Part shown: positions 1 to 64,000 of the stretch, one piece after another
How the letters are laid out: every line of letters begins with the position of its first letter
Numbering within the stretch: position 1 is the first letter of the stretch
NCBI GenBank assembly: GCA_028714615.1
Contig: JAQTMA010000001.1
Location: 20,132-84,131, forward strand
Reading direction: 5' to 3'
DNA from: Anaerolineaceae bacterium
Lineage (GTDB): Bacteria > Chloroflexota > Anaerolineae > Anaerolineales > Anaerolineaceae
DNA length: 64,000 nt
Notes under the pieces: model-generated
What the model saw: only the letters and a program-made list of their open reading frames with translations
Told to the model about the DNA's origin: nothing
Databases searched by the model: none
Program-made: the position numbers and the translations under genes

Positions 1-134
1 GCGTCCGTGTTGAGCTGCTTGGCCATTTTGATGGCGCGCTTGAGGATGCCCCAGGGCACCACCGAGCGGGTAAAGGTTTTAATCGGCGCGTCTTCGGCAT
101 CATAGAGCGTGATCGTGATCGGGGTTCCCGACAT
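1..134 (-). CDS. Tail assembly chaperone, first 44 codons (cut by window edge)
   Basis: 5' part of the small tail assembly chaperone; the complete copy is at 41602-41925. The start ATG is at 132-134, nine bases downstream of the tail tube stop. The remainder, including the frameshift site, lies outside the window for this copy. Confidence 0.85.
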   Translation of the reverse strand, partial: MSGTPITITLYDAEDAPIKTFTRSVVPWGILKRAIKMAKQLNTD

Positions 135-143
135 ACATCACCC

Positions 144-1061
144 TTAGGCCGTACCGAAATCGATGGCCGCGTTGAGCGCCTGGCCATAGATATCCTTGAC
201 CGCGATCGCCACGATATAGGTGGAAGCTGCATCCAAGGATGCATTCGGATTGACGGTTAGGATCTTTTTGGTGGCGTCCAGGCTATTGGTGCAGGCCACG
301 GCCGTACCGTCAGCCTTAACTACCACCACGTGGGCAATGGCATCCGCCGTCAGGGCGTTGTTGAAGGTCAAGGTGATGGTCTTGGTCACCGCTACCGTTG
401 CAGCTCCGTCGATCGGATCCGCTACCGAGATCGCCAGGGCGGAGACAGCCGCTACTGCAGGCGTCTGCACCTGGCTGAACCATGTGGACCCGCTGAAGTT
501 GAGCGTATCCTCGTCGCCCACCACTCGTTTGACCGCTTTGAGAACCCCGCTGCCGATATCGAACTTATAGATCGATGGGATGGCCTTGAAATTGAGCTTG
601 GCCGTCTTGGGCTCGGGTTTCTCGCCGCGCGTGGCGGTTTCCTCATCCGGAGGGCTGAATTTGCCCTTCATGAACCAGTAATAGCGGTATTTGCCATTGG
701 ACTTCATCGACCGGAAGGCCAGGGCCACATCCGGAGGCGAGCCGCCGTAGTCATACATACGCCCGGTGGTGGCGTCAAAGGCTTTGCCCAGCACCAGCGC
801 CTGCATCTCGAGCGGCAACCCGGTCACCTCCAGCTCCACGTCGGTGGGGCCCTCAGAGGTCATCACGTCGTAGGGTTGGTCATCGGCATACTGAGTATCC
901 TGGGAGCTGGTGACCTTCTGGCTGGCGGTTGCGGCCGGCGCCAGGTATTCGGGGGTGCCGGCGACGTACCCGGCGGCCGTGTCCTGGGTGACCAGGGCCA
1001 CATACAACGAGTCCAGGCCAACCCGGCTTTTATACTCTCCTGCGTTCGCATTCACTGTCAT
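144..1061 (-). CDS. Major tail tube protein with C-terminal Ig-like domain
   Basis: Structural subunit of the tail tube (305 aa). The N-terminal ~200 residues start with a YKSRVGLDSLYVALVT-type segment typical of phi13-family siphophage major tail proteins. The last ~100 residues form a separate beta-rich domain with the DPIDGAATVAVTKTITLTF pattern of the Big_5/SbsA Ig-like family. Such Ig domains are often displayed on virion surfaces and bind weakly to polysaccharide. The start ATG follows GAGGAG at 7 bases. The gene lies between the tail terminator and tail chaperone genes, the standard place for the tube protein. The Ig domain is shared in kind with the connector at 2445-3044. Confidence 0.85.
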   Translation of the reverse strand: MTVNANAGEYKSRVGLDSLYVALVTQDTAAGYVAGTPEYLAPAATASQKVTSSQDTQYADDQPYDVMTSEGPTDVELEVTGLPLEMQALVLGKAFDATTGRMYDYGGSPPDVALAFRSMKSNGKYRYYWFMKGKFSPPDEETATRGEKPEPKTAKLNFKAIPSIYKFDIGSGVLKAVKRVVGDEDTLNFSGSTWFSQVQTPAVAAVSALAISVADPIDGAATVAVTKTITLTFNNALTADAIAHVVVVKADGTAVACTNSLDATKKILTVNPNASLDAASTYIVAIAVKDIYGQALNAAIDFGTA

Positions 1062-1063
1062 GG

Positions 1064-1411
1064 CTATAGCTCCTCTTCTAAATAGTAGAATTCCATTGAG
1101 AGACCGAAATGCCTGGTCTGTTCGTTGTAGGGTAGTTCCCGCAACGGTCCGCGGGTGAAGCCAACAGCGGTCATTGCGGTAGCGATCGCCGGTATGACCG
1201 CCAGGCCCGCCCGGTTGTAGTAGCTCACCTGCACGTGGTAGCTGCGGCTCTTTTCGACGTCATCTGCATGCTGCTCGGGTGGCGCTGCGATCAAGAAGAA
1301 CACCAGGTACTCATTCGGCAGCTCCCCGCCCGTAGCAGCCAGGTAGACACCTTCCGCTTTGGGCAGGCTGAGACCTGTCAGGGCTGCGCTGATCCGCTCC
1401 CAGATGCTCAT
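1064..1411 (-). CDS. Tail terminator / tail completion protein
   Basis: 115 aa. Size and position (after the HK97 gp10-like protein, before the tube protein) fit the protein that caps the growing tail and joins it to the head. It starts MSIWERI and has a hydrophobic EYLVFFLIAAPPEQHADD stretch with the strand-loop feel of gpU/gp17-like folds. It overlaps the upstream gene by four bases (stop of one, start of the next). The assignment rests mostly on synteny. Confidence 0.65.
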   Translation of the reverse strand: MSIWERISAALTGLSLPKAEGVYLAATGGELPNEYLVFFLIAAPPEQHADDVEKSRSYHVQVSYYNRAGLAVIPAIATAMTAVGFTRGPLRELPYNEQTRHFGLSMEFYYLEEEL

Positions 1412-1803
1412 AGCGCGCCTTTCTCTTCGAAGACCTGGCGCATCGCTCGGCGAGCCTTGCCCATGTCCGAGTCGAGCGTCGGGCGGATGTAGGGATGCGC
1501 CGGCATATTAGCGGATCCAAACTCCTGCACATTGCCATACCGGGCGGTATCGGCGTCGGTGTCTTTGAGCAGCCCCACCTCCACAAAGTGGAAATTGCCA
1601 TCTTGCTGAGGCTCCGAGCAGTCGATTTTTGACTGCAGGTTGTGCGTGTCGACCGCCACCCGCGCTTGCATGCCATCCACCAGCACAGCACCACCGGCCT
1701 GCAGGGCCTCATCGGCAACCTGGTCGATATCCTGACCGGCCTGGGCGATGCGCTCCAGGTAGTCTTCAAAACCTTTGGTGGTGAGCCGTGTCTTGATGGG
1801 CAT
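1408..1803 (-). CDS. HK97 gp10-like head-tail protein
   Basis: 131 aa. The sequence shows the hallmarks of the HK97-gp10 family: an early GFEDYLERIAQAG helix, a central GLLKDTDADTARYGNVQEFG segment, and a conserved end around PAHPYIRPTLDSDMGKARRAM. These proteins act at the head-tail interface or in tail tube completion. It overlaps the next gene by an ATGA-type junction and lies five bases after the small 94-aa gene. Confidence 0.8.
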   Translation of the reverse strand: MPIKTRLTTKGFEDYLERIAQAGQDIDQVADEALQAGGAVLVDGMQARVAVDTHNLQSKIDCSEPQQDGNFHFVEVGLLKDTDADTARYGNVQEFGSANMPAHPYIRPTLDSDMGKARRAMRQVFEEKGAL

Positions 1804-1807
1804 TAGC

Positions 1808-2092
1808 TTACGCCTTTTCGATCCAGTGCCATGTTCCGGGTTTTGGCTCTTCAGAGAACATCACCGATGTGCGCCAAAAATGACCGTGTTTGACCTCGGC
1901 AGGGCTAATGCCAAAGTTGGCAAAGAGATTTTCCTCGGTCGGACCATACGGCGCGTCATTTGGGCCATCGGTGATCACCTGCAAATTTGAACAACCATTT
2001 TCTCCCCAAACGCGCACGACCTCCGCAGGGCAGTGCTTCCCGTTAGGCATAACATAATGCACTTTACGACCTTCAGTTAATCCGTCCATCAT
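1808..2092 (-). CDS. Small phage protein of unknown function (94 aa)
   Basis: No family recognised. It begins with two Met codons; the second (at 2089) has the better distance from GGAG. It contains scattered Trp/His (VRVWGEN, GHFWRTS, TWHWIEKA) and no membrane segment. It is inserted between head closure and gp10-like genes in an otherwise canonical connector cluster, so it is probably a connector accessory or a late-expressed extra gene. Confidence 0.7.
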   Translation of the reverse strand: MMDGLTEGRKVHYVMPNGKHCPAEVVRVWGENGCSNLQVITDGPNDAPYGPTEENLFANFGISPAEVKHGHFWRTSVMFSEEPKPGTWHWIEKA

Positions 2093-2100
2093 TCTCCTTT

Positions 2101-2445
2101 TTACCCGGCCTTCATTTGCCGAACCTTTAGCTCAAGATATTCGTTTCGCTGTTGGATATTGTCGATCGAGACGATCTCGTAGCGCTCCGTTCCCAGCAGC
2201 ACCGCGCAGGTCGTGTCGATCCCGTTCCGATGTCGGATGGTGACCGTCGCCGCAGCTTCCGCTTCGATGGACTGTGCCGCCCAGGCTTCCGAGCCGTGCA
2301 CGTTGACCCACTTGGCCCACACATCCGCGATCTTGGTCCACGTCGGCACCGGAAACCCACCCGTTTCCACGGAAACGGTACGTGATTGCAGTTGCACTAG
2401 GGTCCGCAGCTCGCCCGGGTTGGTCACCTTCCCGTTTAAGTTCAT
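2101..2445 (-). CDS. Head closure protein (SPP1 gp16-like)
   Basis: 114 aa, a size and pattern typical of phage head-tail joining proteins: NPGELRTLVQLQSR near the N-terminus, then WTKIADVWAKWVNVHGSEAW, then TVTIRHRNGIDTTCAVLLG and a C-terminal YLELKVRQM. It seals the portal channel after DNA packaging. Its start overlaps the stop of the connector gene (2445) by one base. Confidence 0.82.
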   Translation of the reverse strand: MNLNGKVTNPGELRTLVQLQSRTVSVETGGFPVPTWTKIADVWAKWVNVHGSEAWAAQSIEAEAAATVTIRHRNGIDTTCAVLLGTERYEIVSIDNIQQRNEYLELKVRQMKAG

Positions 2446-3044
2446 CAGTCCTCGGTCCAGAAGTCGAGCGTGGTATCCACCGTCTGCCCGTACACGTCCG
2501 CCGGGTGATCCAGCACCACCAGGTAGGCAGTATTGCTCGCCAGGTTGCTGTTCGGGTTCACCGTCAGCACCTTACCGGTTACATCCAGGGTGTTCGTAGT
2601 TGCAACCGCACCGCCCGCGCTGGTCTGCAGAGTCACATGGCTGATCGCATCCGCCGCCATCTCGTTGTTGAACTGCAGCACGACGTTGGTGGAGATCGCC
2701 ATCTCGCCATAAAGATTAATATTTATCAGCCGCAGCGGCTCAAACGGCACGCCGGCGCTGCCCAAGAGCATCGCCAGCGCCTTCAACTGGACCATCACCG
2801 CCACCAACCCAAATCCCAGCGCACCACCGGCTGCCATGCCGCCCGGGTCCTCGTGCCAGCGCACCAGCAGCATGCGCGCCGCAGATTTTGCCTGCGGGTA
2901 GATGGTCGTGTCCTTCGTCCAATCTCGCCCGGTCGCCGTCTCGAGATAACCGTCGACCAGCGGCAGCAGGTCCAGCATGGCCTGGTCTGTCACGACACAC
3001 CGCAACACAGTGGCAGCCTCGGCGCTCGTCAAAATATTGGTCAT
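2445..3044 (-). CDS. Head-tail connector with fused Ig-like domain
   Basis: 199 aa. Residues 1-~105 look like a helical gp6/gp15-type connector adaptor (SAEAATVLRCVV, LPLVDGYLETATGRDW, SAARMLLVRWHEDP). Residues ~110-199 form a Big_5-type Ig-like domain (NVVLQFNNEMAADAIS, GKVLTVNPNSNLASNT, DVYGQ). The family is normally ~100 aa, so the Ig part is an extension. The same type of domain ends the tail tube protein (144-1061), so the phage decorates two neighbouring virion parts alike. Confidence 0.75.
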   Translation of the reverse strand: MTNILTSAEAATVLRCVVTDQAMLDLLPLVDGYLETATGRDWTKDTTIYPQAKSAARMLLVRWHEDPGGMAAGGALGFGLVAVMVQLKALAMLLGSAGVPFEPLRLININLYGEMAISTNVVLQFNNEMAADAISHVTLQTSAGGAVATTNTLDVTGKVLTVNPNSNLASNTAYLVVLDHPADVYGQTVDTTLDFWTED

Positions 3045-3056
3045 CGATGCTCCATC

Positions 3057-3086
3057 CTGGCCCGGATCGGCTCGGACCCGGGCCAG
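3057..3086 (-). other. Intergenic hairpin (9-bp arms) below the decoration-like gene
   Basis: CTGGCCCGG and CCGGGCCAG are perfect inverted repeats around a 12-base loop, in the only sizeable gap (3045-3096) between two structural genes. No T-run follows on the minus strand, so it is more likely an attenuator or mRNA-stability element than a terminator. Confidence 0.55.
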
Positions 3087-3096
3087 AAGTTGTCCG

Positions 3097-3540
3097 TTAG
3101 TCGATCACTTCGACGACCGAAGCAATGTGATCCACCGGCTGGTAACGGCCGTTGAATCCGTAGATTTCCGCGCTGATGACACTCTCGGCGACACCGACGG
3201 TGATCGAGAGCCGCGCGTGCGTGAAACCGCTATTGACTTTCAGCTCGTCGCTGCGGAGGTTGATCATCGCCTGGTCATTATCATTGGTGGCTTTGACAAG
3301 CGCCGTGATGGCCTTGCCGGCGATATCCTCCGCGCCGGCCCCGGCCGCGCTGGTGGCCTGCTCCAGTTTGGCGTTCACCGTTGCGCCTGCGCCCAACACC
3401 CCGGTATGGATGACCGCCAAAATGGAGTCGACGTCCACCAGCGATACCCAGCCCGTGGTCACCGTCGCCGCTGCCTGGCTGACCGGGTCCAACACCGCCA
3501 ACAAAGCGATTTGTTCGGAAGGTTTGATATTCGGGTTCAT
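3097..3540 (-). CDS. Putative capsid decoration/structural protein
   Basis: 147 aa, directly downstream of the capsid gene. It contains the recurrent phage pattern GWVSLVDVDSILAVIHTGVLG, then GATVNAKLEQATSAAGAGA and DIAGKAITALVKA. I know this arrangement from proteins encoded after HK97-type capsids, annotated as virion proteins of unknown role. It is bounded by strong intergenic hairpins on both sides (3057-3086, 3577-3597), suggesting its mRNA level is set separately. Confidence 0.6.
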   Translation of the reverse strand: MNPNIKPSEQIALLAVLDPVSQAAATVTTGWVSLVDVDSILAVIHTGVLGAGATVNAKLEQATSAAGAGAEDIAGKAITALVKATNDNDQAMINLRSDELKVNSGFTHARLSITVGVAESVISAEIYGFNGRYQPVDHIASVVEVID

Positions 3541-3576
3541 GTTTCACCTTTCCATTCGTTTCTCGATCTCGCTCAA

Positions 3577-3597
3577 GGGACCGGGGATCCCGGTCCC
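3577..3597 (-). other. Intergenic hairpin (9-bp arms, 3-nt loop) after the capsid gene
   Basis: GGGACCGGG / CCCGGTCCC form a perfect stem around GAT in the 77-base gap after the capsid stop. It is very GC-rich, with no following T-run in the direction of transcription. Possible partial attenuator or 3' stabiliser of the abundant capsid mRNA. Confidence 0.6.
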
Positions 3598-3617
3598 AGG
3601 TAAACGAGTGATTTGAA

Positions 3618-4895
3618 TTACGCGCGTGCGTCCAACGTCACGAAGTGGCTACGGGTGGAAGATCCCTTGGCCGGGCTGACCGGCGCAGAAAGGAACGGCT
3701 GCCCGTTCATCCGGAACGTCCAGCGGAACGCCTGCAGGCCGTAGTCGAAGTACAGGTGCATGGAACTCGCAAACTGCACCCCGCCCTCGCTGGTAATGGC
3801 GTAGTATCCGGCCTTGAGATTGACCAGGTGGATATCGCCCTTATCGCCCAGCGTTTCGCACTGTTCGCTGAAGCGCACGGGCCTGCCCAGCAGCAGCCCG
3901 CCGGGAGCGTTCTGTAAACCGGTCGACGGCGGTGTCCAGACCAATTGGTTGCCCAGGGTCATTGTCATGAGCTGGGGCAGCGCATCTTGGTTGATGTACC
4001 AGGCCGCGCCCGATGCACCCAGGATGCGGGCATACATGCCGGCGATATTCTCGGCGACCAGCGTGTCCGCTGTCTGGTTAAGCTTTTTTGCCACGCTCAC
4101 CAGGGCCCCCGATTTCATATAACCCAAGGGCTGGCCTGCGCCGGTGCCGCCCACGATGGCGGTATTGATCTTCCAGCGGATGGCCTGTCCGGCCTTGTTC
4201 GTCAGGCGGGCAGCCAGCCGCGGCGCATCGGCCAGGAGCTGGTCGGTGGCGGTCACAAACGCGTACAGGTCGTGCAGCCGCATTTGCTCTGCTTCGGTTA
4301 CCAGCTTTGATGGCGTCATCTGACTGGCCTCGGAACGCCATTTGGCCTGTACGCCGGTTGCGCCCCACGGTGTGGATTCGTCCCGCAGAAACTCAACAGC
4401 GTTGGAGCCGGTCGGCTCGTTATCGGTCTCAGCGATCAGTGCATCCTGCTCCATCGCCACTTCCCAGATTTCCTGGCGGAAGGCTGGCGGCACCATGCGC
4501 CCCTCGCTCGAGCCGGTCTCCTGGTGAAAATCGGTCGGAGCCGCGCCCATCTGCAGGCGTTCATCGGTCCGCCCGCCGGGGGTATACAACCCCTTGACCG
4601 CCAGGGCGAAATCTGCCACATCGGCAAAGCCGCGTTTTGGGTCGTCTTCGCCACGGTCGTGCATCTCGATGCGCGGCAGGGCTGTCGCCGTGCGCTCGCG
4701 CTCGCGCCGGGCTTCATGCCGGGCCAGGTCGGCGCCGAGTTTATCCAGGCGGGTGTTGATGGCATCGTCGCGCGCCTTTTCTTCGGCCGTCAGCTCTCGG
4801 CTCTCTTTTTCGGCCTGGTCGAAAATCCGCTTGCCTTCTGCGATCAGGTCGGTCCGCTCTTGCAAAAGGCTTTTATACATTTGACTTTCGTTCAT
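3618..4895 (-). CDS. HK97-family major capsid protein
   Basis: 425 aa. Residues 1-~75 are a charged coiled coil (ERTDLIAEGKRIFDQAEKES...) acting as the scaffolding delta domain. The rest is the HK97 fold, with GRMVPPAFRQEIWEVAMEQ, the E-loop/spine region, GTGAGQPLGYM, and a C-terminal AGYYAITSEGGVQFASS segment. It forms the icosahedral shell after cleavage by the adjacent S49-type protease. It follows the protease gene with a 47-base gap and its own ribosome site (GAGGTGAACCATG). Confidence 0.92.
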   Translation of the reverse strand: MNESQMYKSLLQERTDLIAEGKRIFDQAEKESRELTAEEKARDDAINTRLDKLGADLARHEARRERERTATALPRIEMHDRGEDDPKRGFADVADFALAVKGLYTPGGRTDERLQMGAAPTDFHQETGSSEGRMVPPAFRQEIWEVAMEQDALIAETDNEPTGSNAVEFLRDESTPWGATGVQAKWRSEASQMTPSKLVTEAEQMRLHDLYAFVTATDQLLADAPRLAARLTNKAGQAIRWKINTAIVGGTGAGQPLGYMKSGALVSVAKKLNQTADTLVAENIAGMYARILGASGAAWYINQDALPQLMTMTLGNQLVWTPPSTGLQNAPGGLLLGRPVRFSEQCETLGDKGDIHLVNLKAGYYAITSEGGVQFASSMHLYFDYGLQAFRWTFRMNGQPFLSAPVSPAKGSSTRSHFVTLDARA

Positions 4896-4942
4896 GGTTC
4901 ACCTCTGCTTCAAAATGAATAGGATGGGTACTTTCTTCCACT

Positions 4943-5878
4943 CTACGGAGCGGCCGAACCCGGCTCGACGGAGCCAGTATTCTCACTCAGGCGCATGCGG
5001 CGCCTGCGAAAATCCAAATCTGCACTGGCGCTCTTGCGCGCCCCGGGGGTGCGCTGCAGGCGCTCGACAGTCTCGTCCAGGGTAGCCACCCGATCAGCCA
5101 TGCCCAGGGCCAGGGCCTGTTTGGCGCCCACCACGCGTCCCTCGCCAAAACCATTACGCACGTCGGCGGGTTTCACGCCCCGGTTGCGCGCCACGGCTTT
5201 GACAAATTGGTCGTAGGCTTCCGCCACGCGCCCTTGAATAGCTGCTCGGGCTTCCTCGCTTAATGGCTCGTACGGGTTTCCTTCCGTTTTGTACTTCCCC
5301 TCACTGATCAGGGAGACCTTCACGCCCTCTTTGGCCAGGGATTCGCTCAGATCTTCGTGTACGGCGAAGACCCCGATCGCGCCTACCTCGCCCGATGGGC
5401 TGACGATCATCTCGTCGGCGGCGGATGCGATCCAATAAGCGGCGCTGGCAGCCATATGGTTGCTGACGGCGAGGATCGGTTTGGCGCCCCGCGCGTCGAA
5501 TACCTTGCGGCTCAGCTCGTCGATGCCTGAGATCGATCCGCCGGGGGAATCCACATCCAGCACGATGGCGCCCACGTCCGGATTTTTCACCAGCTCGTCA
5601 AAGCGCTTGCCGAAGACCTCGGCGGACGTTGCTCCGCTGGTTTCGGTAAACAGATTGGCGCGCGGCACGATGGTGCCAAATAGTGGCAGCACTGCCACAC
5701 TTCCCGCGATGCGGTCGGCCGGTCTCCGCGCTCCGTGGATGCGGGTTTGCACTTCCTCCGCGTCCAGTTTCTCCCCGGCGAAATGGCGGGTAACCACCTC
5801 TACGATCACCGCTAGCTTTCCGGGCAGGATCGCCCAGGGGGTTTCCATGAGTGCGTGGCTGATGTGGACTGTGGTCAT
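4943..5878 (-). CDS. S49/SppA-type prohead protease
   Basis: 311 aa from the ATG at 5878, which overlaps the portal stop (ATGA); a longer upstream frame is an overlap artefact. It has the S49 signature: GAIVLDVDSPGGSISGIDEL, the nucleophile serine in NHMAASAAYWIAS, and the general-base lysine region SEGKYKTEGNPY. Phage versions cleave the capsid scaffold and process the portal during maturation. The order portal-protease-capsid is canonical. Confidence 0.9.
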   Translation of the reverse strand: MTTVHISHALMETPWAILPGKLAVIVEVVTRHFAGEKLDAEEVQTRIHGARRPADRIAGSVAVLPLFGTIVPRANLFTETSGATSAEVFGKRFDELVKNPDVGAIVLDVDSPGGSISGIDELSRKVFDARGAKPILAVSNHMAASAAYWIASAADEMIVSPSGEVGAIGVFAVHEDLSESLAKEGVKVSLISEGKYKTEGNPYEPLSEEARAAIQGRVAEAYDQFVKAVARNRGVKPADVRNGFGEGRVVGAKQALALGMADRVATLDETVERLQRTPGARKSASADLDFRRRRMRLSENTGSVEPGSAAP

Positions 5879-7395
5879 CGTTCCATCTCCTTTACCAGCG
5901 CCACGAGCTCGTCCGCCCGGTGCGCTTCCCATTGCTCCAAAATGGATGCGCCAAACTGCACCAGCTCATCCCGTCCCCGGCTGACGTAGGCCGCGGCGAC
6001 CTCGCCCGGGATGCACATGCTTTGCGTGACGTACCCCAGGTGATCGCCGAAAAACTCATCGACGGCCTGTGTCCATTCCTCCCCGTGCTTCCGGGAGGCC
6101 CGGCTCATGGCCGCGGCTTCCTTGCGCGCTACCCGGGCGGCCGATTCGCGCAGCAGGTGGTCGTAATGCGCCCCGGACGCCTGGTCAGATGGCAGAGGCG
6201 CGGGATCGGGCTGGTTGGATTGGCGCATATTCAGCGGGGTCAGATAATCGTCGTCTCCGCCGTCGATCGGGTTCATATTTTCCGGTCGGCGTACGTCGTT
6301 CCTCGACAACCACCCGCCCAGCCGACCGATAGAATAGGCATTGTAGCGTTTAAGCAGGTCACCCCGCAGCAATGCATCAGTGAGAAATTCAACAAAATAG
6401 GTCTGTGAGGCAATGATCAGGTCCTTGGCGATGAGCTGCTGCCAGCGGATCAGCCAGGGCAATAGCACGAATGTCACAAACCCACGGCTCATTTCCTCGA
6501 TCCCGGAGCCCCAACTGGTGGCTTTGCTGGTCAAACCGACCATGTGCGGTGGCACGCGGAACCAGCGCGTTACATCCTCGGCCTGGAATTCGCGCGTCTG
6601 TAGCATTTGTGAATCCTCGGGAGATATGGTCACTTGCTGCCACTCCATGCCCTCCTCGAGCACGCCCAGGCGGTACAGGTTCTCTCCGCCGGTCATTTCC
6701 TCCACCTGGTGCGTCAGCCGGAGTTGAGCCTCCGTCGATAAATTCCCCGGGTGTTTGAGGAAGCCACCCGGACGTGAATAATTGGCGAACAATTTCGCAC
6801 CGGAGCGTTCAGCGGCCAGGGTAAGCCCGAAACTTTCACGCGCATAGGTGATCACCGAGACGCCTTCCACCCCATCCAGCGACAGACCGCGCAGATGCAA
6901 TATCTCATCATCGTTGTAGGCCTTTTTACTGCCGTCTTTGGCCGTCACCTGGTAGCGCAGCACCTCCTCGTCAACCTCCTCCACTACGACCCGGTCGGGA
7001 TGGATCGGAATGAGCTTATCCACCGGCCCACGCGGCCCGGCTATAATTTTTGCGTAACCATTTCCGCGGAAGAGCGCGTGCATCTGCAACATATCAAAGA
7101 ATTCAAACGACGTCTGCCTGCGGTTGGGTTGATCATGCAGGATCGCATATAGCGGGTGGCTGGTGGCGCGTTCCTTGCCGTCTTCGCCAAGCCGACGGTA
7201 GATAATGCGCGGTAACATGGCCACGCTTTCCGAAATGAGCCGCCCGCAGGCCCAGGCCGTAGAGATCTTCAGCGCCCCATCCGCGCTCACCGGCATGCCG
7301 GACGCCGTCATCGGGCTGGCCGTGTGCGCCCAATAACGCTCCTCGTCGAGCGATAGCGAGCTGGTTTGACCCATCAGACGCTGCAGGAAGGTCAT
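5875..7395 (-). CDS. Portal protein (HK97 family)
   Basis: 506 aa, within the usual range for HK97-type portals. The sequence contains ISTAWACGRLISESVAMLP, LHDQPNRRQTSFEFFDMLQ, LFRGNGYAKII, DDEILHLRGLSLDGVEGVSV, and the stem/wing motif FRVPPHMVGL. It forms the dodecameric ring through which DNA enters and exits. Both ends are coupled to neighbours by ATGA overlaps (7392-7395 and 5875-5878). Confidence 0.93.
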   Translation of the reverse strand: MTFLQRLMGQTSSLSLDEERYWAHTASPMTASGMPVSADGALKISTAWACGRLISESVAMLPRIIYRRLGEDGKERATSHPLYAILHDQPNRRQTSFEFFDMLQMHALFRGNGYAKIIAGPRGPVDKLIPIHPDRVVVEEVDEEVLRYQVTAKDGSKKAYNDDEILHLRGLSLDGVEGVSVITYARESFGLTLAAERSGAKLFANYSRPGGFLKHPGNLSTEAQLRLTHQVEEMTGGENLYRLGVLEEGMEWQQVTISPEDSQMLQTREFQAEDVTRWFRVPPHMVGLTSKATSWGSGIEEMSRGFVTFVLLPWLIRWQQLIAKDLIIASQTYFVEFLTDALLRGDLLKRYNAYSIGRLGGWLSRNDVRRPENMNPIDGGDDDYLTPLNMRQSNQPDPAPLPSDQASGAHYDHLLRESAARVARKEAAAMSRASRKHGEEWTQAVDEFFGDHLGYVTQSMCIPGEVAAAYVSRGRDELVQFGASILEQWEAHRADELVALVKEMER

Positions 7396-7601
7396 GGAGT
7401 TTCTTCTCCTGAGATCACACCCAGTTCCAGACCCGGCTCCAAAACGAGGACCTTATGACCAGGAAAGATGCTGGAGAACATCACTTTCATTCGCTGCTGA
7501 GCTGCTTCCGGGAGCTGAACCGCGGGTTTGACCACCAGAATATCCCCGGGTTTCAAGGAGACCTTTTTTAGATCTTCAATCCAGTTCACCTGGTCATCCA
7601 T
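7392..7601 (-). CDS. Small protein of unknown function (69 aa)
   Basis: No family recognised. It starts MDDQVNWIEDLKKV; the ATG at 7601 has GGAG six bases upstream, whereas the upstream TTG (7613) does not. It is mostly soluble and strand-rich (LKPGDILVVKPAVQLP). Both ends overlap neighbours by ATG/TGA junctions, so it is translationally coupled between the 50-aa membrane protein and the portal. Confidence 0.75.
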   Translation of the reverse strand: MDDQVNWIEDLKKVSLKPGDILVVKPAVQLPEAAQQRMKVMFSSIFPGHKVLVLEPGLELGVISGEETP

Positions 7602-7746
7602 GTTGATCTCCAAAAAGAGAAATTGCCATCATTAACATTCCGGATCCAATCAGCGCGGCAGGCGGATAGACCAGGTAGGCTCCAGCGGCAAACAGAAGCA
7701 ATCCGAGGACAAACCCCGCCAGGTTGGATGAAAATTTGAGCTTCAT
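7594..7746 (-). CDS. 50-aa two-helix membrane protein
   Basis: A short gene hidden between TerL and portal. It starts MKLKFSSNLAGFVLG and has two hydrophobic helices (about residues 10-27 and 30-45) separated by a YPP turn, ending FGDQHG. Its ATG overlaps the TerL stop (ATGA at 7743-7746) and its TGA overlaps the next gene's start, so coding status is well supported by coupling. The role is unknown: perhaps a membrane-anchored packaging accessory, or a small holin or antiholin. Confidence 0.75.
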   Translation of the reverse strand: MKLKFSSNLAGFVLGLLLFAAGAYLVYPPAALIGSGMLMMAISLFGDQHG

Positions 7747-10358
7747 ACGACCACCATGCCCCTTGTTTCATAGATGCTCTTGCCCGTAGCCGAAACGCCG
7801 GAGGTCAATGCGTCGCAGCGCGCCTGCCAGGAGAGGATCCCTGCCATCCCCGCGTCGATCTTATAGGGGCTATCCGCGCGGGCTTTATAAATCAGGAAAA
7901 GGGCCTGCCCCTTATCGTCGACCATGTTCAGATTCTTGCGGACCGCGTTCCCGATATGTTTCGCATAGCGCGGGTCGCCGTCATGGGTAAGCTCTTTGGC
8001 TCGCATCGAGGTGACAAAGGCTTGAATGGCAAAGGCCATCCGCTTCCATTGGTTCGTCCACCAAGCCACCACCCGCTCTTTGCCAAACTTTCCCGCCCAG
8101 GTTGCTACTTTTTCTTCCCAATAAGGCGGATCGCAGTACATGCGCCAGACGGTCCACATCTCAAAGGCGCTCTCGACGGCGGTGTTCACCTCGGCTTCAG
8201 GCACTTCCCATTCCTCGGCTTCGGGTGGACGCTCCCACAGTCCGAGCAAGAATTGACATCCAGTGGCCAAATCCGTACCCACCAGCGCCGTTGAGTCATG
8301 CCAGCGTGCGCCGTCAAAGCCCAGGGTGATGGTCGCTTTCGGCGCTGGGCGAAATCCAGGATTGGCCAGGGACTGCCAAAGCTGGTAATCGAAGGCCTTT
8401 TCGCTCGCCTGCACAAGCCGGTTGAGCCAGACGCGCTCCAGGTAGGCTTTGTCTGTGGTCGGGTCGGTGAATTGCTCGCAAATGGCGTCAATATTGCTCC
8501 AGGCGGCGATGGGTCCGGAGGCTTCCAGCACGGCTTTGCGGACGTCATCAGGATCGGTCAGGTTATAGCCATCCGACGCCTGGCGATGAAAAAAGAACAA
8601 TTTGCTATCCTGGATTTTTCCATCCAAAACCTGCTGGGCATACTCCATCGTGTTTTCACCGACAGAATTCTCCCCCGGCGCGGGGGCCGTCGTCACTTCG
8701 AGCATCCACGGATCCGACAACTTCCGTTTGGGGAGGTTGGCCATCATGGTCCGGTGGGCGTGGCGCAGCCGGTCGGTGTTCCAGCGGTGGGTATTATGGG
8801 TAAGTCGCAACCCCCATCCGGCCAGGAACAGGTGATCGGCAGAATCCACTTCGATGCACTTGACCGGAACCGATTCGCAGGGTTCGATCTTTGCAATCGT
8901 TGGCCAGCGGGTGGATATCCGCTCATGTTCTGGGCATTTTTCGGCCTTTCGCCGTAAGCGGAATGGGCAATAAGTTGGCGAGAAACTTACCTTGTACATA
9001 AAGCCGGTTCTCGATCGCGGCTCGTTTATGATGCTGATTGTGGCGGGCGTACCCAATGACTGCACCAGGTCCCGTACCGATTCGGTTAACGCCAGCTTAT
9101 TCTGGACAAAAACACAGGCCGATTTGTCGGACACATATCCATCTGCATCCATCAAACCTTGCAGCAAGGCCAACCGCTGATTTCGACTTGCGAATAAATA
9201 CTTGCTCGGAATATGTTTATTGCCTTTCAATCCCGCTGCAGTAAGTTGAGCCCTCAGTCCCTCAGGTAAGAAACGGACAGCGCGCGCCTTGTCAGTATTG
9301 CGATCTTGACTGACGGTCGTTCTATAACCCACCGATTCCACCAGGGCTCGCATTTCGGACACATCCTCCGATCCGGAATGGATATACCCCGCATCGGTTG
9401 CTCCATCTCCCAACCAGGCGCCCAAAACATAAGGGTCGATAGATAATTCAGCGGGTCTTCCGTCGAAACCAGCATGTCTGGGCAATCGCCAGCGCTTACC
9501 ATAGCCTGTATCGACCCCGGCCAGATACATTTTTTCTGTGGTTACCACCTGCTCGCCCTTGGGCCGGTTGGTCCAATCTATTACCTTCCATCGATGTCCA
9601 GCATCCGTAACAATACTGTCGTCCTCCGCGAAGGTCACCCGATAACAGGGCCGCCCCTGGTGGATGGGAGAAAGTCCAACAATAGAAACCGCATGGCCAT
9701 TGCGATCAAAAACTTTATCGCCAATGGCGAGTTCTCCCATCGATCTCCAACCCGAATCGGTGGGCACCGGGGTGTCAATTGACAGGGGTTCATCGCAGAC
9801 CTGGAAGGTGGTCCGCGCCCCGTCGCGTGCATCCGGCGAGCTGGCCAGGCTGACCGCCTTGCCGTCCCCGCAGATGCGCATGATGCGCTCGATGCCGATA
9901 TCGAAATCATCCGCGATCGGGCTGTATTCCAGGATGGTTTTGAGGGCTCCGTAGGCTAACTCATCTGACTGCTCTTCCGTGTAGGCCACCAGCGGAATAT
10001 ACGGATCGACCACCGGTCGGCCGACCGGTTGGCCTTGGGCGTCCCAGCCATCGAAGCGCACCGGTGCTTCCGCGTGCAGCTCAGCCGCGGCAATCATGGC
10101 AGCAAACTCGGTTTTGGCGCTGCCCTTGCGCAGGGAGAGGCCGACCCGCGAAAAGCGACGCCGTCCGGCCCTGGGGTGGTCTTTGGGGTAGAGCTCGTAC
10201 ATGCGGAAAACGAGCGCTCGTTTCTCGGTATCCAAAATGACCGGCTGGCCGCGCAGATCGCCCGGGCCAAACACCAAATTTTCCTCAATCCAGGCGCAGA
10301 CTTGGCCGCCCAGGCTGGGGAAAGGTGATGTATCTTTCGGAACCATCAGCACGCTCAT
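7743..10358 (-). CDS. Terminase large subunit interrupted by an intein
   Basis: DNA-packaging motor ATPase/nuclease; 871 aa from the ATG at 10358, which overlaps the TerS stop (ATGA). Extein: Walker A-like SLRKGSAKTE (~75-84), Walker B ending VCDE (~187-190), and nuclease domain with LGFDGARWHDSTALVG. The host protein is split exactly after VCDE; the downstream extein resumes THRWNTD, restoring a DETHRW-type motif usual in Terminase_1 proteins. The intein (residues ~191-522) carries an endonuclease. Neighbours HNH and TerS upstream suggest a cos-type packaging module. Confidence 0.92.
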   Translation of the reverse strand: MSVLMVPKDTSPFPSLGGQVCAWIEENLVFGPGDLRGQPVILDTEKRALVFRMYELYPKDHPRAGRRRFSRVGLSLRKGSAKTEFAAMIAAAELHAEAPVRFDGWDAQGQPVGRPVVDPYIPLVAYTEEQSDELAYGALKTILEYSPIADDFDIGIERIMRICGDGKAVSLASSPDARDGARTTFQVCDEPLSIDTPVPTDSGWRSMGELAIGDKVFDRNGHAVSIVGLSPIHQGRPCYRVTFAEDDSIVTDAGHRWKVIDWTNRPKGEQVVTTEKMYLAGVDTGYGKRWRLPRHAGFDGRPAELSIDPYVLGAWLGDGATDAGYIHSGSEDVSEMRALVESVGYRTTVSQDRNTDKARAVRFLPEGLRAQLTAAGLKGNKHIPSKYLFASRNQRLALLQGLMDADGYVSDKSACVFVQNKLALTESVRDLVQSLGTPATISIINEPRSRTGFMYKVSFSPTYCPFRLRRKAEKCPEHERISTRWPTIAKIEPCESVPVKCIEVDSADHLFLAGWGLRLTHNTHRWNTDRLRHAHRTMMANLPKRKLSDPWMLEVTTAPAPGENSVGENTMEYAQQVLDGKIQDSKLFFFHRQASDGYNLTDPDDVRKAVLEASGPIAAWSNIDAICEQFTDPTTDKAYLERVWLNRLVQASEKAFDYQLWQSLANPGFRPAPKATITLGFDGARWHDSTALVGTDLATGCQFLLGLWERPPEAEEWEVPEAEVNTAVESAFEMWTVWRMYCDPPYWEEKVATWAGKFGKERVVAWWTNQWKRMAFAIQAFVTSMRAKELTHDGDPRYAKHIGNAVRKNLNMVDDKGQALFLIYKARADSPYKIDAGMAGILSWQARCDALTSGVSATGKSIYETRGMVVV
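8793..9788 (-). mobile_element. Class-3-type intein with LAGLIDADG endonuclease in TerL
   Basis: 332 codons. It begins with Pro (PLSIDTPVPTDSGW) instead of Cys/Ser and ends LTHN followed by extein Thr. Block B carries DAGHRW, with the Trp of the class 3 WCT triad. Block F is VPVKCIEVDSADHLFLAG, with the branching cysteine at F:4. Block G is LTHN. Two dodecapeptide motifs (VLGAWLGDGATDAG and LLQGLMDADGYV) mark a homing endonuclease. Class 3 splicing needs no N-terminal nucleophile, which fits the Pro start. Confidence 0.85.
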
Positions 10359-10801
10359 TCGTCCAATACTCCTCGCGGATCCACATCCACGATTACGGCT
10401 CGGTGAGCCCTTTTCTGCTCGTGGCGGTCCTTGGCTTCTTCCGCCTGGGCCACGGTCCACTCCAATCGCCGCCGGCTGAGCGGCGTCAGGCCGAATTCCC
10501 GCTCGAGCATGCGGATTTCTCTTGCCACTTCCAGCTTTCGCGTCTTCCAAAAGCTGTCGACCAGCATCACCAGGCGGAACAGGGCCGGCTCATCCGCCCG
10601 CAAAAACTCATACCTCATCGGTGAGGACCACATCACCGACCAAAACCGCTTGGCCATCGAATGCCATTCCTCGCCGTCGGGCAAATCGGGCAATTTCGGC
10701 TTCCGCTGGCGAGGTAAAGCTTCTGCCGGCAGCACGGCGCGGGTGGTCGATTTGTTGCGCCGCTGCCGGACGGATGGGTCTTTGGGCAGGGGTCCCGGCA
10801 T
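10355..10801 (-). CDS. Terminase small subunit
   Basis: 148 aa. It opens MPGPLPKDPSVRQRRNKST, a basic start typical of small terminases, followed by a helical body (WHSMAKRFWSVMWSSPMR; ADEPALFRLVMLVDSFWK) and a C-terminal helix ending in the RAVIVDVDPRGVLDE tail. It recognises phage DNA and feeds it to TerL, to which it is coupled by an ATGA overlap. Confidence 0.85.
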   Translation of the reverse strand: MPGPLPKDPSVRQRRNKSTTRAVLPAEALPRQRKPKLPDLPDGEEWHSMAKRFWSVMWSSPMRYEFLRADEPALFRLVMLVDSFWKTRKLEVAREIRMLEREFGLTPLSRRRLEWTVAQAEEAKDRHEQKRAHRAVIVDVDPRGVLDE

Positions 10802-10899
10802 GTCAGCGTGTCCCGTTTTTAATCGCCAAACCCGTACACAGAAAAATCAGTGGCCCCGCGCGCTGGTCGCTCCCCAGCCTGTAGACTTTTCACCCGCCC

Positions 10900-11247
10900 C
10901 TACCCCTGGTTCAAGACTTCGCGAGCTGTCTTGCTAGAGTGGTGAGGATGGCACAAGGACTGGAGATTGTTTACATCAAAGAACAGCTTACGATCGCCTC
11001 GGTGCGGTGTGTTATGGTCAACGTCTGTTGCTTCTGTGTAGATGCCCTCGGCTAGGCAGGCCTTGCACCACGGCTCCTGCGCTAACTGCCTGGCTCGTAA
11101 TTGCTTCCAACGCCGCAGGTTATAGAGCCCATCTCTTGTGTTATCCCTATATTGCGCGTGATTAAACGGGTGTTGTGCACAGCGTCCAGACTGCACCAGA
11201 TTGGGGCAGCCTGGAAACGCACAGGATTTCAGCGCAGGTTTTGGCAT
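10900..11247 (-). CDS. HNH endonuclease
   Basis: 115 aa. Two Cys pairs (CAFPGCPNLVQSGRCAQH and PWCKACLAEG) and the HNH core DVDHNTPHRGD...VNNLQSLCHPHHSSKT identify a zinc-braced HNH nuclease. Genes of this type next to TerS in HK97-like phages are required for cos cleavage with the terminase; a homing role is also possible. The ribosome site is weak. Confidence 0.88.
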   Translation of the reverse strand: MPKPALKSCAFPGCPNLVQSGRCAQHPFNHAQYRDNTRDGLYNLRRWKQLRARQLAQEPWCKACLAEGIYTEATDVDHNTPHRGDRKLFFDVNNLQSLCHPHHSSKTAREVLNQG

Positions 11248-11351
11248 AAGATAAATGAGCTTTCAATAATTCCAGGGCGAGCCGGCGCCTGATCCCTACA
11301 CGGTGTGTGTCGCCTATTACTCTTCGAGAGGCCCGCCCAAATAAACATGTA

Positions 11352-11603
11352 CTAATCGACTGGTACTTTTGCTTTGCGGTTGATAGACAATGGCGGCTTG
11401 ACCCGCTCAATCAACAAGGTGATAGCCTTGGTGTTGGCCTCCAGGGCAGCCTTGGTCTCAGCCCAACATTGCTTCACCATCTCTGTGTTCTTCTTCTCTT
11501 CAAATAGGCGATCTGCCCACACCTTGTTGAGGATGAAGATTGCAAAGGCTGCCAATGCGATCGTTCCACCTTGCGTGAGTAGCTCTGTTAGTGGCGCTTC
11601 CAT
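11352..11603 (-). CDS. Holin-like BhlA/UviB-type membrane protein
   Basis: 83 aa. A short periplasmic N-terminus (MEAPLTELLTQGG), one transmembrane helix (TIALAAFAIFILNKVWA) and a charged coiled-coil tail (FEEKKNTEMVKQCWAETKAALEAN) reproduce the topology of BhlA/UviB holin-like proteins. It lies four bases after the 167-aa membrane protein at 11608-12111 and before the HNH/terminase block. Confidence 0.6.
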   Translation of the reverse strand: MEAPLTELLTQGGTIALAAFAIFILNKVWADRLFEEKKNTEMVKQCWAETKAALEANTKAITLLIERVKPPLSINRKAKVPVD

Positions 11604-11607
11604 AATA

Positions 11608-12111
11608 TTATTTCGCCAGATCGCGCCGCATCACTTGCGCCAGGACGTTGGGATCCACCTGGTTGCCCAGTAGCGTGAGGATCGCTTTATTGATCAGCTT
11701 GTCGATCATCCCTTTGAACAGGTCATAAAACAGGCTGGCAATGACGGCCAGAGCCGCACCATATGCAAGAACCGGAAACCAGTACCCGAAAACAATCCAG
11801 AAATCACCGATCGGCGGACGCAACTGGGTGACCTGGTAGCCACAACCCCATATAAATCCGTTGATAAATGATGCTGCAAGCAGCTGCTTATCTTTCAGAC
11901 CAGCCTTCTGCAGGACACCGACAATACCGATAATCGGCAGCACCAGTGGAATGCCGCCGACGGACACGTTAATGAACCGCGAGAAGTCGATGGGCGTTGG
12001 AACTGGAGGATCTCCGGTTTGAGCGAAGACAGGCGTGGTAAGTGCCCCCAGAAAAAGAAAAACACCCAAAAGCAGGAATAACCGCATGATGTTGAGATGC
12101 CAGGTTTTCAT
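11608..12111 (-). CDS. Multi-pass membrane protein, lysis or pore candidate
   Basis: 167 aa from ATG 12111 (GAGGGG five bases upstream). N-terminal signal-like segment IMRLFLLLGVFLFLGALTTPVFA with an AQ cleavage-like site. Further hydrophobic helices include GGIPLVLPIIGIVGVL, WIVFGYWFPVLAYGAALAVIASLFYDLF and an amphipathic C-terminus. It is the first gene after the early/late terminator. Together with the adjacent UviB-like gene it may form the holin pair, although lysis genes usually sit next to an endolysin and the hydrolase here is far away (29470-30291). No family recognised. Confidence 0.5.
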   Translation of the reverse strand: MKTWHLNIMRLFLLLGVFLFLGALTTPVFAQTGDPPVPTPIDFSRFINVSVGGIPLVLPIIGIVGVLQKAGLKDKQLLAASFINGFIWGCGYQVTQLRPPIGDFWIVFGYWFPVLAYGAALAVIASLFYDLFKGMIDKLINKAILTLLGNQVDPNVLAQVMRRDLAK

Positions 12112-12169
12112 AGCGACCCCTCTATTCAATTAATATGGTTGGCCTTCCAATAGTTGATACACGGTCAGA

Positions 12170-12203
12170 AAAGGCCTATGCTGTAAATAAAGCATAGGCC
12201 TTT
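12170..12203 (-). terminator. Intrinsic terminator between early and late genes
   Basis: 13-bp perfect stem AAAGGCCTATGCT / AGCATAGGCCTTT around an 8-base AT loop. On the minus strand it is followed by TTTTC. It lies between the LuxR-type regulator and the first late gene, so late transcription must start below it or read through. Confidence 0.8.
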
Positions 12204-12246
12204 GTGAATTATCTTCAATTGCTCGTTGGTATATAGATCAAAAGAA

Positions 12247-12471
12247 TCAGATTTGACCGGATTTTGTTAAAATATGAATAACCTCCGCGTTGGTAGAGAG
12301 ATTGAGCTTCCGGCGCACGTTTGCCAAATGTGACTTGACGGTCCAGCGCGAAATAGCCAGTGTGGTCGCAATCCCTTTAATGGACTGACCAACCGCAAGC
12401 GCTTTAATAACCTGCATCTCTCGCGGCGATAATGGCACAAATTGCGCTGACGTTCTTGTCTCATCGACCAT
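12247..12471 (-). CDS. LuxR/GerE-type DNA-binding regulator (74 aa)
   Basis: It consists of little more than a single GerE helix-turn-helix: FVPLSPREMQVIKALAVGQ, SIKGIATTLAISRWTVKSHL, ANVRRKLNLSTNAEVIH. No receiver or ligand domain is present. As the last gene before the terminator at 12170-12203 and the late operon, it is a natural candidate for the activator of late transcription (inference). Confidence 0.85.
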   Translation of the reverse strand: MVDETRTSAQFVPLSPREMQVIKALAVGQSIKGIATTLAISRWTVKSHLANVRRKLNLSTNAEVIHILTKSGQI

Positions 12472-12491
12472 GCGGTGGAGCCCCCCTCAGA

Positions 12492-12941
12492 TTAAAATGG
12501 CATCTCGTCTTCTTGCGGCAGTTTACTGAAATCTCCATCCAGGCAGTTGACCAACTGGAAGCTGAGCCCTTTGGCTTTCTCATCCGCCTTTTTGAGCGCG
12601 GTCTCCGGCCTCAAACCGCGTTCGAATTCATAACTTTGGGTATACCCTGCTGGCCATTCCGCCATATCATCCAGGACCACGATGGTTCTATGTTCTCTGG
12701 ATAATATGATTTGAGCCCGTTGCCCCTGATAATACTTAGGCGGCCGGTTGGCCATCTCTAATGCCTCATCTACCTGATTGCGGACCTGTTCCTTCGCCAT
12801 CTGGAGAAGATTCTCCTGATATATGATCGGGTCCTCGCCCTCCTCTACCGTCGCCGTGTAATGGACTGACGGCCGCACGTTGCAGTATTCCGGCAGGCTG
12901 CACGTCTCTTCCCAACCCGCCCGTATTTCAATGATTTTCAT
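12492..12941 (-). CDS. Unknown protein with SSB-like acidic C-terminal tip
   Basis: 149 aa. The body is unrecognised (KIIEIRAGWEETCSLPEYCN, IILSREHRTIVVLDDMAEWP). The last residues, LPQEDEMPF, match the acidic-hydrophobic tip (DDDIPF type) with which bacterial SSB recruits repair and replication proteins. It sits in the replication-side operon next to a nucleotidyltransferase. It may be a divergent ssDNA-binding protein or a mimic that docks onto SSB partners. Its ATG overlaps the upstream gene's stop. Confidence 0.6.
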   Translation of the reverse strand: MKIIEIRAGWEETCSLPEYCNVRPSVHYTATVEEGEDPIIYQENLLQMAKEQVRNQVDEALEMANRPPKYYQGQRAQIILSREHRTIVVLDDMAEWPAGYTQSYEFERGLRPETALKKADEKAKGLSFQLVNCLDGDFSKLPQEDEMPF

Positions 12942-13480
12942 GATCCTCTCCCTTCTGTTTTCTCTCGATTTTCAGGCGGCACATAACACACCCCCAGCGC
13001 CTCAAATACATCGCACTCCTCGAGCGTTTCCATGGAAACGCCATTGCGCCACAAGTGCCCATCCTTGAAATACATCCCTGTGGGGCAACCTCCACCCACC
13101 GAGCGCCGCGTCACCAACCACTTGCTAAACTCCGCGGACCCGGTCCGGATGAGGAAGATACAGCCCCACTGTTCCTTGGTCGTCAGGAACAGATCGAGGC
13201 AGCTATCCCCCAGATTGACCTGTTTATAGTGTTCTCCGTTTTTGAGCAGCTTATATCCATGGCTGGTCAGTATCTCGGAAATTGCAAGATCGGATCGGAG
13301 CGGACTGCCAAACAGGTCGGTACTTGGTTTCGGGATGCACACAATCTCGATATCGCCCACCTCCGTTTTCTGCCGTCTCAGACTGCCGGCGATCTCGATC
13401 CGCTCACACGCCGGCCGGATGAGCTGCATGAACTGGTCGGCCAGGACCAGCGCTCTTCCCCGGGGGATATTGGCTTTCAT
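12938..13480 (-). CDS. Pol-beta/PolX-type nucleotidyltransferase
   Basis: 180 aa. Catalytic palm signature AGSLRRQKTEVGDIEIV (GS at 32-33, acidic pair at D43/E45) and a third carboxylate in CLDLFLT (D96), plus a GTGS-like turn (RTGSAEFSKWL). No polymerase thumb or 8-kDa domain. It could act in DNA end processing or as a tRNA/nucleotide-transferase effector. Family certain, substrate not. Translationally coupled on both sides. Confidence 0.8.
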   Translation of the reverse strand: MKANIPRGRALVLADQFMQLIRPACERIEIAGSLRRQKTEVGDIEIVCIPKPSTDLFGSPLRSDLAISEILTSHGYKLLKNGEHYKQVNLGDSCLDLFLTTKEQWGCIFLIRTGSAEFSKWLVTRRSVGGGCPTGMYFKDGHLWRNGVSMETLEECDVFEALGVCYVPPENREKTEGRGS

Positions 13481-13587
13481 TTCAACCCCATGCGCTCATC
13501 TGCCCAGGCAGCTGCCCTGCACAGGCCGACCACCAGGCAGATGAAGGCAAAATAAAGGATGCCACAAACAATCATGGTGATGATCAT
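13477..13587 (-). CDS. 36-aa single-pass membrane protein
   Basis: Short gene bridging two longer ones. It starts MIITMIVCGILYFAF, followed by the rest of one hydrophobic helix (to ~23), then RAAAWADERMGLK. Start and stop both overlap neighbours as ATGA (13584-13587, 13477-13480), with GAGGGGAAGG upstream, strong evidence for translation. Function unknown. Confidence 0.7.
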   Translation of the reverse strand: MIITMIVCGILYFAFICLVVGLCRAAAWADERMGLK

Positions 13588-13889
13588 TCCTTCCCCTCCT
13601 CTGTTGCTTTTTGGTCATGCCATTCGGCGATCTCAAATTCATGCGGCCTTAGCCCGAGCCCACCCGATCCACTCGCAGTCTCGATGATGGCCGAAACCGC
13701 CCCGTGTGAATTGACGTAGACCGGGTATATCTCGCCTTCCCTCGCAAAATACCCCGTCGCCAGAAACGGGAAATCCGGGTACACGGTTTTCGCCATGCGG
13801 ACCCGCAGCGGAACCTTGCCATGCCAGGAGGCAGGATAGAGGTGCGATTGGTATTTCAAAGCAGGTGATTCTTGAGGTGTGTGGCTCAT
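13584..13889 (-). CDS. Unknown phage protein (about 101 aa)
   Basis: Start uncertain: ATG at 13889 (MSHTPQESP) or 13904 (MVKKKMSH); the A-rich run before 13889 leaves no clear ribosome site. Contains VYPDFPFLATGYFAREGEIYP and GGLGLRPHEFEIAEWHD. Probably a small soluble accessory of the replication operon; no family recognised. Confidence 0.6.
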   Translation of the reverse strand: MSHTPQESPALKYQSHLYPASWHGKVPLRVRMAKTVYPDFPFLATGYFAREGEIYPVYVNSHGAVSAIIETASGSGGLGLRPHEFEIAEWHDQKATEEGKE

Positions 13890-13897
13890 TTTTTTTT

Positions 13898-14230
13898 TCA
13901 CCATTCCGGGCCGCATAAATAGCCCCGTCCGTTTTGAAGCGCCCACATCCACGCCGGGGCGGAAACGGTGGGATATTCTGTATCGGGGTTGAGCTTAGAG
14001 AACAACGGACGGCTTTTCTTCATTTCGTCGAAGGTATCCGGCTCACAACCGATTTTCACGATGGTGCTGTCCGGAACCAGCTCGAATTCATCGTAGTCGT
14101 ACTCTTTCTCACCGGTCATTTCTTTCCAGACCTCGACGGCATCCAGCTTGTCAAAAGCAACGTGGGTATCTGTCCCATTCGAAAAAAGGTGTAGCCGCTG
14201 AATTCGTAATAACCGCTTATCCTTTTTCAT
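13898..14230 (-). CDS. Unknown phage protein (110 aa)
   Basis: The start ATG at 14230 overlaps the previous stop (TAATG). Begins MKKDKRLLRIQRLHLFSNG, acidic middle (TGEKEYDYDEFELVPD), ends with an aromatic PAWMWALQNGRGYLCGPEW. No motif recognised. Confidence 0.65.
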   Translation of the reverse strand: MKKDKRLLRIQRLHLFSNGTDTHVAFDKLDAVEVWKEMTGEKEYDYDEFELVPDSTIVKIGCEPDTFDEMKKSRPLFSKLNPDTEYPTVSAPAWMWALQNGRGYLCGPEW

Positions 14231-14739
14231 TACTCCACCTCCCCGTCGATGACATCTCCATTCCCAAGCCTGGGCGGATCGATCCCAGGCAGCATCGAAG
14301 GCATGTGTCCGGTCTGGTAAACCTGCTCGATTTGCGGAGATATCCATTCCCCAACCGTCATGCCATTGGGCAGTACCAATTCATTGCGCCAGGCTTCCTC
14401 AAAATGCCGAATACCGGATTCATCGGCTTCAAGATCAGCTTTGATCACCAGGGCAAGGGCACGCCAGCGCTGCCGGCAGGCCTGCTCCCAGGCTGCCAGG
14501 ATCTGCTCTTTACTGGTCCGCCTTCGCCCGGATTCGGTGATCCGGAAGGATGGATCATCTTTATCGGGCAAAGGCAGCACCAATCGATATCGCTTGCCCT
14601 TGATCTCAAAACCGACAACAGCCTTGCCGGTCGCCCAGCCGTACATAAACGATGTAGCGCCATATCGCTCCAGGATCCGCTCGATCTCGGTCCGGGATTT
14701 ATCCGCGGTGACGTCCGTGTCTTTCGCGTAAGTGGGCAT
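14230..14739 (-). CDS. Conserved phage protein of unknown function (169 aa)
   Basis: The ATG at 14739 has GAGGGGAA upstream and follows the preceding TGA directly; the longer frame upstream is overlap. Begins MPTYAKDTDVTADKSRTEIE. Core includes RYGATSFMYGWATGKAVVGFEIKGKRYR-type strands and a long helical region (EQILAAWEQACRQRWRALAL). I know similar proteins from phage replication regions but no function. Confidence 0.7.
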   Translation of the reverse strand: MPTYAKDTDVTADKSRTEIERILERYGATSFMYGWATGKAVVGFEIKGKRYRLVLPLPDKDDPSFRITESGRRRTSKEQILAAWEQACRQRWRALALVIKADLEADESGIRHFEEAWRNELVLPNGMTVGEWISPQIEQVYQTGHMPSMLPGIDPPRLGNGDVIDGEVE

Positions 14740-14741
14740 TT

Positions 14742-15026
14742 TCAGATTCCCCTCTGTTCCGTGATTGGAACGCAAAATTGGCAATACACATCTCTGTGGC
14801 GAGGCAATGGCGAATGGCACTTTATACATCGACGAACTGCCTCTTTGAAAATCTGGTTATCAGTAGTAGCCCGAAAATATCGACCATTTGATTTAGCTTT
14901 CGGATAATGACCACTTAGAGGCATTACAAAATCAGCAGGAACAGGAACATGTTCTCCCCGTCGCTCTTTATGCCGGTAGCAAAGGCGCACGTAGCGTTCA
15001 GATGGTTTTCCATAAATCCTGCACAT
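14742..15026 (-). CDS. Small zinc-finger-like protein (94 aa)
   Basis: Basic N-terminus (MCRIYGKPSERYVRLCYRHK) and a C-terminal four-cysteine cluster, CIKCHSPLPRHRDVYCQFC, consistent with a zinc ribbon binding DNA or RNA. The first Cys/His residues may contribute a second finger. Adjacent to a homing endonuclease gene. Confidence 0.65.
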   Translation of the reverse strand: MCRIYGKPSERYVRLCYRHKERRGEHVPVPADFVMPLSGHYPKAKSNGRYFRATTDNQIFKEAVRRCIKCHSPLPRHRDVYCQFCVPITEQRGI

Positions 15027-15068
15027 TTATCCGCCTTCCCAATTCGAAAAAATGTTTTCGCGCAAACA

Positions 15069-15539
15069 TTATTTCTTCAACGGGCTCAAGTGGTTGTGCA
15101 TCATGGCATCCCGCAAGAGCCCCAATCTCTCTATCTCGGCGGGCGATCCGTCGTTTGATTTCCGATCTTTGATCAGCGCTGCCTCACGCCAGATTTGGTA
15201 ATCATCCAATTTCTTTGTCCGCAGAGGGATTAAGTCGAAAATTGGAATTAAGATATCGACAATATCCCTGATCGGGGTGCATCTCCATCGATATTTATTG
15301 CACGACCGCCTGCCTTTGACCCTGTCGTAATTCATGTCCAAGTAATAAATCTTTCCGCACCTCAATTGCTTGGCAATCTCAGTAATCACGCTTTTATTGT
15401 CTTCCCGCTGCTCTATTACGAGCTCAAGCGTGATTACATTCGTTTTCGACTTACCAATCTTGAAATAGCCTTCTCCGTCGACAAAACCGACGAACCAAGC
15501 CAGCCACAAGGGATGAAGATCCAGGTTTCCAATTTTCAT
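15069..15539 (-). CDS. Free-standing LAGLIDADG homing endonuclease
   Basis: 156 aa from ATG 15539, with AGGAGG seven bases upstream. One LAGLIDADG motif (LAWFVGFVDGEGYFKIG) followed by a beta-saddle region (ITLELVIEQREDNKSV, LRCGKIYYLDMNYDRV) and a helical end. Single-motif enzymes act as dimers. It sits between unrelated genes with ~40-60-base gaps, as expected for an inserted selfish gene. Probably mobile on its own; the target is likely the flanking junction. Confidence 0.85.
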   Translation of the reverse strand: MKIGNLDLHPLWLAWFVGFVDGEGYFKIGKSKTNVITLELVIEQREDNKSVITEIAKQLRCGKIYYLDMNYDRVKGRRSCNKYRWRCTPIRDIVDILIPIFDLIPLRTKKLDDYQIWREAALIKDRKSNDGSPAEIERLGLLRDAMMHNHLSPLKK

Positions 15540-15597
15540 GATTTGGCCTCCTCTCATTTCGACCCATCATACGATATTCATCGATTGAAGGGCTGCC

Positions 15598-15747
15598 TTA
15601 TACCATCACCGTCTGTTGCAGCTTGGTCAGCGCCTGCTCGAGCTGCTTGACCCGGACCGGATTGGCGCCCTCCGTGACGTACTCTATCGCCAGGGCCCAG
15701 CGCAGCTGCTGCTCCGTGGCTTGAGCCAGGGTCCATTGGAAGACCAC
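15598..15747 (-). CDS. Possible 49-aa small ORF overlapping the ParB-like gene end
   Basis: GTG at 15747, starting MVFQWTLAQATEQQLRWALA and ending LEQALTKLQQTVMV. It reads as a plausible helical protein, whereas the overlapping ParB-like frame ends in low-quality residues (SSNGPWLKPRSSSCAGPWR). Either a real overlapping gene or the true C-terminus reached by a frameshift at about 15748-15810. No good ribosome site. Confidence 0.35.
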   Translation of the reverse strand: MVFQWTLAQATEQQLRWALAIEYVTEGANPVRVKQLEQALTKLQQTVMV

Positions 15748-17591
15748 GGATCCAGCGGAGGGATGGAGCAAATCGCAGACAGGGCGTGGCGGGTATCAGC
15801 GACCAGCGTGGCAAAGGACTGCCAACCCGGACCGGTACGCGGTTCGCTCTCCAAATCAGAGATCAGGCGCTCCAACTGGCTGATCTGCTCGTCGATCCCG
15901 GCCTCTTGCGGGGCGCAGCCGGCCGTGGAGCGGATCCACTCGCGCAGATCGCCGAGTGCAACGCGGAAGACGAGCGGGATATCCTCGGAACCGGGCAAAG
16001 CTGGATCCACCTGGCCCAGGGGTTGGGCGTGGGGGAAGCGGGTAGAAAGATCGGCCTCGCCCTCCGGTTCGGGCTCAGCGAAGACTTCCCCAAGCGACTT
16101 TGCCGGCCTGGTATTCGGCTCCTGCTTCAGACCGACAGATTTCAGCCGATCGGAGACATGCTTGCGGGCTTTGTCGACATCGGAGCCGTACCAGTTAAAG
16201 CGGATCAGCTTCGCGGCGATGAGCTCGAAGAACTCCGATTGGCCCTTACCCCTCGGGTCAAAGCTCGAGTCCATGGCTTTGGCCACCAGCGCCCAGGCGC
16301 GCGGATCCAAACGCTCGAAGGCGGCCTGCAGCACGGCCTGACCGCGGTCGAAGATAGACTTGATCTCAGCTTCCGCCTGTGCACAGGCCTGCTGCTCCTC
16401 TTCCGTGCGCCGGTTATTCAGATACGACCGGCAGGCGCAGAGGTGATCCTTGCCGTGATGGCAGATGATGCCGATGCCCTTACAGCCTTCCACCGGATTG
16501 AAGATATAGCTGCTATCCACACCTCGATAGGACACACGTAGGTTGGAGCAGCCGTTGGCTTTGGCGTGCTCGAGCTCACTTTTTCCAAGGGACGCCTCGA
16601 TTTCGCCCCAGGCGGGATCATCGATCGAAGGCAATCCGGTCAGTGCGCTGGCTTTGACCAGAGCCTGGCGAATGCCCTCCACCTGTTTGAGGTTGTAACA
16701 AGCCTCGATCGGGCAGCGGTGCTGCTTGCCGTGGGTGACCATCTTCGCGCAGTTGGCGCACACCGGTTCAATTACCCCGGGGAGATCGTAGGCATTCCCT
16801 TCCCAGAACATAGCCTTATCGATGGGTTTGGAGTTGGCCTCGATCAAGCTGTCGACCTTGCCGCGGATCTGGTCGCTGGTCAGCAAGGAGAGCTGTTCGA
16901 CCAGGACGGTGGGCTTCACTGCGTTGTATGTGGTTGATTTCTCGGCATGCTCGAGGAGCTCCGCCGGCAGCTCAACCACTGGGAGGTATGCCAGCGCCTG
17001 GCGCTCGGTCAGCTCGGCGTTCTGCAGTTCTTCGGGCAGTTTGAGCAGGCGCAGCTTGTTGGCCACAGTCGAGCGGCCCAGATTCAACTTTTCGGCGACG
17101 ACTTCCTGGGTCCAGTGAAACAGTTCCATCCGCTGCCGGATCGCCTGGGCTTCCTCGAGCGGAGACAGGTCCTTGCGCTGGTAGTTCTCGGTCCAGGCCA
17201 TAATGGCCATATCCTCGTCGCTGAGCGTGCGGATCTCGATCGGCATGGCAGCCCAACTACCGGCCAGGTTGGAGTAGGATTTGACATCGTTGAGCCAGCG
17301 GTATGCGGCCAGGCGATTGTGACCGAACGCGATCTGCACCGCCGATCCGGGCATCAGTTCGAGCGCCGCCAGCGGATCCGCGGCACAGTCAGGCTCCGCC
17401 GGTTGGCCGTTGATCACCAGGCGCCCGAGCGGCGTCTGCAGAAGGCCGCGCGTGCCGATATTCTTGGCGAGCTCGGCGACGTACTCGGGATCCTCGCTGG
17501 TGCGTGTTTGGAAGGGATTGGCTTCGATCTTCGCCAGGGGAATGAGGACACAGTACCTGCGGTCCTGTGCAGGTGAGCGGGCTTCAGGCAT
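15684..17591 (-). CDS. ParB/RepB-like DNA-binding protein with Cys-rich C-terminal half
   Basis: 635 aa from ATG 17591 (GAGAGG upstream). N-terminal ParB/Srx-like domain: IPLAKIEANPFQTR, ENYQRKDLSPLEEAQAI, and box FGHNRLAAYRWL. HTH follows: FHWTQEVVAEKLNLGRSTVA. The remaining ~430 aa include zinc-type clusters (VCANCAKMVTHGKQHRC; CHHGKDHLCACRS) and an acidic linker. Far longer than plasmid ParB (~300 aa). No ParA is seen, so a partition role is unlikely; a regulator or nuclease role is more likely. The C-terminal ~25 residues look out of frame. Confidence 0.75.
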   Translation of the reverse strand: MPEARSPAQDRRYCVLIPLAKIEANPFQTRTSEDPEYVAELAKNIGTRGLLQTPLGRLVINGQPAEPDCAADPLAALELMPGSAVQIAFGHNRLAAYRWLNDVKSYSNLAGSWAAMPIEIRTLSDEDMAIMAWTENYQRKDLSPLEEAQAIRQRMELFHWTQEVVAEKLNLGRSTVANKLRLLKLPEELQNAELTERQALAYLPVVELPAELLEHAEKSTTYNAVKPTVLVEQLSLLTSDQIRGKVDSLIEANSKPIDKAMFWEGNAYDLPGVIEPVCANCAKMVTHGKQHRCPIEACYNLKQVEGIRQALVKASALTGLPSIDDPAWGEIEASLGKSELEHAKANGCSNLRVSYRGVDSSYIFNPVEGCKGIGIICHHGKDHLCACRSYLNNRRTEEEQQACAQAEAEIKSIFDRGQAVLQAAFERLDPRAWALVAKAMDSSFDPRGKGQSEFFELIAAKLIRFNWYGSDVDKARKHVSDRLKSVGLKQEPNTRPAKSLGEVFAEPEPEGEADLSTRFPHAQPLGQVDPALPGSEDIPLVFRVALGDLREWIRSTAGCAPQEAGIDEQISQLERLISDLESEPRTGPGWQSFATLVADTRHALSAICSIPPLDPWSSNGPWLKPRSSSCAGPWR

Positions 17592-17595
17592 GGGG

Positions 17596-18396
17596 TTATT
17601 CCTCTCCATCCGGTCCGGCATTGCGTTTACCGTGTTCCTTGCGCCATTTCTCGGCAGTTTCGCGAACCGCGGCCTTACGGCATTCCGGTTTCATGCAGAA
17701 GCACTGATCCTTGCGCCGGCGGATGAACATAAATCCGCAGTTGGGGCAGCGGGCAGAATGCTTGTCCCCGGCCGCCACCAAGCCGTGTGTATTTGTATCC
17801 TCCTCATGGTTCTGGCAGGGCAGCACGATCGGGGTCGAGTAATCGGTCAAAATGGGTGTCTCCTGGACTGCATCGGCGCTCGGTGGGATGGGTTCCGGCG
17901 TCGGAACGGGTGCGCTGATGGTTGTCTCTTCGGTCTTCTCTGTCTCAACCAGCTTGCCATGGTCCCGGTTCCACGCGACAATCGCCTCATAGCGCCTAGG
18001 GTAGGTGCTGCTCGTCTGAGCTCCGCAATACAGGCAGTCCACCGACCAGCAGTCGCCGTCCAGGTGATGCACCTCGGGCTGCTGCCCACATTTCCGGCAG
18101 GGCAGCACCAGGACCAGCGGCAGCATATACTGCCGGGTGTCAAACTCACGGTCGAGATGGTTGCGCAGTTCCGCGATCGGGTCAGCGCGGTCCTCGAGCA
18201 CCAGCGCTCGAAGCGCCTGGGTCAAGCGCTGGTCGGCCGTCCGCACGGTTAGCCGGATCTGCACCTGGAGCGCGTACGCCGGCTCCGCCAGCTGCAGGTA
18301 ACTCGCCAGCGCCGGCAGCACCTGGTCGTGGATGCGGTCTGCCTGCGCCACGCTGCAGGTGATGGTCGTTTCAAATGCAGTTTCGTTCCCGTTCAT
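17596..18396 (-). CDS. Zinc-ribbon protein with Lar-like (restriction alleviation) domain
   Basis: 266 aa. ATG 18396 overlaps the previous stop, with AGGGAGGG upstream. N-terminal ~115 aa helical. Then LPCRKCGQQPEVHHLDGD, VDCLYCGAQTSS and YEAIVAWNR, which reproduce the Lar family pattern (CxxCG...W.V.C..CG...EAI.AWN). After a Pro-rich linker, a C-terminal cluster RCPNCGFMFIRRRKDQCFC follows. Lar proteins ease type I restriction of incoming DNA; the same zinc ribbon also occurs in proteins of unknown role. Confidence 0.65.
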   Translation of the reverse strand: MNGNETAFETTITCSVAQADRIHDQVLPALASYLQLAEPAYALQVQIRLTVRTADQRLTQALRALVLEDRADPIAELRNHLDREFDTRQYMLPLVLVLPCRKCGQQPEVHHLDGDCWSVDCLYCGAQTSSTYPRRYEAIVAWNRDHGKLVETEKTEETTISAPVPTPEPIPPSADAVQETPILTDYSTPIVLPCQNHEEDTNTHGLVAAGDKHSARCPNCGFMFIRRRKDQCFCMKPECRKAAVRETAEKWRKEHGKRNAGPDGEE

Positions 18397-18686
18397 TTTT
18401 CTCCCTCCCTGAATGCCATTTCCAATGGTTTCGATAGGTTCTGCTGCGCCAGCCTCAGCATGCGCTGCCACCAATCCCGATCCCGCAGCGCACCGCAGAT
18501 CGGGCAGTAGGCTGGCAGCAAGCGCAGGTGCAGTCGGGAAGCGCAGGCCTGGCATTTGCAAGTCTCTTCCAGGATGAGGTTGTCCACGGCCTGCATCGCA
18601 GGGACCTCAGCCGGCAGCTCGAAGCGCTCCACCACGTCCCCCACCGGGGTGCCGGGTTTTGTGAATTCAAACGTGATCCAATTCAT
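18393..18686 (-). CDS. Small zinc-finger protein (97 aa)
   Basis: Four cysteines in CKCQACASRLHLRLLPAYCPICG suggest one zinc site; the N-terminal half is strand-rich (MNWITFEFTKPGTPVGDVV). Coupled to both neighbours by ATGA overlaps inside the replication operon. No family recognised. Confidence 0.65.
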   Translation of the reverse strand: MNWITFEFTKPGTPVGDVVERFELPAEVPAMQAVDNLILEETCKCQACASRLHLRLLPAYCPICGALRDRDWWQRMLRLAQQNLSKPLEMAFREGEK

Positions 18687-19186
18687 ACGGCCACCTCCAT
18701 GGTGAGCTTACTTTGGATCGAGGCCAGCAGCGCCGGGTGTAGATCCGACCCGGATCGGTCTCGGTACAGTTTGGTGACGTAATCCGCTCCATAGGGCATG
18801 TCGGCGATCAGGTATTCGCGGGCTAGAAGCTCCCAATCAGCCTGGTCAAGCACCGCTTCTCGGTAAAATCTATCCATGAGGTTTAGACGGCGCTCTACCA
18901 GATAAGCTTGCACCTTCATCGGGTTTGGCTGGGTGAAATCACCTACCTGGTATGCCTTCCCGTGTTGCTGGCATTCGACGGCAGCCCGGCGTAGCTCGTA
19001 CACGGATGGAAAGAATTCCATATTGGCCGCCACTTGCACCACCGCCTGCTTTAGGGTCTCGAGCGGGATATCCGCTAGGAGCCCTGCGTAGGATTTCAAC
19101 CGGCGGGTGCTCATGTCGGCGTCCATGCGGTGGTTGGGGTAGATGTCCCACAATTGCTTCAAAACCGTAAAGATGTTTTCTTGCAT
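18683..19186 (-). CDS. Helicase-loader-like protein (G39P/G40P-loader type)
   Basis: 167 aa. The N-terminal ~70 residues (FTVLKQLWDIYPNHRMDADM, YAGLLADIPLETLKQAVVQ, FFPSVYELRRAA) match the helical domain of SPP1 gp39-type loaders, which bring the replicative helicase to the origin and block it until loaded. The gene is directly downstream of the iteron-bearing initiator, as in SPP1 and lambda O/P pairs. No helicase gene is present, so the host DnaB is the likely partner. Confidence 0.65.
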   Translation of the reverse strand: MQENIFTVLKQLWDIYPNHRMDADMSTRRLKSYAGLLADIPLETLKQAVVQVAANMEFFPSVYELRRAAVECQQHGKAYQVGDFTQPNPMKVQAYLVERRLNLMDRFYREAVLDQADWELLAREYLIADMPYGADYVTKLYRDRSGSDLHPALLASIQSKLTMEVAV

Positions 19187-19197
19187 ACTCCCTCCTG

Positions 19198-20013
19198 TCA
19201 GGTCAACCCGGCTTCTTGCGATAGCTTCATGGCGATATCGTCGATCGTCTCCGCCCTCGGCCGGTTGGGCGGATGCTCCAGCACCTGGATAGTCTTGGGG
19301 ATCCCCACCAGTGTGGGAAATTCGCGCTTATCCCGACCTAGCCAGTGGTCGGTCCACCAGGACCCGTTTTGGCCATAAACCGCCCGGATACGCGCCCCCG
19401 TGTAGCCGCGGTTGAACAGCTTCACTGCCATGCGCCGGCATTCGGCTGCATTCAGGTCGTAGTCCAGGTGACAGACCTCTGCCAGCGCCAGCCCCAAATC
19501 CTCAATCGGCACCGACGAGCAGCGTGGGGGTGCCCCTTTGCGTTTCAATGATGGTTCTTTATTAAGGTTCTTTAAAGGATTGGGTGAACCCTGGCTCACT
19601 ACCCTGGTGGTCTCTGGCTCACTACCCCTGGTGAGCCCTGGTTCACTACCTGGTGAAGCCTGGTTCACTAGGGGTGGTGAATCCTGGTTCACTACCCCCG
19701 GGGTTTCCGGTTCGTTCTCTTCGGATTGGAAACCCAACTGGCAGGGGATATCCGTCAGGACGCGGTACAGGTTCGAGCGGTTTTTCGGGCCTACCCTGCG
19801 CACGGTTTTATGAATCGCACCCTGGGACTCAAGTTCTTGCAGTATGTCGATGACGTAGCGCCGGCCCAGGTTCGCCTTGGTGGCCAGTGTGGAGATGCTC
19901 GGCCAGGCAATGCCCTCATCGTTGGCAGCATCGGCGATCGCCAGCAACACCAGCCGGTGGCTCCCCGTGGTCGGACTGTGCTCCCAAACCCAGGACATGA
20001 CGCGAATACTCAT
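19198..20013 (-). CDS. Replication initiator (winged-helix) with embedded origin
   Basis: 271 aa. The N-terminal ~95 residues form an HTH_36-type winged helix (LVLLAIADAANDEGIAWPSI, TLATKANLGRRYVIDILQEL). The middle (~105-145) is low-complexity NQxSP/SEP repeats encoded by iterons. The C-terminal part (ADVCHLDYDLNAAECRRMAV-like, GYTGARIRAVYGQNGSWW) resembles DnaD-like domains of phage initiators. Begins by overlapping the LexA-like gene (ATGA). Function by context: origin binding and recruitment of the downstream loader. Confidence 0.75.
   Translation of the reverse strand: MSIRVMSWVWEHSPTTGSHRLVLLAIADAANDEGIAWPSISTLATKANLGRRYVIDILQELESQGAIHKTVRRVGPKNRSNLYRVLTDIPCQLGFQSEENEPETPGVVNQDSPPLVNQASPGSEPGLTRGSEPETTRVVSQGSPNPLKNLNKEPSLKRKGAPPRCSSVPIEDLGLALAEVCHLDYDLNAAECRRMAVKLFNRGYTGARIRAVYGQNGSWWTDHWLGRDKREFPTLVGIPKTIQVLEHPPNRPRAETIDDIAMKLSQEAGLT
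19591..19693. repeat. Five iterons (putative replication origin)
   Basis: CTGG(C/T)TCACT occurs at 19591, 19614, 19638, 19660 and 19684, spaced 23, 24, 22 and 24 bases. The spacing breaks the codon frame, so the repeats are conserved as DNA rather than as protein. Short GGTGA(A/G) inverted elements lie between them. An origin inside the initiator gene mirrors lambda ori in gene O. Confidence 0.7.
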
Positions 20014-20264
20014 TTTGGTTGTTGACCTTTCGGCGCCACACCCACCGATCCCACCAGCACGATCGAGCGAGAACGGCTGTCCCGGCTGATCCGGCCATCC
20101 GCGATTAACTTATCGAGGTAGTACGACACCGTGCTGGTCGAAGGAATTCCGCAGACGTTTCCGATCTCCCGGCAGGAAGGCATGATTCGCTCGGTGGTCC
20201 ACTGCTGTACCAGGAATCTATAAACGTCCTCAACCTTTGGGTTATTTTTCTTTACGTTTGCCAT
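20010..20264 (-). CDS. LexA DNA-binding-domain protein lacking the protease domain
   Basis: 84 aa from ATG 20264 (GAGG upstream). The whole protein matches the LexA winged helix: VYRFLVQQWTTERIMPSCRE, REIGNVCGIPSTSTVSYYLD, KLIADGRISRDSRSRSIVLV. Full LexA (~205 aa) has a Ser/Lys autoprotease after this; here the protein ends ~15 residues later. It should therefore bind LexA-type boxes but not be cleaved on RecA activation. Its own promoter carries such a box (20313-20328). First gene of the leftward replication operon. Confidence 0.85.
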   Translation of the reverse strand: MANVKKNNPKVEDVYRFLVQQWTTERIMPSCREIGNVCGIPSTSTVSYYLDKLIADGRISRDSRSRSIVLVGSVGVAPKGQQPK

Positions 20265-20312
20265 AATCACCTCATTTTTCCTTGACTCTTTTGCCAGACT
20301 AGATCAGAATCA

Positions 20313-20337
20313 TAGAACGCTAGTTCTAATAATTATA
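20313..20337 (-). promoter_or_regulatory. Leftward early promoter with LexA-type box
   Basis: TAGAAC-GCTA-GTTCTA (20313-20328) is a perfect-arm match to the GAACnnnnGTTC box of Gram-positive LexA. A TATAAT -10 on the minus strand (20332-20337) lies directly upstream, so the box covers the start site. No good -35 is seen. Confidence 0.7.
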
Positions 20338-20363
20338 CCTGCACCGTTGGCCGGCGCTGTATG

Positions 20364-20735
20364 TTAGTGGATCTCACCCGGCGCGTTTCCAGACGGCGGA
20401 TCCACCGGGTAGGCTCGCGGTCCCTGGCGCACCACAGAAAGTATCCCGGACTGTTTGATAAGCTGGTTGCGGGTGTGGTCGAGGATCAGGTTATTGTGGT
20501 CGATGGTCGCCTGCAGCCTGTAAATCTCCGCCACTGAAATCAGGCCGGCGTCCTCAACGCCCGCGATGGTGTTTTCTGTGTGGCGCTGGCGTTTGGCGAC
20601 CGCCTCCAGCTCAGCAATGCGCTCCCCGTAAGCGCGCAGGGTTCCCCGCACGCGCGCCGCGATGTACCCGCAGAAACCAGAGGTGATGGAAATTAGAAGA
20701 AGAGCGACGATCGCAACAATGGTATCGGTGGTCAT
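20364..20735 (-). CDS. Membrane-anchored coiled-coil protein (123 aa)
   Basis: N-terminal transmembrane helix (IVAIVALLLISITSGFCGYIAA) followed by a long charged helix (LRAYGERIAELEAVAKRQRH) and a Pro-rich end. GGAGGGGG precedes the start. Topology recalls i-spanin-like or surface-exclusion proteins, but no family is recognised. Position next to the integrase and away from the late operon suggests expression outside the lytic programme. Confidence 0.65.
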   Translation of the reverse strand: MTTDTIVAIVALLLISITSGFCGYIAARVRGTLRAYGERIAELEAVAKRQRHTENTIAGVEDAGLISVAEIYRLQATIDHNNLILDHTRNQLIKQSGILSVVRQGPRAYPVDPPSGNAPGEIH

Positions 20736-20739
20736 ATGA

Positions 20740-20847
20740 CTACCCCCTCCATAGGTAATAGATGATCGTTAAGACGCAAACCGCAATCATGAATACGTGC
20801 AGACGCAACTGCCAGGTGATCAATTGCTCGGGATTTTTCATATTCAT
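20740..20847 (-). CDS. 35-aa single-pass membrane protein
   Basis: Starts MNMKNPEQLITWQLRL, one hydrophobic helix (LHVFMIAVCVLTIIYYLW), ends RG. GAAGAGG lies directly before the ATG. It is four bases upstream of the 123-aa membrane protein, so the two form a small operon, divergent from the integrase gene. Function unknown. Confidence 0.65.
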   Translation of the reverse strand: MNMKNPEQLITWQLRLHVFMIAVCVLTIIYYLWRG

Positions 20848-20894
20848 CCTCTTCGAAGCTAAAAAAATGAGACAGAAAGGGATAACGGCGGAAA

Positions 20895-21803
20895 ATGGAT
20901 TTACGAAATCAATACCTTCACTACCAATGGTGCCAAATGGACGACGTTGAAAAATTTCTTAGCCAATCGGGTTTTCTTCCTACCACAATCGAGGGATACC
21001 GGCGCCTGTTGCAGTATTTCGACGGGTTCTTGCAGTCGTATGGGATTGGCATTGAAAGGGCCGGACCGGAAGTGCTGCTGAATTTCATGGAGCGGCGCCA
21101 GTGGGGCGAAGCTGCTCGTCATAAGTGTTCTGCAGCGATTCGCTCTTACGTGCGTTGGAAGTACGGGGAGGCCCACCCGATCCTATCGCTCAAGCTGCGC
21201 CGGCCGCCCATCAAGCCGCACCGCACGTTGACCGCGGCACAGGTAAGGCTGCTGCTGGATTCCTTTGACCTGGAACGGCCGGCCGGGCTGCGCGATTATG
21301 CGATTGTGATGCTGATGGTGGAAACGGGCTTGCGCAAGGCGGAAGTAGCGCGCCTGGAGCTGGCTTACGTTAACCTGGAAGCGCGCAAGTTGGACGTGCT
21401 GGTCAAAGGCGGCCACTGGGGCAGCGGTTATTTTTCAGAGGAAACCGCAAGCTCGCTTGACGATTGGTTATCGATTCGGGGGATCTACGCGAAGCCGGAA
21501 ACGAAAGGTTTCTTCTGCGCGGTGGGCGGCCACCACGCCGGTCAGAGCCTGACTACCAACGGGGTCGGGATGATCTTCAAAACGATGAGCCGCCGGGTGG
21601 GCTTCCCGGTCTCAGCGCACGATTTGCGCCGCACCATGGCCACGCTCTTGACCCTCTCCGGCGCGCCAACCGAGGTGGTCTGCAAGGCCGGTCGCTGGCA
21701 TAATCTCGAGCAGGTGCGCACCTACACCCAGGCGGTGCAGGCCAGCGCCGTGATGAAATATCTGCCGATGCCCAATTTGAACCGCTTAGTGCATGGGGAT
21801 TGA
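20895..21803 (+). CDS. Tyrosine integrase
   Basis: 302 aa. Core-binding domain ~20-95, catalytic domain ~108-290. Catalytic residues visible: R147 (TGLRKAEVA), K171 (VKGGHW), H242/R245 (AHDLRRT), W268-H269 (GRWHN), Y277 (RTYTQ). It catalyses integration and excision at the tRNA attachment site, which begins ~37 bases after its stop. The start is uncertain: ATG 20895 or the internal ATG 20937 (MDDVEKFL). It is on the opposite strand to all neighbours. Confidence 0.92.
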   Translation: MDLRNQYLHYQWCQMDDVEKFLSQSGFLPTTIEGYRRLLQYFDGFLQSYGIGIERAGPEVLLNFMERRQWGEAARHKCSAAIRSYVRWKYGEAHPILSLKLRRPPIKPHRTLTAAQVRLLLDSFDLERPAGLRDYAIVMLMVETGLRKAEVARLELAYVNLEARKLDVLVKGGHWGSGYFSEETASSLDDWLSIRGIYAKPETKGFFCAVGGHHAGQSLTTNGVGMIFKTMSRRVGFPVSAHDLRRTMATLLTLSGAPTEVVCKAGRWHNLEQVRTYTQAVQASAVMKYLPMPNLNRLVHGD

Positions 21804-21819
21804 TAGAACATAAATTCTA
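21804..21819. promoter_or_regulatory. Degenerate LexA-type box beside the integrase stop
   Basis: TAGAAC-ATAA-ATTCTA, the same arms as the boxes at 20313 and 22149 with one changed base (GTTC to ATTC). It may be a weak repressor site near the attachment site, or chance in an AT-rich stretch. Confidence 0.35.
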
Positions 21820-21840
21820 AGAATAACCGCCAAGCGAGGG

Positions 21841-21871
21841 TTGCGGGTTCGACCCCCGTCAGCCACCCTTC
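21841..21871 (+). other. Attachment site between the two prophage copies (tRNA 3' end)
   Basis: T-arm GCGGG-TTCGACC-CCCGT, acceptor 3' strand CAGCCAC and discriminator C, then CTTC. C73 is characteristic of tRNA-His. Only the 3' portion of a tRNA is present; the integrase gene lies where the 5' half would be. The sequence is identical to 63632-63662 up to the last base, after which the two diverge. Confidence 0.8.
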
Positions 21872-22339
21872 AAAGGAAACCAAATAATACCGGTTGTAGG
21901 TTTGTTGGATATGTATGCCGATTAGCAATTGTTAATGTACAGACGCGCGGAGTACCAGCCGATCTCGGGCAAAGTGATCGAAGGTACCGATAACCAGATG
22001 TAGGCGTTGCAGCAATAAAGACTTACTTATCGCGTAAAGAAGACCCCGGGTTGGAACCGGGGAAATTCAACTAGAAAATTTTTGCAATTCGTGGAGAGAA
22101 GTTTTTCTCCTGCAACAGAAATCTTGGCGGGTCGTGACACCAATAGTATAGAACGTATGTTCTGTAAATGCAAGTGAGAAAAGGGTGATTTCGGGGGGCA
22201 ATTCATTAACTTAGTCATTCCTACCTACCATGGGTGTGGGATGAATTTCCTGGATGTCAGTAGTCTTGGCGGGCTGGTGGCAAACAGGAAGTAATGGGAA
22301 AATCTCTATTGCGAAAGCGGTAGGGATTTTTCTTTTTCC
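21872..22339. other. Non-coding attachment-site flank (468 bp)
   Basis: No convincing gene. It holds a GC hairpin (CCCCGG/CCGGGG, 22044-22062), a LexA-type box (22149-22164), a small GGAGA...TCTCC hairpin near 22092 and a GTAGGG/CCCTAC inverted repeat at the end of the repressor gene. The first ~150 bp probably include integrase arm sites, though I could not define repeats. Confidence 0.6.
22149..22164. promoter_or_regulatory. LexA-type box
   Basis: TAGAAC-GTAT-GTTCTG: perfect GAACnnnnGTTC core. Shares arms with the box at 20313-20328, suggesting the same regulator. No clear promoter elements around it. Confidence 0.6.
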
Positions 22340-22621
22340 CTACTGCTCGCCCTCACAAGGAACATAATCAACTATTTCAGCGATGGAGTTCACGCCTAAG
22401 ATTTTGCGTACTTTGTTGAGAGTTTTAGTGGAAAAATCCACCTCCCCCCGAAGGAACCGGTAGGCGGTATCTTGTCCAAGTTTCTCCAACAGGCAATAGG
22501 CAATGAATGTATTTTTGTCGATTCCTTTTTGGGCGAGCAGCTCGGGGACAAAGTTCTTGAGCCCCATAGCCGCCTCCATTGAAATTCCATCTTGCACTTG
22601 ATAATCAGCTTGATTCTCCAT
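22340..22621 (-). CDS. Xre-type helix-turn-helix repressor
   Basis: 93 aa. Residues ~20-85 contain MGLKNFVPELLAQKGIDKNT, LLEKLGQDTAYRFLRGEV and STKTLNKVRKILGV, i.e. a Cro/C1-type HTH with recognition helix around GQDTAYRF. GGAG sits seven bases before the ATG. Divergent from the early genes with a shared operator region, so it is the likely lysogeny repressor. No protease or oligomerisation domain, unlike full-length CI. Confidence 0.8.
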   Translation of the reverse strand: MENQADYQVQDGISMEAAMGLKNFVPELLAQKGIDKNTFIAYCLLEKLGQDTAYRFLRGEVDFSTKTLNKVRKILGVNSIAEIVDYVPCEGEQ

Positions 22622-22639
22622 CCGTATGCTCCTGCAGAT

Positions 22640-22668
22640 ATATTAGCATAGACAATTACGATTGTCAA
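22640..22668 (-). promoter_or_regulatory. Repressor promoter
   Basis: Minus strand TTGACA (22663-22668), 17-base spacer, TAATAT (22640-22645): near-consensus sigma-70 promoter, ~20 bases before the repressor start region. Confidence 0.8.
22651..22666. promoter_or_regulatory. Operator-like inverted repeat
   Basis: GACAAT-TACG-ATTGTC, perfect 6-bp arms, overlapping the -35 and spacer of the repressor promoter. Position suits autoregulation by the Xre-type repressor. Confidence 0.6.
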
Positions 22669-22684
22669 GTATGCAAATTGATTA

Positions 22685-22713
22685 TTGACTTTCGTAATGA
22701 TATACAGTAATAT
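22685..22713 (+). promoter_or_regulatory. Rightward early promoter
   Basis: TTGACT (22685-22690), 17-base spacer, TAATAT (22708-22713). Its -35 is 16 bases from that of the divergent repressor promoter, so the two probably compete under repressor control. Confidence 0.75.
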
Positions 22714-22770
22714 GTATGTGTAAAGTAGTCAAGTCCACCAGCCCGCCAGCTGACAATCCAGGAGATGCGT

Positions 22771-23085
22771 ATGACCCAAACTTCGATTCCCACGATCGTC
22801 TATAAGACCGAAACAGAATGGAAAGGCCGCAAAGGCAACGTCCGCCTGACTTCCCACCAGGTGGTCGATTTCGATGCCACCTATGCCCCTTACCCCGAGG
22901 CCAACTATTGGGAGACCAAAGCCCGGCTGGCTTACGAGCGCCTGGAGGATTACATCGGCCGCTCCGGAGCGAAAGCCTGGCAAGAGGCGATCCTCATCAA
23001 TGAGGACACCTGGAAGACGATCTTTGAGAAGATCAACAAACGCTTGACCTTTCTCCAGGAGACAGACCATGCAGCCCATCCTTGA
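22771..23085 (+). CDS. Early protein of unknown function (104 aa)
   Basis: First gene after the rightward early promoter. The ATG at 22771 has GGAG six bases upstream; the in-frame ATG at 22765 abuts it. Begins MTQTSIPTIVYKTETEWKG; the rest is rich in charged and aromatic residues (YAPYPEANYWETKARLAYER). No family recognised. Confidence 0.7.
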   Translation: MTQTSIPTIVYKTETEWKGRKGNVRLTSHQVVDFDATYAPYPEANYWETKARLAYERLEDYIGRSGAKAWQEAILINEDTWKTIFEKINKRLTFLQETDHAAHP

Positions 23086-23341
23086 TCTCCAGCCCTCTCC
23101 CTCCCAAACCCCCAGCGATTCCATCAAAGGCGTTCCCGGCGTAGTCATCTGTGAGTTTGCCGCCTCCTGCCGGCTGTGGACCTCTCCCTTCCCCAACACG
23201 ATCGGCCGCCAGGCAGCCTACACCTTCCTCATCCAAACCCAGGGCATGCAGTGGTTGGTGGAGCACCAGCGCGACGTCAAGACAGTCCTGGATACCGTTG
23301 AGCAAGTCATTCTTGCGGAGGTGTCCCCATGCCCGAACTAG
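23069..23341 (+). CDS. Early protein of unknown function (90 aa)
   Basis: Overlaps the previous gene by 17 bases. Contains GVPGVVICEFAASCRLW and a C-terminal helix (VEHQRDVKTVLDTVEQVIL). No motif recognised. Confidence 0.6.
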   Translation: MQPILDLQPSPSQTPSDSIKGVPGVVICEFAASCRLWTSPFPNTIGRQAAYTFLIQTQGMQWLVEHQRDVKTVLDTVEQVILAEVSPCPN

Positions 23342-23448
23342 ACGCCTTTACGACTGCCTTCCAGCGCGATCCATGGATCGGTATCATTGTACTGCTCGTT
23401 CTCGCCCTGGCGATCTGCGTCCTCCTGCCAGGTCCTCGCCGGCGATAA
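23329..23448 (+). CDS. 39-aa single-pass membrane protein
   Basis: Starts MPELDAFTTAFQRDPW, one strong hydrophobic helix (IGIIVLLVLALAICVLL), then PGPRRR. GGAGG eight bases upstream and overlap with the previous stop support translation. The positive C-terminus predicts an N-out orientation. Function unknown. Confidence 0.7.
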   Translation: MPELDAFTTAFQRDPWIGIIVLLVLALAICVLLPGPRRR

Positions 23449-23453
23449 GCCCA

Positions 23454-23672
23454 ATGGAGGTCATCGTCACAAGCGATTGGACTGCAGTGGAGGCCGGCCG
23501 CCGCCACCGCAAGCTGGTTCATCTTCGCGAGCCCGATCGGAGCTTAGCTCGTCAGAAGATGGACGCCCTGATCGATCACCTGTCCGGGTTGGGCTGGCGG
23601 GTGGAGGATCGCCGCGATCTGATCGCCCCCGGGACGGAAGACAGCACCGACCTTCCATGGTATCAGCGTTAA
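23454..23672 (+). CDS. Early protein of unknown function (72 aa)
   Basis: Begins six bases after the 39-aa gene: MEVIVTSDWTAVEAGRRHRK; highly charged, ends TDLPWYQR. A longer same-frame extension upstream overlaps other genes and is unlikely. No family recognised. Confidence 0.6.
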   Translation: MEVIVTSDWTAVEAGRRHRKLVHLREPDRSLARQKMDALIDHLSGLGWRVEDRRDLIAPGTEDSTDLPWYQR

Positions 23673-23684
23673 AGGAGAATCTTC

Positions 23685-23873
23685 ATGAACGAAAACGATA
23701 AAGAAGCAATTGCCCGGTACGAGCGCGAGCTCCGAGCATCTGGAGTGTTTGACCGATTTAGTTACTTCCACATGGCGCAGGTCCTCCTGGACAAATATTG
23801 GCTTCTGGGCGTAGTGGTACTGGCCGAAAAACTCAAAGAGCTTGCCCAAGAACGGAAAGCGAGCGAGAAATGA
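23685..23873 (+). CDS. Early protein of unknown function (62 aa)
   Basis: AAAGGAGAA precedes the ATG. Helical; one amphipathic to hydrophobic stretch (YWLLGVVVLAEKLKELAQ). Stop overlaps the ASCH gene's start (ATGA). Confidence 0.65.
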   Translation: MNENDKEAIARYERELRASGVFDRFSYFHMAQVLLDKYWLLGVVVLAEKLKELAQERKASEK

Positions 23874-24406
23874 AAGCGTTAACGCTAATCCAACCCTGGG
23901 CGACGCTCGTTGCGATCGGCGCGAAGCGCATCGAAACCCGCAGTTGGTCCACCGGCTACCGCGGACCGCTGGCGATCCATTCCAGCTCGAGTAAGCAGTT
24001 CATCAACATGCGGGGCAAAGATTACATTTGTGGGGATGAACCATTCTACTCGGTATTGACGGAAGCTAGTAAGAGACATACTGCAACCCTCACCGATCTG
24101 AAGGATATGGTAACCAGGCCTTTTATGCCTCTTGGCTGCATAATTGCGACCTGTGAGCTGATCGGCTGCGGCCCGATTGCCGATCAGCGGACCTATATCA
24201 AAGTAAAACCCCAACCTTTATATAACTGCGTTGGCGTTCCTCCGGAAGAACCAGAGCTCTCTTTCGGCGATTACACGACGGGCCGCTTCGCGTGGGTCCT
24301 GGCAAACGTAAAACCGCTTCCCGAGCCCATCCCGGCCAAGGGAGCTCTGGGGTTGTGGGAGTGGAAACAAAACAGGCTAGGGTTGGACAGGGTTGGACAG
24401 CCGTGA
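23870..24406 (+). CDS. ASCH-domain protein
   Basis: 178 aa. Starts MKALTLIQPWATLVAIGAKR, then IETRSWSTGYRGPLAIHSS and a C-terminal GRFAWVLANVKPLPEPIPAKG, the classic ASCH pattern (QPWA..i..G.K..E.R.w....RG...I). ASCH domains bind RNA, and some hydrolyse modified nucleosides. Phage copies are common, role mostly unknown. The start overlaps the previous gene. Confidence 0.88.
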   Translation: MKALTLIQPWATLVAIGAKRIETRSWSTGYRGPLAIHSSSSKQFINMRGKDYICGDEPFYSVLTEASKRHTATLTDLKDMVTRPFMPLGCIIATCELIGCGPIADQRTYIKVKPQPLYNCVGVPPEEPELSFGDYTTGRFAWVLANVKPLPEPIPAKGALGLWEWKQNRLGLDRVGQP

Positions 24407-24624
24407 AAATCTGCATGATGTGGTTCGATAACGATCCCAAGGCCGGCCTGGAGAAAAAGCTCCAGCGCGCCGCTGCCTACTACGAGGCCAAATACGGCCA
24501 GGCGCCTACCCTCTGCTACGTCCATCCGGTCATGCTCGGCGAGGGCAAGCCGGTGGCCGGCGCCCTCGAGGTGCGCTCCAGCGGCTCCATCCTGCCCCAT
24601 CATTTTTGGATCGGCATGGCCTGA
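24403..24624 (+). CDS. Small conserved early protein (73 aa)
   Basis: GTG start at 24403 overlapping the ASCH stop (GTGA). Sequence VKICMMWFDNDPKAGLEKKL, AAYYEAKYGQAPTLCYVHP, GSILPHHFWIGMA. I believe similar short proteins occur in Chloroflexota phage- and plasmid-like regions, but I know no function. Confidence 0.65.
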   Translation: MKICMMWFDNDPKAGLEKKLQRAAAYYEAKYGQAPTLCYVHPVMLGEGKPVAGALEVRSSGSILPHHFWIGMA

Positions 24625-24695
24625 AAATGCCTCTTTTTTTGCCCGATAAGGTGGTGATAACACAGCTTAGCCACGCCATATGGTAGACTGACCGC

Positions 24696-25625
24696 ATGGA
24701 CATCCACGACAGCATCAATGCACTGGTTTCCGAGCTTTCGAGCAGCCGCTCAGCCAACACCGCCCGCACCTACCGCAACGCCTATTCCACCTGGCTGCGC
24801 TACCTCGCAGAGTCGGGTATTCCGGAGACGGCCCCGGTCGAAGGCCTCACCATTGATCACTTCATCCATTTTCCCAGCTGGTTCCTGGGCCAAAAACTCT
24901 CCAAGGCCACCCAGCTGTGCTACCTGGCCGGGATCCGCGCCCTGATCAACTGGCTGGTGATCAACGGCTACCTCAACCCCTCCTACCTCGATACCATCCG
25001 CCTGGAGAAGGCGCTCAGCCAGGTCAGCCGCAAGAAAGAGCACAAACTGCCGCGCATCCCCAAGCCCGGGCAGGTGGAGGGCATCCTCTCTGCCGCCGGC
25101 CGGGCTACCTCCGCCTCTCCCATCCTGGAGCGCGATATCGCGATTGTGGAGCTCTTGGCTTCCTCCGGCTGCCGCAACGCCGAGATCGCCCAGCTCTGCG
25201 TGGGACAGATCGACCTGGTGGAGCGCCGCGCCCGGGTCTTGGGGAAAGGCAGCAAAGAGGCTTTCGCCTACTTCTCCACCCAGGCTGCGGACGCGCTCCG
25301 AGCCTACTGGGCTGCGCGCGGGTCCGCCGCTCCCGAGGAGCCCGCTTTCTGCCGGCACGATCGGGGCGCCGGGGGGCGGGCGCTGCCCCTGTCGACTAAC
25401 TCCATCCGCGAAATCGTCCTCGCCTTGCGCCAGGCGGCCGGGATCGAGAGCCAGTTTTCCCCGCACTATTTCCGGCACGCCTTCGGCATGAAGGTCCTGC
25501 ACGATACCGGGAATCTCGCCCTGACCCAGGATCTCATGCGGCATGAGAACCCGGCCTCCACCCGCGTCTACGCCACCATCGACCCCGATGATCTGCGCGA
25601 GGCGCATCGCAAGATCTACCAGTAG
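24696..25625 (+). CDS. Second tyrosine recombinase (XerC/D-like)
   Basis: 309 aa, unrelated in detail to the integrase. SAM-like N-terminal domain ~5-105; catalytic residues R160 (SSGCRNAEIAQL), K184 or K187 (GKGSKEAF), H257/R260 (SPHYFRHAFG), H283 (LMRHENPAS), Y292 (TRVYATID). No attachment-like repeat next to it. It may resolve multimers, help excision, or be a passenger. Weak ribosome site. Confidence 0.85.
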   Translation: MDIHDSINALVSELSSSRSANTARTYRNAYSTWLRYLAESGIPETAPVEGLTIDHFIHFPSWFLGQKLSKATQLCYLAGIRALINWLVINGYLNPSYLDTIRLEKALSQVSRKKEHKLPRIPKPGQVEGILSAAGRATSASPILERDIAIVELLASSGCRNAEIAQLCVGQIDLVERRARVLGKGSKEAFAYFSTQAADALRAYWAARGSAAPEEPAFCRHDRGAGGRALPLSTNSIREIVLALRQAAGIESQFSPHYFRHAFGMKVLHDTGNLALTQDLMRHENPASTRVYATIDPDDLREAHRKIYQ

Positions 25626-25835
25626 CATGGATATTCCTCTGCATCACCGAATGCCACAAATCTGCTGACGATGTTGGGGACCATTTGGGCAGCTGTAAAC
25701 TGAAATGTTATTCCTGGATTGAAATCACGACAAAAGTTATGCGATTCCTATGCCTTTTGTACAATTGAACCGAGGTATACTAGAACAGAAGTTGCACCCT
25801 ATCAGAGTGGCGTCCAACCTAACGGAGGTTTCATA

Positions 25836-27125
25836 ATGACGGCAGAAATTGCTGTTATGAATAAATGCGCGGTCGCGATTGCCGCAGATAGCGCTGCAAC
25901 TGTTTATTATCCGGGCGGCAGAAAAATATTCAATTCGGCATGCAAGTTATACATGCTTTCAAAGTACAATCCCGTGGGGGGCTTGATCTATCAGAACTTA
26001 GAAATTATGGGTGTGCCATGGGAAACACTCATTAAGATCTTCCGGAAGCAATTAAAGAAAGATAAATGCGATCATATCAAGGGATATGCCGAAAAACTCA
26101 TCTTATTCGTCAGTCGGTTTTTCTCTGAAAAGGATCAAGAGGCCCATTTCACATCCACAATAACCGATTACTTTACCCTCATGGCTAAGGAAATCGACAC
26201 CAAGGTCACCCAAATTATTGAAAAAAACGGGGCGATCGATCAGGACAACACAGCAGAGATTGTACAATCGGCGATTTACGAGTATTACGATCGCTGGGAC
26301 CATTTGGAATCGCTGCCCTATGCCACGGATGAATACTGCCAGGAATTATTAGAAAAATATGGTGGGGCGATTGAATTGGCTCGCTGCAAAATTTTCAAGG
26401 AGCTTCCATTCACCGATGATGCTACTGATTATTTGAATAAATTTTGCGCCCACATATTTTCAAAGAATAATTTCCAGGACTACTCGGGTGTCGTAATTAC
26501 TGGCTTCGGGGAAGCGGAAATTTACCCGAATATCGTGACCATGCGAGTGGAAGGAGTTGTAAACAACCATCTCAAATTCGTCGTTGATGAGGACTGCGGG
26601 ATATCAAGCGATTTTCCCGCCCGGGTGTTTCCGTTAGCGCAAAAGGACGTTACCCTATCTTTCTTTCAAGGAATCGACCCACAGCTTAAAAGCATTATCC
26701 TTGATTCTATATCCAAGACTTTCACCGCATTATCTCCCGCATTAATTCAAGCGATGGAGAATCAGATTCCCGACCTCGATCAAACTGTAAGGACGAATTT
26801 ATCCGAAAAACTAAGCAGATTTGGCGAAAGTACATATAATATACTTGAACAGTTGATCAATGGGTATTCAAAGAAGGTCCATGTCGATCCCATTTTGACA
26901 GCAATTCAATTCCTTTCAAAGGGAGAATTGGCTGCCATGGCTGAAACTCTGGTAAACTTGACATCCTTTCGGCGGAAGATGTCTATGGGTGATGAGACGG
27001 TTGGTGGCCCCATAGACGTAGCAGTAATCTCCAAGGCTGATGGTTTTGTCTGGATAGATCGCAAGCATTACTTCGATCCAAAAATCAATCATCAATTTTT
27101 TGATAATTATTATCATATAGACTAA
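25836..27125 (+). CDS. Proteasome/HslV-like Ntn-hydrolase with long C-terminal extension
   Basis: 429 aa from ATG 25836, which has GGAGG eight bases upstream; an upstream in-frame ATG at 25719 lacks this. After Met removal the chain starts Thr1: TAEIAVMNKCAVAIAADSAA. This aligns with proteasome beta subunits and HslV: catalytic Thr1, Asp17 in AIAAD, T21, a conserved Lys after a 3-residue shift (NSACKLYMLS), and a glycine-rich turn (VGGLIYQN). The remaining ~350 aa (VPWETLIKIFRKQL onward) are mixed and unrecognised. Predicted cytoplasmic peptidase. AT-rich versus the phage core, suggesting recent acquisition. Not Anbu or HslV by length. Confidence 0.7.
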   Translation: MTAEIAVMNKCAVAIAADSAATVYYPGGRKIFNSACKLYMLSKYNPVGGLIYQNLEIMGVPWETLIKIFRKQLKKDKCDHIKGYAEKLILFVSRFFSEKDQEAHFTSTITDYFTLMAKEIDTKVTQIIEKNGAIDQDNTAEIVQSAIYEYYDRWDHLESLPYATDEYCQELLEKYGGAIELARCKIFKELPFTDDATDYLNKFCAHIFSKNNFQDYSGVVITGFGEAEIYPNIVTMRVEGVVNNHLKFVVDEDCGISSDFPARVFPLAQKDVTLSFFQGIDPQLKSIILDSISKTFTALSPALIQAMENQIPDLDQTVRTNLSEKLSRFGESTYNILEQLINGYSKKVHVDPILTAIQFLSKGELAAMAETLVNLTSFRRKMSMGDETVGGPIDVAVISKADGFVWIDRKHYFDPKINHQFFDNYYHID

Positions 27126-27139
27126 GAAGGAGGAACCAA

Positions 27140-27364
27140 ATGATGGAACCTAAGAATTCACCGAAGGTTTTCCGCTCCATGGAAGAGTTCAGGGATACAT
27201 TCTTACCTGAAACCCCGAGTGAGAAATTTGCCAGAAAAATCAGCGATACCCGAGATCCCGGGGTGATTGGAGATCTGTTTTCTAGAATCGCGCTGGATGG
27301 TTTCAATAAAACCATTTCGAGCGATGATGCCACACAACGCTGCAAACCAGGAAATAAAGATTGA
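27140..27364 (+). CDS. Small partner of the Ntn-hydrolase (74 aa)
   Basis: Starts 14 bases after the hydrolase with a strong GGAGG. Begins MMEPKNSPKVFRSMEEFRDT, contains SEKFARKISDTRDPGVIGDL, no membrane segment. It is the last gene before the terminator at 27379-27410, so both form one unit. Possible inhibitor, substrate or adaptor; no homology seen. Confidence 0.7.
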   Translation: MMEPKNSPKVFRSMEEFRDTFLPETPSEKFARKISDTRDPGVIGDLFSRIALDGFNKTISSDDATQRCKPGNKD

Positions 27365-27378
27365 TAATTTCAAACCAA

Positions 27379-27410
27379 AACACCCCGCTAGATGGCGGGG
27401 TGTTTTTTTA
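27379..27410 (+). terminator. Intrinsic terminator after the Ntn-hydrolase pair
   Basis: AACACCCCGC / GCGGGGTGTT stem with a 6-base loop followed by TTTTTT. Ends the rightward unit. Confidence 0.9.
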
Positions 27411-27643
27411 TTCCCACTCGAAATCCCAAAGTCTAGGGGTTTCCATCAAAAATGATGTTTCCTTCATTTTCCAGTTGCATGTCGCTCTGGTCATTGCCAT
27501 CGAACACCTGAAGCTGGTGGTACCGACAGAATGACCGTTTCCGAAGATACGGTTTGACAAATTTCCTCTATAATAAAACCAGCCCGCCAAAAACAATTGA
27601 ATAGAGTTGATCCTAGCCACGGTCCTATGGAGGGGATATTGCC

Positions 27644-28540
27644 ATGCTTATCACGCGTGAGTATGAGCTTGTCGGGGGCGCCGAATTCCAGCAGATGGGA
27701 GCAGATTTCATCGCACTGGACGTGGAAACGGCCAACCCGAACTTCGCTAGTATCTGTCAGATCGGGATTGCGTTTTTCAAAGACGGGGCGATTTGTGCCA
27801 CTAGCAAAACTTTCATCGATCCGCAAGATTATTTCGATGATATGAACGTTTTCATTCACGGCATCACCGAGGAGAGGGTCGCCGGTGCGCCGACCTTTCC
27901 AGACTTTCTGAAGCTCCTCCGGCCGATCCTGGAAAACCAAATCGTAGTTCACCACACCGCATTTGATAAGGCCTCCTTCCGCCAGGCCGCCCAAAAATAC
28001 AACCTGCCCGAGCTGGATTGTCGCTGGCTGGACACGGCCCGCGTTGCCCGCCGCACCTGGGAAACCTACCGCTATTCCGGCTATGGGTTAGGCCCTTTGG
28101 CCGAGAGGCTATCGATCCAATTTCAGGCGCACGACGCACTGGAGGATGCTCGCGCCTGTGGCGAGATCTTACTCCGCGCCATTCAGACATCTGGGATTTC
28201 CTTGGCGGACTGGCTGGAATTGGCACCCAAAAGTTTTGGCGGCAATATTTCCCAATCCGGTAACCCTGACGGACCCCTCGCTGGGGAAGTGATCGTCTTC
28301 ACTGGTGAGCTCTCCCTCAAGCGTGCAGAAGCAGCCAAGATCGCCGCGAAGACTGGCTGCGACGTCGCTGATGGCGTGAACAAAGCCACGACAATCCTAG
28401 TAGTCGGCGATCAGGATATCAAGAAGTTAGCCGGTCAGCTGAAGAGTTCGAAGCATCGAAAAGCAGAATCATTAATCGGGGCTGGCCAGGCAATTCGGAT
28501 CATCGCCGAAAAAGACTTTCTCGAATTAGTGAAAATCTAA
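27644..28540 (+). CDS. DnaQ-like 3'-5' exonuclease fused to BRCT domain
   Basis: 298 aa. ATG preceded by GGAGGGG. DEDDh exonuclease at ~20-180: ALDVET (D26, E28), HHTAFDKASF and HDALEDARACG. BRCT at ~210-298: LAGEVIVFTGELSLKR, GVNKATTILVVGD, ISKADFLELV-like end (AEKDFLELVKI). This architecture resembles DNA polymerase III epsilon-type/repair exonucleases in Gram-positives. A cargo gene next to a DUF2806-like gene; it may serve phage DNA repair or defence. Confidence 0.85.
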   Translation: MLITREYELVGGAEFQQMGADFIALDVETANPNFASICQIGIAFFKDGAICATSKTFIDPQDYFDDMNVFIHGITEERVAGAPTFPDFLKLLRPILENQIVVHHTAFDKASFRQAAQKYNLPELDCRWLDTARVARRTWETYRYSGYGLGPLAERLSIQFQAHDALEDARACGEILLRAIQTSGISLADWLELAPKSFGGNISQSGNPDGPLAGEVIVFTGELSLKRAEAAKIAAKTGCDVADGVNKATTILVVGDQDIKKLAGQLKSSKHRKAESLIGAGQAIRIIAEKDFLELVKI

Positions 28541-28588
28541 TCAGAAATTACTAAATTAATTTTGTGGACAACCAGTAAACGAGGCAGC

Positions 28589-29455
28589 ATGGATCCCTCA
28601 ATAATTCCCGCTCTTGCAGGTGTAATTGGTGCAACAACTCCATTCGCTATTAAATTGACCGACACACTGAAATTCATTTATGCCCAAGAATCAGAACCCC
28701 GATTGATAAAATCACGGGGCTTGGCAGAAGTAGAGGTAAATAAAGCACAACATGATGAGGATTTACGATACAGAAGAGCCGAGTTAAGAGTAGCTAGGCT
28801 CGAAGACCGAAGACAAAGAAATATTGAATCGATTATCGATAAGACTTTACCATATGCACCAGAGAAGATCAGTCCAGAAAAAGTTGATGAAGATTGGACT
28901 GTGAATTTTCTTAATCATTGCCAGGATGTTTGCAATGAAGAAATGCAACATTTGTGGGCGAAGATACTAGCAGGTGAAGTTGCTAAGCCTGGCTCGTTTT
29001 CGAAACAAACAGTACAGATTGTGCAGCTGCTTAGCAATTGGGACGCACGTCTATTTCAAATGGTGAGTTTGGTCTCGATCAGAATGGGGCGCCGATTTAT
29101 CATCCAAGATAAGATCTTGGATGATTACTTCAATGAGGCATCAATAAGTTTTGTAAATTTGTTATCCCTCCACGATCTTGGGCTTCTCTGCGATGTGTCC
29201 AGTCAATCAACAGGACTACCAGAAGGGAGCTCGGGGCTCATGGTTCACTATTGCGGTGGGCAGTTCCCAATATTTAACCATTCCGAGAAGACCTTATTTG
29301 TTACGGGCACATTTTTCACAAAGGCTGGAGTTGAACTTTTCCCGCTTTGTGAAGGTTCTGCTGACCCCGAGTTTGTTAAACTACTTAAACAATCTTTTGT
29401 CCGATATGGTTACGATCTCGTCACGAATGGGAAAGACGGATGCATCACCGGGTGA
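28589..29455 (+). CDS. DUF2806-like protein
   Basis: About 288 aa from ATG 28589 (GAGG upstream; TTG 28562 also possible). Short N-terminal hydrophobic segment (IIPALAGVIGATTPFAIKL), an Arg/Glu-rich coiled coil, then the diagnostic DWTVNFLNHCQDVCNEEMQ, HLWAKILAGEVAKPGSFSK block. Function of DUF2806 unknown; members are often in accessory regions. AT-rich. Convergent with the wall hydrolase gene. Confidence 0.7.
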   Translation: MDPSIIPALAGVIGATTPFAIKLTDTLKFIYAQESEPRLIKSRGLAEVEVNKAQHDEDLRYRRAELRVARLEDRRQRNIESIIDKTLPYAPEKISPEKVDEDWTVNFLNHCQDVCNEEMQHLWAKILAGEVAKPGSFSKQTVQIVQLLSNWDARLFQMVSLVSIRMGRRFIIQDKILDDYFNEASISFVNLLSLHDLGLLCDVSSQSTGLPEGSSGLMVHYCGGQFPIFNHSEKTLFVTGTFFTKAGVELFPLCEGSADPEFVKLLKQSFVRYGYDLVTNGKDGCITG

Positions 29456-29469
29456 GAAGGTTGTTACTC

Positions 29470-30291
29470 CTAATTATTCATAACAAGAGGTAAGTTGATT
29501 ACATGCTGCTCTGGCTCCGGCTTGGGAGGTTCCGACGTCGGAACGGGCCGGGTGAGATAGCTCCAGATCTCCGGCAGATCCCGCTGAGCTTCATCCCAGG
29601 AAAACCAGTTCCACGCCGGCAGCTCATGCGCCCTGCAGGCCGCCTCAAATCCCTGGATATCCGCAAGTGTCGGTGCCCACCCGCCTACCTGGTAGGTCGG
29701 CCCGGTCGGGATCACCGGCCGCACCACCTTGAGCGCAGCGTAATCGGCCAGGCAGCCGGTGAGCTGGCTCGTGGGGTTATGCGCCTGCTCCCAATACACC
29801 TGGGGCATCGCATAGTTGCAGAATGTCAAAAAGGTGTTAAAGGGGAAATCCGGATGCAGATGGGGATAGCGGTACGAGCTGAGCGCGATCGGCAGGTTCT
29901 CCCCCATGCAGCGCCGCAGCTCGGTCATGTAGATCTGGGCCGGCCCCGGGCCGGCGAGCTTATATTCTTTCTCCGCGTTCACCACGAACCCGTCCAGCCC
30001 CAACCCCTGGACCCGCTCGATCGACGTCTTGGCTTCCTTCAGCGGGTAATACCCATACACGTAATGCCAGCCCCACACCTGGACCTCGGCCGCGTGCAGC
30101 GCATCGACCACCGGCGGCACCAGGTCAACGCGCGGATCCGTGTTTTTGAGATTAGACCGCGCCTGGCCGTCAGCAATTTTGACCAAGACATGCGACCAGC
30201 CGGCTTTCTCCGCCGTTTCCGCGATCTTGGCTGCGTCACCATTTTTGCAGTTTGGAATATTCCAGATCCAGTAACCGGTTCCATTGAGCAT
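29470..30291 (-). CDS. TIM-barrel glycoside-hydrolase-like protein (endolysin candidate)
   Basis: 273 aa. Starts MLNGTGYWIWNIPNCKNGD; repeated strand/helix units (WSHVLVKIADGQ, EVQVWGWHYVYGYYPLKEA, GFVVNAEKEY, YAMPQVYWEQ, GPTYQVGGWAPT) fit a GH25/DUF1906-like barrel with acidic active-site residues (NAEKEY). The C-terminal tail is Pro-rich (TSEPPKPEPEQHVINLPLVM), an ending I associate with secreted Chloroflexota proteins. Last gene of the leftward late run; lysin or virion wall-penetrating enzyme. No signal peptide. Confidence 0.6.
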   Translation of the reverse strand: MLNGTGYWIWNIPNCKNGDAAKIAETAEKAGWSHVLVKIADGQARSNLKNTDPRVDLVPPVVDALHAAEVQVWGWHYVYGYYPLKEAKTSIERVQGLGLDGFVVNAEKEYKLAGPGPAQIYMTELRRCMGENLPIALSSYRYPHLHPDFPFNTFLTFCNYAMPQVYWEQAHNPTSQLTGCLADYAALKVVRPVIPTGPTYQVGGWAPTLADIQGFEAACRAHELPAWNWFSWDEAQRDLPEIWSYLTRPVPTSEPPKPEPEQHVINLPLVMNN

Positions 30292-30306
30292 GACCCCTCC
30301 TATGCT

Positions 30307-30324
30307 ACCTAATGCATATTAGGT
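30307..30324. promoter_or_regulatory. 18-bp inverted repeat upstream of the hydrolase
   Basis: ACCTAAT-GCAT-ATTAGGT in the 66-base gap before the hydrolase start, just ahead of its AGGAGGGG ribosome site. Candidate operator or mRNA hairpin. Confidence 0.45.
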
Positions 30325-30357
30325 GTCCTCATTCGCTTTAGGAAAAACAGTTATATC

Positions 30358-32025
30358 CTATGGCGGGTTTGTCGCCTCTTGAGTCGGCTTAAAACCAATA
30401 AATACCGCCGGAGATGTTTTGTCTTTATAAATAATCCGATATTGCCATTGGTTTAATTGCTCGGTGGGTAAAAACACCTTGAGCCCTTCCCGGATCATAG
30501 AATCATCAACAAGCATCGAATTGGTATAGACGAAATAATCAGGATTGACCACTCCGATGACATTGAACCCTCGGTTGTAGGCTGTTCCTAATAAATCTCC
30601 ATTTCGCCGGGCCTCAAAAGCTGCCCTGTCCAAATTCAGCCCCGAACCGCTCATGGTGGGTATATCCAGTGAGTACGAGATGACACCATCGTCAATCTCA
30701 ACAATTCCTTTTCCGGAGGACCGGAGGAGCTCTTTTTCGATTTGGTCACGCCCACTCCAAAAATCGTAAAAATATCGGCTATAGCCCGATTGGACTTTCG
30801 CGTTGGTGTACGCATTAGCAATGAATATGACAAATAGAATGGATGCGATATTGATAACGAGTCGTCTTTGCCGAGAAAGATGTTGAAAAAATCCAGAAGC
30901 CCACTTCACAATTAACAAATTGAAAATCATGATACAGATCGGGTAATACCAATGGCCTTGTTGCCACAAATTCACGAAAGTAATGTTATACGCGCACTTT
31001 AGGATCACGTAGGTTGCTAGAATGGAAATCGTTCCATCGATAGGATGATGGTGAAAGTAGTCTCTCCAGCTTTCACTCCCTTTGGACCGCATCCAATGGA
31101 TCATCCAGACCAGAGCGGCAATCAATGGAACAAACATCTGTAAGGCGCGCATGGATCCTTCGGACCAATGAAACTCGGGAGGGATGAACAAATTGAGTGG
31201 GATGATCGTGTTCAAGAAATAACTCAGGTTATACCCAAGCGAGAAAGAGCTTTTAGCCACTCCGCTCAAGGGGAGAAAGTATCCCATCTGAAGGTAATTG
31301 GATACCAGATATCCACCGATCAGGACGACAGGGATAGATAGCGACCCAAGCAGCGCGACCAGATTTCGGCGGTTTCTCCAATTTACGCAAACCATCAAAA
31401 TCAGATAGGGGAAAAATATAAAGATGTCATCCAGCCGAGTCAGTGTCATTAATGTCAGAAGAACTGCCATGATGAAATGTCCAGGCAGTGTCGGATGGAG
31501 ATAAAATTCAGAATTGAACAATAACAGAGCAACCAGCCCGAACCAAAGGATTGATAATGGGGTTTCCATGCCGTTCATAAATGACCAGGTCGAGCCGTAA
31601 TTCATTGAGACGGGGAGGACCAACAGGAAAAATATTCCGGGTACCGTGGCGATCAGAGAAACCCCAAAATTCCCACTGATCCGATATAGCACCCTGGCGA
31701 ACATCGCAAACCCGAGGATTGTGAGAATACTGCTCAAAACAAACACGGCGCCCAATTGACGCTCTTCGCTGATGGCAATCCAGGGGATGGCCATCACATA
31801 TTTCAAAATGTACTGCCAGAGGGGATGAAAGCCGTTAGTCGCGAAACTACCATCGAAGGTCATAAATTTTAGATTGGCAGAATGGCGAGCTACCGACAGA
31901 TAATAATATGTATCTGAGGTGAAGTATTGAAAGATACCAAAAAGGCCGTTTCGCAAAAGGATGAGAACGGGCGCAAAACCGAGGCAACTGACGACAATCA
32001 TCACTTTACACAGTTGTTTTGCCAT
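30358..32025 (-). CDS. Polytopic membrane glycosyltransferase-like protein (GT-C type)
   Basis: 555 aa with about 11-12 hydrophobic helices. An early loop with DTYYYLSVARHSANLKFMTF and GFHPLW, and a charged cytosolic/periplasmic C-terminal domain (~430-555), are typical of GT-C enzymes that use lipid-linked sugars (ArnT/PMT/arabinofuranosyltransferase-like). Own extended -10 promoter (32068-32076), AT-rich. Phage genes of this kind alter surface glycans and change receptor properties (lysogenic conversion). Donor and acceptor unknown. Confidence 0.65.
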   Translation of the reverse strand: MAKQLCKVMIVVSCLGFAPVLILLRNGLFGIFQYFTSDTYYYLSVARHSANLKFMTFDGSFATNGFHPLWQYILKYVMAIPWIAISEERQLGAVFVLSSILTILGFAMFARVLYRISGNFGVSLIATVPGIFFLLVLPVSMNYGSTWSFMNGMETPLSILWFGLVALLLFNSEFYLHPTLPGHFIMAVLLTLMTLTRLDDIFIFFPYLILMVCVNWRNRRNLVALLGSLSIPVVLIGGYLVSNYLQMGYFLPLSGVAKSSFSLGYNLSYFLNTIIPLNLFIPPEFHWSEGSMRALQMFVPLIAALVWMIHWMRSKGSESWRDYFHHHPIDGTISILATYVILKCAYNITFVNLWQQGHWYYPICIMIFNLLIVKWASGFFQHLSRQRRLVINIASILFVIFIANAYTNAKVQSGYSRYFYDFWSGRDQIEKELLRSSGKGIVEIDDGVISYSLDIPTMSGSGLNLDRAAFEARRNGDLLGTAYNRGFNVIGVVNPDYFVYTNSMLVDDSMIREGLKVFLPTEQLNQWQYRIIYKDKTSPAVFIGFKPTQEATNPP

Positions 32026-32067
32026 GAGACCTCTTAAATGGATAAATTTGCTTGGGATGTATTGAAG

Positions 32068-32076
32068 ATTATAGCA
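32068..32076 (-). promoter_or_regulatory. Extended -10 promoter of the glycosyltransferase
   Basis: TGCTATAAT on the minus strand, ~43 bases before the start, no good -35. Independent promoter of a moron-type gene. Confidence 0.5.
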
Positions 32077-32105
32077 TCCGGAAGCGACCCCTTATCCATT
32101 CCCGT

Positions 32106-33347
32106 TCATAACTCTGCCTCTGCGGTGTAGTTATAGCCAAAATATGCCCCAGACAATCCTTCTACTGAAGGAATTCCCTTTGTGGTGGCGTGAATCGTTC
32201 CCGGCGTGACCAATCCTCCTTGCGAATCGTTTCGCATTCGGTTTATCGTCCCGGCTCCATTATTTGCTTCAGCAGCCCATACGGTAACGGTTGGAACTGC
32301 GAATTTTTCAACGATAAATAATTGTCGGGTCAACATGTTATAGCTGTACCCCAGTACTTCATAAGTCCCATCGGCTGAACCAGGAAGCACATCGATCCCA
32401 TACGACTTTTCATAGTAACGCTGGCACAGCCGAAGCTCCGTTGCTACAGATCGATATTCAAACTCAGTCGGGGTTGCTCCAGCTTCCAATTGCGCCGCTT
32501 CCAGATCCAGCGTGGCATTTTGGACCAATTGCCCATCCGTCCAGATCAATACGACCAGATTGGTGAAGGTACTGCCCAGGGTAATGGTTTGAGACAGGTC
32601 GTATTGTGTGGTATTGCTGGGAGTAGCGACGCTCCCACTTGCTCCGGTAGCGGTGATGTTGGCTGCCCAGACCGAAATATCCGCAGCCCACGTACCCACC
32701 ACATCGGAAGTAACCGCGTTTTCGGTTCCTGTCCATTCCAGTACCCTGCATCGAATGGTTGTATTGGCGGAGCATTTCACTTTCATCGATAGCGCAACCG
32801 CCTTACCACGTAGGTGGCGGCAGTTGATCCCCTCCACAATCTGCGCCAGCCCGATCTGTTGCGCGGAGGCTTGGTTTTGGGTGAGCTGGGCCGCATACCG
32901 CTGCGTTACCCCATCGACCCTATGCGATTGAAACCCAGCCGCATTCTCACACAGATGAACCCAGCGATCCGGCCCATAGGCATCATCAGCGTGCAGCGTA
33001 GCGACGGCTGGGGCTTGGCGCTGAAAGCAGATGAACTGGCCGTTGATCAGAATATTGCTGGCTGCTGCACCGCCGCCTCCCCCAGCGGGAACGGCTCCTC
33101 CATCCTTGATTACTTTGCCGGTTGCACCATCGAAGACTGCCAGATGTCCATCGGTGGCCCCGGCTGGCCCAACCACATCCCCAGACCCCTCAGCCACCAC
33201 AACCGATCCAGACGAGTTGACCCTGCACAGTTTATGGTCGCTGTCGCGGATAAATAGTTTCTGATCCCCAGCATCCGGGTTGGCGGGGGTGCTGCCCTGT
33301 TCAGTAAGAATTAATTTTGGAAATTTGTTGTCGCTTGCTTTTGTCAT
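32106..33347 (-). CDS. Tail fibre / receptor-binding protein
   Basis: 413 aa. N-terminus KFPKLILTEQGSTPANPDAG and FIRDSDHKLCRVNSSG as in siphophage fibres; Gly-rich linker GDVVGPAGATDGHLAVFDGA; a carbohydrate-binding-like beta domain (~95-290) ending PTEFEYRSVATELRLCQRYY, frequent in phage appendages; and a C-terminal sheet domain. Late operon, after the tailspike. Confidence 0.75.
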   Translation of the reverse strand: MTKASDNKFPKLILTEQGSTPANPDAGDQKLFIRDSDHKLCRVNSSGSVVVAEGSGDVVGPAGATDGHLAVFDGATGKVIKDGGAVPAGGGGGAAASNILINGQFICFQRQAPAVATLHADDAYGPDRWVHLCENAAGFQSHRVDGVTQRYAAQLTQNQASAQQIGLAQIVEGINCRHLRGKAVALSMKVKCSANTTIRCRVLEWTGTENAVTSDVVGTWAADISVWAANITATGASGSVATPSNTTQYDLSQTITLGSTFTNLVVLIWTDGQLVQNATLDLEAAQLEAGATPTEFEYRSVATELRLCQRYYEKSYGIDVLPGSADGTYEVLGYSYNMLTRQLFIVEKFAVPTVTVWAAEANNGAGTINRMRNDSQGGLVTPGTIHATTKGIPSVEGLSGAYFGYNYTAEAEL

Positions 33348-33359
33348 GTTTATTTTCTC

Positions 33360-36341
33360 CTATCCTTGATACAACCAATCTGAGCCATCTTCGCTTTCAA
33401 CTGGAACCGGCGGTGAAGATACCCCGTCTTGCATGAGCACCTCGCCCCCGGAAAGCGATACGACTACCCAAGCTCCATCAGCCCGTAGGAAGGTCGTTGT
33501 ACCACCGGGATAACGCTGCATCAGGCCGTGTTTGACCGTCGAGGCATTCAGGTCGGTGTTATCATCCGGCGCGGCCAGATCATCCAGCTTGGTCGCCAGC
33601 ATCAGCGCAAAGGCATCCCCGATCTTGCTGGTAATTGTCCCGCTGGCAGGGGTTCCCCCCGAATAATTTGACAGGTTGAGTTCGGCCAGCGTTCCAGCGC
33701 CGATTACGAAAGTCGGATTGCCACCAGCATTGTCATGCCGAATATGACTGGCTTGGATATTATCAACCGTACCCGCTGTTTGATCGAGCAGATGGTCGGT
33801 CAGATCGATAAATGCTCCATTCAATTTCAACGTCCCGATATGCGAATTAGCGTGAGGCATTTCCAAGAAAGCATGCGGGGCTTGCGACTGTCCGGTACGA
33901 TACCAGTTCCAGCGCGATCCCCGCAACTGCTCGACCGATCCCTCGAGAAGGATAGGGAGGTTGCCGTTGACCCCAACCGTGGTGTCGTACAGATCAAACC
34001 CGTCGATCTCCAGCAAGTGGATGTCTGTCTCCGGGAAAAAGTGCAAGATGTTCCGGTTGTCGGAAGGCTTGTGGATCTTGAAATTTCGCAGGGCCAAAAT
34101 CTCGAAGTGCCCCCAGATCATGCAAAGTTCTGTGGGCAGTCCATTGCCGACGTTGACCCCTGCTCCCCAGGTCACATCTACCCCGTCGATGACGATCTGG
34201 CCGAAATCCCCCGCGCCCGCAAACCAGGTGTTAGCATGCAGCAGGTTGTTGGTCACCGTCCCGGTGACGTTGTGGATCTGGATCCGATCCATGCGCGTAT
34301 TGGCATCGTGAGACAGCAACCGGATGCCTTGCAAGCAGTCCTGAAATTCAACCCCGTCGATAATGACATCCGTCATGACGCCCTGCCCCAGATAGGGTCC
34401 GCCATCGTTGGTGAGGGTCATATCCAGCATATTGCCGTCCCCGGCGCACAGGGCTAGAGCATCGTCCCAGGAGTTGAGTTTCAGATTGTGGCCATACACA
34501 AAACTCATTGGCCCATTCAGGTGAAGCCCGTCCCCGTTCAACCCTCCGATGCCGTGATCGGTGTGCAGGTTGTCGATATTGATGAAGTTGGCATTGCCGA
34601 TATGCACCCCAAAGGCAACATGGTTAACCACGTACACATCTTGGATGGTCAGGTAGTTCGTGCCATAGAAGGTCATCCCGCAGATCAGGGTATTGTCCGC
34701 TTCCCGATTACCATTTGATCCAGTACCGTGCTGGTTGGCCTTATTCTGGTTATATGTTCCTCCGATGATGGTGATGTGCTCGTCGGTGATGGTGGTGCGG
34801 CTGCGGTGAGCGTTGCGAAGCAGGGCGCGGTTGGAGTTGGCCGTTTGAAAAAATCCGCAGCCGTCCAGGCACCAGAGCGTTGTATTGGAATAGATATCCA
34901 GCCCCGATACCCGCGTTGGCCCATCGAGTATGAGCAAGAGTCGCGAACCGGGGGATGCTTTATTCAAGATCGATTGGAGCACCGCTGTATCGTCCGTTCC
35001 GCCGCCACTGGTTAGATTGGTATCCAGCGCGGCCCCGGCCCGAGACGCGAATACCACAAACTCCGATCCAGTCCCGTAGAGACTGTCCAGGGTTTGTTTT
35101 GACCAGTGTATGCCTTGCTCGTGATCGAGGTCATTGGCATGACGCACCTGGTAGCCGAGCGCATCCCATACGGACCGATCCCCTTGCAGCGGTTCTCCGA
35201 CCGGCACGGTCATTTCTACGCACGAGGTTTCGAGGTTATAAACGCCCACCGCTCCTGTCGATTCCAGAGTCAGAGTAAAGCCTAACCATGTAAAGCTCTG
35301 AAGTGGATCTCCTCCCACACTATGAAATTGGACCGCGATACAGTTATCAGCACCAGGCGTAAACAGGGTTTCGTCCAGCGTGATGACGCGGGTGACAATA
35401 CCATTGGCCCCTTCCCAGGCCAGCGTTCCATTGATCCATACACCCATACAGTCGTCATCTTGAATAATGGATAATACGGCGCTGGTGAGCGTTCCGGCCC
35501 CTAACGTAAAGACCATCCTGTAGGCAGAATCAAACGCCGTTTTCGTATCATGGGTGATGTAATTGGGATAACCCGCGCCCAAATTGCTAATGATTGGACT
35601 TTGCCACGCGCTGTCATCATAGACCACCGCCTTCCAGTCATCGACCGGGACGGAGGGCAGGATTTTGCCGATCCCGACCCCGGTAGTGATTGTCGTAGTG
35701 GTTGTCCCCGTACCTGCGCTGGGGCGCATGATCCCGCTCGAGCCGTACAGCCGACCGCCCTCCACGTGCACGACTCCGTCGGCACCCAGAACTGCCCAGC
35801 CCTCACCACCGATAGAGATGCCCGAACAGATACAGTTCCACGCTTCCAGTCTGCCGGCACTGGCTTGCATGCTTGCGCCTACCCCAGAGCCATTGTTGGT
35901 GCCCAAGGCCATGCAGTCGTTAATATAAGCAATTCCACTGGGAGGGGCGACTACAGCGATGATCGGATCGGATGAATTTCCGATGACATTAACATTGATC
36001 CCGAGCAAATGGCTGTTAGCGCCCCCGAGGGTCACCGTCCCGGTCAGCATGGTTTTATTGCCCATCGAAGCCAAACCGACCCCAGCCGGGATGGTGCGCG
36101 CTCCAGCATAATTGCCCGGGGGAACCCAGATGAGGTCTCCATAGGTCGCTTCTGCCAACGCCGTGTCTAGGCCAGTCGCGGTGGGTGGGAAGGTCTTGGC
36201 CGGTGTGCCGTCGCCGTTCATTAGCACGATCACCCCCCAGGCGGTCCCGGTAATCAGCCCCGGCAGGGCGGTTTGGGCCATCAGCACCCGCAGGCGCCGG
36301 GCATCATCCTCAATCGACTTTCCGCCCAGGTCGTTTTTCAC
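33360..36341 (-). CDS. Tailspike with parallel beta-helix (depolymerase candidate)
   Basis: 993 aa. N-terminal anchor (~1-60), a first beta-helix-like segment (~60-215, LLGINVNVIGNS), a galactose-binding-like jelly roll (~225-375; VYDDSAWQSP, GVWINGTLAWEG), then a right-handed beta-helix (~460-900). The last shows pectate-lyase/GH28-type repeats: GGGTDDTAVLQSILNKA, FGVHIGNANFINIDNL, NGDGLHLNGP, SWDDALALCAG. The paired Asp motifs fit a polysaccharide-cleaving site. Likely degrades the host capsule or sheath. Overlaps the hub gene (ATGA). Confidence 0.8.
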   Translation of the reverse strand: MKNDLGGKSIEDDARRLRVLMAQTALPGLITGTAWGVIVLMNGDGTPAKTFPPTATGLDTALAEATYGDLIWVPPGNYAGARTIPAGVGLASMGNKTMLTGTVTLGGANSHLLGINVNVIGNSSDPIIAVVAPPSGIAYINDCMALGTNNGSGVGASMQASAGRLEAWNCICSGISIGGEGWAVLGADGVVHVEGGRLYGSSGIMRPSAGTGTTTTTITTGVGIGKILPSVPVDDWKAVVYDDSAWQSPIISNLGAGYPNYITHDTKTAFDSAYRMVFTLGAGTLTSAVLSIIQDDDCMGVWINGTLAWEGANGIVTRVITLDETLFTPGADNCIAVQFHSVGGDPLQSFTWLGFTLTLESTGAVGVYNLETSCVEMTVPVGEPLQGDRSVWDALGYQVRHANDLDHEQGIHWSKQTLDSLYGTGSEFVVFASRAGAALDTNLTSGGGTDDTAVLQSILNKASPGSRLLLILDGPTRVSGLDIYSNTTLWCLDGCGFFQTANSNRALLRNAHRSRTTITDEHITIIGGTYNQNKANQHGTGSNGNREADNTLICGMTFYGTNYLTIQDVYVVNHVAFGVHIGNANFINIDNLHTDHGIGGLNGDGLHLNGPMSFVYGHNLKLNSWDDALALCAGDGNMLDMTLTNDGGPYLGQGVMTDVIIDGVEFQDCLQGIRLLSHDANTRMDRIQIHNVTGTVTNNLLHANTWFAGAGDFGQIVIDGVDVTWGAGVNVGNGLPTELCMIWGHFEILALRNFKIHKPSDNRNILHFFPETDIHLLEIDGFDLYDTTVGVNGNLPILLEGSVEQLRGSRWNWYRTGQSQAPHAFLEMPHANSHIGTLKLNGAFIDLTDHLLDQTAGTVDNIQASHIRHDNAGGNPTFVIGAGTLAELNLSNYSGGTPASGTITSKIGDAFALMLATKLDDLAAPDDNTDLNASTVKHGLMQRYPGGTTTFLRADGAWVVVSLSGGEVLMQDGVSSPPVPVESEDGSDWLYQG

Positions 36342-37459
36342 TTTTTCGCCTCACGCTCGAGCTGCTTGCGGTACTGGTTCTGTGCTGCCAAAATCTGGCT
36401 CTCGTCGAAGAGCTCGGTTTTCAGCACTGGTTTCTCATCGGCCATCGATACTTCCACCTCGCTCACGTAAAAATCCCGGGCGTCGCTCAGCCAGGCGCCG
36501 AATTCGTTCTTTTTGACCGGGTAATCCATGTCGCGCACCACGCCCGGGCGCAGCCGCCAGGGATCAATGGACGAGGTAATATCCTCTCCGGAGATGGCCA
36601 CCAGCTGGCCGCCCCGCAAGGAATACGCCGGCGCGGTCTCGATCTTCTGGTAGTTCAAAAAGCGCCCCTGGTCCACGAAGAGGCGCCAGGGAGCCCCGCC
36701 CGCATCCCCGAGAGCGGTGATCTCAGCCATCTTGTCCCAGGCCCGTGCCGGGGTCGTGGAGCTCATCTTGACCGCCAAGGAATTGGCGCGGATGGACCCC
36801 ACATGCAAAAATTCACAGTAAGCCGCGGTGATCGCCCCGATCCATTCCGCCACATCTGTATCCTCGCCAGTGAGTGCCGACAGATAGCGCCAGTTGGCCG
36901 TAAAGACGTATCCAGCCACATCCACCGTCAGTTTGGCGATTTTGGGATCCCCGGGACCCACCCCCACGGTGCGGGCCCACGGCCAGGCGTTTTCGACCAG
37001 GTGGGTATCCCGCCTGGCCTCGACCGCTGCCGCGTCGAAGCCGTCCAGGAGCAGCAGCTCTTCCCGCCGGCCGTATTCGGCAATCGAGCGCTCCGACTGC
37101 ACCGGGGCGGTCGTAGCTGCCACTCCGGCCGAATCCAGATACTTGGCCGTGACGTGGTTGGCCATCACCGAGAGCGAGCGCCGGCGGGCCATGCCGCCCA
37201 CCTGCAGCTCCATCTCGTAGAACAGCCCCTCCCAGGTGATAAATCCGCCGCTCCGCTCTTCCACGTGGCATCCCAGGTTCTCATAGAAGATCCCGGCCAG
37301 CTCCGCGGCCGTACCGGTCAGGGTGAAGGAGCCCATCCAAAAGCCGCCCAGGGAGCGGATGGAACGCTTCCAGGTTTTGCCCACCGCCCCGGTCAGGTCG
37401 GCGATGAAGGCTGGCGGGTTGGCCTGGGTCAGCCGGGAGAAGAGGCGCAGCGAGATCAC
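36338..37459 (-). CDS. Tail hub / tail-associated protein
   Basis: 373 aa. Position after the distal tail protein and before the spike, and strands such as SIRSLGGFWMGSFTLTGTAA and VGGMARRRSLSVMANHVTA, fit a baseplate hub (gp27/Tal N-terminal-like). Helical C-terminus. Family not certain. Confidence 0.6.
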   Translation of the reverse strand: MISLRLFSRLTQANPPAFIADLTGAVGKTWKRSIRSLGGFWMGSFTLTGTAAELAGIFYENLGCHVEERSGGFITWEGLFYEMELQVGGMARRRSLSVMANHVTAKYLDSAGVAATTAPVQSERSIAEYGRREELLLLDGFDAAAVEARRDTHLVENAWPWARTVGVGPGDPKIAKLTVDVAGYVFTANWRYLSALTGEDTDVAEWIGAITAAYCEFLHVGSIRANSLAVKMSSTTPARAWDKMAEITALGDAGGAPWRLFVDQGRFLNYQKIETAPAYSLRGGQLVAISGEDITSSIDPWRLRPGVVRDMDYPVKKNEFGAWLSDARDFYVSEVEVSMADEKPVLKTELFDESQILAAQNQYRKQLEREAKK

Positions 37460-38796
37460 GTTCGCAGCCCTCGCCAGCGCGGATAGACCGAAAAGACCGG
37501 TGTGAGCGTTGGTGTCAAATCGTGGAAGGTAGCGTTTTGCGCGGCCATCACCAGCAGCGCCCCGCCCGGGGGAAACTGCCAGTTCGAAAACGAAAAATCG
37601 ATATTGCCCAGGATCCCGTTAGCTTGCGAACCGATGGCATATTGATCGCCCTCAGTTGGGTTGATATAGGCTGCCAGCTCCCCACCTCCCGTATCCACCC
37701 AGACCCCGTCAACAATGAGAAGGTGCTCGGCCGGGACCAGGATCAGGCAGTCCAGGTACAATGCGCCTGCAGGGGAAATGCGCTCGGCGAAGATCTTCAG
37801 CGCATAATCGCCCATTCCATTGCCGATCCCCGGCCCCGTACCGCGGTAACCGGTAGGCGGCAGTTGCACCTGGCCCAGCTCGACCAGCTTCCAACCAGTT
37901 TGCCCGGAAATGTAAGTGGTGCCCACGATCGAGCCGCGTGAGAAGCCCATCCAGCCGTGCTGCAGTTGCAGCGCTACTTGGGTGGGATATGCATCGACTT
38001 TAACCCGACCCAGCACCAGGTAGCGTCCCACGAAATCATCCAGGTTGGTCGTGGCGATATCGGACAGGTAGAGGTTGTTGCGCCAATAGAGCTGCGGCAT
38101 GGTGAAGTTGACCCGCACGCAATGGCCGTCCGAAGCAGAGGCATCATCGATGACCTCTGAGTCGGTCATGGGGTTGCCGATGTTGACCGTGCCGGCCTCG
38201 CACTCCCACACGGAAATAAATCCGGTCGTGCCATTTCGCAATGGGCGTAGGCCCACCCAGATCCTGGATAACCCGGCTGCCACTGAAGCGGAGGAGATGG
38301 TCAGGCTGGCGATGCGTCCCTCCACTGCGCCTCCCAGGGCTGCCAGGGCTGCTTTGCCGCCCGTAGCCGAGAGCGGCCCCGGGGTGTAGGCCGTCGGGGT
38401 AGCCGCCTCGTAGAGCGCCTGGCGCTGGATGGCCACGCGTAAATTTAGCCGCCCCCGACCCATCAGCGGCCCGGAAAAGGCCGAGGGCAGGATCTCAAGC
38501 GTCCCGTCCAGCACCAGGGAGCGCTTGGCCGTCTCACCCTCACTCTGCCAGGTGAGCCATACCGGCGAGGCCTCGATTGGGTTGGCGCTATAGCGCCGGG
38601 ATGCCTCAAAGAGGCCCTCGAGCTGAACCACGGACGTGCGGGTATTTGCATCTGACGCCACGGAGAAGAGCTCCATCGTCTCCCAAACGGAATCGGAGCC
38701 GGTCTTGGGTCCCCAGGTCGCGTCTTTGAGCAGGAGCGTACCGGTCAGGAAATTGAGCGTGACGGTGCCGTCGCTCAGGGATAGCTCACGGGTCAT
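37456..38796 (-). CDS. Distal tail protein (Dit-like)
   Basis: 446 aa. N-terminus MTRELSLSDGTVTLNFLTGT is typical of phage distal tail proteins; beta-rich with a middle carbohydrate-binding-like domain (~170-330: GFISVWECEAGTVNIGNP, YWRNNLYLSDIATTNLDD). Immediately follows the tape measure gene. Longer than usual Dit (~250 aa) because of the insertion. Confidence 0.65.
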   Translation of the reverse strand: MTRELSLSDGTVTLNFLTGTLLLKDATWGPKTGSDSVWETMELFSVASDANTRTSVVQLEGLFEASRRYSANPIEASPVWLTWQSEGETAKRSLVLDGTLEILPSAFSGPLMGRGRLNLRVAIQRQALYEAATPTAYTPGPLSATGGKAALAALGGAVEGRIASLTISSASVAAGLSRIWVGLRPLRNGTTGFISVWECEAGTVNIGNPMTDSEVIDDASASDGHCVRVNFTMPQLYWRNNLYLSDIATTNLDDFVGRYLVLGRVKVDAYPTQVALQLQHGWMGFSRGSIVGTTYISGQTGWKLVELGQVQLPPTGYRGTGPGIGNGMGDYALKIFAERISPAGALYLDCLILVPAEHLLIVDGVWVDTGGGELAAYINPTEGDQYAIGSQANGILGNIDFSFSNWQFPPGGALLVMAAQNATFHDLTPTLTPVFSVYPRWRGLRT

Positions 38797-38799
38797 AGC

Positions 38800-41373
38800 T
38801 CAGGCTCCCATCGTGGCATTCAGGCGCGCCCTGCGGCGCTCGTCGACCATCGCCAGCCCCAAAGCGGCTGTGCCCTGATCGTAGAAATGCTGGTTGATCG
38901 TGTCTCCGCCCACCGAAGCCTGCGCCAGGCGTCCCGGACTACCGGAGAGAGATCCGCTGATGTTGACGTTTCCCAAAGCCCCGATCGCGCCATTGACATC
39001 AGTAGCGATCTTTTTGAAGGAATTGGTAAAGCCCGCCCCCAGTCCCAGGGCCATATTCTGCCCGATGCCTGCAAAGACCTTACTGGGACTGGCTATACCC
39101 AGGGCTTTTTTGACCCCGTCCACGATCCCGGTGAAGAACTTTTGGATGTTCTCCCCAAACGCCGCGGCATTATTCTGGATGCCCTGCCAGACCCCATCCA
39201 CGATGTTTTTACCCACATCCCAGAGGGTGGTCACCAGGCCTTTAACCCCGTCCGCGATTGCGGTCACCAGTTTCCCAGCCTCTGTTCCGAGCGTCGGAAG
39301 CATGCCCACAATCCCGGTAATTAGCATTGTCACGAGTTGCACGGCCGCCTCGCCGATCATCGGCAGCGCCGCAATGATCGCAGTAAAAATGGCGGTCACA
39401 ATCTGCGGGATGTAGGGTAGCAGGATTGGGATCGCCGCAATGAGTCCAGTGGCCAGCGCCAGGATAAGCTGCAGGGCTGCTTGAATGAGCGCAGGGAGGT
39501 TCTCCAGGAGCGTCAGGATGATCTTCGGGATGATCTCGAGGATAGTCGGGATGAGCTGGGGCAGCGCAGCCGCGATGCCGGTCGCCAGGGTGATGATGAG
39601 CTGCAGCGCCGTTTCAATCAGCATCGGCAGCTGGGGCAGGATGCCGTTGACCAGAGCCAGCACCAACTGCAGGCCGGTCTGCATGATCATCGGCAAGCTG
39701 GTGATCACGAACTGGATGAAAGCATTGATGAGCTGCAGCACGACTGGCAGGAGCGCGGGAATGGCCGTGACGAGGGAACTGGCCAGACCGTTGATGATCG
39801 AAAGGCCCGTCTGCAGGAGCCGCTCCGGTTTTGTGGCCAGGTTGGTGAGGAGATTGCCGATCATCTCGCCGATCCCACTGGCCATGTCTCCCGAACCCGC
39901 TCCGGAGAAGAGCTCTTTGAACAGACCACTGATCCCGCCGGTCTTCAAAGTGTTCGCCAGGCTGCCGATCTTGTCGGCAATCCCGGCAACGCTGTCCTTC
40001 AATTGGATGGCCTTATCGACGTTGTCACGGCCAAAGATGGAATTGAGTGCCCCCCGGATGTTCCCGGTCTGCAGCTTAGTGAAGACCTCATCCATCTTCC
40101 CGCCGAATTCGCCAATTTTGGTCGTCAGCCATTCCACTCCCTTGGTCATCGTAGAGCTTTCCAGGAAGTTATTCAGCAGGGTGGTGGCCCGCGTAACGAT
40201 CGGGAGAAGCGCCGTGCCGATTTTGGCCTTGAGGTTCTCCACCTGGCTGGCCAGGATCCTCTGCTGGTTAGCTAGTCCTCCCGAGGTGCGAGCAAAATCA
40301 CCCTGGGCCAAGGCCGTCTGCTCCATGATCAGCGCGTAGCTCGCCTGAGCTTTAGCCGCGGCCGGCAGCTCGCCGTTGACCTCCTTGAAGCCCATCTTGA
40401 GCGCCTGGGTCTTCAAGGCAGCCGCGGATATATTGACCCCCAACGCCTTCAAGGGTTCGGTTTCTCCGGTGAGCCCGGCTCGTAATTTCTCGAGCACTTC
40501 CTCCGGAGAGAGGTTGTTGAAACTGGCCAGGTCCCCGGCCAGCTTGACTATACCCACCGACATATCGGCGCTTTTGTCGTCAGTCATGCCCATCGAGCGA
40601 AACAGGTTGCCGTACGTCCCAGCGGCAGCCAGGGCAGCATTTTCCGACATACCCAGCGACGTCGCTGAATCCTTGCCGAATGCCAGCACGCGCCCGGACG
40701 CGTCTCCAAAGACCACCCCCACTTTGGAAACCGTCTCATTCAGGTCGCTGGCCGGGCCGATGGTTTTGGCTGCCAGGGCGCCAATGGCCACACCTGCAGC
40801 CGTGGCGGCCCCCACCAGTCCGAGGGCCAGGCCTGCTGTGAGTTTGGCCACGTGGACTACCAGAGAGCCTAGTCCGGTGGCGGCTGATTTGGCATGGCCA
40901 ACGAGACCCTTGAGGGCGTTACCCAGGTGATCCGTAGAGGTGCGCGCTTTATCTTCGTGCTTCTGCAGCGCCTGGGTCTGATCTCCGGCGCCTTTGCTCT
41001 CTTTGCCCATCGCCTCGAGCGCAGCGCCTGACTGCCGGAGCTCGCCCTGCATTTTGTTCAGGGTTTCGGTCTCTTTGTTGATGCTGATCTGGAGCAAGTC
41101 CAGCTCTTTTTTGCTGGTCTTTCCATCCGCGGCTAGCTCCTGGTAGACCCGGCTGAGCCCGTCCACCTTCTGCTGCTGCAGTCCGATCTGGCCGGTGAGC
41201 GCCTTGATGCGCGCTTCCAGGCCGGCGCTGGACTTGTCCCAGTCGCCCATACTGGCTGCGACTGCCTTGAATCCGGATTCAATCACCCGGACCTGGCGAT
41301 TGAGGTCAGCAACGCCGGCCTTGTAATTGGTCGTGTCGAGGGCTACTTTTCCACTCAGCGGGTTATCGCTCAT
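38800..41373 (-). CDS. Tape measure protein
   Basis: 857 aa, longest tail gene. N-terminal coiled coil (~25-150), phage-tail-minor domain with ATAAGVAIGALAAKTIGPASD and MSENAALAAAGTYGNLFRSM, long hydrophobic repeats (~500-700: AIPALLPVVLQLINAF), and a C-terminal KKALGIASPSKVFAGIGQNM motif typical of tape measures. Sets tail length and is ejected into the cell. Confidence 0.92.
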   Translation of the reverse strand: MSDNPLSGKVALDTTNYKAGVADLNRQVRVIESGFKAVAASMGDWDKSSAGLEARIKALTGQIGLQQQKVDGLSRVYQELAADGKTSKKELDLLQISINKETETLNKMQGELRQSGAALEAMGKESKGAGDQTQALQKHEDKARTSTDHLGNALKGLVGHAKSAATGLGSLVVHVAKLTAGLALGLVGAATAAGVAIGALAAKTIGPASDLNETVSKVGVVFGDASGRVLAFGKDSATSLGMSENAALAAAGTYGNLFRSMGMTDDKSADMSVGIVKLAGDLASFNNLSPEEVLEKLRAGLTGETEPLKALGVNISAAALKTQALKMGFKEVNGELPAAAKAQASYALIMEQTALAQGDFARTSGGLANQQRILASQVENLKAKIGTALLPIVTRATTLLNNFLESSTMTKGVEWLTTKIGEFGGKMDEVFTKLQTGNIRGALNSIFGRDNVDKAIQLKDSVAGIADKIGSLANTLKTGGISGLFKELFSGAGSGDMASGIGEMIGNLLTNLATKPERLLQTGLSIINGLASSLVTAIPALLPVVLQLINAFIQFVITSLPMIMQTGLQLVLALVNGILPQLPMLIETALQLIITLATGIAAALPQLIPTILEIIPKIILTLLENLPALIQAALQLILALATGLIAAIPILLPYIPQIVTAIFTAIIAALPMIGEAAVQLVTMLITGIVGMLPTLGTEAGKLVTAIADGVKGLVTTLWDVGKNIVDGVWQGIQNNAAAFGENIQKFFTGIVDGVKKALGIASPSKVFAGIGQNMALGLGAGFTNSFKKIATDVNGAIGALGNVNISGSLSGSPGRLAQASVGGDTINQHFYDQGTAALGLAMVDERRRARLNATMGA

Positions 41374-41380
41374 GGGTTGC

Positions 41381-41584
41381 CTACATCCAATCCACCTGGT
41401 CGCAGTACACCGATTGCGCGGTTCCTGATACGCCCGAGAGCTTCATCAGGAACGGGAGCAAACTCTCGATATCGGTATCATCGATATCTTTCAGCGACCA
41501 GTTGAACGCTTTGACCAGGGTGATCTCAATGTCCACCATCCAATCACCCAGATCCGTGATCGGGTCTTGGGTCAAAGCGTCCAT
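41381..41584 (-). CDS. Tail assembly chaperone, second reading frame (67 aa from ATG)
   Basis: Begins MDALTQDPITDLGDWMVDIE; made mainly as a -1 frameshift extension of the 107-aa chaperone gene 41602-41925. The frame is open back to the slippery site, giving an intervening IAPGTDQ. Own start is possible but its ribosome site is poor. Lies immediately before the tape measure gene, as in lambda G/T. Confidence 0.75.
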   Translation of the reverse strand: MDALTQDPITDLGDWMVDIEITLVKAFNWSLKDIDDTDIESLLPFLMKLSGVSGTAQSVYCDQVDWM

Positions 41585-41601
41585 CTGGTCCGTCCCCGGT
41601 G

Positions 41602-41925
41602 CTATCCCGGGGGTGGCGGGTTTGGGACCAGGCCCCCCGCCTTGTTGACGATCTGCTCGATCACGGCGATCATATCGGTGACATCGGCGCCCTTATCCAG
41701 GTCGTCGATGGTGAAACGGTCTCCGAAAATGGTCACCACCAGCCCGGCCAGCTCATCCAGGATCTTCTCATCCAGGTTGGCCGGGTCCAGCGCGTCCGTG
41801 TTGAGCTGCTTGGCCATTTTGATGGCGCGCTTGAGGATGCCCCAGGGCACCACCGAGCGGGTAAAGGTTTTAATCGGCGCGTCTTCGGCATCATAGAGCG
41901 TGATCGTGATCGGGGTTCCCGACAT
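41602..41925 (-). CDS. Tail assembly chaperone with -1 frameshift site
   Basis: 107 aa, starts MSGTPITITLYDAEDAPIKT, ends in a Pro-rich tail with PPPG just before TAG. It binds the tape measure protein during tail assembly. The slippery heptamer at 41605-41611 lets a fraction of ribosomes make a 181-aa fusion with the downstream frame (41381-41604). Confidence 0.82.
   Translation of the reverse strand: MSGTPITITLYDAEDAPIKTFTRSVVPWGILKRAIKMAKQLNTDALDPANLDEKILDELAGLVVTIFGDRFTIDDLDKGADVTDMIAVIEQIVNKAGGLVPNPPPPG
41605..41611 (-). promoter_or_regulatory. Programmed -1 frameshift heptamer
   Basis: Minus strand C-CCG-GGA fits X-XXY-YYZ exactly, one codon before the TAG stop (41602-41604). Slipping to CCC-GGG continues into ATA GCA CCG and the second chaperone frame, which has no stop before 41381. 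Confidence 0.75.
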
Positions 41926-41934
41926 ACATCACCC

Positions 41935-42852
41935 TTAGGCCGTACCGAAATCGATGGCCGCGTTGAGCGCCTGGCCATAGATATCCTTGACCGCGATCGC
42001 CACGATATAGGTGGAAGCTGCATCCAAGGATGCATTCGGATTGACGGTTAGGATCTTTTTGGTGGCGTCCAGGCTATTGGTGCAGGCCACGGCCGTACCG
42101 TCAGCCTTAACTACCACCACGTGGGCAATGGCATCCGCCGTCAGGGCGTTGTTGAAGGTCAAGGTGATGGTCTTGGTCACCGCTACCGTTGCAGCTCCGT
42201 CGATCGGATCCGCTACCGAGATCGCCAGGGCGGAGACAGCCGCTACTGCAGGCGTCTGCACCTGGCTGAACCATGTGGACCCGCTGAAGTTGAGCGTATC
42301 CTCGTCGCCCACCACTCGTTTGACCGCTTTGAGAACCCCGCTGCCGATATCGAACTTATAGATCGATGGGATGGCCTTGAAATTGAGCTTGGCCGTCTTG
42401 GGCTCGGGTTTCTCGCCGCGCGTGGCGGTTTCCTCATCCGGAGGGCTGAATTTGCCCTTCATGAACCAGTAATAGCGGTATTTGCCATTGGACTTCATCG
42501 ACCGGAAGGCCAGGGCCACATCCGGAGGCGAGCCGCCGTAGTCATACATACGCCCGGTGGTGGCGTCAAAGGCTTTGCCCAGCACCAGCGCCTGCATCTC
42601 GAGCGGCAACCCGGTCACCTCCAGCTCCACGTCGGTGGGGCCCTCAGAGGTCATCACGTCGTAGGGTTGGTCATCGGCATACTGAGTATCCTGGGAGCTG
42701 GTGACCTTCTGGCTGGCGGTTGCGGCCGGCGCCAGGTATTCGGGGGTGCCGGCGACGTACCCGGCGGCCGTGTCCTGGGTGACCAGGGCCACATACAACG
42801 AGTCCAGGCCAACCCGGCTTTTATACTCTCCTGCGTTCGCATTCACTGTCAT
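41935..42852 (-). CDS. Major tail tube protein with Ig-like domain (copy B)
   Basis: Identical to the gene at 144-1061: 305-aa tail tube subunit with Big_5-type C-terminal domain. In this copy the downstream tail chaperone and tape measure are complete, confirming the tail module order. Confidence 0.85.
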   Translation of the reverse strand: MTVNANAGEYKSRVGLDSLYVALVTQDTAAGYVAGTPEYLAPAATASQKVTSSQDTQYADDQPYDVMTSEGPTDVELEVTGLPLEMQALVLGKAFDATTGRMYDYGGSPPDVALAFRSMKSNGKYRYYWFMKGKFSPPDEETATRGEKPEPKTAKLNFKAIPSIYKFDIGSGVLKAVKRVVGDEDTLNFSGSTWFSQVQTPAVAAVSALAISVADPIDGAATVAVTKTITLTFNNALTADAIAHVVVVKADGTAVACTNSLDATKKILTVNPNASLDAASTYIVAIAVKDIYGQALNAAIDFGTA

Positions 42853-42854
42853 GG

Positions 42855-43202
42855 CTATAGCTCCTCTTCTAAATAGTAGAATTCCATTGAGAGACCGAAA
42901 TGCCTGGTCTGTTCGTTGTAGGGTAGTTCCCGCAACGGTCCGCGGGTGAAGCCAACAGCGGTCATTGCGGTAGCGATCGCCGGTATGACCGCCAGGCCCG
43001 CCCGGTTGTAGTAGCTCACCTGCACGTGGTAGCTGCGGCTCTTTTCGACGTCATCTGCATGCTGCTCGGGTGGCGCTGCGATCAAGAAGAACACCAGGTA
43101 CTCATTCGGCAGCTCCCCGCCCGTAGCAGCCAGGTAGACACCTTCCGCTTTGGGCAGGCTGAGACCTGTCAGGGCTGCGCTGATCCGCTCCCAGATGCTC
43201 AT
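42855..43202 (-). CDS. Tail terminator / completion protein (copy B)
   Basis: Identical to 1064-1411 (115 aa). Assigned by position between the gp10-like gene and the tube gene. Confidence 0.65.
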   Translation of the reverse strand: MSIWERISAALTGLSLPKAEGVYLAATGGELPNEYLVFFLIAAPPEQHADDVEKSRSYHVQVSYYNRAGLAVIPAIATAMTAVGFTRGPLRELPYNEQTRHFGLSMEFYYLEEEL

Positions 43203-43594
43203 AGCGCGCCTTTCTCTTCGAAGACCTGGCGCATCGCTCGGCGAGCCTTGCCCATGTCCGAGTCGAGCGTCGGGCGGATGTAGGGATGCGCCGGCATATT
43301 AGCGGATCCAAACTCCTGCACATTGCCATACCGGGCGGTATCGGCGTCGGTGTCTTTGAGCAGCCCCACCTCCACAAAGTGGAAATTGCCATCTTGCTGA
43401 GGCTCCGAGCAGTCGATTTTTGACTGCAGGTTGTGCGTGTCGACCGCCACCCGCGCTTGCATGCCATCCACCAGCACAGCACCACCGGCCTGCAGGGCCT
43501 CATCGGCAACCTGGTCGATATCCTGACCGGCCTGGGCGATGCGCTCCAGGTAGTCTTCAAAACCTTTGGTGGTGAGCCGTGTCTTGATGGGCAT
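43199..43594 (-). CDS. HK97 gp10-like head-tail protein (copy B)
   Basis: Identical to 1408-1803 (131 aa), with the PAHPYIRPTLDSDM signature near the C-terminus. Confidence 0.8.
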   Translation of the reverse strand: MPIKTRLTTKGFEDYLERIAQAGQDIDQVADEALQAGGAVLVDGMQARVAVDTHNLQSKIDCSEPQQDGNFHFVEVGLLKDTDADTARYGNVQEFGSANMPAHPYIRPTLDSDMGKARRAMRQVFEEKGAL

Positions 43595-43598
43595 TAGC

Positions 43599-43883
43599 TT
43601 ACGCCTTTTCGATCCAGTGCCATGTTCCGGGTTTTGGCTCTTCAGAGAACATCACCGATGTGCGCCAAAAATGACCGTGTTTGACCTCGGCAGGGCTAAT
43701 GCCAAAGTTGGCAAAGAGATTTTCCTCGGTCGGACCATACGGCGCGTCATTTGGGCCATCGGTGATCACCTGCAAATTTGAACAACCATTTTCTCCCCAA
43801 ACGCGCACGACCTCCGCAGGGCAGTGCTTCCCGTTAGGCATAACATAATGCACTTTACGACCTTCAGTTAATCCGTCCATCAT
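43599..43883 (-). CDS. Small phage protein, unknown (copy B)
   Basis: Identical to 1808-2092 (94 aa). Trp/His-rich, no family recognised. Confidence 0.7.
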   Translation of the reverse strand: MMDGLTEGRKVHYVMPNGKHCPAEVVRVWGENGCSNLQVITDGPNDAPYGPTEENLFANFGISPAEVKHGHFWRTSVMFSEEPKPGTWHWIEKA

Positions 43884-43891
43884 TCTCCTTT

Positions 43892-44236
43892 TTACCCGGC
43901 CTTCATTTGCCGAACCTTTAGCTCAAGATATTCGTTTCGCTGTTGGATATTGTCGATCGAGACGATCTCGTAGCGCTCCGTTCCCAGCAGCACCGCGCAG
44001 GTCGTGTCGATCCCGTTCCGATGTCGGATGGTGACCGTCGCCGCAGCTTCCGCTTCGATGGACTGTGCCGCCCAGGCTTCCGAGCCGTGCACGTTGACCC
44101 ACTTGGCCCACACATCCGCGATCTTGGTCCACGTCGGCACCGGAAACCCACCCGTTTCCACGGAAACGGTACGTGATTGCAGTTGCACTAGGGTCCGCAG
44201 CTCGCCCGGGTTGGTCACCTTCCCGTTTAAGTTCAT
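43892..44236 (-). CDS. Head closure protein (copy B)
   Basis: Identical to 2101-2445 (114 aa), SPP1 gp16-like head-tail joining family. Confidence 0.82.
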   Translation of the reverse strand: MNLNGKVTNPGELRTLVQLQSRTVSVETGGFPVPTWTKIADVWAKWVNVHGSEAWAAQSIEAEAAATVTIRHRNGIDTTCAVLLGTERYEIVSIDNIQQRNEYLELKVRQMKAG

Positions 44237-44835
44237 CAGTCCTCGGTCCAGAAGTCGAGCGTGGTATCCACCGTCTGCCCGTACACGTCCGCCGGGTGAT
44301 CCAGCACCACCAGGTAGGCAGTATTGCTCGCCAGGTTGCTGTTCGGGTTCACCGTCAGCACCTTACCGGTTACATCCAGGGTGTTCGTAGTTGCAACCGC
44401 ACCGCCCGCGCTGGTCTGCAGAGTCACATGGCTGATCGCATCCGCCGCCATCTCGTTGTTGAACTGCAGCACGACGTTGGTGGAGATCGCCATCTCGCCA
44501 TAAAGATTAATATTTATCAGCCGCAGCGGCTCAAACGGCACGCCGGCGCTGCCCAAGAGCATCGCCAGCGCCTTCAACTGGACCATCACCGCCACCAACC
44601 CAAATCCCAGCGCACCACCGGCTGCCATGCCGCCCGGGTCCTCGTGCCAGCGCACCAGCAGCATGCGCGCCGCAGATTTTGCCTGCGGGTAGATGGTCGT
44701 GTCCTTCGTCCAATCTCGCCCGGTCGCCGTCTCGAGATAACCGTCGACCAGCGGCAGCAGGTCCAGCATGGCCTGGTCTGTCACGACACACCGCAACACA
44801 GTGGCAGCCTCGGCGCTCGTCAAAATATTGGTCAT
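44236..44835 (-). CDS. Head-tail connector with Ig-like domain (copy B)
   Basis: Identical to 2445-3044 (199 aa): helical adaptor followed by a Big_5-type Ig domain. Confidence 0.75.
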   Translation of the reverse strand: MTNILTSAEAATVLRCVVTDQAMLDLLPLVDGYLETATGRDWTKDTTIYPQAKSAARMLLVRWHEDPGGMAAGGALGFGLVAVMVQLKALAMLLGSAGVPFEPLRLININLYGEMAISTNVVLQFNNEMAADAISHVTLQTSAGGAVATTNTLDVTGKVLTVNPNSNLASNTAYLVVLDHPADVYGQTVDTTLDFWTED

Positions 44836-44847
44836 CGATGCTCCATC

Positions 44848-44877
44848 CTGGCCCGGATCGGCTCGGACCCGGGCCAG
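44848..44877 (-). other. Intergenic hairpin (copy B)
   Basis: Identical to 3057-3086; 9-bp CTGGCCCGG/CCGGGCCAG arms. Confidence 0.55.
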
Positions 44878-44887
44878 AAGTTGTCCG

Positions 44888-45331
44888 TTAGTCGATCACT
44901 TCGACGACCGAAGCAATGTGATCCACCGGCTGGTAACGGCCGTTGAATCCGTAGATTTCCGCGCTGATGACACTCTCGGCGACACCGACGGTGATCGAGA
45001 GCCGCGCGTGCGTGAAACCGCTATTGACTTTCAGCTCGTCGCTGCGGAGGTTGATCATCGCCTGGTCATTATCATTGGTGGCTTTGACAAGCGCCGTGAT
45101 GGCCTTGCCGGCGATATCCTCCGCGCCGGCCCCGGCCGCGCTGGTGGCCTGCTCCAGTTTGGCGTTCACCGTTGCGCCTGCGCCCAACACCCCGGTATGG
45201 ATGACCGCCAAAATGGAGTCGACGTCCACCAGCGATACCCAGCCCGTGGTCACCGTCGCCGCTGCCTGGCTGACCGGGTCCAACACCGCCAACAAAGCGA
45301 TTTGTTCGGAAGGTTTGATATTCGGGTTCAT
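44888..45331 (-). CDS. Putative capsid decoration protein (copy B)
   Basis: Identical to 3097-3540 (147 aa), flanked by the same two hairpins. Confidence 0.6.
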   Translation of the reverse strand: MNPNIKPSEQIALLAVLDPVSQAAATVTTGWVSLVDVDSILAVIHTGVLGAGATVNAKLEQATSAAGAGAEDIAGKAITALVKATNDNDQAMINLRSDELKVNSGFTHARLSITVGVAESVISAEIYGFNGRYQPVDHIASVVEVID

Positions 45332-45367
45332 GTTTCACCTTTCCATTCGTTTCTCGATCTCGCTCAA

Positions 45368-45388
45368 GGGACCGGGGATCCCGGTCCC
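45368..45388 (-). other. Intergenic hairpin after capsid gene (copy B)
   Basis: Identical to 3577-3597; GGGACCGGG/CCCGGTCCC with a 3-base loop. Confidence 0.6.
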
Positions 45389-45408
45389 AGGTAAACGAGT
45401 GATTTGAA

Positions 45409-46686
45409 TTACGCGCGTGCGTCCAACGTCACGAAGTGGCTACGGGTGGAAGATCCCTTGGCCGGGCTGACCGGCGCAGAAAGGAACGGCTGCCCGTTCA
45501 TCCGGAACGTCCAGCGGAACGCCTGCAGGCCGTAGTCGAAGTACAGGTGCATGGAACTCGCAAACTGCACCCCGCCCTCGCTGGTAATGGCGTAGTATCC
45601 GGCCTTGAGATTGACCAGGTGGATATCGCCCTTATCGCCCAGCGTTTCGCACTGTTCGCTGAAGCGCACGGGCCTGCCCAGCAGCAGCCCGCCGGGAGCG
45701 TTCTGTAAACCGGTCGACGGCGGTGTCCAGACCAATTGGTTGCCCAGGGTCATTGTCATGAGCTGGGGCAGCGCATCTTGGTTGATGTACCAGGCCGCGC
45801 CCGATGCACCCAGGATGCGGGCATACATGCCGGCGATATTCTCGGCGACCAGCGTGTCCGCTGTCTGGTTAAGCTTTTTTGCCACGCTCACCAGGGCCCC
45901 CGATTTCATATAACCCAAGGGCTGGCCTGCGCCGGTGCCGCCCACGATGGCGGTATTGATCTTCCAGCGGATGGCCTGTCCGGCCTTGTTCGTCAGGCGG
46001 GCAGCCAGCCGCGGCGCATCGGCCAGGAGCTGGTCGGTGGCGGTCACAAACGCGTACAGGTCGTGCAGCCGCATTTGCTCTGCTTCGGTTACCAGCTTTG
46101 ATGGCGTCATCTGACTGGCCTCGGAACGCCATTTGGCCTGTACGCCGGTTGCGCCCCACGGTGTGGATTCGTCCCGCAGAAACTCAACAGCGTTGGAGCC
46201 GGTCGGCTCGTTATCGGTCTCAGCGATCAGTGCATCCTGCTCCATCGCCACTTCCCAGATTTCCTGGCGGAAGGCTGGCGGCACCATGCGCCCCTCGCTC
46301 GAGCCGGTCTCCTGGTGAAAATCGGTCGGAGCCGCGCCCATCTGCAGGCGTTCATCGGTCCGCCCGCCGGGGGTATACAACCCCTTGACCGCCAGGGCGA
46401 AATCTGCCACATCGGCAAAGCCGCGTTTTGGGTCGTCTTCGCCACGGTCGTGCATCTCGATGCGCGGCAGGGCTGTCGCCGTGCGCTCGCGCTCGCGCCG
46501 GGCTTCATGCCGGGCCAGGTCGGCGCCGAGTTTATCCAGGCGGGTGTTGATGGCATCGTCGCGCGCCTTTTCTTCGGCCGTCAGCTCTCGGCTCTCTTTT
46601 TCGGCCTGGTCGAAAATCCGCTTGCCTTCTGCGATCAGGTCGGTCCGCTCTTGCAAAAGGCTTTTATACATTTGACTTTCGTTCAT
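45409..46686 (-). CDS. HK97-family major capsid protein (copy B)
   Basis: Identical to 3618-4895 (425 aa): scaffold coiled coil plus HK97 fold. Confidence 0.92.
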   Translation of the reverse strand: MNESQMYKSLLQERTDLIAEGKRIFDQAEKESRELTAEEKARDDAINTRLDKLGADLARHEARRERERTATALPRIEMHDRGEDDPKRGFADVADFALAVKGLYTPGGRTDERLQMGAAPTDFHQETGSSEGRMVPPAFRQEIWEVAMEQDALIAETDNEPTGSNAVEFLRDESTPWGATGVQAKWRSEASQMTPSKLVTEAEQMRLHDLYAFVTATDQLLADAPRLAARLTNKAGQAIRWKINTAIVGGTGAGQPLGYMKSGALVSVAKKLNQTADTLVAENIAGMYARILGASGAAWYINQDALPQLMTMTLGNQLVWTPPSTGLQNAPGGLLLGRPVRFSEQCETLGDKGDIHLVNLKAGYYAITSEGGVQFASSMHLYFDYGLQAFRWTFRMNGQPFLSAPVSPAKGSSTRSHFVTLDARA

Positions 46687-46733
46687 GGTTCACCTCTGCT
46701 TCAAAATGAATAGGATGGGTACTTTCTTCCACT

Positions 46734-47669
46734 CTACGGAGCGGCCGAACCCGGCTCGACGGAGCCAGTATTCTCACTCAGGCGCATGCGGCGCCTGCGA
46801 AAATCCAAATCTGCACTGGCGCTCTTGCGCGCCCCGGGGGTGCGCTGCAGGCGCTCGACAGTCTCGTCCAGGGTAGCCACCCGATCAGCCATGCCCAGGG
46901 CCAGGGCCTGTTTGGCGCCCACCACGCGTCCCTCGCCAAAACCATTACGCACGTCGGCGGGTTTCACGCCCCGGTTGCGCGCCACGGCTTTGACAAATTG
47001 GTCGTAGGCTTCCGCCACGCGCCCTTGAATAGCTGCTCGGGCTTCCTCGCTTAATGGCTCGTACGGGTTTCCTTCCGTTTTGTACTTCCCCTCACTGATC
47101 AGGGAGACCTTCACGCCCTCTTTGGCCAGGGATTCGCTCAGATCTTCGTGTACGGCGAAGACCCCGATCGCGCCTACCTCGCCCGATGGGCTGACGATCA
47201 TCTCGTCGGCGGCGGATGCGATCCAATAAGCGGCGCTGGCAGCCATATGGTTGCTGACGGCGAGGATCGGTTTGGCGCCCCGCGCGTCGAATACCTTGCG
47301 GCTCAGCTCGTCGATGCCTGAGATCGATCCGCCGGGGGAATCCACATCCAGCACGATGGCGCCCACGTCCGGATTTTTCACCAGCTCGTCAAAGCGCTTG
47401 CCGAAGACCTCGGCGGACGTTGCTCCGCTGGTTTCGGTAAACAGATTGGCGCGCGGCACGATGGTGCCAAATAGTGGCAGCACTGCCACACTTCCCGCGA
47501 TGCGGTCGGCCGGTCTCCGCGCTCCGTGGATGCGGGTTTGCACTTCCTCCGCGTCCAGTTTCTCCCCGGCGAAATGGCGGGTAACCACCTCTACGATCAC
47601 CGCTAGCTTTCCGGGCAGGATCGCCCAGGGGGTTTCCATGAGTGCGTGGCTGATGTGGACTGTGGTCAT
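46734..47669 (-). CDS. S49/SppA-type prohead protease (copy B)
   Basis: Identical to 4943-5878 (311 aa); nucleophile Ser in NHMAASAAYW; start overlaps the portal stop. Confidence 0.9.
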   Translation of the reverse strand: MTTVHISHALMETPWAILPGKLAVIVEVVTRHFAGEKLDAEEVQTRIHGARRPADRIAGSVAVLPLFGTIVPRANLFTETSGATSAEVFGKRFDELVKNPDVGAIVLDVDSPGGSISGIDELSRKVFDARGAKPILAVSNHMAASAAYWIASAADEMIVSPSGEVGAIGVFAVHEDLSESLAKEGVKVSLISEGKYKTEGNPYEPLSEEARAAIQGRVAEAYDQFVKAVARNRGVKPADVRNGFGEGRVVGAKQALALGMADRVATLDETVERLQRTPGARKSASADLDFRRRRMRLSENTGSVEPGSAAP

Positions 47670-49186
47670 CGTTCCATCTCCTTTACCAGCGCCACGAGCT
47701 CGTCCGCCCGGTGCGCTTCCCATTGCTCCAAAATGGATGCGCCAAACTGCACCAGCTCATCCCGTCCCCGGCTGACGTAGGCCGCGGCGACCTCGCCCGG
47801 GATGCACATGCTTTGCGTGACGTACCCCAGGTGATCGCCGAAAAACTCATCGACGGCCTGTGTCCATTCCTCCCCGTGCTTCCGGGAGGCCCGGCTCATG
47901 GCCGCGGCTTCCTTGCGCGCTACCCGGGCGGCCGATTCGCGCAGCAGGTGGTCGTAATGCGCCCCGGACGCCTGGTCAGATGGCAGAGGCGCGGGATCGG
48001 GCTGGTTGGATTGGCGCATATTCAGCGGGGTCAGATAATCGTCGTCTCCGCCGTCGATCGGGTTCATATTTTCCGGTCGGCGTACGTCGTTCCTCGACAA
48101 CCACCCGCCCAGCCGACCGATAGAATAGGCATTGTAGCGTTTAAGCAGGTCACCCCGCAGCAATGCATCAGTGAGAAATTCAACAAAATAGGTCTGTGAG
48201 GCAATGATCAGGTCCTTGGCGATGAGCTGCTGCCAGCGGATCAGCCAGGGCAATAGCACGAATGTCACAAACCCACGGCTCATTTCCTCGATCCCGGAGC
48301 CCCAACTGGTGGCTTTGCTGGTCAAACCGACCATGTGCGGTGGCACGCGGAACCAGCGCGTTACATCCTCGGCCTGGAATTCGCGCGTCTGTAGCATTTG
48401 TGAATCCTCGGGAGATATGGTCACTTGCTGCCACTCCATGCCCTCCTCGAGCACGCCCAGGCGGTACAGGTTCTCTCCGCCGGTCATTTCCTCCACCTGG
48501 TGCGTCAGCCGGAGTTGAGCCTCCGTCGATAAATTCCCCGGGTGTTTGAGGAAGCCACCCGGACGTGAATAATTGGCGAACAATTTCGCACCGGAGCGTT
48601 CAGCGGCCAGGGTAAGCCCGAAACTTTCACGCGCATAGGTGATCACCGAGACGCCTTCCACCCCATCCAGCGACAGACCGCGCAGATGCAATATCTCATC
48701 ATCGTTGTAGGCCTTTTTACTGCCGTCTTTGGCCGTCACCTGGTAGCGCAGCACCTCCTCGTCAACCTCCTCCACTACGACCCGGTCGGGATGGATCGGA
48801 ATGAGCTTATCCACCGGCCCACGCGGCCCGGCTATAATTTTTGCGTAACCATTTCCGCGGAAGAGCGCGTGCATCTGCAACATATCAAAGAATTCAAACG
48901 ACGTCTGCCTGCGGTTGGGTTGATCATGCAGGATCGCATATAGCGGGTGGCTGGTGGCGCGTTCCTTGCCGTCTTCGCCAAGCCGACGGTAGATAATGCG
49001 CGGTAACATGGCCACGCTTTCCGAAATGAGCCGCCCGCAGGCCCAGGCCGTAGAGATCTTCAGCGCCCCATCCGCGCTCACCGGCATGCCGGACGCCGTC
49101 ATCGGGCTGGCCGTGTGCGCCCAATAACGCTCCTCGTCGAGCGATAGCGAGCTGGTTTGACCCATCAGACGCTGCAGGAAGGTCAT
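47666..49186 (-). CDS. Portal protein (copy B)
   Basis: Identical to 5875-7395 (506 aa), HK97-type portal. Confidence 0.93.
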   Translation of the reverse strand: MTFLQRLMGQTSSLSLDEERYWAHTASPMTASGMPVSADGALKISTAWACGRLISESVAMLPRIIYRRLGEDGKERATSHPLYAILHDQPNRRQTSFEFFDMLQMHALFRGNGYAKIIAGPRGPVDKLIPIHPDRVVVEEVDEEVLRYQVTAKDGSKKAYNDDEILHLRGLSLDGVEGVSVITYARESFGLTLAAERSGAKLFANYSRPGGFLKHPGNLSTEAQLRLTHQVEEMTGGENLYRLGVLEEGMEWQQVTISPEDSQMLQTREFQAEDVTRWFRVPPHMVGLTSKATSWGSGIEEMSRGFVTFVLLPWLIRWQQLIAKDLIIASQTYFVEFLTDALLRGDLLKRYNAYSIGRLGGWLSRNDVRRPENMNPIDGGDDDYLTPLNMRQSNQPDPAPLPSDQASGAHYDHLLRESAARVARKEAAAMSRASRKHGEEWTQAVDEFFGDHLGYVTQSMCIPGEVAAAYVSRGRDELVQFGASILEQWEAHRADELVALVKEMER

Positions 49187-49392
49187 GGAGTTTCTTCTCC
49201 TGAGATCACACCCAGTTCCAGACCCGGCTCCAAAACGAGGACCTTATGACCAGGAAAGATGCTGGAGAACATCACTTTCATTCGCTGCTGAGCTGCTTCC
49301 GGGAGCTGAACCGCGGGTTTGACCACCAGAATATCCCCGGGTTTCAAGGAGACCTTTTTTAGATCTTCAATCCAGTTCACCTGGTCATCCAT
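49183..49392 (-). CDS. Small unknown protein, 69 aa (copy B)
   Basis: Identical to 7392-7601; ATG 49392 chosen for its GGAG site. Confidence 0.75.
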   Translation of the reverse strand: MDDQVNWIEDLKKVSLKPGDILVVKPAVQLPEAAQQRMKVMFSSIFPGHKVLVLEPGLELGVISGEETP

Positions 49393-49537
49393 GTTGATCT
49401 CCAAAAAGAGAAATTGCCATCATTAACATTCCGGATCCAATCAGCGCGGCAGGCGGATAGACCAGGTAGGCTCCAGCGGCAAACAGAAGCAATCCGAGGA
49501 CAAACCCCGCCAGGTTGGATGAAAATTTGAGCTTCAT
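49385..49537 (-). CDS. 50-aa two-helix membrane protein (copy B)
   Basis: Identical to 7594-7746; coupled to TerL stop and next start by overlaps. Confidence 0.75.
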   Translation of the reverse strand: MKLKFSSNLAGFVLGLLLFAAGAYLVYPPAALIGSGMLMMAISLFGDQHG

Positions 49538-52149
49538 ACGACCACCATGCCCCTTGTTTCATAGATGCTCTTGCCCGTAGCCGAAACGCCGGAGGTCAAT
49601 GCGTCGCAGCGCGCCTGCCAGGAGAGGATCCCTGCCATCCCCGCGTCGATCTTATAGGGGCTATCCGCGCGGGCTTTATAAATCAGGAAAAGGGCCTGCC
49701 CCTTATCGTCGACCATGTTCAGATTCTTGCGGACCGCGTTCCCGATATGTTTCGCATAGCGCGGGTCGCCGTCATGGGTAAGCTCTTTGGCTCGCATCGA
49801 GGTGACAAAGGCTTGAATGGCAAAGGCCATCCGCTTCCATTGGTTCGTCCACCAAGCCACCACCCGCTCTTTGCCAAACTTTCCCGCCCAGGTTGCTACT
49901 TTTTCTTCCCAATAAGGCGGATCGCAGTACATGCGCCAGACGGTCCACATCTCAAAGGCGCTCTCGACGGCGGTGTTCACCTCGGCTTCAGGCACTTCCC
50001 ATTCCTCGGCTTCGGGTGGACGCTCCCACAGTCCGAGCAAGAATTGACATCCAGTGGCCAAATCCGTACCCACCAGCGCCGTTGAGTCATGCCAGCGTGC
50101 GCCGTCAAAGCCCAGGGTGATGGTCGCTTTCGGCGCTGGGCGAAATCCAGGATTGGCCAGGGACTGCCAAAGCTGGTAATCGAAGGCCTTTTCGCTCGCC
50201 TGCACAAGCCGGTTGAGCCAGACGCGCTCCAGGTAGGCTTTGTCTGTGGTCGGGTCGGTGAATTGCTCGCAAATGGCGTCAATATTGCTCCAGGCGGCGA
50301 TGGGTCCGGAGGCTTCCAGCACGGCTTTGCGGACGTCATCAGGATCGGTCAGGTTATAGCCATCCGACGCCTGGCGATGAAAAAAGAACAATTTGCTATC
50401 CTGGATTTTTCCATCCAAAACCTGCTGGGCATACTCCATCGTGTTTTCACCGACAGAATTCTCCCCCGGCGCGGGGGCCGTCGTCACTTCGAGCATCCAC
50501 GGATCCGACAACTTCCGTTTGGGGAGGTTGGCCATCATGGTCCGGTGGGCGTGGCGCAGCCGGTCGGTGTTCCAGCGGTGGGTATTATGGGTAAGTCGCA
50601 ACCCCCATCCGGCCAGGAACAGGTGATCGGCAGAATCCACTTCGATGCACTTGACCGGAACCGATTCGCAGGGTTCGATCTTTGCAATCGTTGGCCAGCG
50701 GGTGGATATCCGCTCATGTTCTGGGCATTTTTCGGCCTTTCGCCGTAAGCGGAATGGGCAATAAGTTGGCGAGAAACTTACCTTGTACATAAAGCCGGTT
50801 CTCGATCGCGGCTCGTTTATGATGCTGATTGTGGCGGGCGTACCCAATGACTGCACCAGGTCCCGTACCGATTCGGTTAACGCCAGCTTATTCTGGACAA
50901 AAACACAGGCCGATTTGTCGGACACATATCCATCTGCATCCATCAAACCTTGCAGCAAGGCCAACCGCTGATTTCGACTTGCGAATAAATACTTGCTCGG
51001 AATATGTTTATTGCCTTTCAATCCCGCTGCAGTAAGTTGAGCCCTCAGTCCCTCAGGTAAGAAACGGACAGCGCGCGCCTTGTCAGTATTGCGATCTTGA
51101 CTGACGGTCGTTCTATAACCCACCGATTCCACCAGGGCTCGCATTTCGGACACATCCTCCGATCCGGAATGGATATACCCCGCATCGGTTGCTCCATCTC
51201 CCAACCAGGCGCCCAAAACATAAGGGTCGATAGATAATTCAGCGGGTCTTCCGTCGAAACCAGCATGTCTGGGCAATCGCCAGCGCTTACCATAGCCTGT
51301 ATCGACCCCGGCCAGATACATTTTTTCTGTGGTTACCACCTGCTCGCCCTTGGGCCGGTTGGTCCAATCTATTACCTTCCATCGATGTCCAGCATCCGTA
51401 ACAATACTGTCGTCCTCCGCGAAGGTCACCCGATAACAGGGCCGCCCCTGGTGGATGGGAGAAAGTCCAACAATAGAAACCGCATGGCCATTGCGATCAA
51501 AAACTTTATCGCCAATGGCGAGTTCTCCCATCGATCTCCAACCCGAATCGGTGGGCACCGGGGTGTCAATTGACAGGGGTTCATCGCAGACCTGGAAGGT
51601 GGTCCGCGCCCCGTCGCGTGCATCCGGCGAGCTGGCCAGGCTGACCGCCTTGCCGTCCCCGCAGATGCGCATGATGCGCTCGATGCCGATATCGAAATCA
51701 TCCGCGATCGGGCTGTATTCCAGGATGGTTTTGAGGGCTCCGTAGGCTAACTCATCTGACTGCTCTTCCGTGTAGGCCACCAGCGGAATATACGGATCGA
51801 CCACCGGTCGGCCGACCGGTTGGCCTTGGGCGTCCCAGCCATCGAAGCGCACCGGTGCTTCCGCGTGCAGCTCAGCCGCGGCAATCATGGCAGCAAACTC
51901 GGTTTTGGCGCTGCCCTTGCGCAGGGAGAGGCCGACCCGCGAAAAGCGACGCCGTCCGGCCCTGGGGTGGTCTTTGGGGTAGAGCTCGTACATGCGGAAA
52001 ACGAGCGCTCGTTTCTCGGTATCCAAAATGACCGGCTGGCCGCGCAGATCGCCCGGGCCAAACACCAAATTTTCCTCAATCCAGGCGCAGACTTGGCCGC
52101 CCAGGCTGGGGAAAGGTGATGTATCTTTCGGAACCATCAGCACGCTCAT
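49534..52149 (-). CDS. Terminase large subunit with intein (copy B)
   Basis: Identical to 7743-10358 (871 aa). Mature extein after splicing would be about 539 aa, a usual TerL length. Confidence 0.92.
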   Translation of the reverse strand: MSVLMVPKDTSPFPSLGGQVCAWIEENLVFGPGDLRGQPVILDTEKRALVFRMYELYPKDHPRAGRRRFSRVGLSLRKGSAKTEFAAMIAAAELHAEAPVRFDGWDAQGQPVGRPVVDPYIPLVAYTEEQSDELAYGALKTILEYSPIADDFDIGIERIMRICGDGKAVSLASSPDARDGARTTFQVCDEPLSIDTPVPTDSGWRSMGELAIGDKVFDRNGHAVSIVGLSPIHQGRPCYRVTFAEDDSIVTDAGHRWKVIDWTNRPKGEQVVTTEKMYLAGVDTGYGKRWRLPRHAGFDGRPAELSIDPYVLGAWLGDGATDAGYIHSGSEDVSEMRALVESVGYRTTVSQDRNTDKARAVRFLPEGLRAQLTAAGLKGNKHIPSKYLFASRNQRLALLQGLMDADGYVSDKSACVFVQNKLALTESVRDLVQSLGTPATISIINEPRSRTGFMYKVSFSPTYCPFRLRRKAEKCPEHERISTRWPTIAKIEPCESVPVKCIEVDSADHLFLAGWGLRLTHNTHRWNTDRLRHAHRTMMANLPKRKLSDPWMLEVTTAPAPGENSVGENTMEYAQQVLDGKIQDSKLFFFHRQASDGYNLTDPDDVRKAVLEASGPIAAWSNIDAICEQFTDPTTDKAYLERVWLNRLVQASEKAFDYQLWQSLANPGFRPAPKATITLGFDGARWHDSTALVGTDLATGCQFLLGLWERPPEAEEWEVPEAEVNTAVESAFEMWTVWRMYCDPPYWEEKVATWAGKFGKERVVAWWTNQWKRMAFAIQAFVTSMRAKELTHDGDPRYAKHIGNAVRKNLNMVDDKGQALFLIYKARADSPYKIDAGMAGILSWQARCDALTSGVSATGKSIYETRGMVVV
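50584..51579 (-). mobile_element. Class-3-type intein with LAGLIDADG endonuclease (copy B)
   Basis: Identical to 8793-9788 (332 codons; Pro1, F-block Cys, terminal Asn, +1 Thr). Confidence 0.85.
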
Positions 52150-52592
52150 TCGTCCAATACTCCTCGCGGATCCACATCCACGATTACGGCTCGGTGAGCC
52201 CTTTTCTGCTCGTGGCGGTCCTTGGCTTCTTCCGCCTGGGCCACGGTCCACTCCAATCGCCGCCGGCTGAGCGGCGTCAGGCCGAATTCCCGCTCGAGCA
52301 TGCGGATTTCTCTTGCCACTTCCAGCTTTCGCGTCTTCCAAAAGCTGTCGACCAGCATCACCAGGCGGAACAGGGCCGGCTCATCCGCCCGCAAAAACTC
52401 ATACCTCATCGGTGAGGACCACATCACCGACCAAAACCGCTTGGCCATCGAATGCCATTCCTCGCCGTCGGGCAAATCGGGCAATTTCGGCTTCCGCTGG
52501 CGAGGTAAAGCTTCTGCCGGCAGCACGGCGCGGGTGGTCGATTTGTTGCGCCGCTGCCGGACGGATGGGTCTTTGGGCAGGGGTCCCGGCAT
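52146..52592 (-). CDS. Terminase small subunit (copy B)
   Basis: Identical to 10355-10801 (148 aa). Confidence 0.85.
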   Translation of the reverse strand: MPGPLPKDPSVRQRRNKSTTRAVLPAEALPRQRKPKLPDLPDGEEWHSMAKRFWSVMWSSPMRYEFLRADEPALFRLVMLVDSFWKTRKLEVAREIRMLEREFGLTPLSRRRLEWTVAQAEEAKDRHEQKRAHRAVIVDVDPRGVLDE

Positions 52593-52690
52593 GTCAGCGT
52601 GTCCCGTTTTTAATCGCCAAACCCGTACACAGAAAAATCAGTGGCCCCGCGCGCTGGTCGCTCCCCAGCCTGTAGACTTTTCACCCGCCC

Positions 52691-53038
52691 CTACCCCTGG
52701 TTCAAGACTTCGCGAGCTGTCTTGCTAGAGTGGTGAGGATGGCACAAGGACTGGAGATTGTTTACATCAAAGAACAGCTTACGATCGCCTCGGTGCGGTG
52801 TGTTATGGTCAACGTCTGTTGCTTCTGTGTAGATGCCCTCGGCTAGGCAGGCCTTGCACCACGGCTCCTGCGCTAACTGCCTGGCTCGTAATTGCTTCCA
52901 ACGCCGCAGGTTATAGAGCCCATCTCTTGTGTTATCCCTATATTGCGCGTGATTAAACGGGTGTTGTGCACAGCGTCCAGACTGCACCAGATTGGGGCAG
53001 CCTGGAAACGCACAGGATTTCAGCGCAGGTTTTGGCAT
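52691..53038 (-). CDS. HNH endonuclease (copy B)
   Basis: Identical to 10900-11247 (115 aa), zinc-braced HNH near TerS. Confidence 0.88.
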   Translation of the reverse strand: MPKPALKSCAFPGCPNLVQSGRCAQHPFNHAQYRDNTRDGLYNLRRWKQLRARQLAQEPWCKACLAEGIYTEATDVDHNTPHRGDRKLFFDVNNLQSLCHPHHSSKTAREVLNQG

Positions 53039-53142
53039 AAGATAAATGAGCTTTCAATAATTCCAGGGCGAGCCGGCGCCTGATCCCTACACGGTGTGTG
53101 TCGCCTATTACTCTTCGAGAGGCCCGCCCAAATAAACATGTA

Positions 53143-53394
53143 CTAATCGACTGGTACTTTTGCTTTGCGGTTGATAGACAATGGCGGCTTGACCCGCTCA
53201 ATCAACAAGGTGATAGCCTTGGTGTTGGCCTCCAGGGCAGCCTTGGTCTCAGCCCAACATTGCTTCACCATCTCTGTGTTCTTCTTCTCTTCAAATAGGC
53301 GATCTGCCCACACCTTGTTGAGGATGAAGATTGCAAAGGCTGCCAATGCGATCGTTCCACCTTGCGTGAGTAGCTCTGTTAGTGGCGCTTCCAT
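53143..53394 (-). CDS. Holin-like BhlA/UviB-type protein (copy B)
   Basis: Identical to 11352-11603 (83 aa): one transmembrane helix plus coiled coil. Confidence 0.6.
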   Translation of the reverse strand: MEAPLTELLTQGGTIALAAFAIFILNKVWADRLFEEKKNTEMVKQCWAETKAALEANTKAITLLIERVKPPLSINRKAKVPVD

Positions 53395-53398
53395 AATA

Positions 53399-53902
53399 TT
53401 ATTTCGCCAGATCGCGCCGCATCACTTGCGCCAGGACGTTGGGATCCACCTGGTTGCCCAGTAGCGTGAGGATCGCTTTATTGATCAGCTTGTCGATCAT
53501 CCCTTTGAACAGGTCATAAAACAGGCTGGCAATGACGGCCAGAGCCGCACCATATGCAAGAACCGGAAACCAGTACCCGAAAACAATCCAGAAATCACCG
53601 ATCGGCGGACGCAACTGGGTGACCTGGTAGCCACAACCCCATATAAATCCGTTGATAAATGATGCTGCAAGCAGCTGCTTATCTTTCAGACCAGCCTTCT
53701 GCAGGACACCGACAATACCGATAATCGGCAGCACCAGTGGAATGCCGCCGACGGACACGTTAATGAACCGCGAGAAGTCGATGGGCGTTGGAACTGGAGG
53801 ATCTCCGGTTTGAGCGAAGACAGGCGTGGTAAGTGCCCCCAGAAAAAGAAAAACACCCAAAAGCAGGAATAACCGCATGATGTTGAGATGCCAGGTTTTC
53901 AT
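53399..53902 (-). CDS. Multi-pass membrane protein, lysis candidate (copy B)
   Basis: Identical to 11608-12111 (167 aa); signal-like N-terminus and further helices. Confidence 0.5.
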   Translation of the reverse strand: MKTWHLNIMRLFLLLGVFLFLGALTTPVFAQTGDPPVPTPIDFSRFINVSVGGIPLVLPIIGIVGVLQKAGLKDKQLLAASFINGFIWGCGYQVTQLRPPIGDFWIVFGYWFPVLAYGAALAVIASLFYDLFKGMIDKLINKAILTLLGNQVDPNVLAQVMRRDLAK

Positions 53903-53960
53903 AGCGACCCCTCTATTCAATTAATATGGTTGGCCTTCCAATAGTTGATACACGGTCAGA

Positions 53961-53994
53961 AAAGGCCTATGCTGTAAATAAAGCATAGGCCTTT
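53961..53994 (-). terminator. Early/late intrinsic terminator (copy B)
   Basis: Identical to 12170-12203; 13-bp stem, TTTTC after it on the minus strand. Confidence 0.8.
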
Positions 53995-54037
53995 GTGAAT
54001 TATCTTCAATTGCTCGTTGGTATATAGATCAAAAGAA

Positions 54038-54262
54038 TCAGATTTGACCGGATTTTGTTAAAATATGAATAACCTCCGCGTTGGTAGAGAGATTGAGCTT
54101 CCGGCGCACGTTTGCCAAATGTGACTTGACGGTCCAGCGCGAAATAGCCAGTGTGGTCGCAATCCCTTTAATGGACTGACCAACCGCAAGCGCTTTAATA
54201 ACCTGCATCTCTCGCGGCGATAATGGCACAAATTGCGCTGACGTTCTTGTCTCATCGACCAT
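54038..54262 (-). CDS. LuxR/GerE-type regulator (copy B)
   Basis: Identical to 12247-12471 (74 aa); GerE HTH only. Confidence 0.85.
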   Translation of the reverse strand: MVDETRTSAQFVPLSPREMQVIKALAVGQSIKGIATTLAISRWTVKSHLANVRRKLNLSTNAEVIHILTKSGQI

Positions 54263-54282
54263 GCGGTGGAGCCCCCCTCAGA

Positions 54283-54732
54283 TTAAAATGGCATCTCGTC
54301 TTCTTGCGGCAGTTTACTGAAATCTCCATCCAGGCAGTTGACCAACTGGAAGCTGAGCCCTTTGGCTTTCTCATCCGCCTTTTTGAGCGCGGTCTCCGGC
54401 CTCAAACCGCGTTCGAATTCATAACTTTGGGTATACCCTGCTGGCCATTCCGCCATATCATCCAGGACCACGATGGTTCTATGTTCTCTGGATAATATGA
54501 TTTGAGCCCGTTGCCCCTGATAATACTTAGGCGGCCGGTTGGCCATCTCTAATGCCTCATCTACCTGATTGCGGACCTGTTCCTTCGCCATCTGGAGAAG
54601 ATTCTCCTGATATATGATCGGGTCCTCGCCCTCCTCTACCGTCGCCGTGTAATGGACTGACGGCCGCACGTTGCAGTATTCCGGCAGGCTGCACGTCTCT
54701 TCCCAACCCGCCCGTATTTCAATGATTTTCAT
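54283..54732 (-). CDS. Unknown protein with SSB-like tip (copy B)
   Basis: Identical to 12492-12941 (149 aa), ends EDEMPF. Confidence 0.6.
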   Translation of the reverse strand: MKIIEIRAGWEETCSLPEYCNVRPSVHYTATVEEGEDPIIYQENLLQMAKEQVRNQVDEALEMANRPPKYYQGQRAQIILSREHRTIVVLDDMAEWPAGYTQSYEFERGLRPETALKKADEKAKGLSFQLVNCLDGDFSKLPQEDEMPF

Positions 54733-55271
54733 GATCCTCTCCCTTCTGTTTTCTCTCGATTTTCAGGCGGCACATAACACACCCCCAGCGCCTCAAATAC
54801 ATCGCACTCCTCGAGCGTTTCCATGGAAACGCCATTGCGCCACAAGTGCCCATCCTTGAAATACATCCCTGTGGGGCAACCTCCACCCACCGAGCGCCGC
54901 GTCACCAACCACTTGCTAAACTCCGCGGACCCGGTCCGGATGAGGAAGATACAGCCCCACTGTTCCTTGGTCGTCAGGAACAGATCGAGGCAGCTATCCC
55001 CCAGATTGACCTGTTTATAGTGTTCTCCGTTTTTGAGCAGCTTATATCCATGGCTGGTCAGTATCTCGGAAATTGCAAGATCGGATCGGAGCGGACTGCC
55101 AAACAGGTCGGTACTTGGTTTCGGGATGCACACAATCTCGATATCGCCCACCTCCGTTTTCTGCCGTCTCAGACTGCCGGCGATCTCGATCCGCTCACAC
55201 GCCGGCCGGATGAGCTGCATGAACTGGTCGGCCAGGACCAGCGCTCTTCCCCGGGGGATATTGGCTTTCAT
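54729..55271 (-). CDS. Pol-beta-type nucleotidyltransferase (copy B)
   Basis: Identical to 12938-13480 (180 aa); GS...D/E...D palm motif. Confidence 0.8.
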   Translation of the reverse strand: MKANIPRGRALVLADQFMQLIRPACERIEIAGSLRRQKTEVGDIEIVCIPKPSTDLFGSPLRSDLAISEILTSHGYKLLKNGEHYKQVNLGDSCLDLFLTTKEQWGCIFLIRTGSAEFSKWLVTRRSVGGGCPTGMYFKDGHLWRNGVSMETLEECDVFEALGVCYVPPENREKTEGRGS

Positions 55272-55378
55272 TTCAACCCCATGCGCTCATCTGCCCAGGC
55301 AGCTGCCCTGCACAGGCCGACCACCAGGCAGATGAAGGCAAAATAAAGGATGCCACAAACAATCATGGTGATGATCAT
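55268..55378 (-). CDS. 36-aa membrane protein (copy B)
   Basis: Identical to 13477-13587; both ends overlap neighbours. Confidence 0.7.
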   Translation of the reverse strand: MIITMIVCGILYFAFICLVVGLCRAAAWADERMGLK

Positions 55379-55680
55379 TCCTTCCCCTCCTCTGTTGCTT
55401 TTTGGTCATGCCATTCGGCGATCTCAAATTCATGCGGCCTTAGCCCGAGCCCACCCGATCCACTCGCAGTCTCGATGATGGCCGAAACCGCCCCGTGTGA
55501 ATTGACGTAGACCGGGTATATCTCGCCTTCCCTCGCAAAATACCCCGTCGCCAGAAACGGGAAATCCGGGTACACGGTTTTCGCCATGCGGACCCGCAGC
55601 GGAACCTTGCCATGCCAGGAGGCAGGATAGAGGTGCGATTGGTATTTCAAAGCAGGTGATTCTTGAGGTGTGTGGCTCAT
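55375..55680 (-). CDS. Unknown phage protein, ~101 aa (copy B)
   Basis: Identical to 13584-13889; start uncertain (55680 or 55695). Confidence 0.6.
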   Translation of the reverse strand: MSHTPQESPALKYQSHLYPASWHGKVPLRVRMAKTVYPDFPFLATGYFAREGEIYPVYVNSHGAVSAIIETASGSGGLGLRPHEFEIAEWHDQKATEEGKE

Positions 55681-55688
55681 TTTTTTTT

Positions 55689-56021
55689 TCACCATTCCGG
55701 GCCGCATAAATAGCCCCGTCCGTTTTGAAGCGCCCACATCCACGCCGGGGCGGAAACGGTGGGATATTCTGTATCGGGGTTGAGCTTAGAGAACAACGGA
55801 CGGCTTTTCTTCATTTCGTCGAAGGTATCCGGCTCACAACCGATTTTCACGATGGTGCTGTCCGGAACCAGCTCGAATTCATCGTAGTCGTACTCTTTCT
55901 CACCGGTCATTTCTTTCCAGACCTCGACGGCATCCAGCTTGTCAAAAGCAACGTGGGTATCTGTCCCATTCGAAAAAAGGTGTAGCCGCTGAATTCGTAA
56001 TAACCGCTTATCCTTTTTCAT
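55689..56021 (-). CDS. Unknown phage protein, 110 aa (copy B)
   Basis: Identical to 13898-14230; TAATG overlap with the upstream gene. Confidence 0.65.
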   Translation of the reverse strand: MKKDKRLLRIQRLHLFSNGTDTHVAFDKLDAVEVWKEMTGEKEYDYDEFELVPDSTIVKIGCEPDTFDEMKKSRPLFSKLNPDTEYPTVSAPAWMWALQNGRGYLCGPEW

Positions 56022-56530
56022 TACTCCACCTCCCCGTCGATGACATCTCCATTCCCAAGCCTGGGCGGATCGATCCCAGGCAGCATCGAAGGCATGTGTC
56101 CGGTCTGGTAAACCTGCTCGATTTGCGGAGATATCCATTCCCCAACCGTCATGCCATTGGGCAGTACCAATTCATTGCGCCAGGCTTCCTCAAAATGCCG
56201 AATACCGGATTCATCGGCTTCAAGATCAGCTTTGATCACCAGGGCAAGGGCACGCCAGCGCTGCCGGCAGGCCTGCTCCCAGGCTGCCAGGATCTGCTCT
56301 TTACTGGTCCGCCTTCGCCCGGATTCGGTGATCCGGAAGGATGGATCATCTTTATCGGGCAAAGGCAGCACCAATCGATATCGCTTGCCCTTGATCTCAA
56401 AACCGACAACAGCCTTGCCGGTCGCCCAGCCGTACATAAACGATGTAGCGCCATATCGCTCCAGGATCCGCTCGATCTCGGTCCGGGATTTATCCGCGGT
56501 GACGTCCGTGTCTTTCGCGTAAGTGGGCAT
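56021..56530 (-). CDS. Conserved phage protein, 169 aa (copy B)
   Basis: Identical to 14230-14739; function unknown. Confidence 0.7.
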   Translation of the reverse strand: MPTYAKDTDVTADKSRTEIERILERYGATSFMYGWATGKAVVGFEIKGKRYRLVLPLPDKDDPSFRITESGRRRTSKEQILAAWEQACRQRWRALALVIKADLEADESGIRHFEEAWRNELVLPNGMTVGEWISPQIEQVYQTGHMPSMLPGIDPPRLGNGDVIDGEVE

Positions 56531-56532
56531 TT

Positions 56533-56817
56533 TCAGATTCCCCTCTGTTCCGTGATTGGAACGCAAAATTGGCAATACACATCTCTGTGGCGAGGCAATG
56601 GCGAATGGCACTTTATACATCGACGAACTGCCTCTTTGAAAATCTGGTTATCAGTAGTAGCCCGAAAATATCGACCATTTGATTTAGCTTTCGGATAATG
56701 ACCACTTAGAGGCATTACAAAATCAGCAGGAACAGGAACATGTTCTCCCCGTCGCTCTTTATGCCGGTAGCAAAGGCGCACGTAGCGTTCAGATGGTTTT
56801 CCATAAATCCTGCACAT
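56533..56817 (-). CDS. Small zinc-finger-like protein, 94 aa (copy B)
   Basis: Identical to 14742-15026; C-terminal four-cysteine cluster. Confidence 0.65.
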   Translation of the reverse strand: MCRIYGKPSERYVRLCYRHKERRGEHVPVPADFVMPLSGHYPKAKSNGRYFRATTDNQIFKEAVRRCIKCHSPLPRHRDVYCQFCVPITEQRGI

Positions 56818-56859
56818 TTATCCGCCTTCCCAATTCGAAAAAATGTTTTCGCGCAAACA

Positions 56860-57330
56860 TTATTTCTTCAACGGGCTCAAGTGGTTGTGCATCATGGCAT
56901 CCCGCAAGAGCCCCAATCTCTCTATCTCGGCGGGCGATCCGTCGTTTGATTTCCGATCTTTGATCAGCGCTGCCTCACGCCAGATTTGGTAATCATCCAA
57001 TTTCTTTGTCCGCAGAGGGATTAAGTCGAAAATTGGAATTAAGATATCGACAATATCCCTGATCGGGGTGCATCTCCATCGATATTTATTGCACGACCGC
57101 CTGCCTTTGACCCTGTCGTAATTCATGTCCAAGTAATAAATCTTTCCGCACCTCAATTGCTTGGCAATCTCAGTAATCACGCTTTTATTGTCTTCCCGCT
57201 GCTCTATTACGAGCTCAAGCGTGATTACATTCGTTTTCGACTTACCAATCTTGAAATAGCCTTCTCCGTCGACAAAACCGACGAACCAAGCCAGCCACAA
57301 GGGATGAAGATCCAGGTTTCCAATTTTCAT
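56860..57330 (-). CDS. LAGLIDADG homing endonuclease (copy B)
   Basis: Identical to 15069-15539 (156 aa), single LAGLIDADG motif. Confidence 0.85.
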   Translation of the reverse strand: MKIGNLDLHPLWLAWFVGFVDGEGYFKIGKSKTNVITLELVIEQREDNKSVITEIAKQLRCGKIYYLDMNYDRVKGRRSCNKYRWRCTPIRDIVDILIPIFDLIPLRTKKLDDYQIWREAALIKDRKSNDGSPAEIERLGLLRDAMMHNHLSPLKK

Positions 57331-57388
57331 GATTTGGCCTCCTCTCATTTCGACCCATCATACGATATTCATCGATTGAAGGGCTGCC

Positions 57389-57538
57389 TTATACCATCAC
57401 CGTCTGTTGCAGCTTGGTCAGCGCCTGCTCGAGCTGCTTGACCCGGACCGGATTGGCGCCCTCCGTGACGTACTCTATCGCCAGGGCCCAGCGCAGCTGC
57501 TGCTCCGTGGCTTGAGCCAGGGTCCATTGGAAGACCAC
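57389..57538 (-). CDS. Possible 49-aa small ORF at ParB-like gene end (copy B)
   Basis: Identical to 15598-15747; overlapping frame with better composition than the ParB-like C-terminus. Its presence in both copies argues against a random sequencing error, unless one copy was assembled from the other. Confidence 0.35.
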   Translation of the reverse strand: MVFQWTLAQATEQQLRWALAIEYVTEGANPVRVKQLEQALTKLQQTVMV

Positions 57539-59382
57539 GGATCCAGCGGAGGGATGGAGCAAATCGCAGACAGGGCGTGGCGGGTATCAGCGACCAGCGT
57601 GGCAAAGGACTGCCAACCCGGACCGGTACGCGGTTCGCTCTCCAAATCAGAGATCAGGCGCTCCAACTGGCTGATCTGCTCGTCGATCCCGGCCTCTTGC
57701 GGGGCGCAGCCGGCCGTGGAGCGGATCCACTCGCGCAGATCGCCGAGTGCAACGCGGAAGACGAGCGGGATATCCTCGGAACCGGGCAAAGCTGGATCCA
57801 CCTGGCCCAGGGGTTGGGCGTGGGGGAAGCGGGTAGAAAGATCGGCCTCGCCCTCCGGTTCGGGCTCAGCGAAGACTTCCCCAAGCGACTTTGCCGGCCT
57901 GGTATTCGGCTCCTGCTTCAGACCGACAGATTTCAGCCGATCGGAGACATGCTTGCGGGCTTTGTCGACATCGGAGCCGTACCAGTTAAAGCGGATCAGC
58001 TTCGCGGCGATGAGCTCGAAGAACTCCGATTGGCCCTTACCCCTCGGGTCAAAGCTCGAGTCCATGGCTTTGGCCACCAGCGCCCAGGCGCGCGGATCCA
58101 AACGCTCGAAGGCGGCCTGCAGCACGGCCTGACCGCGGTCGAAGATAGACTTGATCTCAGCTTCCGCCTGTGCACAGGCCTGCTGCTCCTCTTCCGTGCG
58201 CCGGTTATTCAGATACGACCGGCAGGCGCAGAGGTGATCCTTGCCGTGATGGCAGATGATGCCGATGCCCTTACAGCCTTCCACCGGATTGAAGATATAG
58301 CTGCTATCCACACCTCGATAGGACACACGTAGGTTGGAGCAGCCGTTGGCTTTGGCGTGCTCGAGCTCACTTTTTCCAAGGGACGCCTCGATTTCGCCCC
58401 AGGCGGGATCATCGATCGAAGGCAATCCGGTCAGTGCGCTGGCTTTGACCAGAGCCTGGCGAATGCCCTCCACCTGTTTGAGGTTGTAACAAGCCTCGAT
58501 CGGGCAGCGGTGCTGCTTGCCGTGGGTGACCATCTTCGCGCAGTTGGCGCACACCGGTTCAATTACCCCGGGGAGATCGTAGGCATTCCCTTCCCAGAAC
58601 ATAGCCTTATCGATGGGTTTGGAGTTGGCCTCGATCAAGCTGTCGACCTTGCCGCGGATCTGGTCGCTGGTCAGCAAGGAGAGCTGTTCGACCAGGACGG
58701 TGGGCTTCACTGCGTTGTATGTGGTTGATTTCTCGGCATGCTCGAGGAGCTCCGCCGGCAGCTCAACCACTGGGAGGTATGCCAGCGCCTGGCGCTCGGT
58801 CAGCTCGGCGTTCTGCAGTTCTTCGGGCAGTTTGAGCAGGCGCAGCTTGTTGGCCACAGTCGAGCGGCCCAGATTCAACTTTTCGGCGACGACTTCCTGG
58901 GTCCAGTGAAACAGTTCCATCCGCTGCCGGATCGCCTGGGCTTCCTCGAGCGGAGACAGGTCCTTGCGCTGGTAGTTCTCGGTCCAGGCCATAATGGCCA
59001 TATCCTCGTCGCTGAGCGTGCGGATCTCGATCGGCATGGCAGCCCAACTACCGGCCAGGTTGGAGTAGGATTTGACATCGTTGAGCCAGCGGTATGCGGC
59101 CAGGCGATTGTGACCGAACGCGATCTGCACCGCCGATCCGGGCATCAGTTCGAGCGCCGCCAGCGGATCCGCGGCACAGTCAGGCTCCGCCGGTTGGCCG
59201 TTGATCACCAGGCGCCCGAGCGGCGTCTGCAGAAGGCCGCGCGTGCCGATATTCTTGGCGAGCTCGGCGACGTACTCGGGATCCTCGCTGGTGCGTGTTT
59301 GGAAGGGATTGGCTTCGATCTTCGCCAGGGGAATGAGGACACAGTACCTGCGGTCCTGTGCAGGTGAGCGGGCTTCAGGCAT
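57475..59382 (-). CDS. ParB/RepB-like protein, Cys-rich (copy B)
   Basis: Identical to 15684-17591 (635 aa). Confidence 0.75.
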   Translation of the reverse strand: MPEARSPAQDRRYCVLIPLAKIEANPFQTRTSEDPEYVAELAKNIGTRGLLQTPLGRLVINGQPAEPDCAADPLAALELMPGSAVQIAFGHNRLAAYRWLNDVKSYSNLAGSWAAMPIEIRTLSDEDMAIMAWTENYQRKDLSPLEEAQAIRQRMELFHWTQEVVAEKLNLGRSTVANKLRLLKLPEELQNAELTERQALAYLPVVELPAELLEHAEKSTTYNAVKPTVLVEQLSLLTSDQIRGKVDSLIEANSKPIDKAMFWEGNAYDLPGVIEPVCANCAKMVTHGKQHRCPIEACYNLKQVEGIRQALVKASALTGLPSIDDPAWGEIEASLGKSELEHAKANGCSNLRVSYRGVDSSYIFNPVEGCKGIGIICHHGKDHLCACRSYLNNRRTEEEQQACAQAEAEIKSIFDRGQAVLQAAFERLDPRAWALVAKAMDSSFDPRGKGQSEFFELIAAKLIRFNWYGSDVDKARKHVSDRLKSVGLKQEPNTRPAKSLGEVFAEPEPEGEADLSTRFPHAQPLGQVDPALPGSEDIPLVFRVALGDLREWIRSTAGCAPQEAGIDEQISQLERLISDLESEPRTGPGWQSFATLVADTRHALSAICSIPPLDPWSSNGPWLKPRSSSCAGPWR

Positions 59383-59386
59383 GGGG

Positions 59387-60187
59387 TTATTCCTCTCCAT
59401 CCGGTCCGGCATTGCGTTTACCGTGTTCCTTGCGCCATTTCTCGGCAGTTTCGCGAACCGCGGCCTTACGGCATTCCGGTTTCATGCAGAAGCACTGATC
59501 CTTGCGCCGGCGGATGAACATAAATCCGCAGTTGGGGCAGCGGGCAGAATGCTTGTCCCCGGCCGCCACCAAGCCGTGTGTATTTGTATCCTCCTCATGG
59601 TTCTGGCAGGGCAGCACGATCGGGGTCGAGTAATCGGTCAAAATGGGTGTCTCCTGGACTGCATCGGCGCTCGGTGGGATGGGTTCCGGCGTCGGAACGG
59701 GTGCGCTGATGGTTGTCTCTTCGGTCTTCTCTGTCTCAACCAGCTTGCCATGGTCCCGGTTCCACGCGACAATCGCCTCATAGCGCCTAGGGTAGGTGCT
59801 GCTCGTCTGAGCTCCGCAATACAGGCAGTCCACCGACCAGCAGTCGCCGTCCAGGTGATGCACCTCGGGCTGCTGCCCACATTTCCGGCAGGGCAGCACC
59901 AGGACCAGCGGCAGCATATACTGCCGGGTGTCAAACTCACGGTCGAGATGGTTGCGCAGTTCCGCGATCGGGTCAGCGCGGTCCTCGAGCACCAGCGCTC
60001 GAAGCGCCTGGGTCAAGCGCTGGTCGGCCGTCCGCACGGTTAGCCGGATCTGCACCTGGAGCGCGTACGCCGGCTCCGCCAGCTGCAGGTAACTCGCCAG
60101 CGCCGGCAGCACCTGGTCGTGGATGCGGTCTGCCTGCGCCACGCTGCAGGTGATGGTCGTTTCAAATGCAGTTTCGTTCCCGTTCAT
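59387..60187 (-). CDS. Lar-like zinc-ribbon protein (copy B)
   Basis: Identical to 17596-18396 (266 aa). Confidence 0.65.
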   Translation of the reverse strand: MNGNETAFETTITCSVAQADRIHDQVLPALASYLQLAEPAYALQVQIRLTVRTADQRLTQALRALVLEDRADPIAELRNHLDREFDTRQYMLPLVLVLPCRKCGQQPEVHHLDGDCWSVDCLYCGAQTSSTYPRRYEAIVAWNRDHGKLVETEKTEETTISAPVPTPEPIPPSADAVQETPILTDYSTPIVLPCQNHEEDTNTHGLVAAGDKHSARCPNCGFMFIRRRKDQCFCMKPECRKAAVRETAEKWRKEHGKRNAGPDGEE

Positions 60188-60477
60188 TTTTCTCCCTCCC
60201 TGAATGCCATTTCCAATGGTTTCGATAGGTTCTGCTGCGCCAGCCTCAGCATGCGCTGCCACCAATCCCGATCCCGCAGCGCACCGCAGATCGGGCAGTA
60301 GGCTGGCAGCAAGCGCAGGTGCAGTCGGGAAGCGCAGGCCTGGCATTTGCAAGTCTCTTCCAGGATGAGGTTGTCCACGGCCTGCATCGCAGGGACCTCA
60401 GCCGGCAGCTCGAAGCGCTCCACCACGTCCCCCACCGGGGTGCCGGGTTTTGTGAATTCAAACGTGATCCAATTCAT
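60184..60477 (-). CDS. Small zinc-finger protein, 97 aa (copy B)
   Basis: Identical to 18393-18686. Confidence 0.65.
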   Translation of the reverse strand: MNWITFEFTKPGTPVGDVVERFELPAEVPAMQAVDNLILEETCKCQACASRLHLRLLPAYCPICGALRDRDWWQRMLRLAQQNLSKPLEMAFREGEK

Positions 60478-60977
60478 ACGGCCACCTCCATGGTGAGCTT
60501 ACTTTGGATCGAGGCCAGCAGCGCCGGGTGTAGATCCGACCCGGATCGGTCTCGGTACAGTTTGGTGACGTAATCCGCTCCATAGGGCATGTCGGCGATC
60601 AGGTATTCGCGGGCTAGAAGCTCCCAATCAGCCTGGTCAAGCACCGCTTCTCGGTAAAATCTATCCATGAGGTTTAGACGGCGCTCTACCAGATAAGCTT
60701 GCACCTTCATCGGGTTTGGCTGGGTGAAATCACCTACCTGGTATGCCTTCCCGTGTTGCTGGCATTCGACGGCAGCCCGGCGTAGCTCGTACACGGATGG
60801 AAAGAATTCCATATTGGCCGCCACTTGCACCACCGCCTGCTTTAGGGTCTCGAGCGGGATATCCGCTAGGAGCCCTGCGTAGGATTTCAACCGGCGGGTG
60901 CTCATGTCGGCGTCCATGCGGTGGTTGGGGTAGATGTCCCACAATTGCTTCAAAACCGTAAAGATGTTTTCTTGCAT
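60474..60977 (-). CDS. Helicase-loader-like protein (copy B)
   Basis: Identical to 18683-19186 (167 aa), SPP1 gp39-type. Confidence 0.65.
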   Translation of the reverse strand: MQENIFTVLKQLWDIYPNHRMDADMSTRRLKSYAGLLADIPLETLKQAVVQVAANMEFFPSVYELRRAAVECQQHGKAYQVGDFTQPNPMKVQAYLVERRLNLMDRFYREAVLDQADWELLAREYLIADMPYGADYVTKLYRDRSGSDLHPALLASIQSKLTMEVAV

Positions 60978-60988
60978 ACTCCCTCCTG

Positions 60989-61804
60989 TCAGGTCAACCC
61001 GGCTTCTTGCGATAGCTTCATGGCGATATCGTCGATCGTCTCCGCCCTCGGCCGGTTGGGCGGATGCTCCAGCACCTGGATAGTCTTGGGGATCCCCACC
61101 AGTGTGGGAAATTCGCGCTTATCCCGACCTAGCCAGTGGTCGGTCCACCAGGACCCGTTTTGGCCATAAACCGCCCGGATACGCGCCCCCGTGTAGCCGC
61201 GGTTGAACAGCTTCACTGCCATGCGCCGGCATTCGGCTGCATTCAGGTCGTAGTCCAGGTGACAGACCTCTGCCAGCGCCAGCCCCAAATCCTCAATCGG
61301 CACCGACGAGCAGCGTGGGGGTGCCCCTTTGCGTTTCAATGATGGTTCTTTATTAAGGTTCTTTAAAGGATTGGGTGAACCCTGGCTCACTACCCTGGTG
61401 GTCTCTGGCTCACTACCCCTGGTGAGCCCTGGTTCACTACCTGGTGAAGCCTGGTTCACTAGGGGTGGTGAATCCTGGTTCACTACCCCCGGGGTTTCCG
61501 GTTCGTTCTCTTCGGATTGGAAACCCAACTGGCAGGGGATATCCGTCAGGACGCGGTACAGGTTCGAGCGGTTTTTCGGGCCTACCCTGCGCACGGTTTT
61601 ATGAATCGCACCCTGGGACTCAAGTTCTTGCAGTATGTCGATGACGTAGCGCCGGCCCAGGTTCGCCTTGGTGGCCAGTGTGGAGATGCTCGGCCAGGCA
61701 ATGCCCTCATCGTTGGCAGCATCGGCGATCGCCAGCAACACCAGCCGGTGGCTCCCCGTGGTCGGACTGTGCTCCCAAACCCAGGACATGACGCGAATAC
61801 TCAT
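60989..61804 (-). CDS. Replication initiator with embedded origin (copy B)
   Basis: Identical to 19198-20013 (271 aa), HTH_36-type winged helix. Confidence 0.75.
   Translation of the reverse strand: MSIRVMSWVWEHSPTTGSHRLVLLAIADAANDEGIAWPSISTLATKANLGRRYVIDILQELESQGAIHKTVRRVGPKNRSNLYRVLTDIPCQLGFQSEENEPETPGVVNQDSPPLVNQASPGSEPGLTRGSEPETTRVVSQGSPNPLKNLNKEPSLKRKGAPPRCSSVPIEDLGLALAEVCHLDYDLNAAECRRMAVKLFNRGYTGARIRAVYGQNGSWWTDHWLGRDKREFPTLVGIPKTIQVLEHPPNRPRAETIDDIAMKLSQEAGLT
61382..61484. repeat. Five iterons, putative origin (copy B)
   Basis: Identical to 19591-19693; repeats start at 61382, 61405, 61429, 61451 and 61475. Confidence 0.7.
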
Positions 61805-62055
61805 TTTGGTTGTTGACCTTTCGGCGCCACACCCACCGATCCCACCAGCACGATCGAGCGAGAACGGCTGTCCCGGCTGATCCGGCCATCCGCGATTAAC
61901 TTATCGAGGTAGTACGACACCGTGCTGGTCGAAGGAATTCCGCAGACGTTTCCGATCTCCCGGCAGGAAGGCATGATTCGCTCGGTGGTCCACTGCTGTA
62001 CCAGGAATCTATAAACGTCCTCAACCTTTGGGTTATTTTTCTTTACGTTTGCCAT
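61801..62055 (-). CDS. LexA DNA-binding-domain protein (copy B)
   Basis: Identical to 20010-20264 (84 aa), no autoprotease domain. Confidence 0.85.
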   Translation of the reverse strand: MANVKKNNPKVEDVYRFLVQQWTTERIMPSCREIGNVCGIPSTSTVSYYLDKLIADGRISRDSRSRSIVLVGSVGVAPKGQQPK

Positions 62056-62103
62056 AATCACCTCATTTTTCCTTGACTCTTTTGCCAGACTAGATCAGAA
62101 TCA

Positions 62104-62128
62104 TAGAACGCTAGTTCTAATAATTATA
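62104..62128 (-). promoter_or_regulatory. Leftward early promoter with LexA-type box (copy B)
   Basis: Identical to 20313-20337: box 62104-62119, TATAAT 62123-62128 on the minus strand. Confidence 0.7.
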
Positions 62129-62154
62129 CCTGCACCGTTGGCCGGCGCTGTATG

Positions 62155-62526
62155 TTAGTGGATCTCACCCGGCGCGTTTCCAGACGGCGGATCCACCGGG
62201 TAGGCTCGCGGTCCCTGGCGCACCACAGAAAGTATCCCGGACTGTTTGATAAGCTGGTTGCGGGTGTGGTCGAGGATCAGGTTATTGTGGTCGATGGTCG
62301 CCTGCAGCCTGTAAATCTCCGCCACTGAAATCAGGCCGGCGTCCTCAACGCCCGCGATGGTGTTTTCTGTGTGGCGCTGGCGTTTGGCGACCGCCTCCAG
62401 CTCAGCAATGCGCTCCCCGTAAGCGCGCAGGGTTCCCCGCACGCGCGCCGCGATGTACCCGCAGAAACCAGAGGTGATGGAAATTAGAAGAAGAGCGACG
62501 ATCGCAACAATGGTATCGGTGGTCAT
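62155..62526 (-). CDS. Membrane-anchored coiled-coil protein (copy B)
   Basis: Identical to 20364-20735 (123 aa). Confidence 0.65.
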   Translation of the reverse strand: MTTDTIVAIVALLLISITSGFCGYIAARVRGTLRAYGERIAELEAVAKRQRHTENTIAGVEDAGLISVAEIYRLQATIDHNNLILDHTRNQLIKQSGILSVVRQGPRAYPVDPPSGNAPGEIH

Positions 62527-62530
62527 ATGA

Positions 62531-62638
62531 CTACCCCCTCCATAGGTAATAGATGATCGTTAAGACGCAAACCGCAATCATGAATACGTGCAGACGCAAC
62601 TGCCAGGTGATCAATTGCTCGGGATTTTTCATATTCAT
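62531..62638 (-). CDS. 35-aa membrane protein (copy B)
   Basis: Identical to 20740-20847. Confidence 0.65.
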   Translation of the reverse strand: MNMKNPEQLITWQLRLHVFMIAVCVLTIIYYLWRG

Positions 62639-62685
62639 CCTCTTCGAAGCTAAAAAAATGAGACAGAAAGGGATAACGGCGGAAA

Positions 62686-63594
62686 ATGGATTTACGAAAT
62701 CAATACCTTCACTACCAATGGTGCCAAATGGACGACGTTGAAAAATTTCTTAGCCAATCGGGTTTTCTTCCTACCACAATCGAGGGATACCGGCGCCTGT
62801 TGCAGTATTTCGACGGGTTCTTGCAGTCGTATGGGATTGGCATTGAAAGGGCCGGACCGGAAGTGCTGCTGAATTTCATGGAGCGGCGCCAGTGGGGCGA
62901 AGCTGCTCGTCATAAGTGTTCTGCAGCGATTCGCTCTTACGTGCGTTGGAAGTACGGGGAGGCCCACCCGATCCTATCGCTCAAGCTGCGCCGGCCGCCC
63001 ATCAAGCCGCACCGCACGTTGACCGCGGCACAGGTAAGGCTGCTGCTGGATTCCTTTGACCTGGAACGGCCGGCCGGGCTGCGCGATTATGCGATTGTGA
63101 TGCTGATGGTGGAAACGGGCTTGCGCAAGGCGGAAGTAGCGCGCCTGGAGCTGGCTTACGTTAACCTGGAAGCGCGCAAGTTGGACGTGCTGGTCAAAGG
63201 CGGCCACTGGGGCAGCGGTTATTTTTCAGAGGAAACCGCAAGCTCGCTTGACGATTGGTTATCGATTCGGGGGATCTACGCGAAGCCGGAAACGAAAGGT
63301 TTCTTCTGCGCGGTGGGCGGCCACCACGCCGGTCAGAGCCTGACTACCAACGGGGTCGGGATGATCTTCAAAACGATGAGCCGCCGGGTGGGCTTCCCGG
63401 TCTCAGCGCACGATTTGCGCCGCACCATGGCCACGCTCTTGACCCTCTCCGGCGCGCCAACCGAGGTGGTCTGCAAGGCCGGTCGCTGGCATAATCTCGA
63501 GCAGGTGCGCACCTACACCCAGGCGGTGCAGGCCAGCGCCGTGATGAAATATCTGCCGATGCCCAATTTGAACCGCTTAGTGCATGGGGATTGA
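62686..63594 (+). CDS. Tyrosine integrase (copy B)
   Basis: Identical to 20895-21803 (302 aa); this copy lies directly beside the prophage-host junction. Confidence 0.92.
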   Translation: MDLRNQYLHYQWCQMDDVEKFLSQSGFLPTTIEGYRRLLQYFDGFLQSYGIGIERAGPEVLLNFMERRQWGEAARHKCSAAIRSYVRWKYGEAHPILSLKLRRPPIKPHRTLTAAQVRLLLDSFDLERPAGLRDYAIVMLMVETGLRKAEVARLELAYVNLEARKLDVLVKGGHWGSGYFSEETASSLDDWLSIRGIYAKPETKGFFCAVGGHHAGQSLTTNGVGMIFKTMSRRVGFPVSAHDLRRTMATLLTLSGAPTEVVCKAGRWHNLEQVRTYTQAVQASAVMKYLPMPNLNRLVHGD

Positions 63595-63610
63595 TAGAAC
63601 ATAAATTCTA
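63595..63610. promoter_or_regulatory. Degenerate LexA-type box (copy B)
   Basis: Identical to 21804-21819. Confidence 0.35.
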
Positions 63611-63631
63611 AGAATAACCGCCAAGCGAGGG

Positions 63632-63662
63632 TTGCGGGTTCGACCCCCGTCAGCCACCCTTC
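63632..63662 (+). other. Prophage-host attachment site (tRNA 3' end)
   Basis: Same tRNA T-arm and acceptor strand as 21841-21871. The first base that differs is 63663. Host sequence follows, so this is the true right junction; the intact tRNA should be at the far left end of the array, outside the window. Confidence 0.85.
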
Positions 63663-63672
63663 CAATCGAATA

Positions 63673-63719
63673 GATATAAATATCCGGGCGCCGATTTTCG
63701 GCGCCCGGTTATTTATATC
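63673..63719. terminator. Long hairpin, tRNA/convergent-gene terminator
   Basis: GATATAAATA and TATTTATATC flank CCGGGCGCCGA / TCGGCGCCCGG around TTT: ~21 paired bases with one T/T mismatch. AT-rich tails on both sides make it a plausible two-way terminator between the tRNA gene and the convergent cytochrome-like gene. Confidence 0.75.
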
Positions 63720-63734
63720 ACGAAATTTATTATC

Positions 63735-64000
63735 CTAAGGCCTGGTCATTCCGGTTACACTACCACCGAGAGCCTGGATGCTATCATATAACGCCTGAAT
63801 AACGTATTTACCGTTATGGACGTAAGCACCCGGGTCTTTAATCGAGTATTGGTAATTGTACGCCGCCTTGAGTAAATTGGGTGAGAAGGCAGCATAACCC
63901 TTCTCATCTTTGTCTATCTGACCATTCCCATTTGTGTCAGCGAAGAAATAGGGATAGGCTGTTGGGCTGTAGACAATCGGAGCATTCAATTTTGTTTTGG
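63735..64000 (-). CDS. Host protein, C-terminal 88 codons (multihaem cytochrome-like)
   Basis: Runs off the right edge; the frame is open to the last base (KTKLNAPIVYSPTAYPYF). Contains an EF-hand-like Asp loop (DTNGNGQIDKDE), then PNLLKAAYNYQYSIKDPGAY, VHNGKYVIQALYDSIQALGG, ending TGMTRP. I know this ending from large multihaem c-type cytochrome proteins of Anaerolineae and relatives, where it follows the haem domains; no CxxCH lies in the visible part. A predicted alternative TTG start at 63989 is not a real start. Confidence 0.6.
   Translation of the reverse strand, partial: KTKLNAPIVYSPTAYPYFFADTNGNGQIDKDEKGYAAFSPNLLKAAYNYQYSIKDPGAYVHNGKYVIQALYDSIQALGGSVTGMTRP

What the first reader, a model, noticed from the sequence alone, without database searches (positions are those of the whole stretch)
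25836..27364. Phage-borne proteasome/HslV-like Ntn-hydrolase with a small partner gene
Seen: after Met removal the 429-aa protein would expose Thr1, has Asp at exactly position 17 (AIAAD), Thr21 and a Lys near 33-36, the catalytic constellation of proteasome beta and HslV. It then continues for ~350 residues unlike either family or Anbu. A 74-aa gene with its own strong ribosome site follows, then a perfect terminator, so the pair is a self-contained unit in the cargo zone and AT-richer than the phage. Inference: a protease module acting in defence, superinfection exclusion or virion/host protein turnover, with the small protein as inhibitor, adaptor or substrate.
Basis: partly seen in the sequence, partly recalled or inferred. 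Interest (0 to 1): 0.85.

Follow-up and report, generated by a model that had tools for sequence, protein, structure and literature searches.

The report
Prophage proteasome-like enzyme with small partner
A temperate phage carries a relative of the protein-shredding enzyme of the proteasome, encoded together with a tiny partner protein, and in E. coli relatives of the pair sit where prophages also keep genes that protect their host from rival phages.

The parts
25836..27125 (+). Proteasome-like (PMI-4-type) Ntn hydrolase, 429 aa
   Evidence: PHROG phrog_5990 (unknown function) E 1.5e-101 full length; 5465 proteins with E <= 0.001 among 7997 scored, best relative 45% identity; AF2 model matching proteasome beta/Anbu
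25824..25828 (+). Ribosome-binding site of the hydrolase (GGAGG)
   Evidence: sequence
25839..25841 (+). Codon of Thr2, the N-terminal nucleophile after Met removal
   Evidence: T in 210 of 210 relatives; in the best structure alignment the first aligned residues are model 2 and beta 1
25887..25889 (+). Codon of Asp18 (Asp17 equivalent)
   Evidence: D in 209 of 210
25923..25925 (+). Codon of Lys30 (Lys33 equivalent across a 4-residue shorter turn)
   Evidence: K in 209 of 210; pairing from a weak profile alignment
26127..26465 (+). First helical insertion, about residues 98-210, after the first helices
   Evidence: AF2 secondary structure; boundaries approximate
26781..26909 (+). Second helical insertion, about residues 316-358, between the H3-like and H4-like helices
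   Evidence: AF2 secondary structure; boundaries approximate
27128..27133 (+). Ribosome-binding site of the partner (AGGAGG)
   Evidence: sequence
27140..27364 (+). Small partner gene, 74 aa, predicted all-helical
   Evidence: profile trained without it: E 1e-8, 9.7e-9 after iteration; AF2 pLDDT 79.1, pTM 0.39
27377..27406 (+). Intrinsic terminator closing the two-gene unit
   Evidence: 13-bp stem, 4-nt loop, T tract; one found against a shuffle mean of 2.3, so the scan alone is not significant

Best explanation
The pair is a compact two-gene cargo module found on temperate phages, satellites, plasmids and chromosomes. The first gene makes a proteasome-like threonine hydrolase of the PMI-4 type. 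Methionine aminopeptidase would expose Thr1, and Asp17 and Lys33 equivalents complete the active centre. Helical insertions after H1/H2 and between H3/H4 probably prevent a closed double ring, so the enzyme is more likely a specific peptidase (or transpeptidase) than a bulk degrader. The second gene, co-expressed and often overlapping, makes a 35-80-aa helical protein that binds the enzyme and sets its activity: an inhibitor released on infection, or an adaptor/substrate. In prophages the module is made during lysogeny and most likely acts against incoming phages. Shown here by computation: fold, active-site conservation, co-conservation of the two genes, coding selection on the partner, patchy distribution, and two prophage cargo slots in E. 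coli, one shared with a BstA-like gene. Inferred: catalysis, binding of the partner, its role as regulator, expression in lysogens, and anti-phage action.
Against: PADLOC has no convincing match for either gene. Neighbours of 48 chromosomal loci (139 proteins scanned) are mixed: a few restriction-modification genes and PADLOC mad2 matches (5 of 139), many housekeeping genes, and no baseline was run. In some related archaea the gene follows the same upstream genes (4 of 80 loci at most), probably a CO dehydrogenase operon, which is not a defence context. Alternative cargo in the two E. coli slots is mostly unknown: of 10 proteins scanned, one matches BstA well, one KilA-N protein matches PDC-S22 weakly, and one has a weak, probably coiled-coil match. 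In Providencia, Streptococcus Javan85 and Porphyromonas phages the gene is on the same strand as lytic genes. The gene is not enriched near provirus contig ends (13 of 52 within 4 kb against 11.9 expected). No Foldseek PDB match reaches E 0.001. Profile-profile comparison with four archaeal beta subunits is not significant (E 0.11), and Pfam PF00227 does not hit. The position I take for the oxyanion glycine is Gln in the window (G in 178 of 210). For 20 of 80 genome loci and 40 of 80 viral loci no profile recognises the small ORF as kin. Nothing was measured.
Confidence: 0.5

Rival explanations
1. Toxin-antitoxin or addiction cassette: the hydrolase is harmful to the host and the small protein neutralises it, keeping the element in the lineage; any defence is a side effect.
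For: Two-gene unit with a small second gene that evolves fast in one group (partner 43-60% identical where the enzyme is 72-82%, ten pairs of five viral loci); present on plasmids and satellites; 9 of 16 matches in one archaeal order are only partial or split.
Against: In six other pairs the partner is as similar as the enzyme or more so. Present in only 9 and 13 of 5426 E. coli genomes; located in exchangeable cargo slots rather than beside replication or partition genes. Mean partner charge is basic and enzyme acidic, which fits binding but not specifically an antitoxin.
Confidence: 0.2
2. Connectase-like specific peptidase or ligase whose substrate is the partner itself: the enzyme cleaves or joins the small protein to something, and the product is the active agent.
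For: Connectase is a proteasome-like protein ligase (PMC8665760). The partner has a D-P-x-x-[LIVY]-G-like motif in 38 of 80 genome loci under a loose pattern whose chance level was not computed, and an aromatic-Pro motif in 57 of 80.
Against: The signature S3/S4 insertion of connectase is absent from the model. Only the aromatic-Pro proline is nearly invariant. No substrate test was possible.
Confidence: 0.15
3. ATP-independent or chaperone-assisted protein turnover unrelated to phages, with the small protein as assembly or specificity factor.
For: Occurs on contigs of many bacteria and archaea (prophage status of these loci not determined); Fuchs et al. suggest such roles for proteasome homologues generally (PMC8665760).
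Against: Very patchy within families and orders (2 of 151, 16 of 149, 1 of 195); mobile-element contexts; no AAA+ gene seen to recur beside it (the widest neighbour cluster spans 4 of 80 genome loci; AAA families match 3 of 139 neighbours).
Confidence: 0.1
4. Phage-serving function: processing of virion or host-takeover proteins during the lytic cycle.
For: Carried by phages; in one Porphyromonas phage it sits among head and tail genes on the same strand, and in Providencia and Streptococcus Javan85 phages it is on the strand of the lysis genes.
Against: In the window, the E. coli Q slot and a Stenotrophomonas phage it faces the lytic genes (with 96, 107, 40). 22 of 71 viral loci have both flanks opposite (9 of 62 genome loci) against 54 of 582 control ORFs. 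Relatives also lie on plasmids and cellular contigs.
Confidence: 0.05

Closest known systems
PMI-4 (proteasome homolog with multiple insertions 4; Fuchs, Alva and Lupas 2021, PMC8665760)
   Same: Proteasome-like core with Thr1/Asp17/Lys33, no propeptide, insertions after H1/H2 and between H3/H4, broad occurrence in bacteria, Euryarchaeota and phages
   Different: The text read describes no partner gene and states that no informative context or co-occurrence was found; cluster membership could not be tested against its sequences here
20S proteasome beta subunit / Anbu / HslV
   Same: Fold and nucleophile arrangement (HslV by general knowledge of the superfamily)
   Different: 245 of 429 model residues lie outside the best structural alignment; no ATPase gene seen to recur beside it; no Pfam PF00227 match
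BstA / lambda rexAB prophage defence locus
   Same: Same slot behind the prophage repressor in Rac-type E. coli prophages
   Different: Unrelated proteins; no phenotype shown for this pair
Connectase
   Same: Proteasome-like enzyme acting outside the barrel (PMC8665760)
   Different: Our model lacks the S3/S4 helical insertion and the gene has a co-encoded small protein

Membership tests
PMI-4 | Proteasome-like fold with Thr1, Asp17, Lys33 | tested here: met
   Lys pairing is weak
PMI-4 | Insertion after H1/H2 | tested here: met
   helices at about 98-207 before strand 217
PMI-4 | Insertion between H3 and H4 | tested here: met
   helices 282-310 and 316-358 before 362-384
PMI-4 | Distribution across bacteria, Euryarchaeota and phages (separates it from PMI-3) | tested here: met
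PMI-4 | Clusters with HDY66466.1 and the published PMI-4 set | not testable with these tools
   accession and data set not held
20S proteasome / HslV | Pfam PF00227 membership | tested here: not met
   no PF00227 row at E <= 1
20S proteasome / HslV | Dedicated AAA+ unfoldase gene beside it | tested here: inconclusive
   widest neighbour cluster spans 4 of 80 genome loci, AAA families match 3 of 139 neighbours; an unlinked unfoldase is possible
Connectase | Two-helix insertion between S3 and S4 | tested here: not met
   strands 28-33 and 37-42 are adjacent in the model
Prophage-encoded anti-phage system | Located in a prophage cargo slot that also holds known defence genes | tested here: met
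   repressor slot; one BstA case among five prophages viewed, four distinct fillings
Prophage-encoded anti-phage system | Reduces phage infection | not testable with these tools
   needs plaque assays
Toxin-antitoxin | One product toxic, the other neutralising | not testable with these tools
   needs expression tests

The most novel reading that the evidence does not exclude
A new class of prokaryotic immune module in which a stand-alone proteasome-like threonine hydrolase, held in check or directed by a co-encoded helical micro-protein, is the effector. It would be spread across bacteria, archaea, prophages, phage satellites and plasmids, and would make the largely unexplained PMI branch of the proteasome superfamily an immunity branch. 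A bolder version: the partner is the cognate substrate of a connectase-like specific cleavage or ligation that arms the response.
Probability: 0.35. Interest if true: 0.87.

Novelty: new variant of a known kind. Interest (0 to 1): 0.68.

Why it matters
Fuchs et al. named 22 proteasome-like families without a function and reported no context for them. A small gene linked to one of the largest gives a direct handle: co-purify, test inhibition or cleavage, and test phage protection. If the defence reading is right, a relative of the proteasome acts in prokaryotic immunity without a ubiquitin system or an ATPase gene regularly beside it.

Tried and rejected
Tried without gain: the single-sequence viral scan found no relative. 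PDB sequence search gave only a chance ribosomal hit; the alignment profile matched cullin-3 helices at E 0.0034 over residues 84-162, which I read as helix composition inside the insertion, and a short proteasome beta stretch at E 0.19. Profile-profile comparison with four archaeal beta subunits is not significant by itself. Protein-library search with the partner profile found only 7 rows, the window's own among them, too few to show whether the partner occurs alone. Pfam, NCBIfam and PHROGs matches to partner rows are single weak hits.

Rejected: enrichment near provirus ends (13 of 52 contigs of 20 kb or more against 11.9 expected). Enzyme-partner fusion: the longer Mesorhizobium protein (478 aa) has a basic tail without the partner motif, and no fetched member is longer than 465 aa. 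Ubiquitin-linked function: multiubiquitin and ThiF genes lie near the enzyme in 3 of 6 plasmids viewed (two of them the same kind of Rhizobium island; not) and ThiF is not among the 25 commonest of 208 Pfam families of 139 chromosomal neighbours. I treat this as an aside. A first partner profile failed because of a wrong seed pattern and was redone. A first look for beta subunits printed nothing and was redone. The first neighbour clustering looked only at the 40 largest clusters and printed none; over all 263 clusters six span three or four of the 80 genome loci, one of them an antisense ORF over the unit itself. In one search two enzyme comparisons (L124/L128, L095/L097) are distorted, probably by dropped stops or a frame error, and are not used; one partner pair (L039/L044) had dN/dS 0.67, 13 of 34 pairs are saturated or give no ratio, and several of the ratios rest on dS above 1. 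Limits: the loci were found with C-terminal patterns (KGDGF[IV] and ETVGGPID), so conservation there is biased; T2, D18 and K30 are outside those patterns. Only 80 of 141 viral and 80 of 365 genome relatives were kept, and many viral ones are near-duplicates. Neighbour family scans cover 139 of 246 listed proteins, and only the first 25 families of each scan were shown. Of 108 E. coli records matching the repressor-slot query, five without the pair were viewed. The remaining Foldseek job was not spent on the partner model because its pTM is 0.39.

Full report
WHAT IS THERE. The window carries a 429-aa ORF at 25836-27125 (+) and a 74-aa ORF at 27140-27364 (+), each with a strong ribosome site, then an intrinsic terminator at 27377-27406. 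No promoter-like site was found on the + strand of the region. The unit is AT-rich (42.3% and 44.9% GC) within a 41.8-kb phage of 56.1% GC. Phage identity is clear from major head, protease, portal, terminase, tape measure and tail fibre matches on the minus strand. Bases 1-21871 equal 41792-63662 exactly, and the copies diverge at 21872/63663, just past the integrase gene, behind sequence that reads as the 3' end of a tRNA gene (ARAGORN itself calls no tRNA). So the phage unit runs from an attachment junction at about 21872, and the two-gene unit lies about 4 kb inside it, on the strand opposite to the head and tail genes.

KNOWN FAMILY. Fuchs, Alva and Lupas (PMC8665760, parts 1-5 of 6 read) described 22 new proteasome-like families. 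PMI-3 and PMI-4 have insertions both after H1/H2 and between H3/H4; PMI-4 is the large one (501 sequences at 90% identity) and, of the two, the one marked for phages. Our model has the same two insertions (about residues 98-210 and 316-358), no S3/S4 insertion, and a matching distribution. The authors state that they found no genomic context or co-occurrence suggestive of a function.

THE PARTNER. This is the new part. The 160 relatives are 80 of 141 viral-contig and 80 of 365 genome-contig matches. A strict test (ORF of 35-90 aa, ATG/GTG, ribosome site of at least 4 nt, start within 60 nt of the stop) is met in 110 of 158 family loci, window included, and 55 of 816 other large ORFs; in genome loci alone 59 of 80 against 25 of 507. 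A profile built from 42 genome-locus partners chosen by motif, with the window left out, was run on all 20,610 ORFs of 30 aa or more in the 160 loci and the window. It gave 70 hits with E <= 1, all 70 directly downstream of the hydrolase; 28 were not in the training set, and the window's gene scored 1e-8. At E <= 10 there are 97 hits, 79 adjacent. After iteration 60 of 80 genome loci and 4 of 80 viral loci carry a recognisable partner at E <= 0.01 with none elsewhere, and three viral sub-profiles, each seeded from such loci, find 10, 20 and 7 adjacent ORFs and none elsewhere, 40 of 80 viral loci in all. In most of the remaining loci a small ORF lies there, but its kinship is unproved. The partner looks like a real protein: dN/dS lies between 0.06 and 0.40 in 20 of 21 pairs with a computable ratio (the other is 0.67; 34 pairs tried). 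It starts before the enzyme's stop codon ends in 55 of 80 genome loci under a permissive call. Its nearly invariant feature is a proline after aromatic residues, followed by a C-terminal helix with an LG..LA..SL pattern. The model is all-helical with low pTM. Mean net charge is +4 for the partner and -6 for the enzyme in genome loci; the window pair is 0 and -14.

DISTRIBUTION AND CONTEXT. The enzyme is found in 13 of 50,697 phage records (Streptococcus phages and satellites, Providencia, Porphyromonas, Stenotrophomonas) and 10 of 72,556 plasmids. It is patchy: 2 of 151 genomes in the family of a Psychrobacillus, 16 of 149 in an archaeal order, and 1 of 195 in the order of a Nostoc; each sample includes its centre, and the archaeal one a second genome already known to carry it. 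In the archaeal order 9 of the 16 have only partial or split matches, some of which may be assembly ends. Neighbours seldom recur: of 263 clusters six span three or four of the 80 genome loci, the widest four related archaeal loci with shared upstream genes, which I take for a CO dehydrogenase operon from the Pfam tally. Chromosomal neighbours include some methyltransferases and restriction enzymes among many unrelated genes. In viral loci both flanking ORFs face the other way in 22 of 71 cases (genome loci 9 of 62), against 54 of 582 control ORFs. In named phages the picture is mixed: it faces the lysis genes in Stenotrophomonas but runs with lytic genes in Providencia, Porphyromonas and Streptococcus Javan85.

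E. COLI SLOTS. Two subtypes occur in 9 and 13 of 5426 complete E. coli genomes. Subtype A lies between the Q antiterminator and a methyltransferase/tRNA/holin block, on the strand opposite to those genes, with the 49-aa partner downstream. In other prophages the same place is empty or holds a + strand NA37-domain gene plus a second gene; one case of each was viewed. Subtype B lies directly behind the repressor-like HTH gene of a Rac-type prophage, in front of YdaE and RecE/RecT, with a 34-aa ORF downstream. Five other prophages with the same right flank were viewed, of 108 matching records: the place holds small unknown genes in four of them (two with the same genes), and in strain H6 a KilA-N gene followed by a gene with a BstA match at 2.1e-15. 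In H6 the replication genes on one side and the YdaE-side genes on the other carry the same protein accessions as in the subtype B locus, while the repressor differs. The BstA paper says that bstA lies downstream of the prophage repressor, is highly expressed in the lysogen, and shares that site with lambda rexAB (PMC8585504, passages). This is the best evidence for a lysogen-expressed, anti-phage role. It is guilt by position, from one clear defence gene among four distinct fillings.

HOW IT PROBABLY WORKS. The enzyme is made with an exposed threonine, and the partner probably from the same message. The insertions would clash with a closed double ring by the argument of Fuchs et al., so the enzyme likely has few substrates. 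I think the partner holds it inactive or brings the target; an infecting phage changes this and the enzyme cleaves a phage or host protein, stopping the infection. Confidence by step: proteasome-like threonine hydrolase 0.95; conserved two-gene module 0.93; defence role about 0.5; partner as regulator rather than substrate about 0.6.

NOVELTY. The fold and family are published. I did not find the linked partner or the shared defence slot in print (open-licence PMC only, no preprints; of 479 papers only 15 were listed, and the other listed papers were not opened). I rate it a new variant of a known kind.

Noticed in passing
window 1-21871 and 41792-63662: The two stretches are identical and diverge sharply at 21872/63663 after the integrase gene, next to a tRNA-like 3' end: a tandem or doubly assembled prophage with its attachment junction.
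   Followed up: partly
window 24696-25625: A second Xer-like tyrosine recombinase (Pfam Phage_integrase 8.8e-25) lies just upstream of the hydrolase, besides the phage integrase at 20895-21803; it may mark an insertion within the cargo zone.
   Followed up: no
window 27644-28540 and 28562-29455: Next cargo genes: DEDDh exonuclease with BRCT domain (PADLOC candidate PDC-S48 6.1e-27, probably the generic exonuclease) and a DUF2806/TIGR03899 protein.
   Followed up: no
L166, L168, L169 (rhizobial plasmids): Multiubiquitin and ThiF genes lie near the hydrolase in three of six plasmids viewed; a ubiquitin-like system beside a proteasome-like enzyme.
   Followed up: partly
L193:4459-6830: E. coli prophage Q slot holds a two-gene cassette (NA37 nucleoid-associated protein plus a 408-aa protein without Pfam or PADLOC match) in place of the hydrolase pair: a candidate cargo system.
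   Followed up: partly
L190:3801-4562: KilA-N and BstA C-terminal parts are on two neighbouring ORFs in the repressor slot of E. coli H6.
   Followed up: no
L183:8834-8932: RefSeq starts this E. coli hydrolase 33 codons upstream of the conserved Met-Thr start (8933), which would hide the nucleophile; no clear ribosome site is visible at either start.
   Followed up: partly
G191, G194, G206, G209, G227, G233, G259, G289, G298 (order of G001): Nine of 16 hydrolase matches in one archaeal order are partial or split, suggesting frequent loss (or assembly ends).
   Followed up: no
L084, L086, L087, L113 (archaeal loci): The hydrolase follows shared upstream genes, probably a CO dehydrogenase operon, in four related archaeal loci: a fixed chromosomal site in that lineage.
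   Followed up: no
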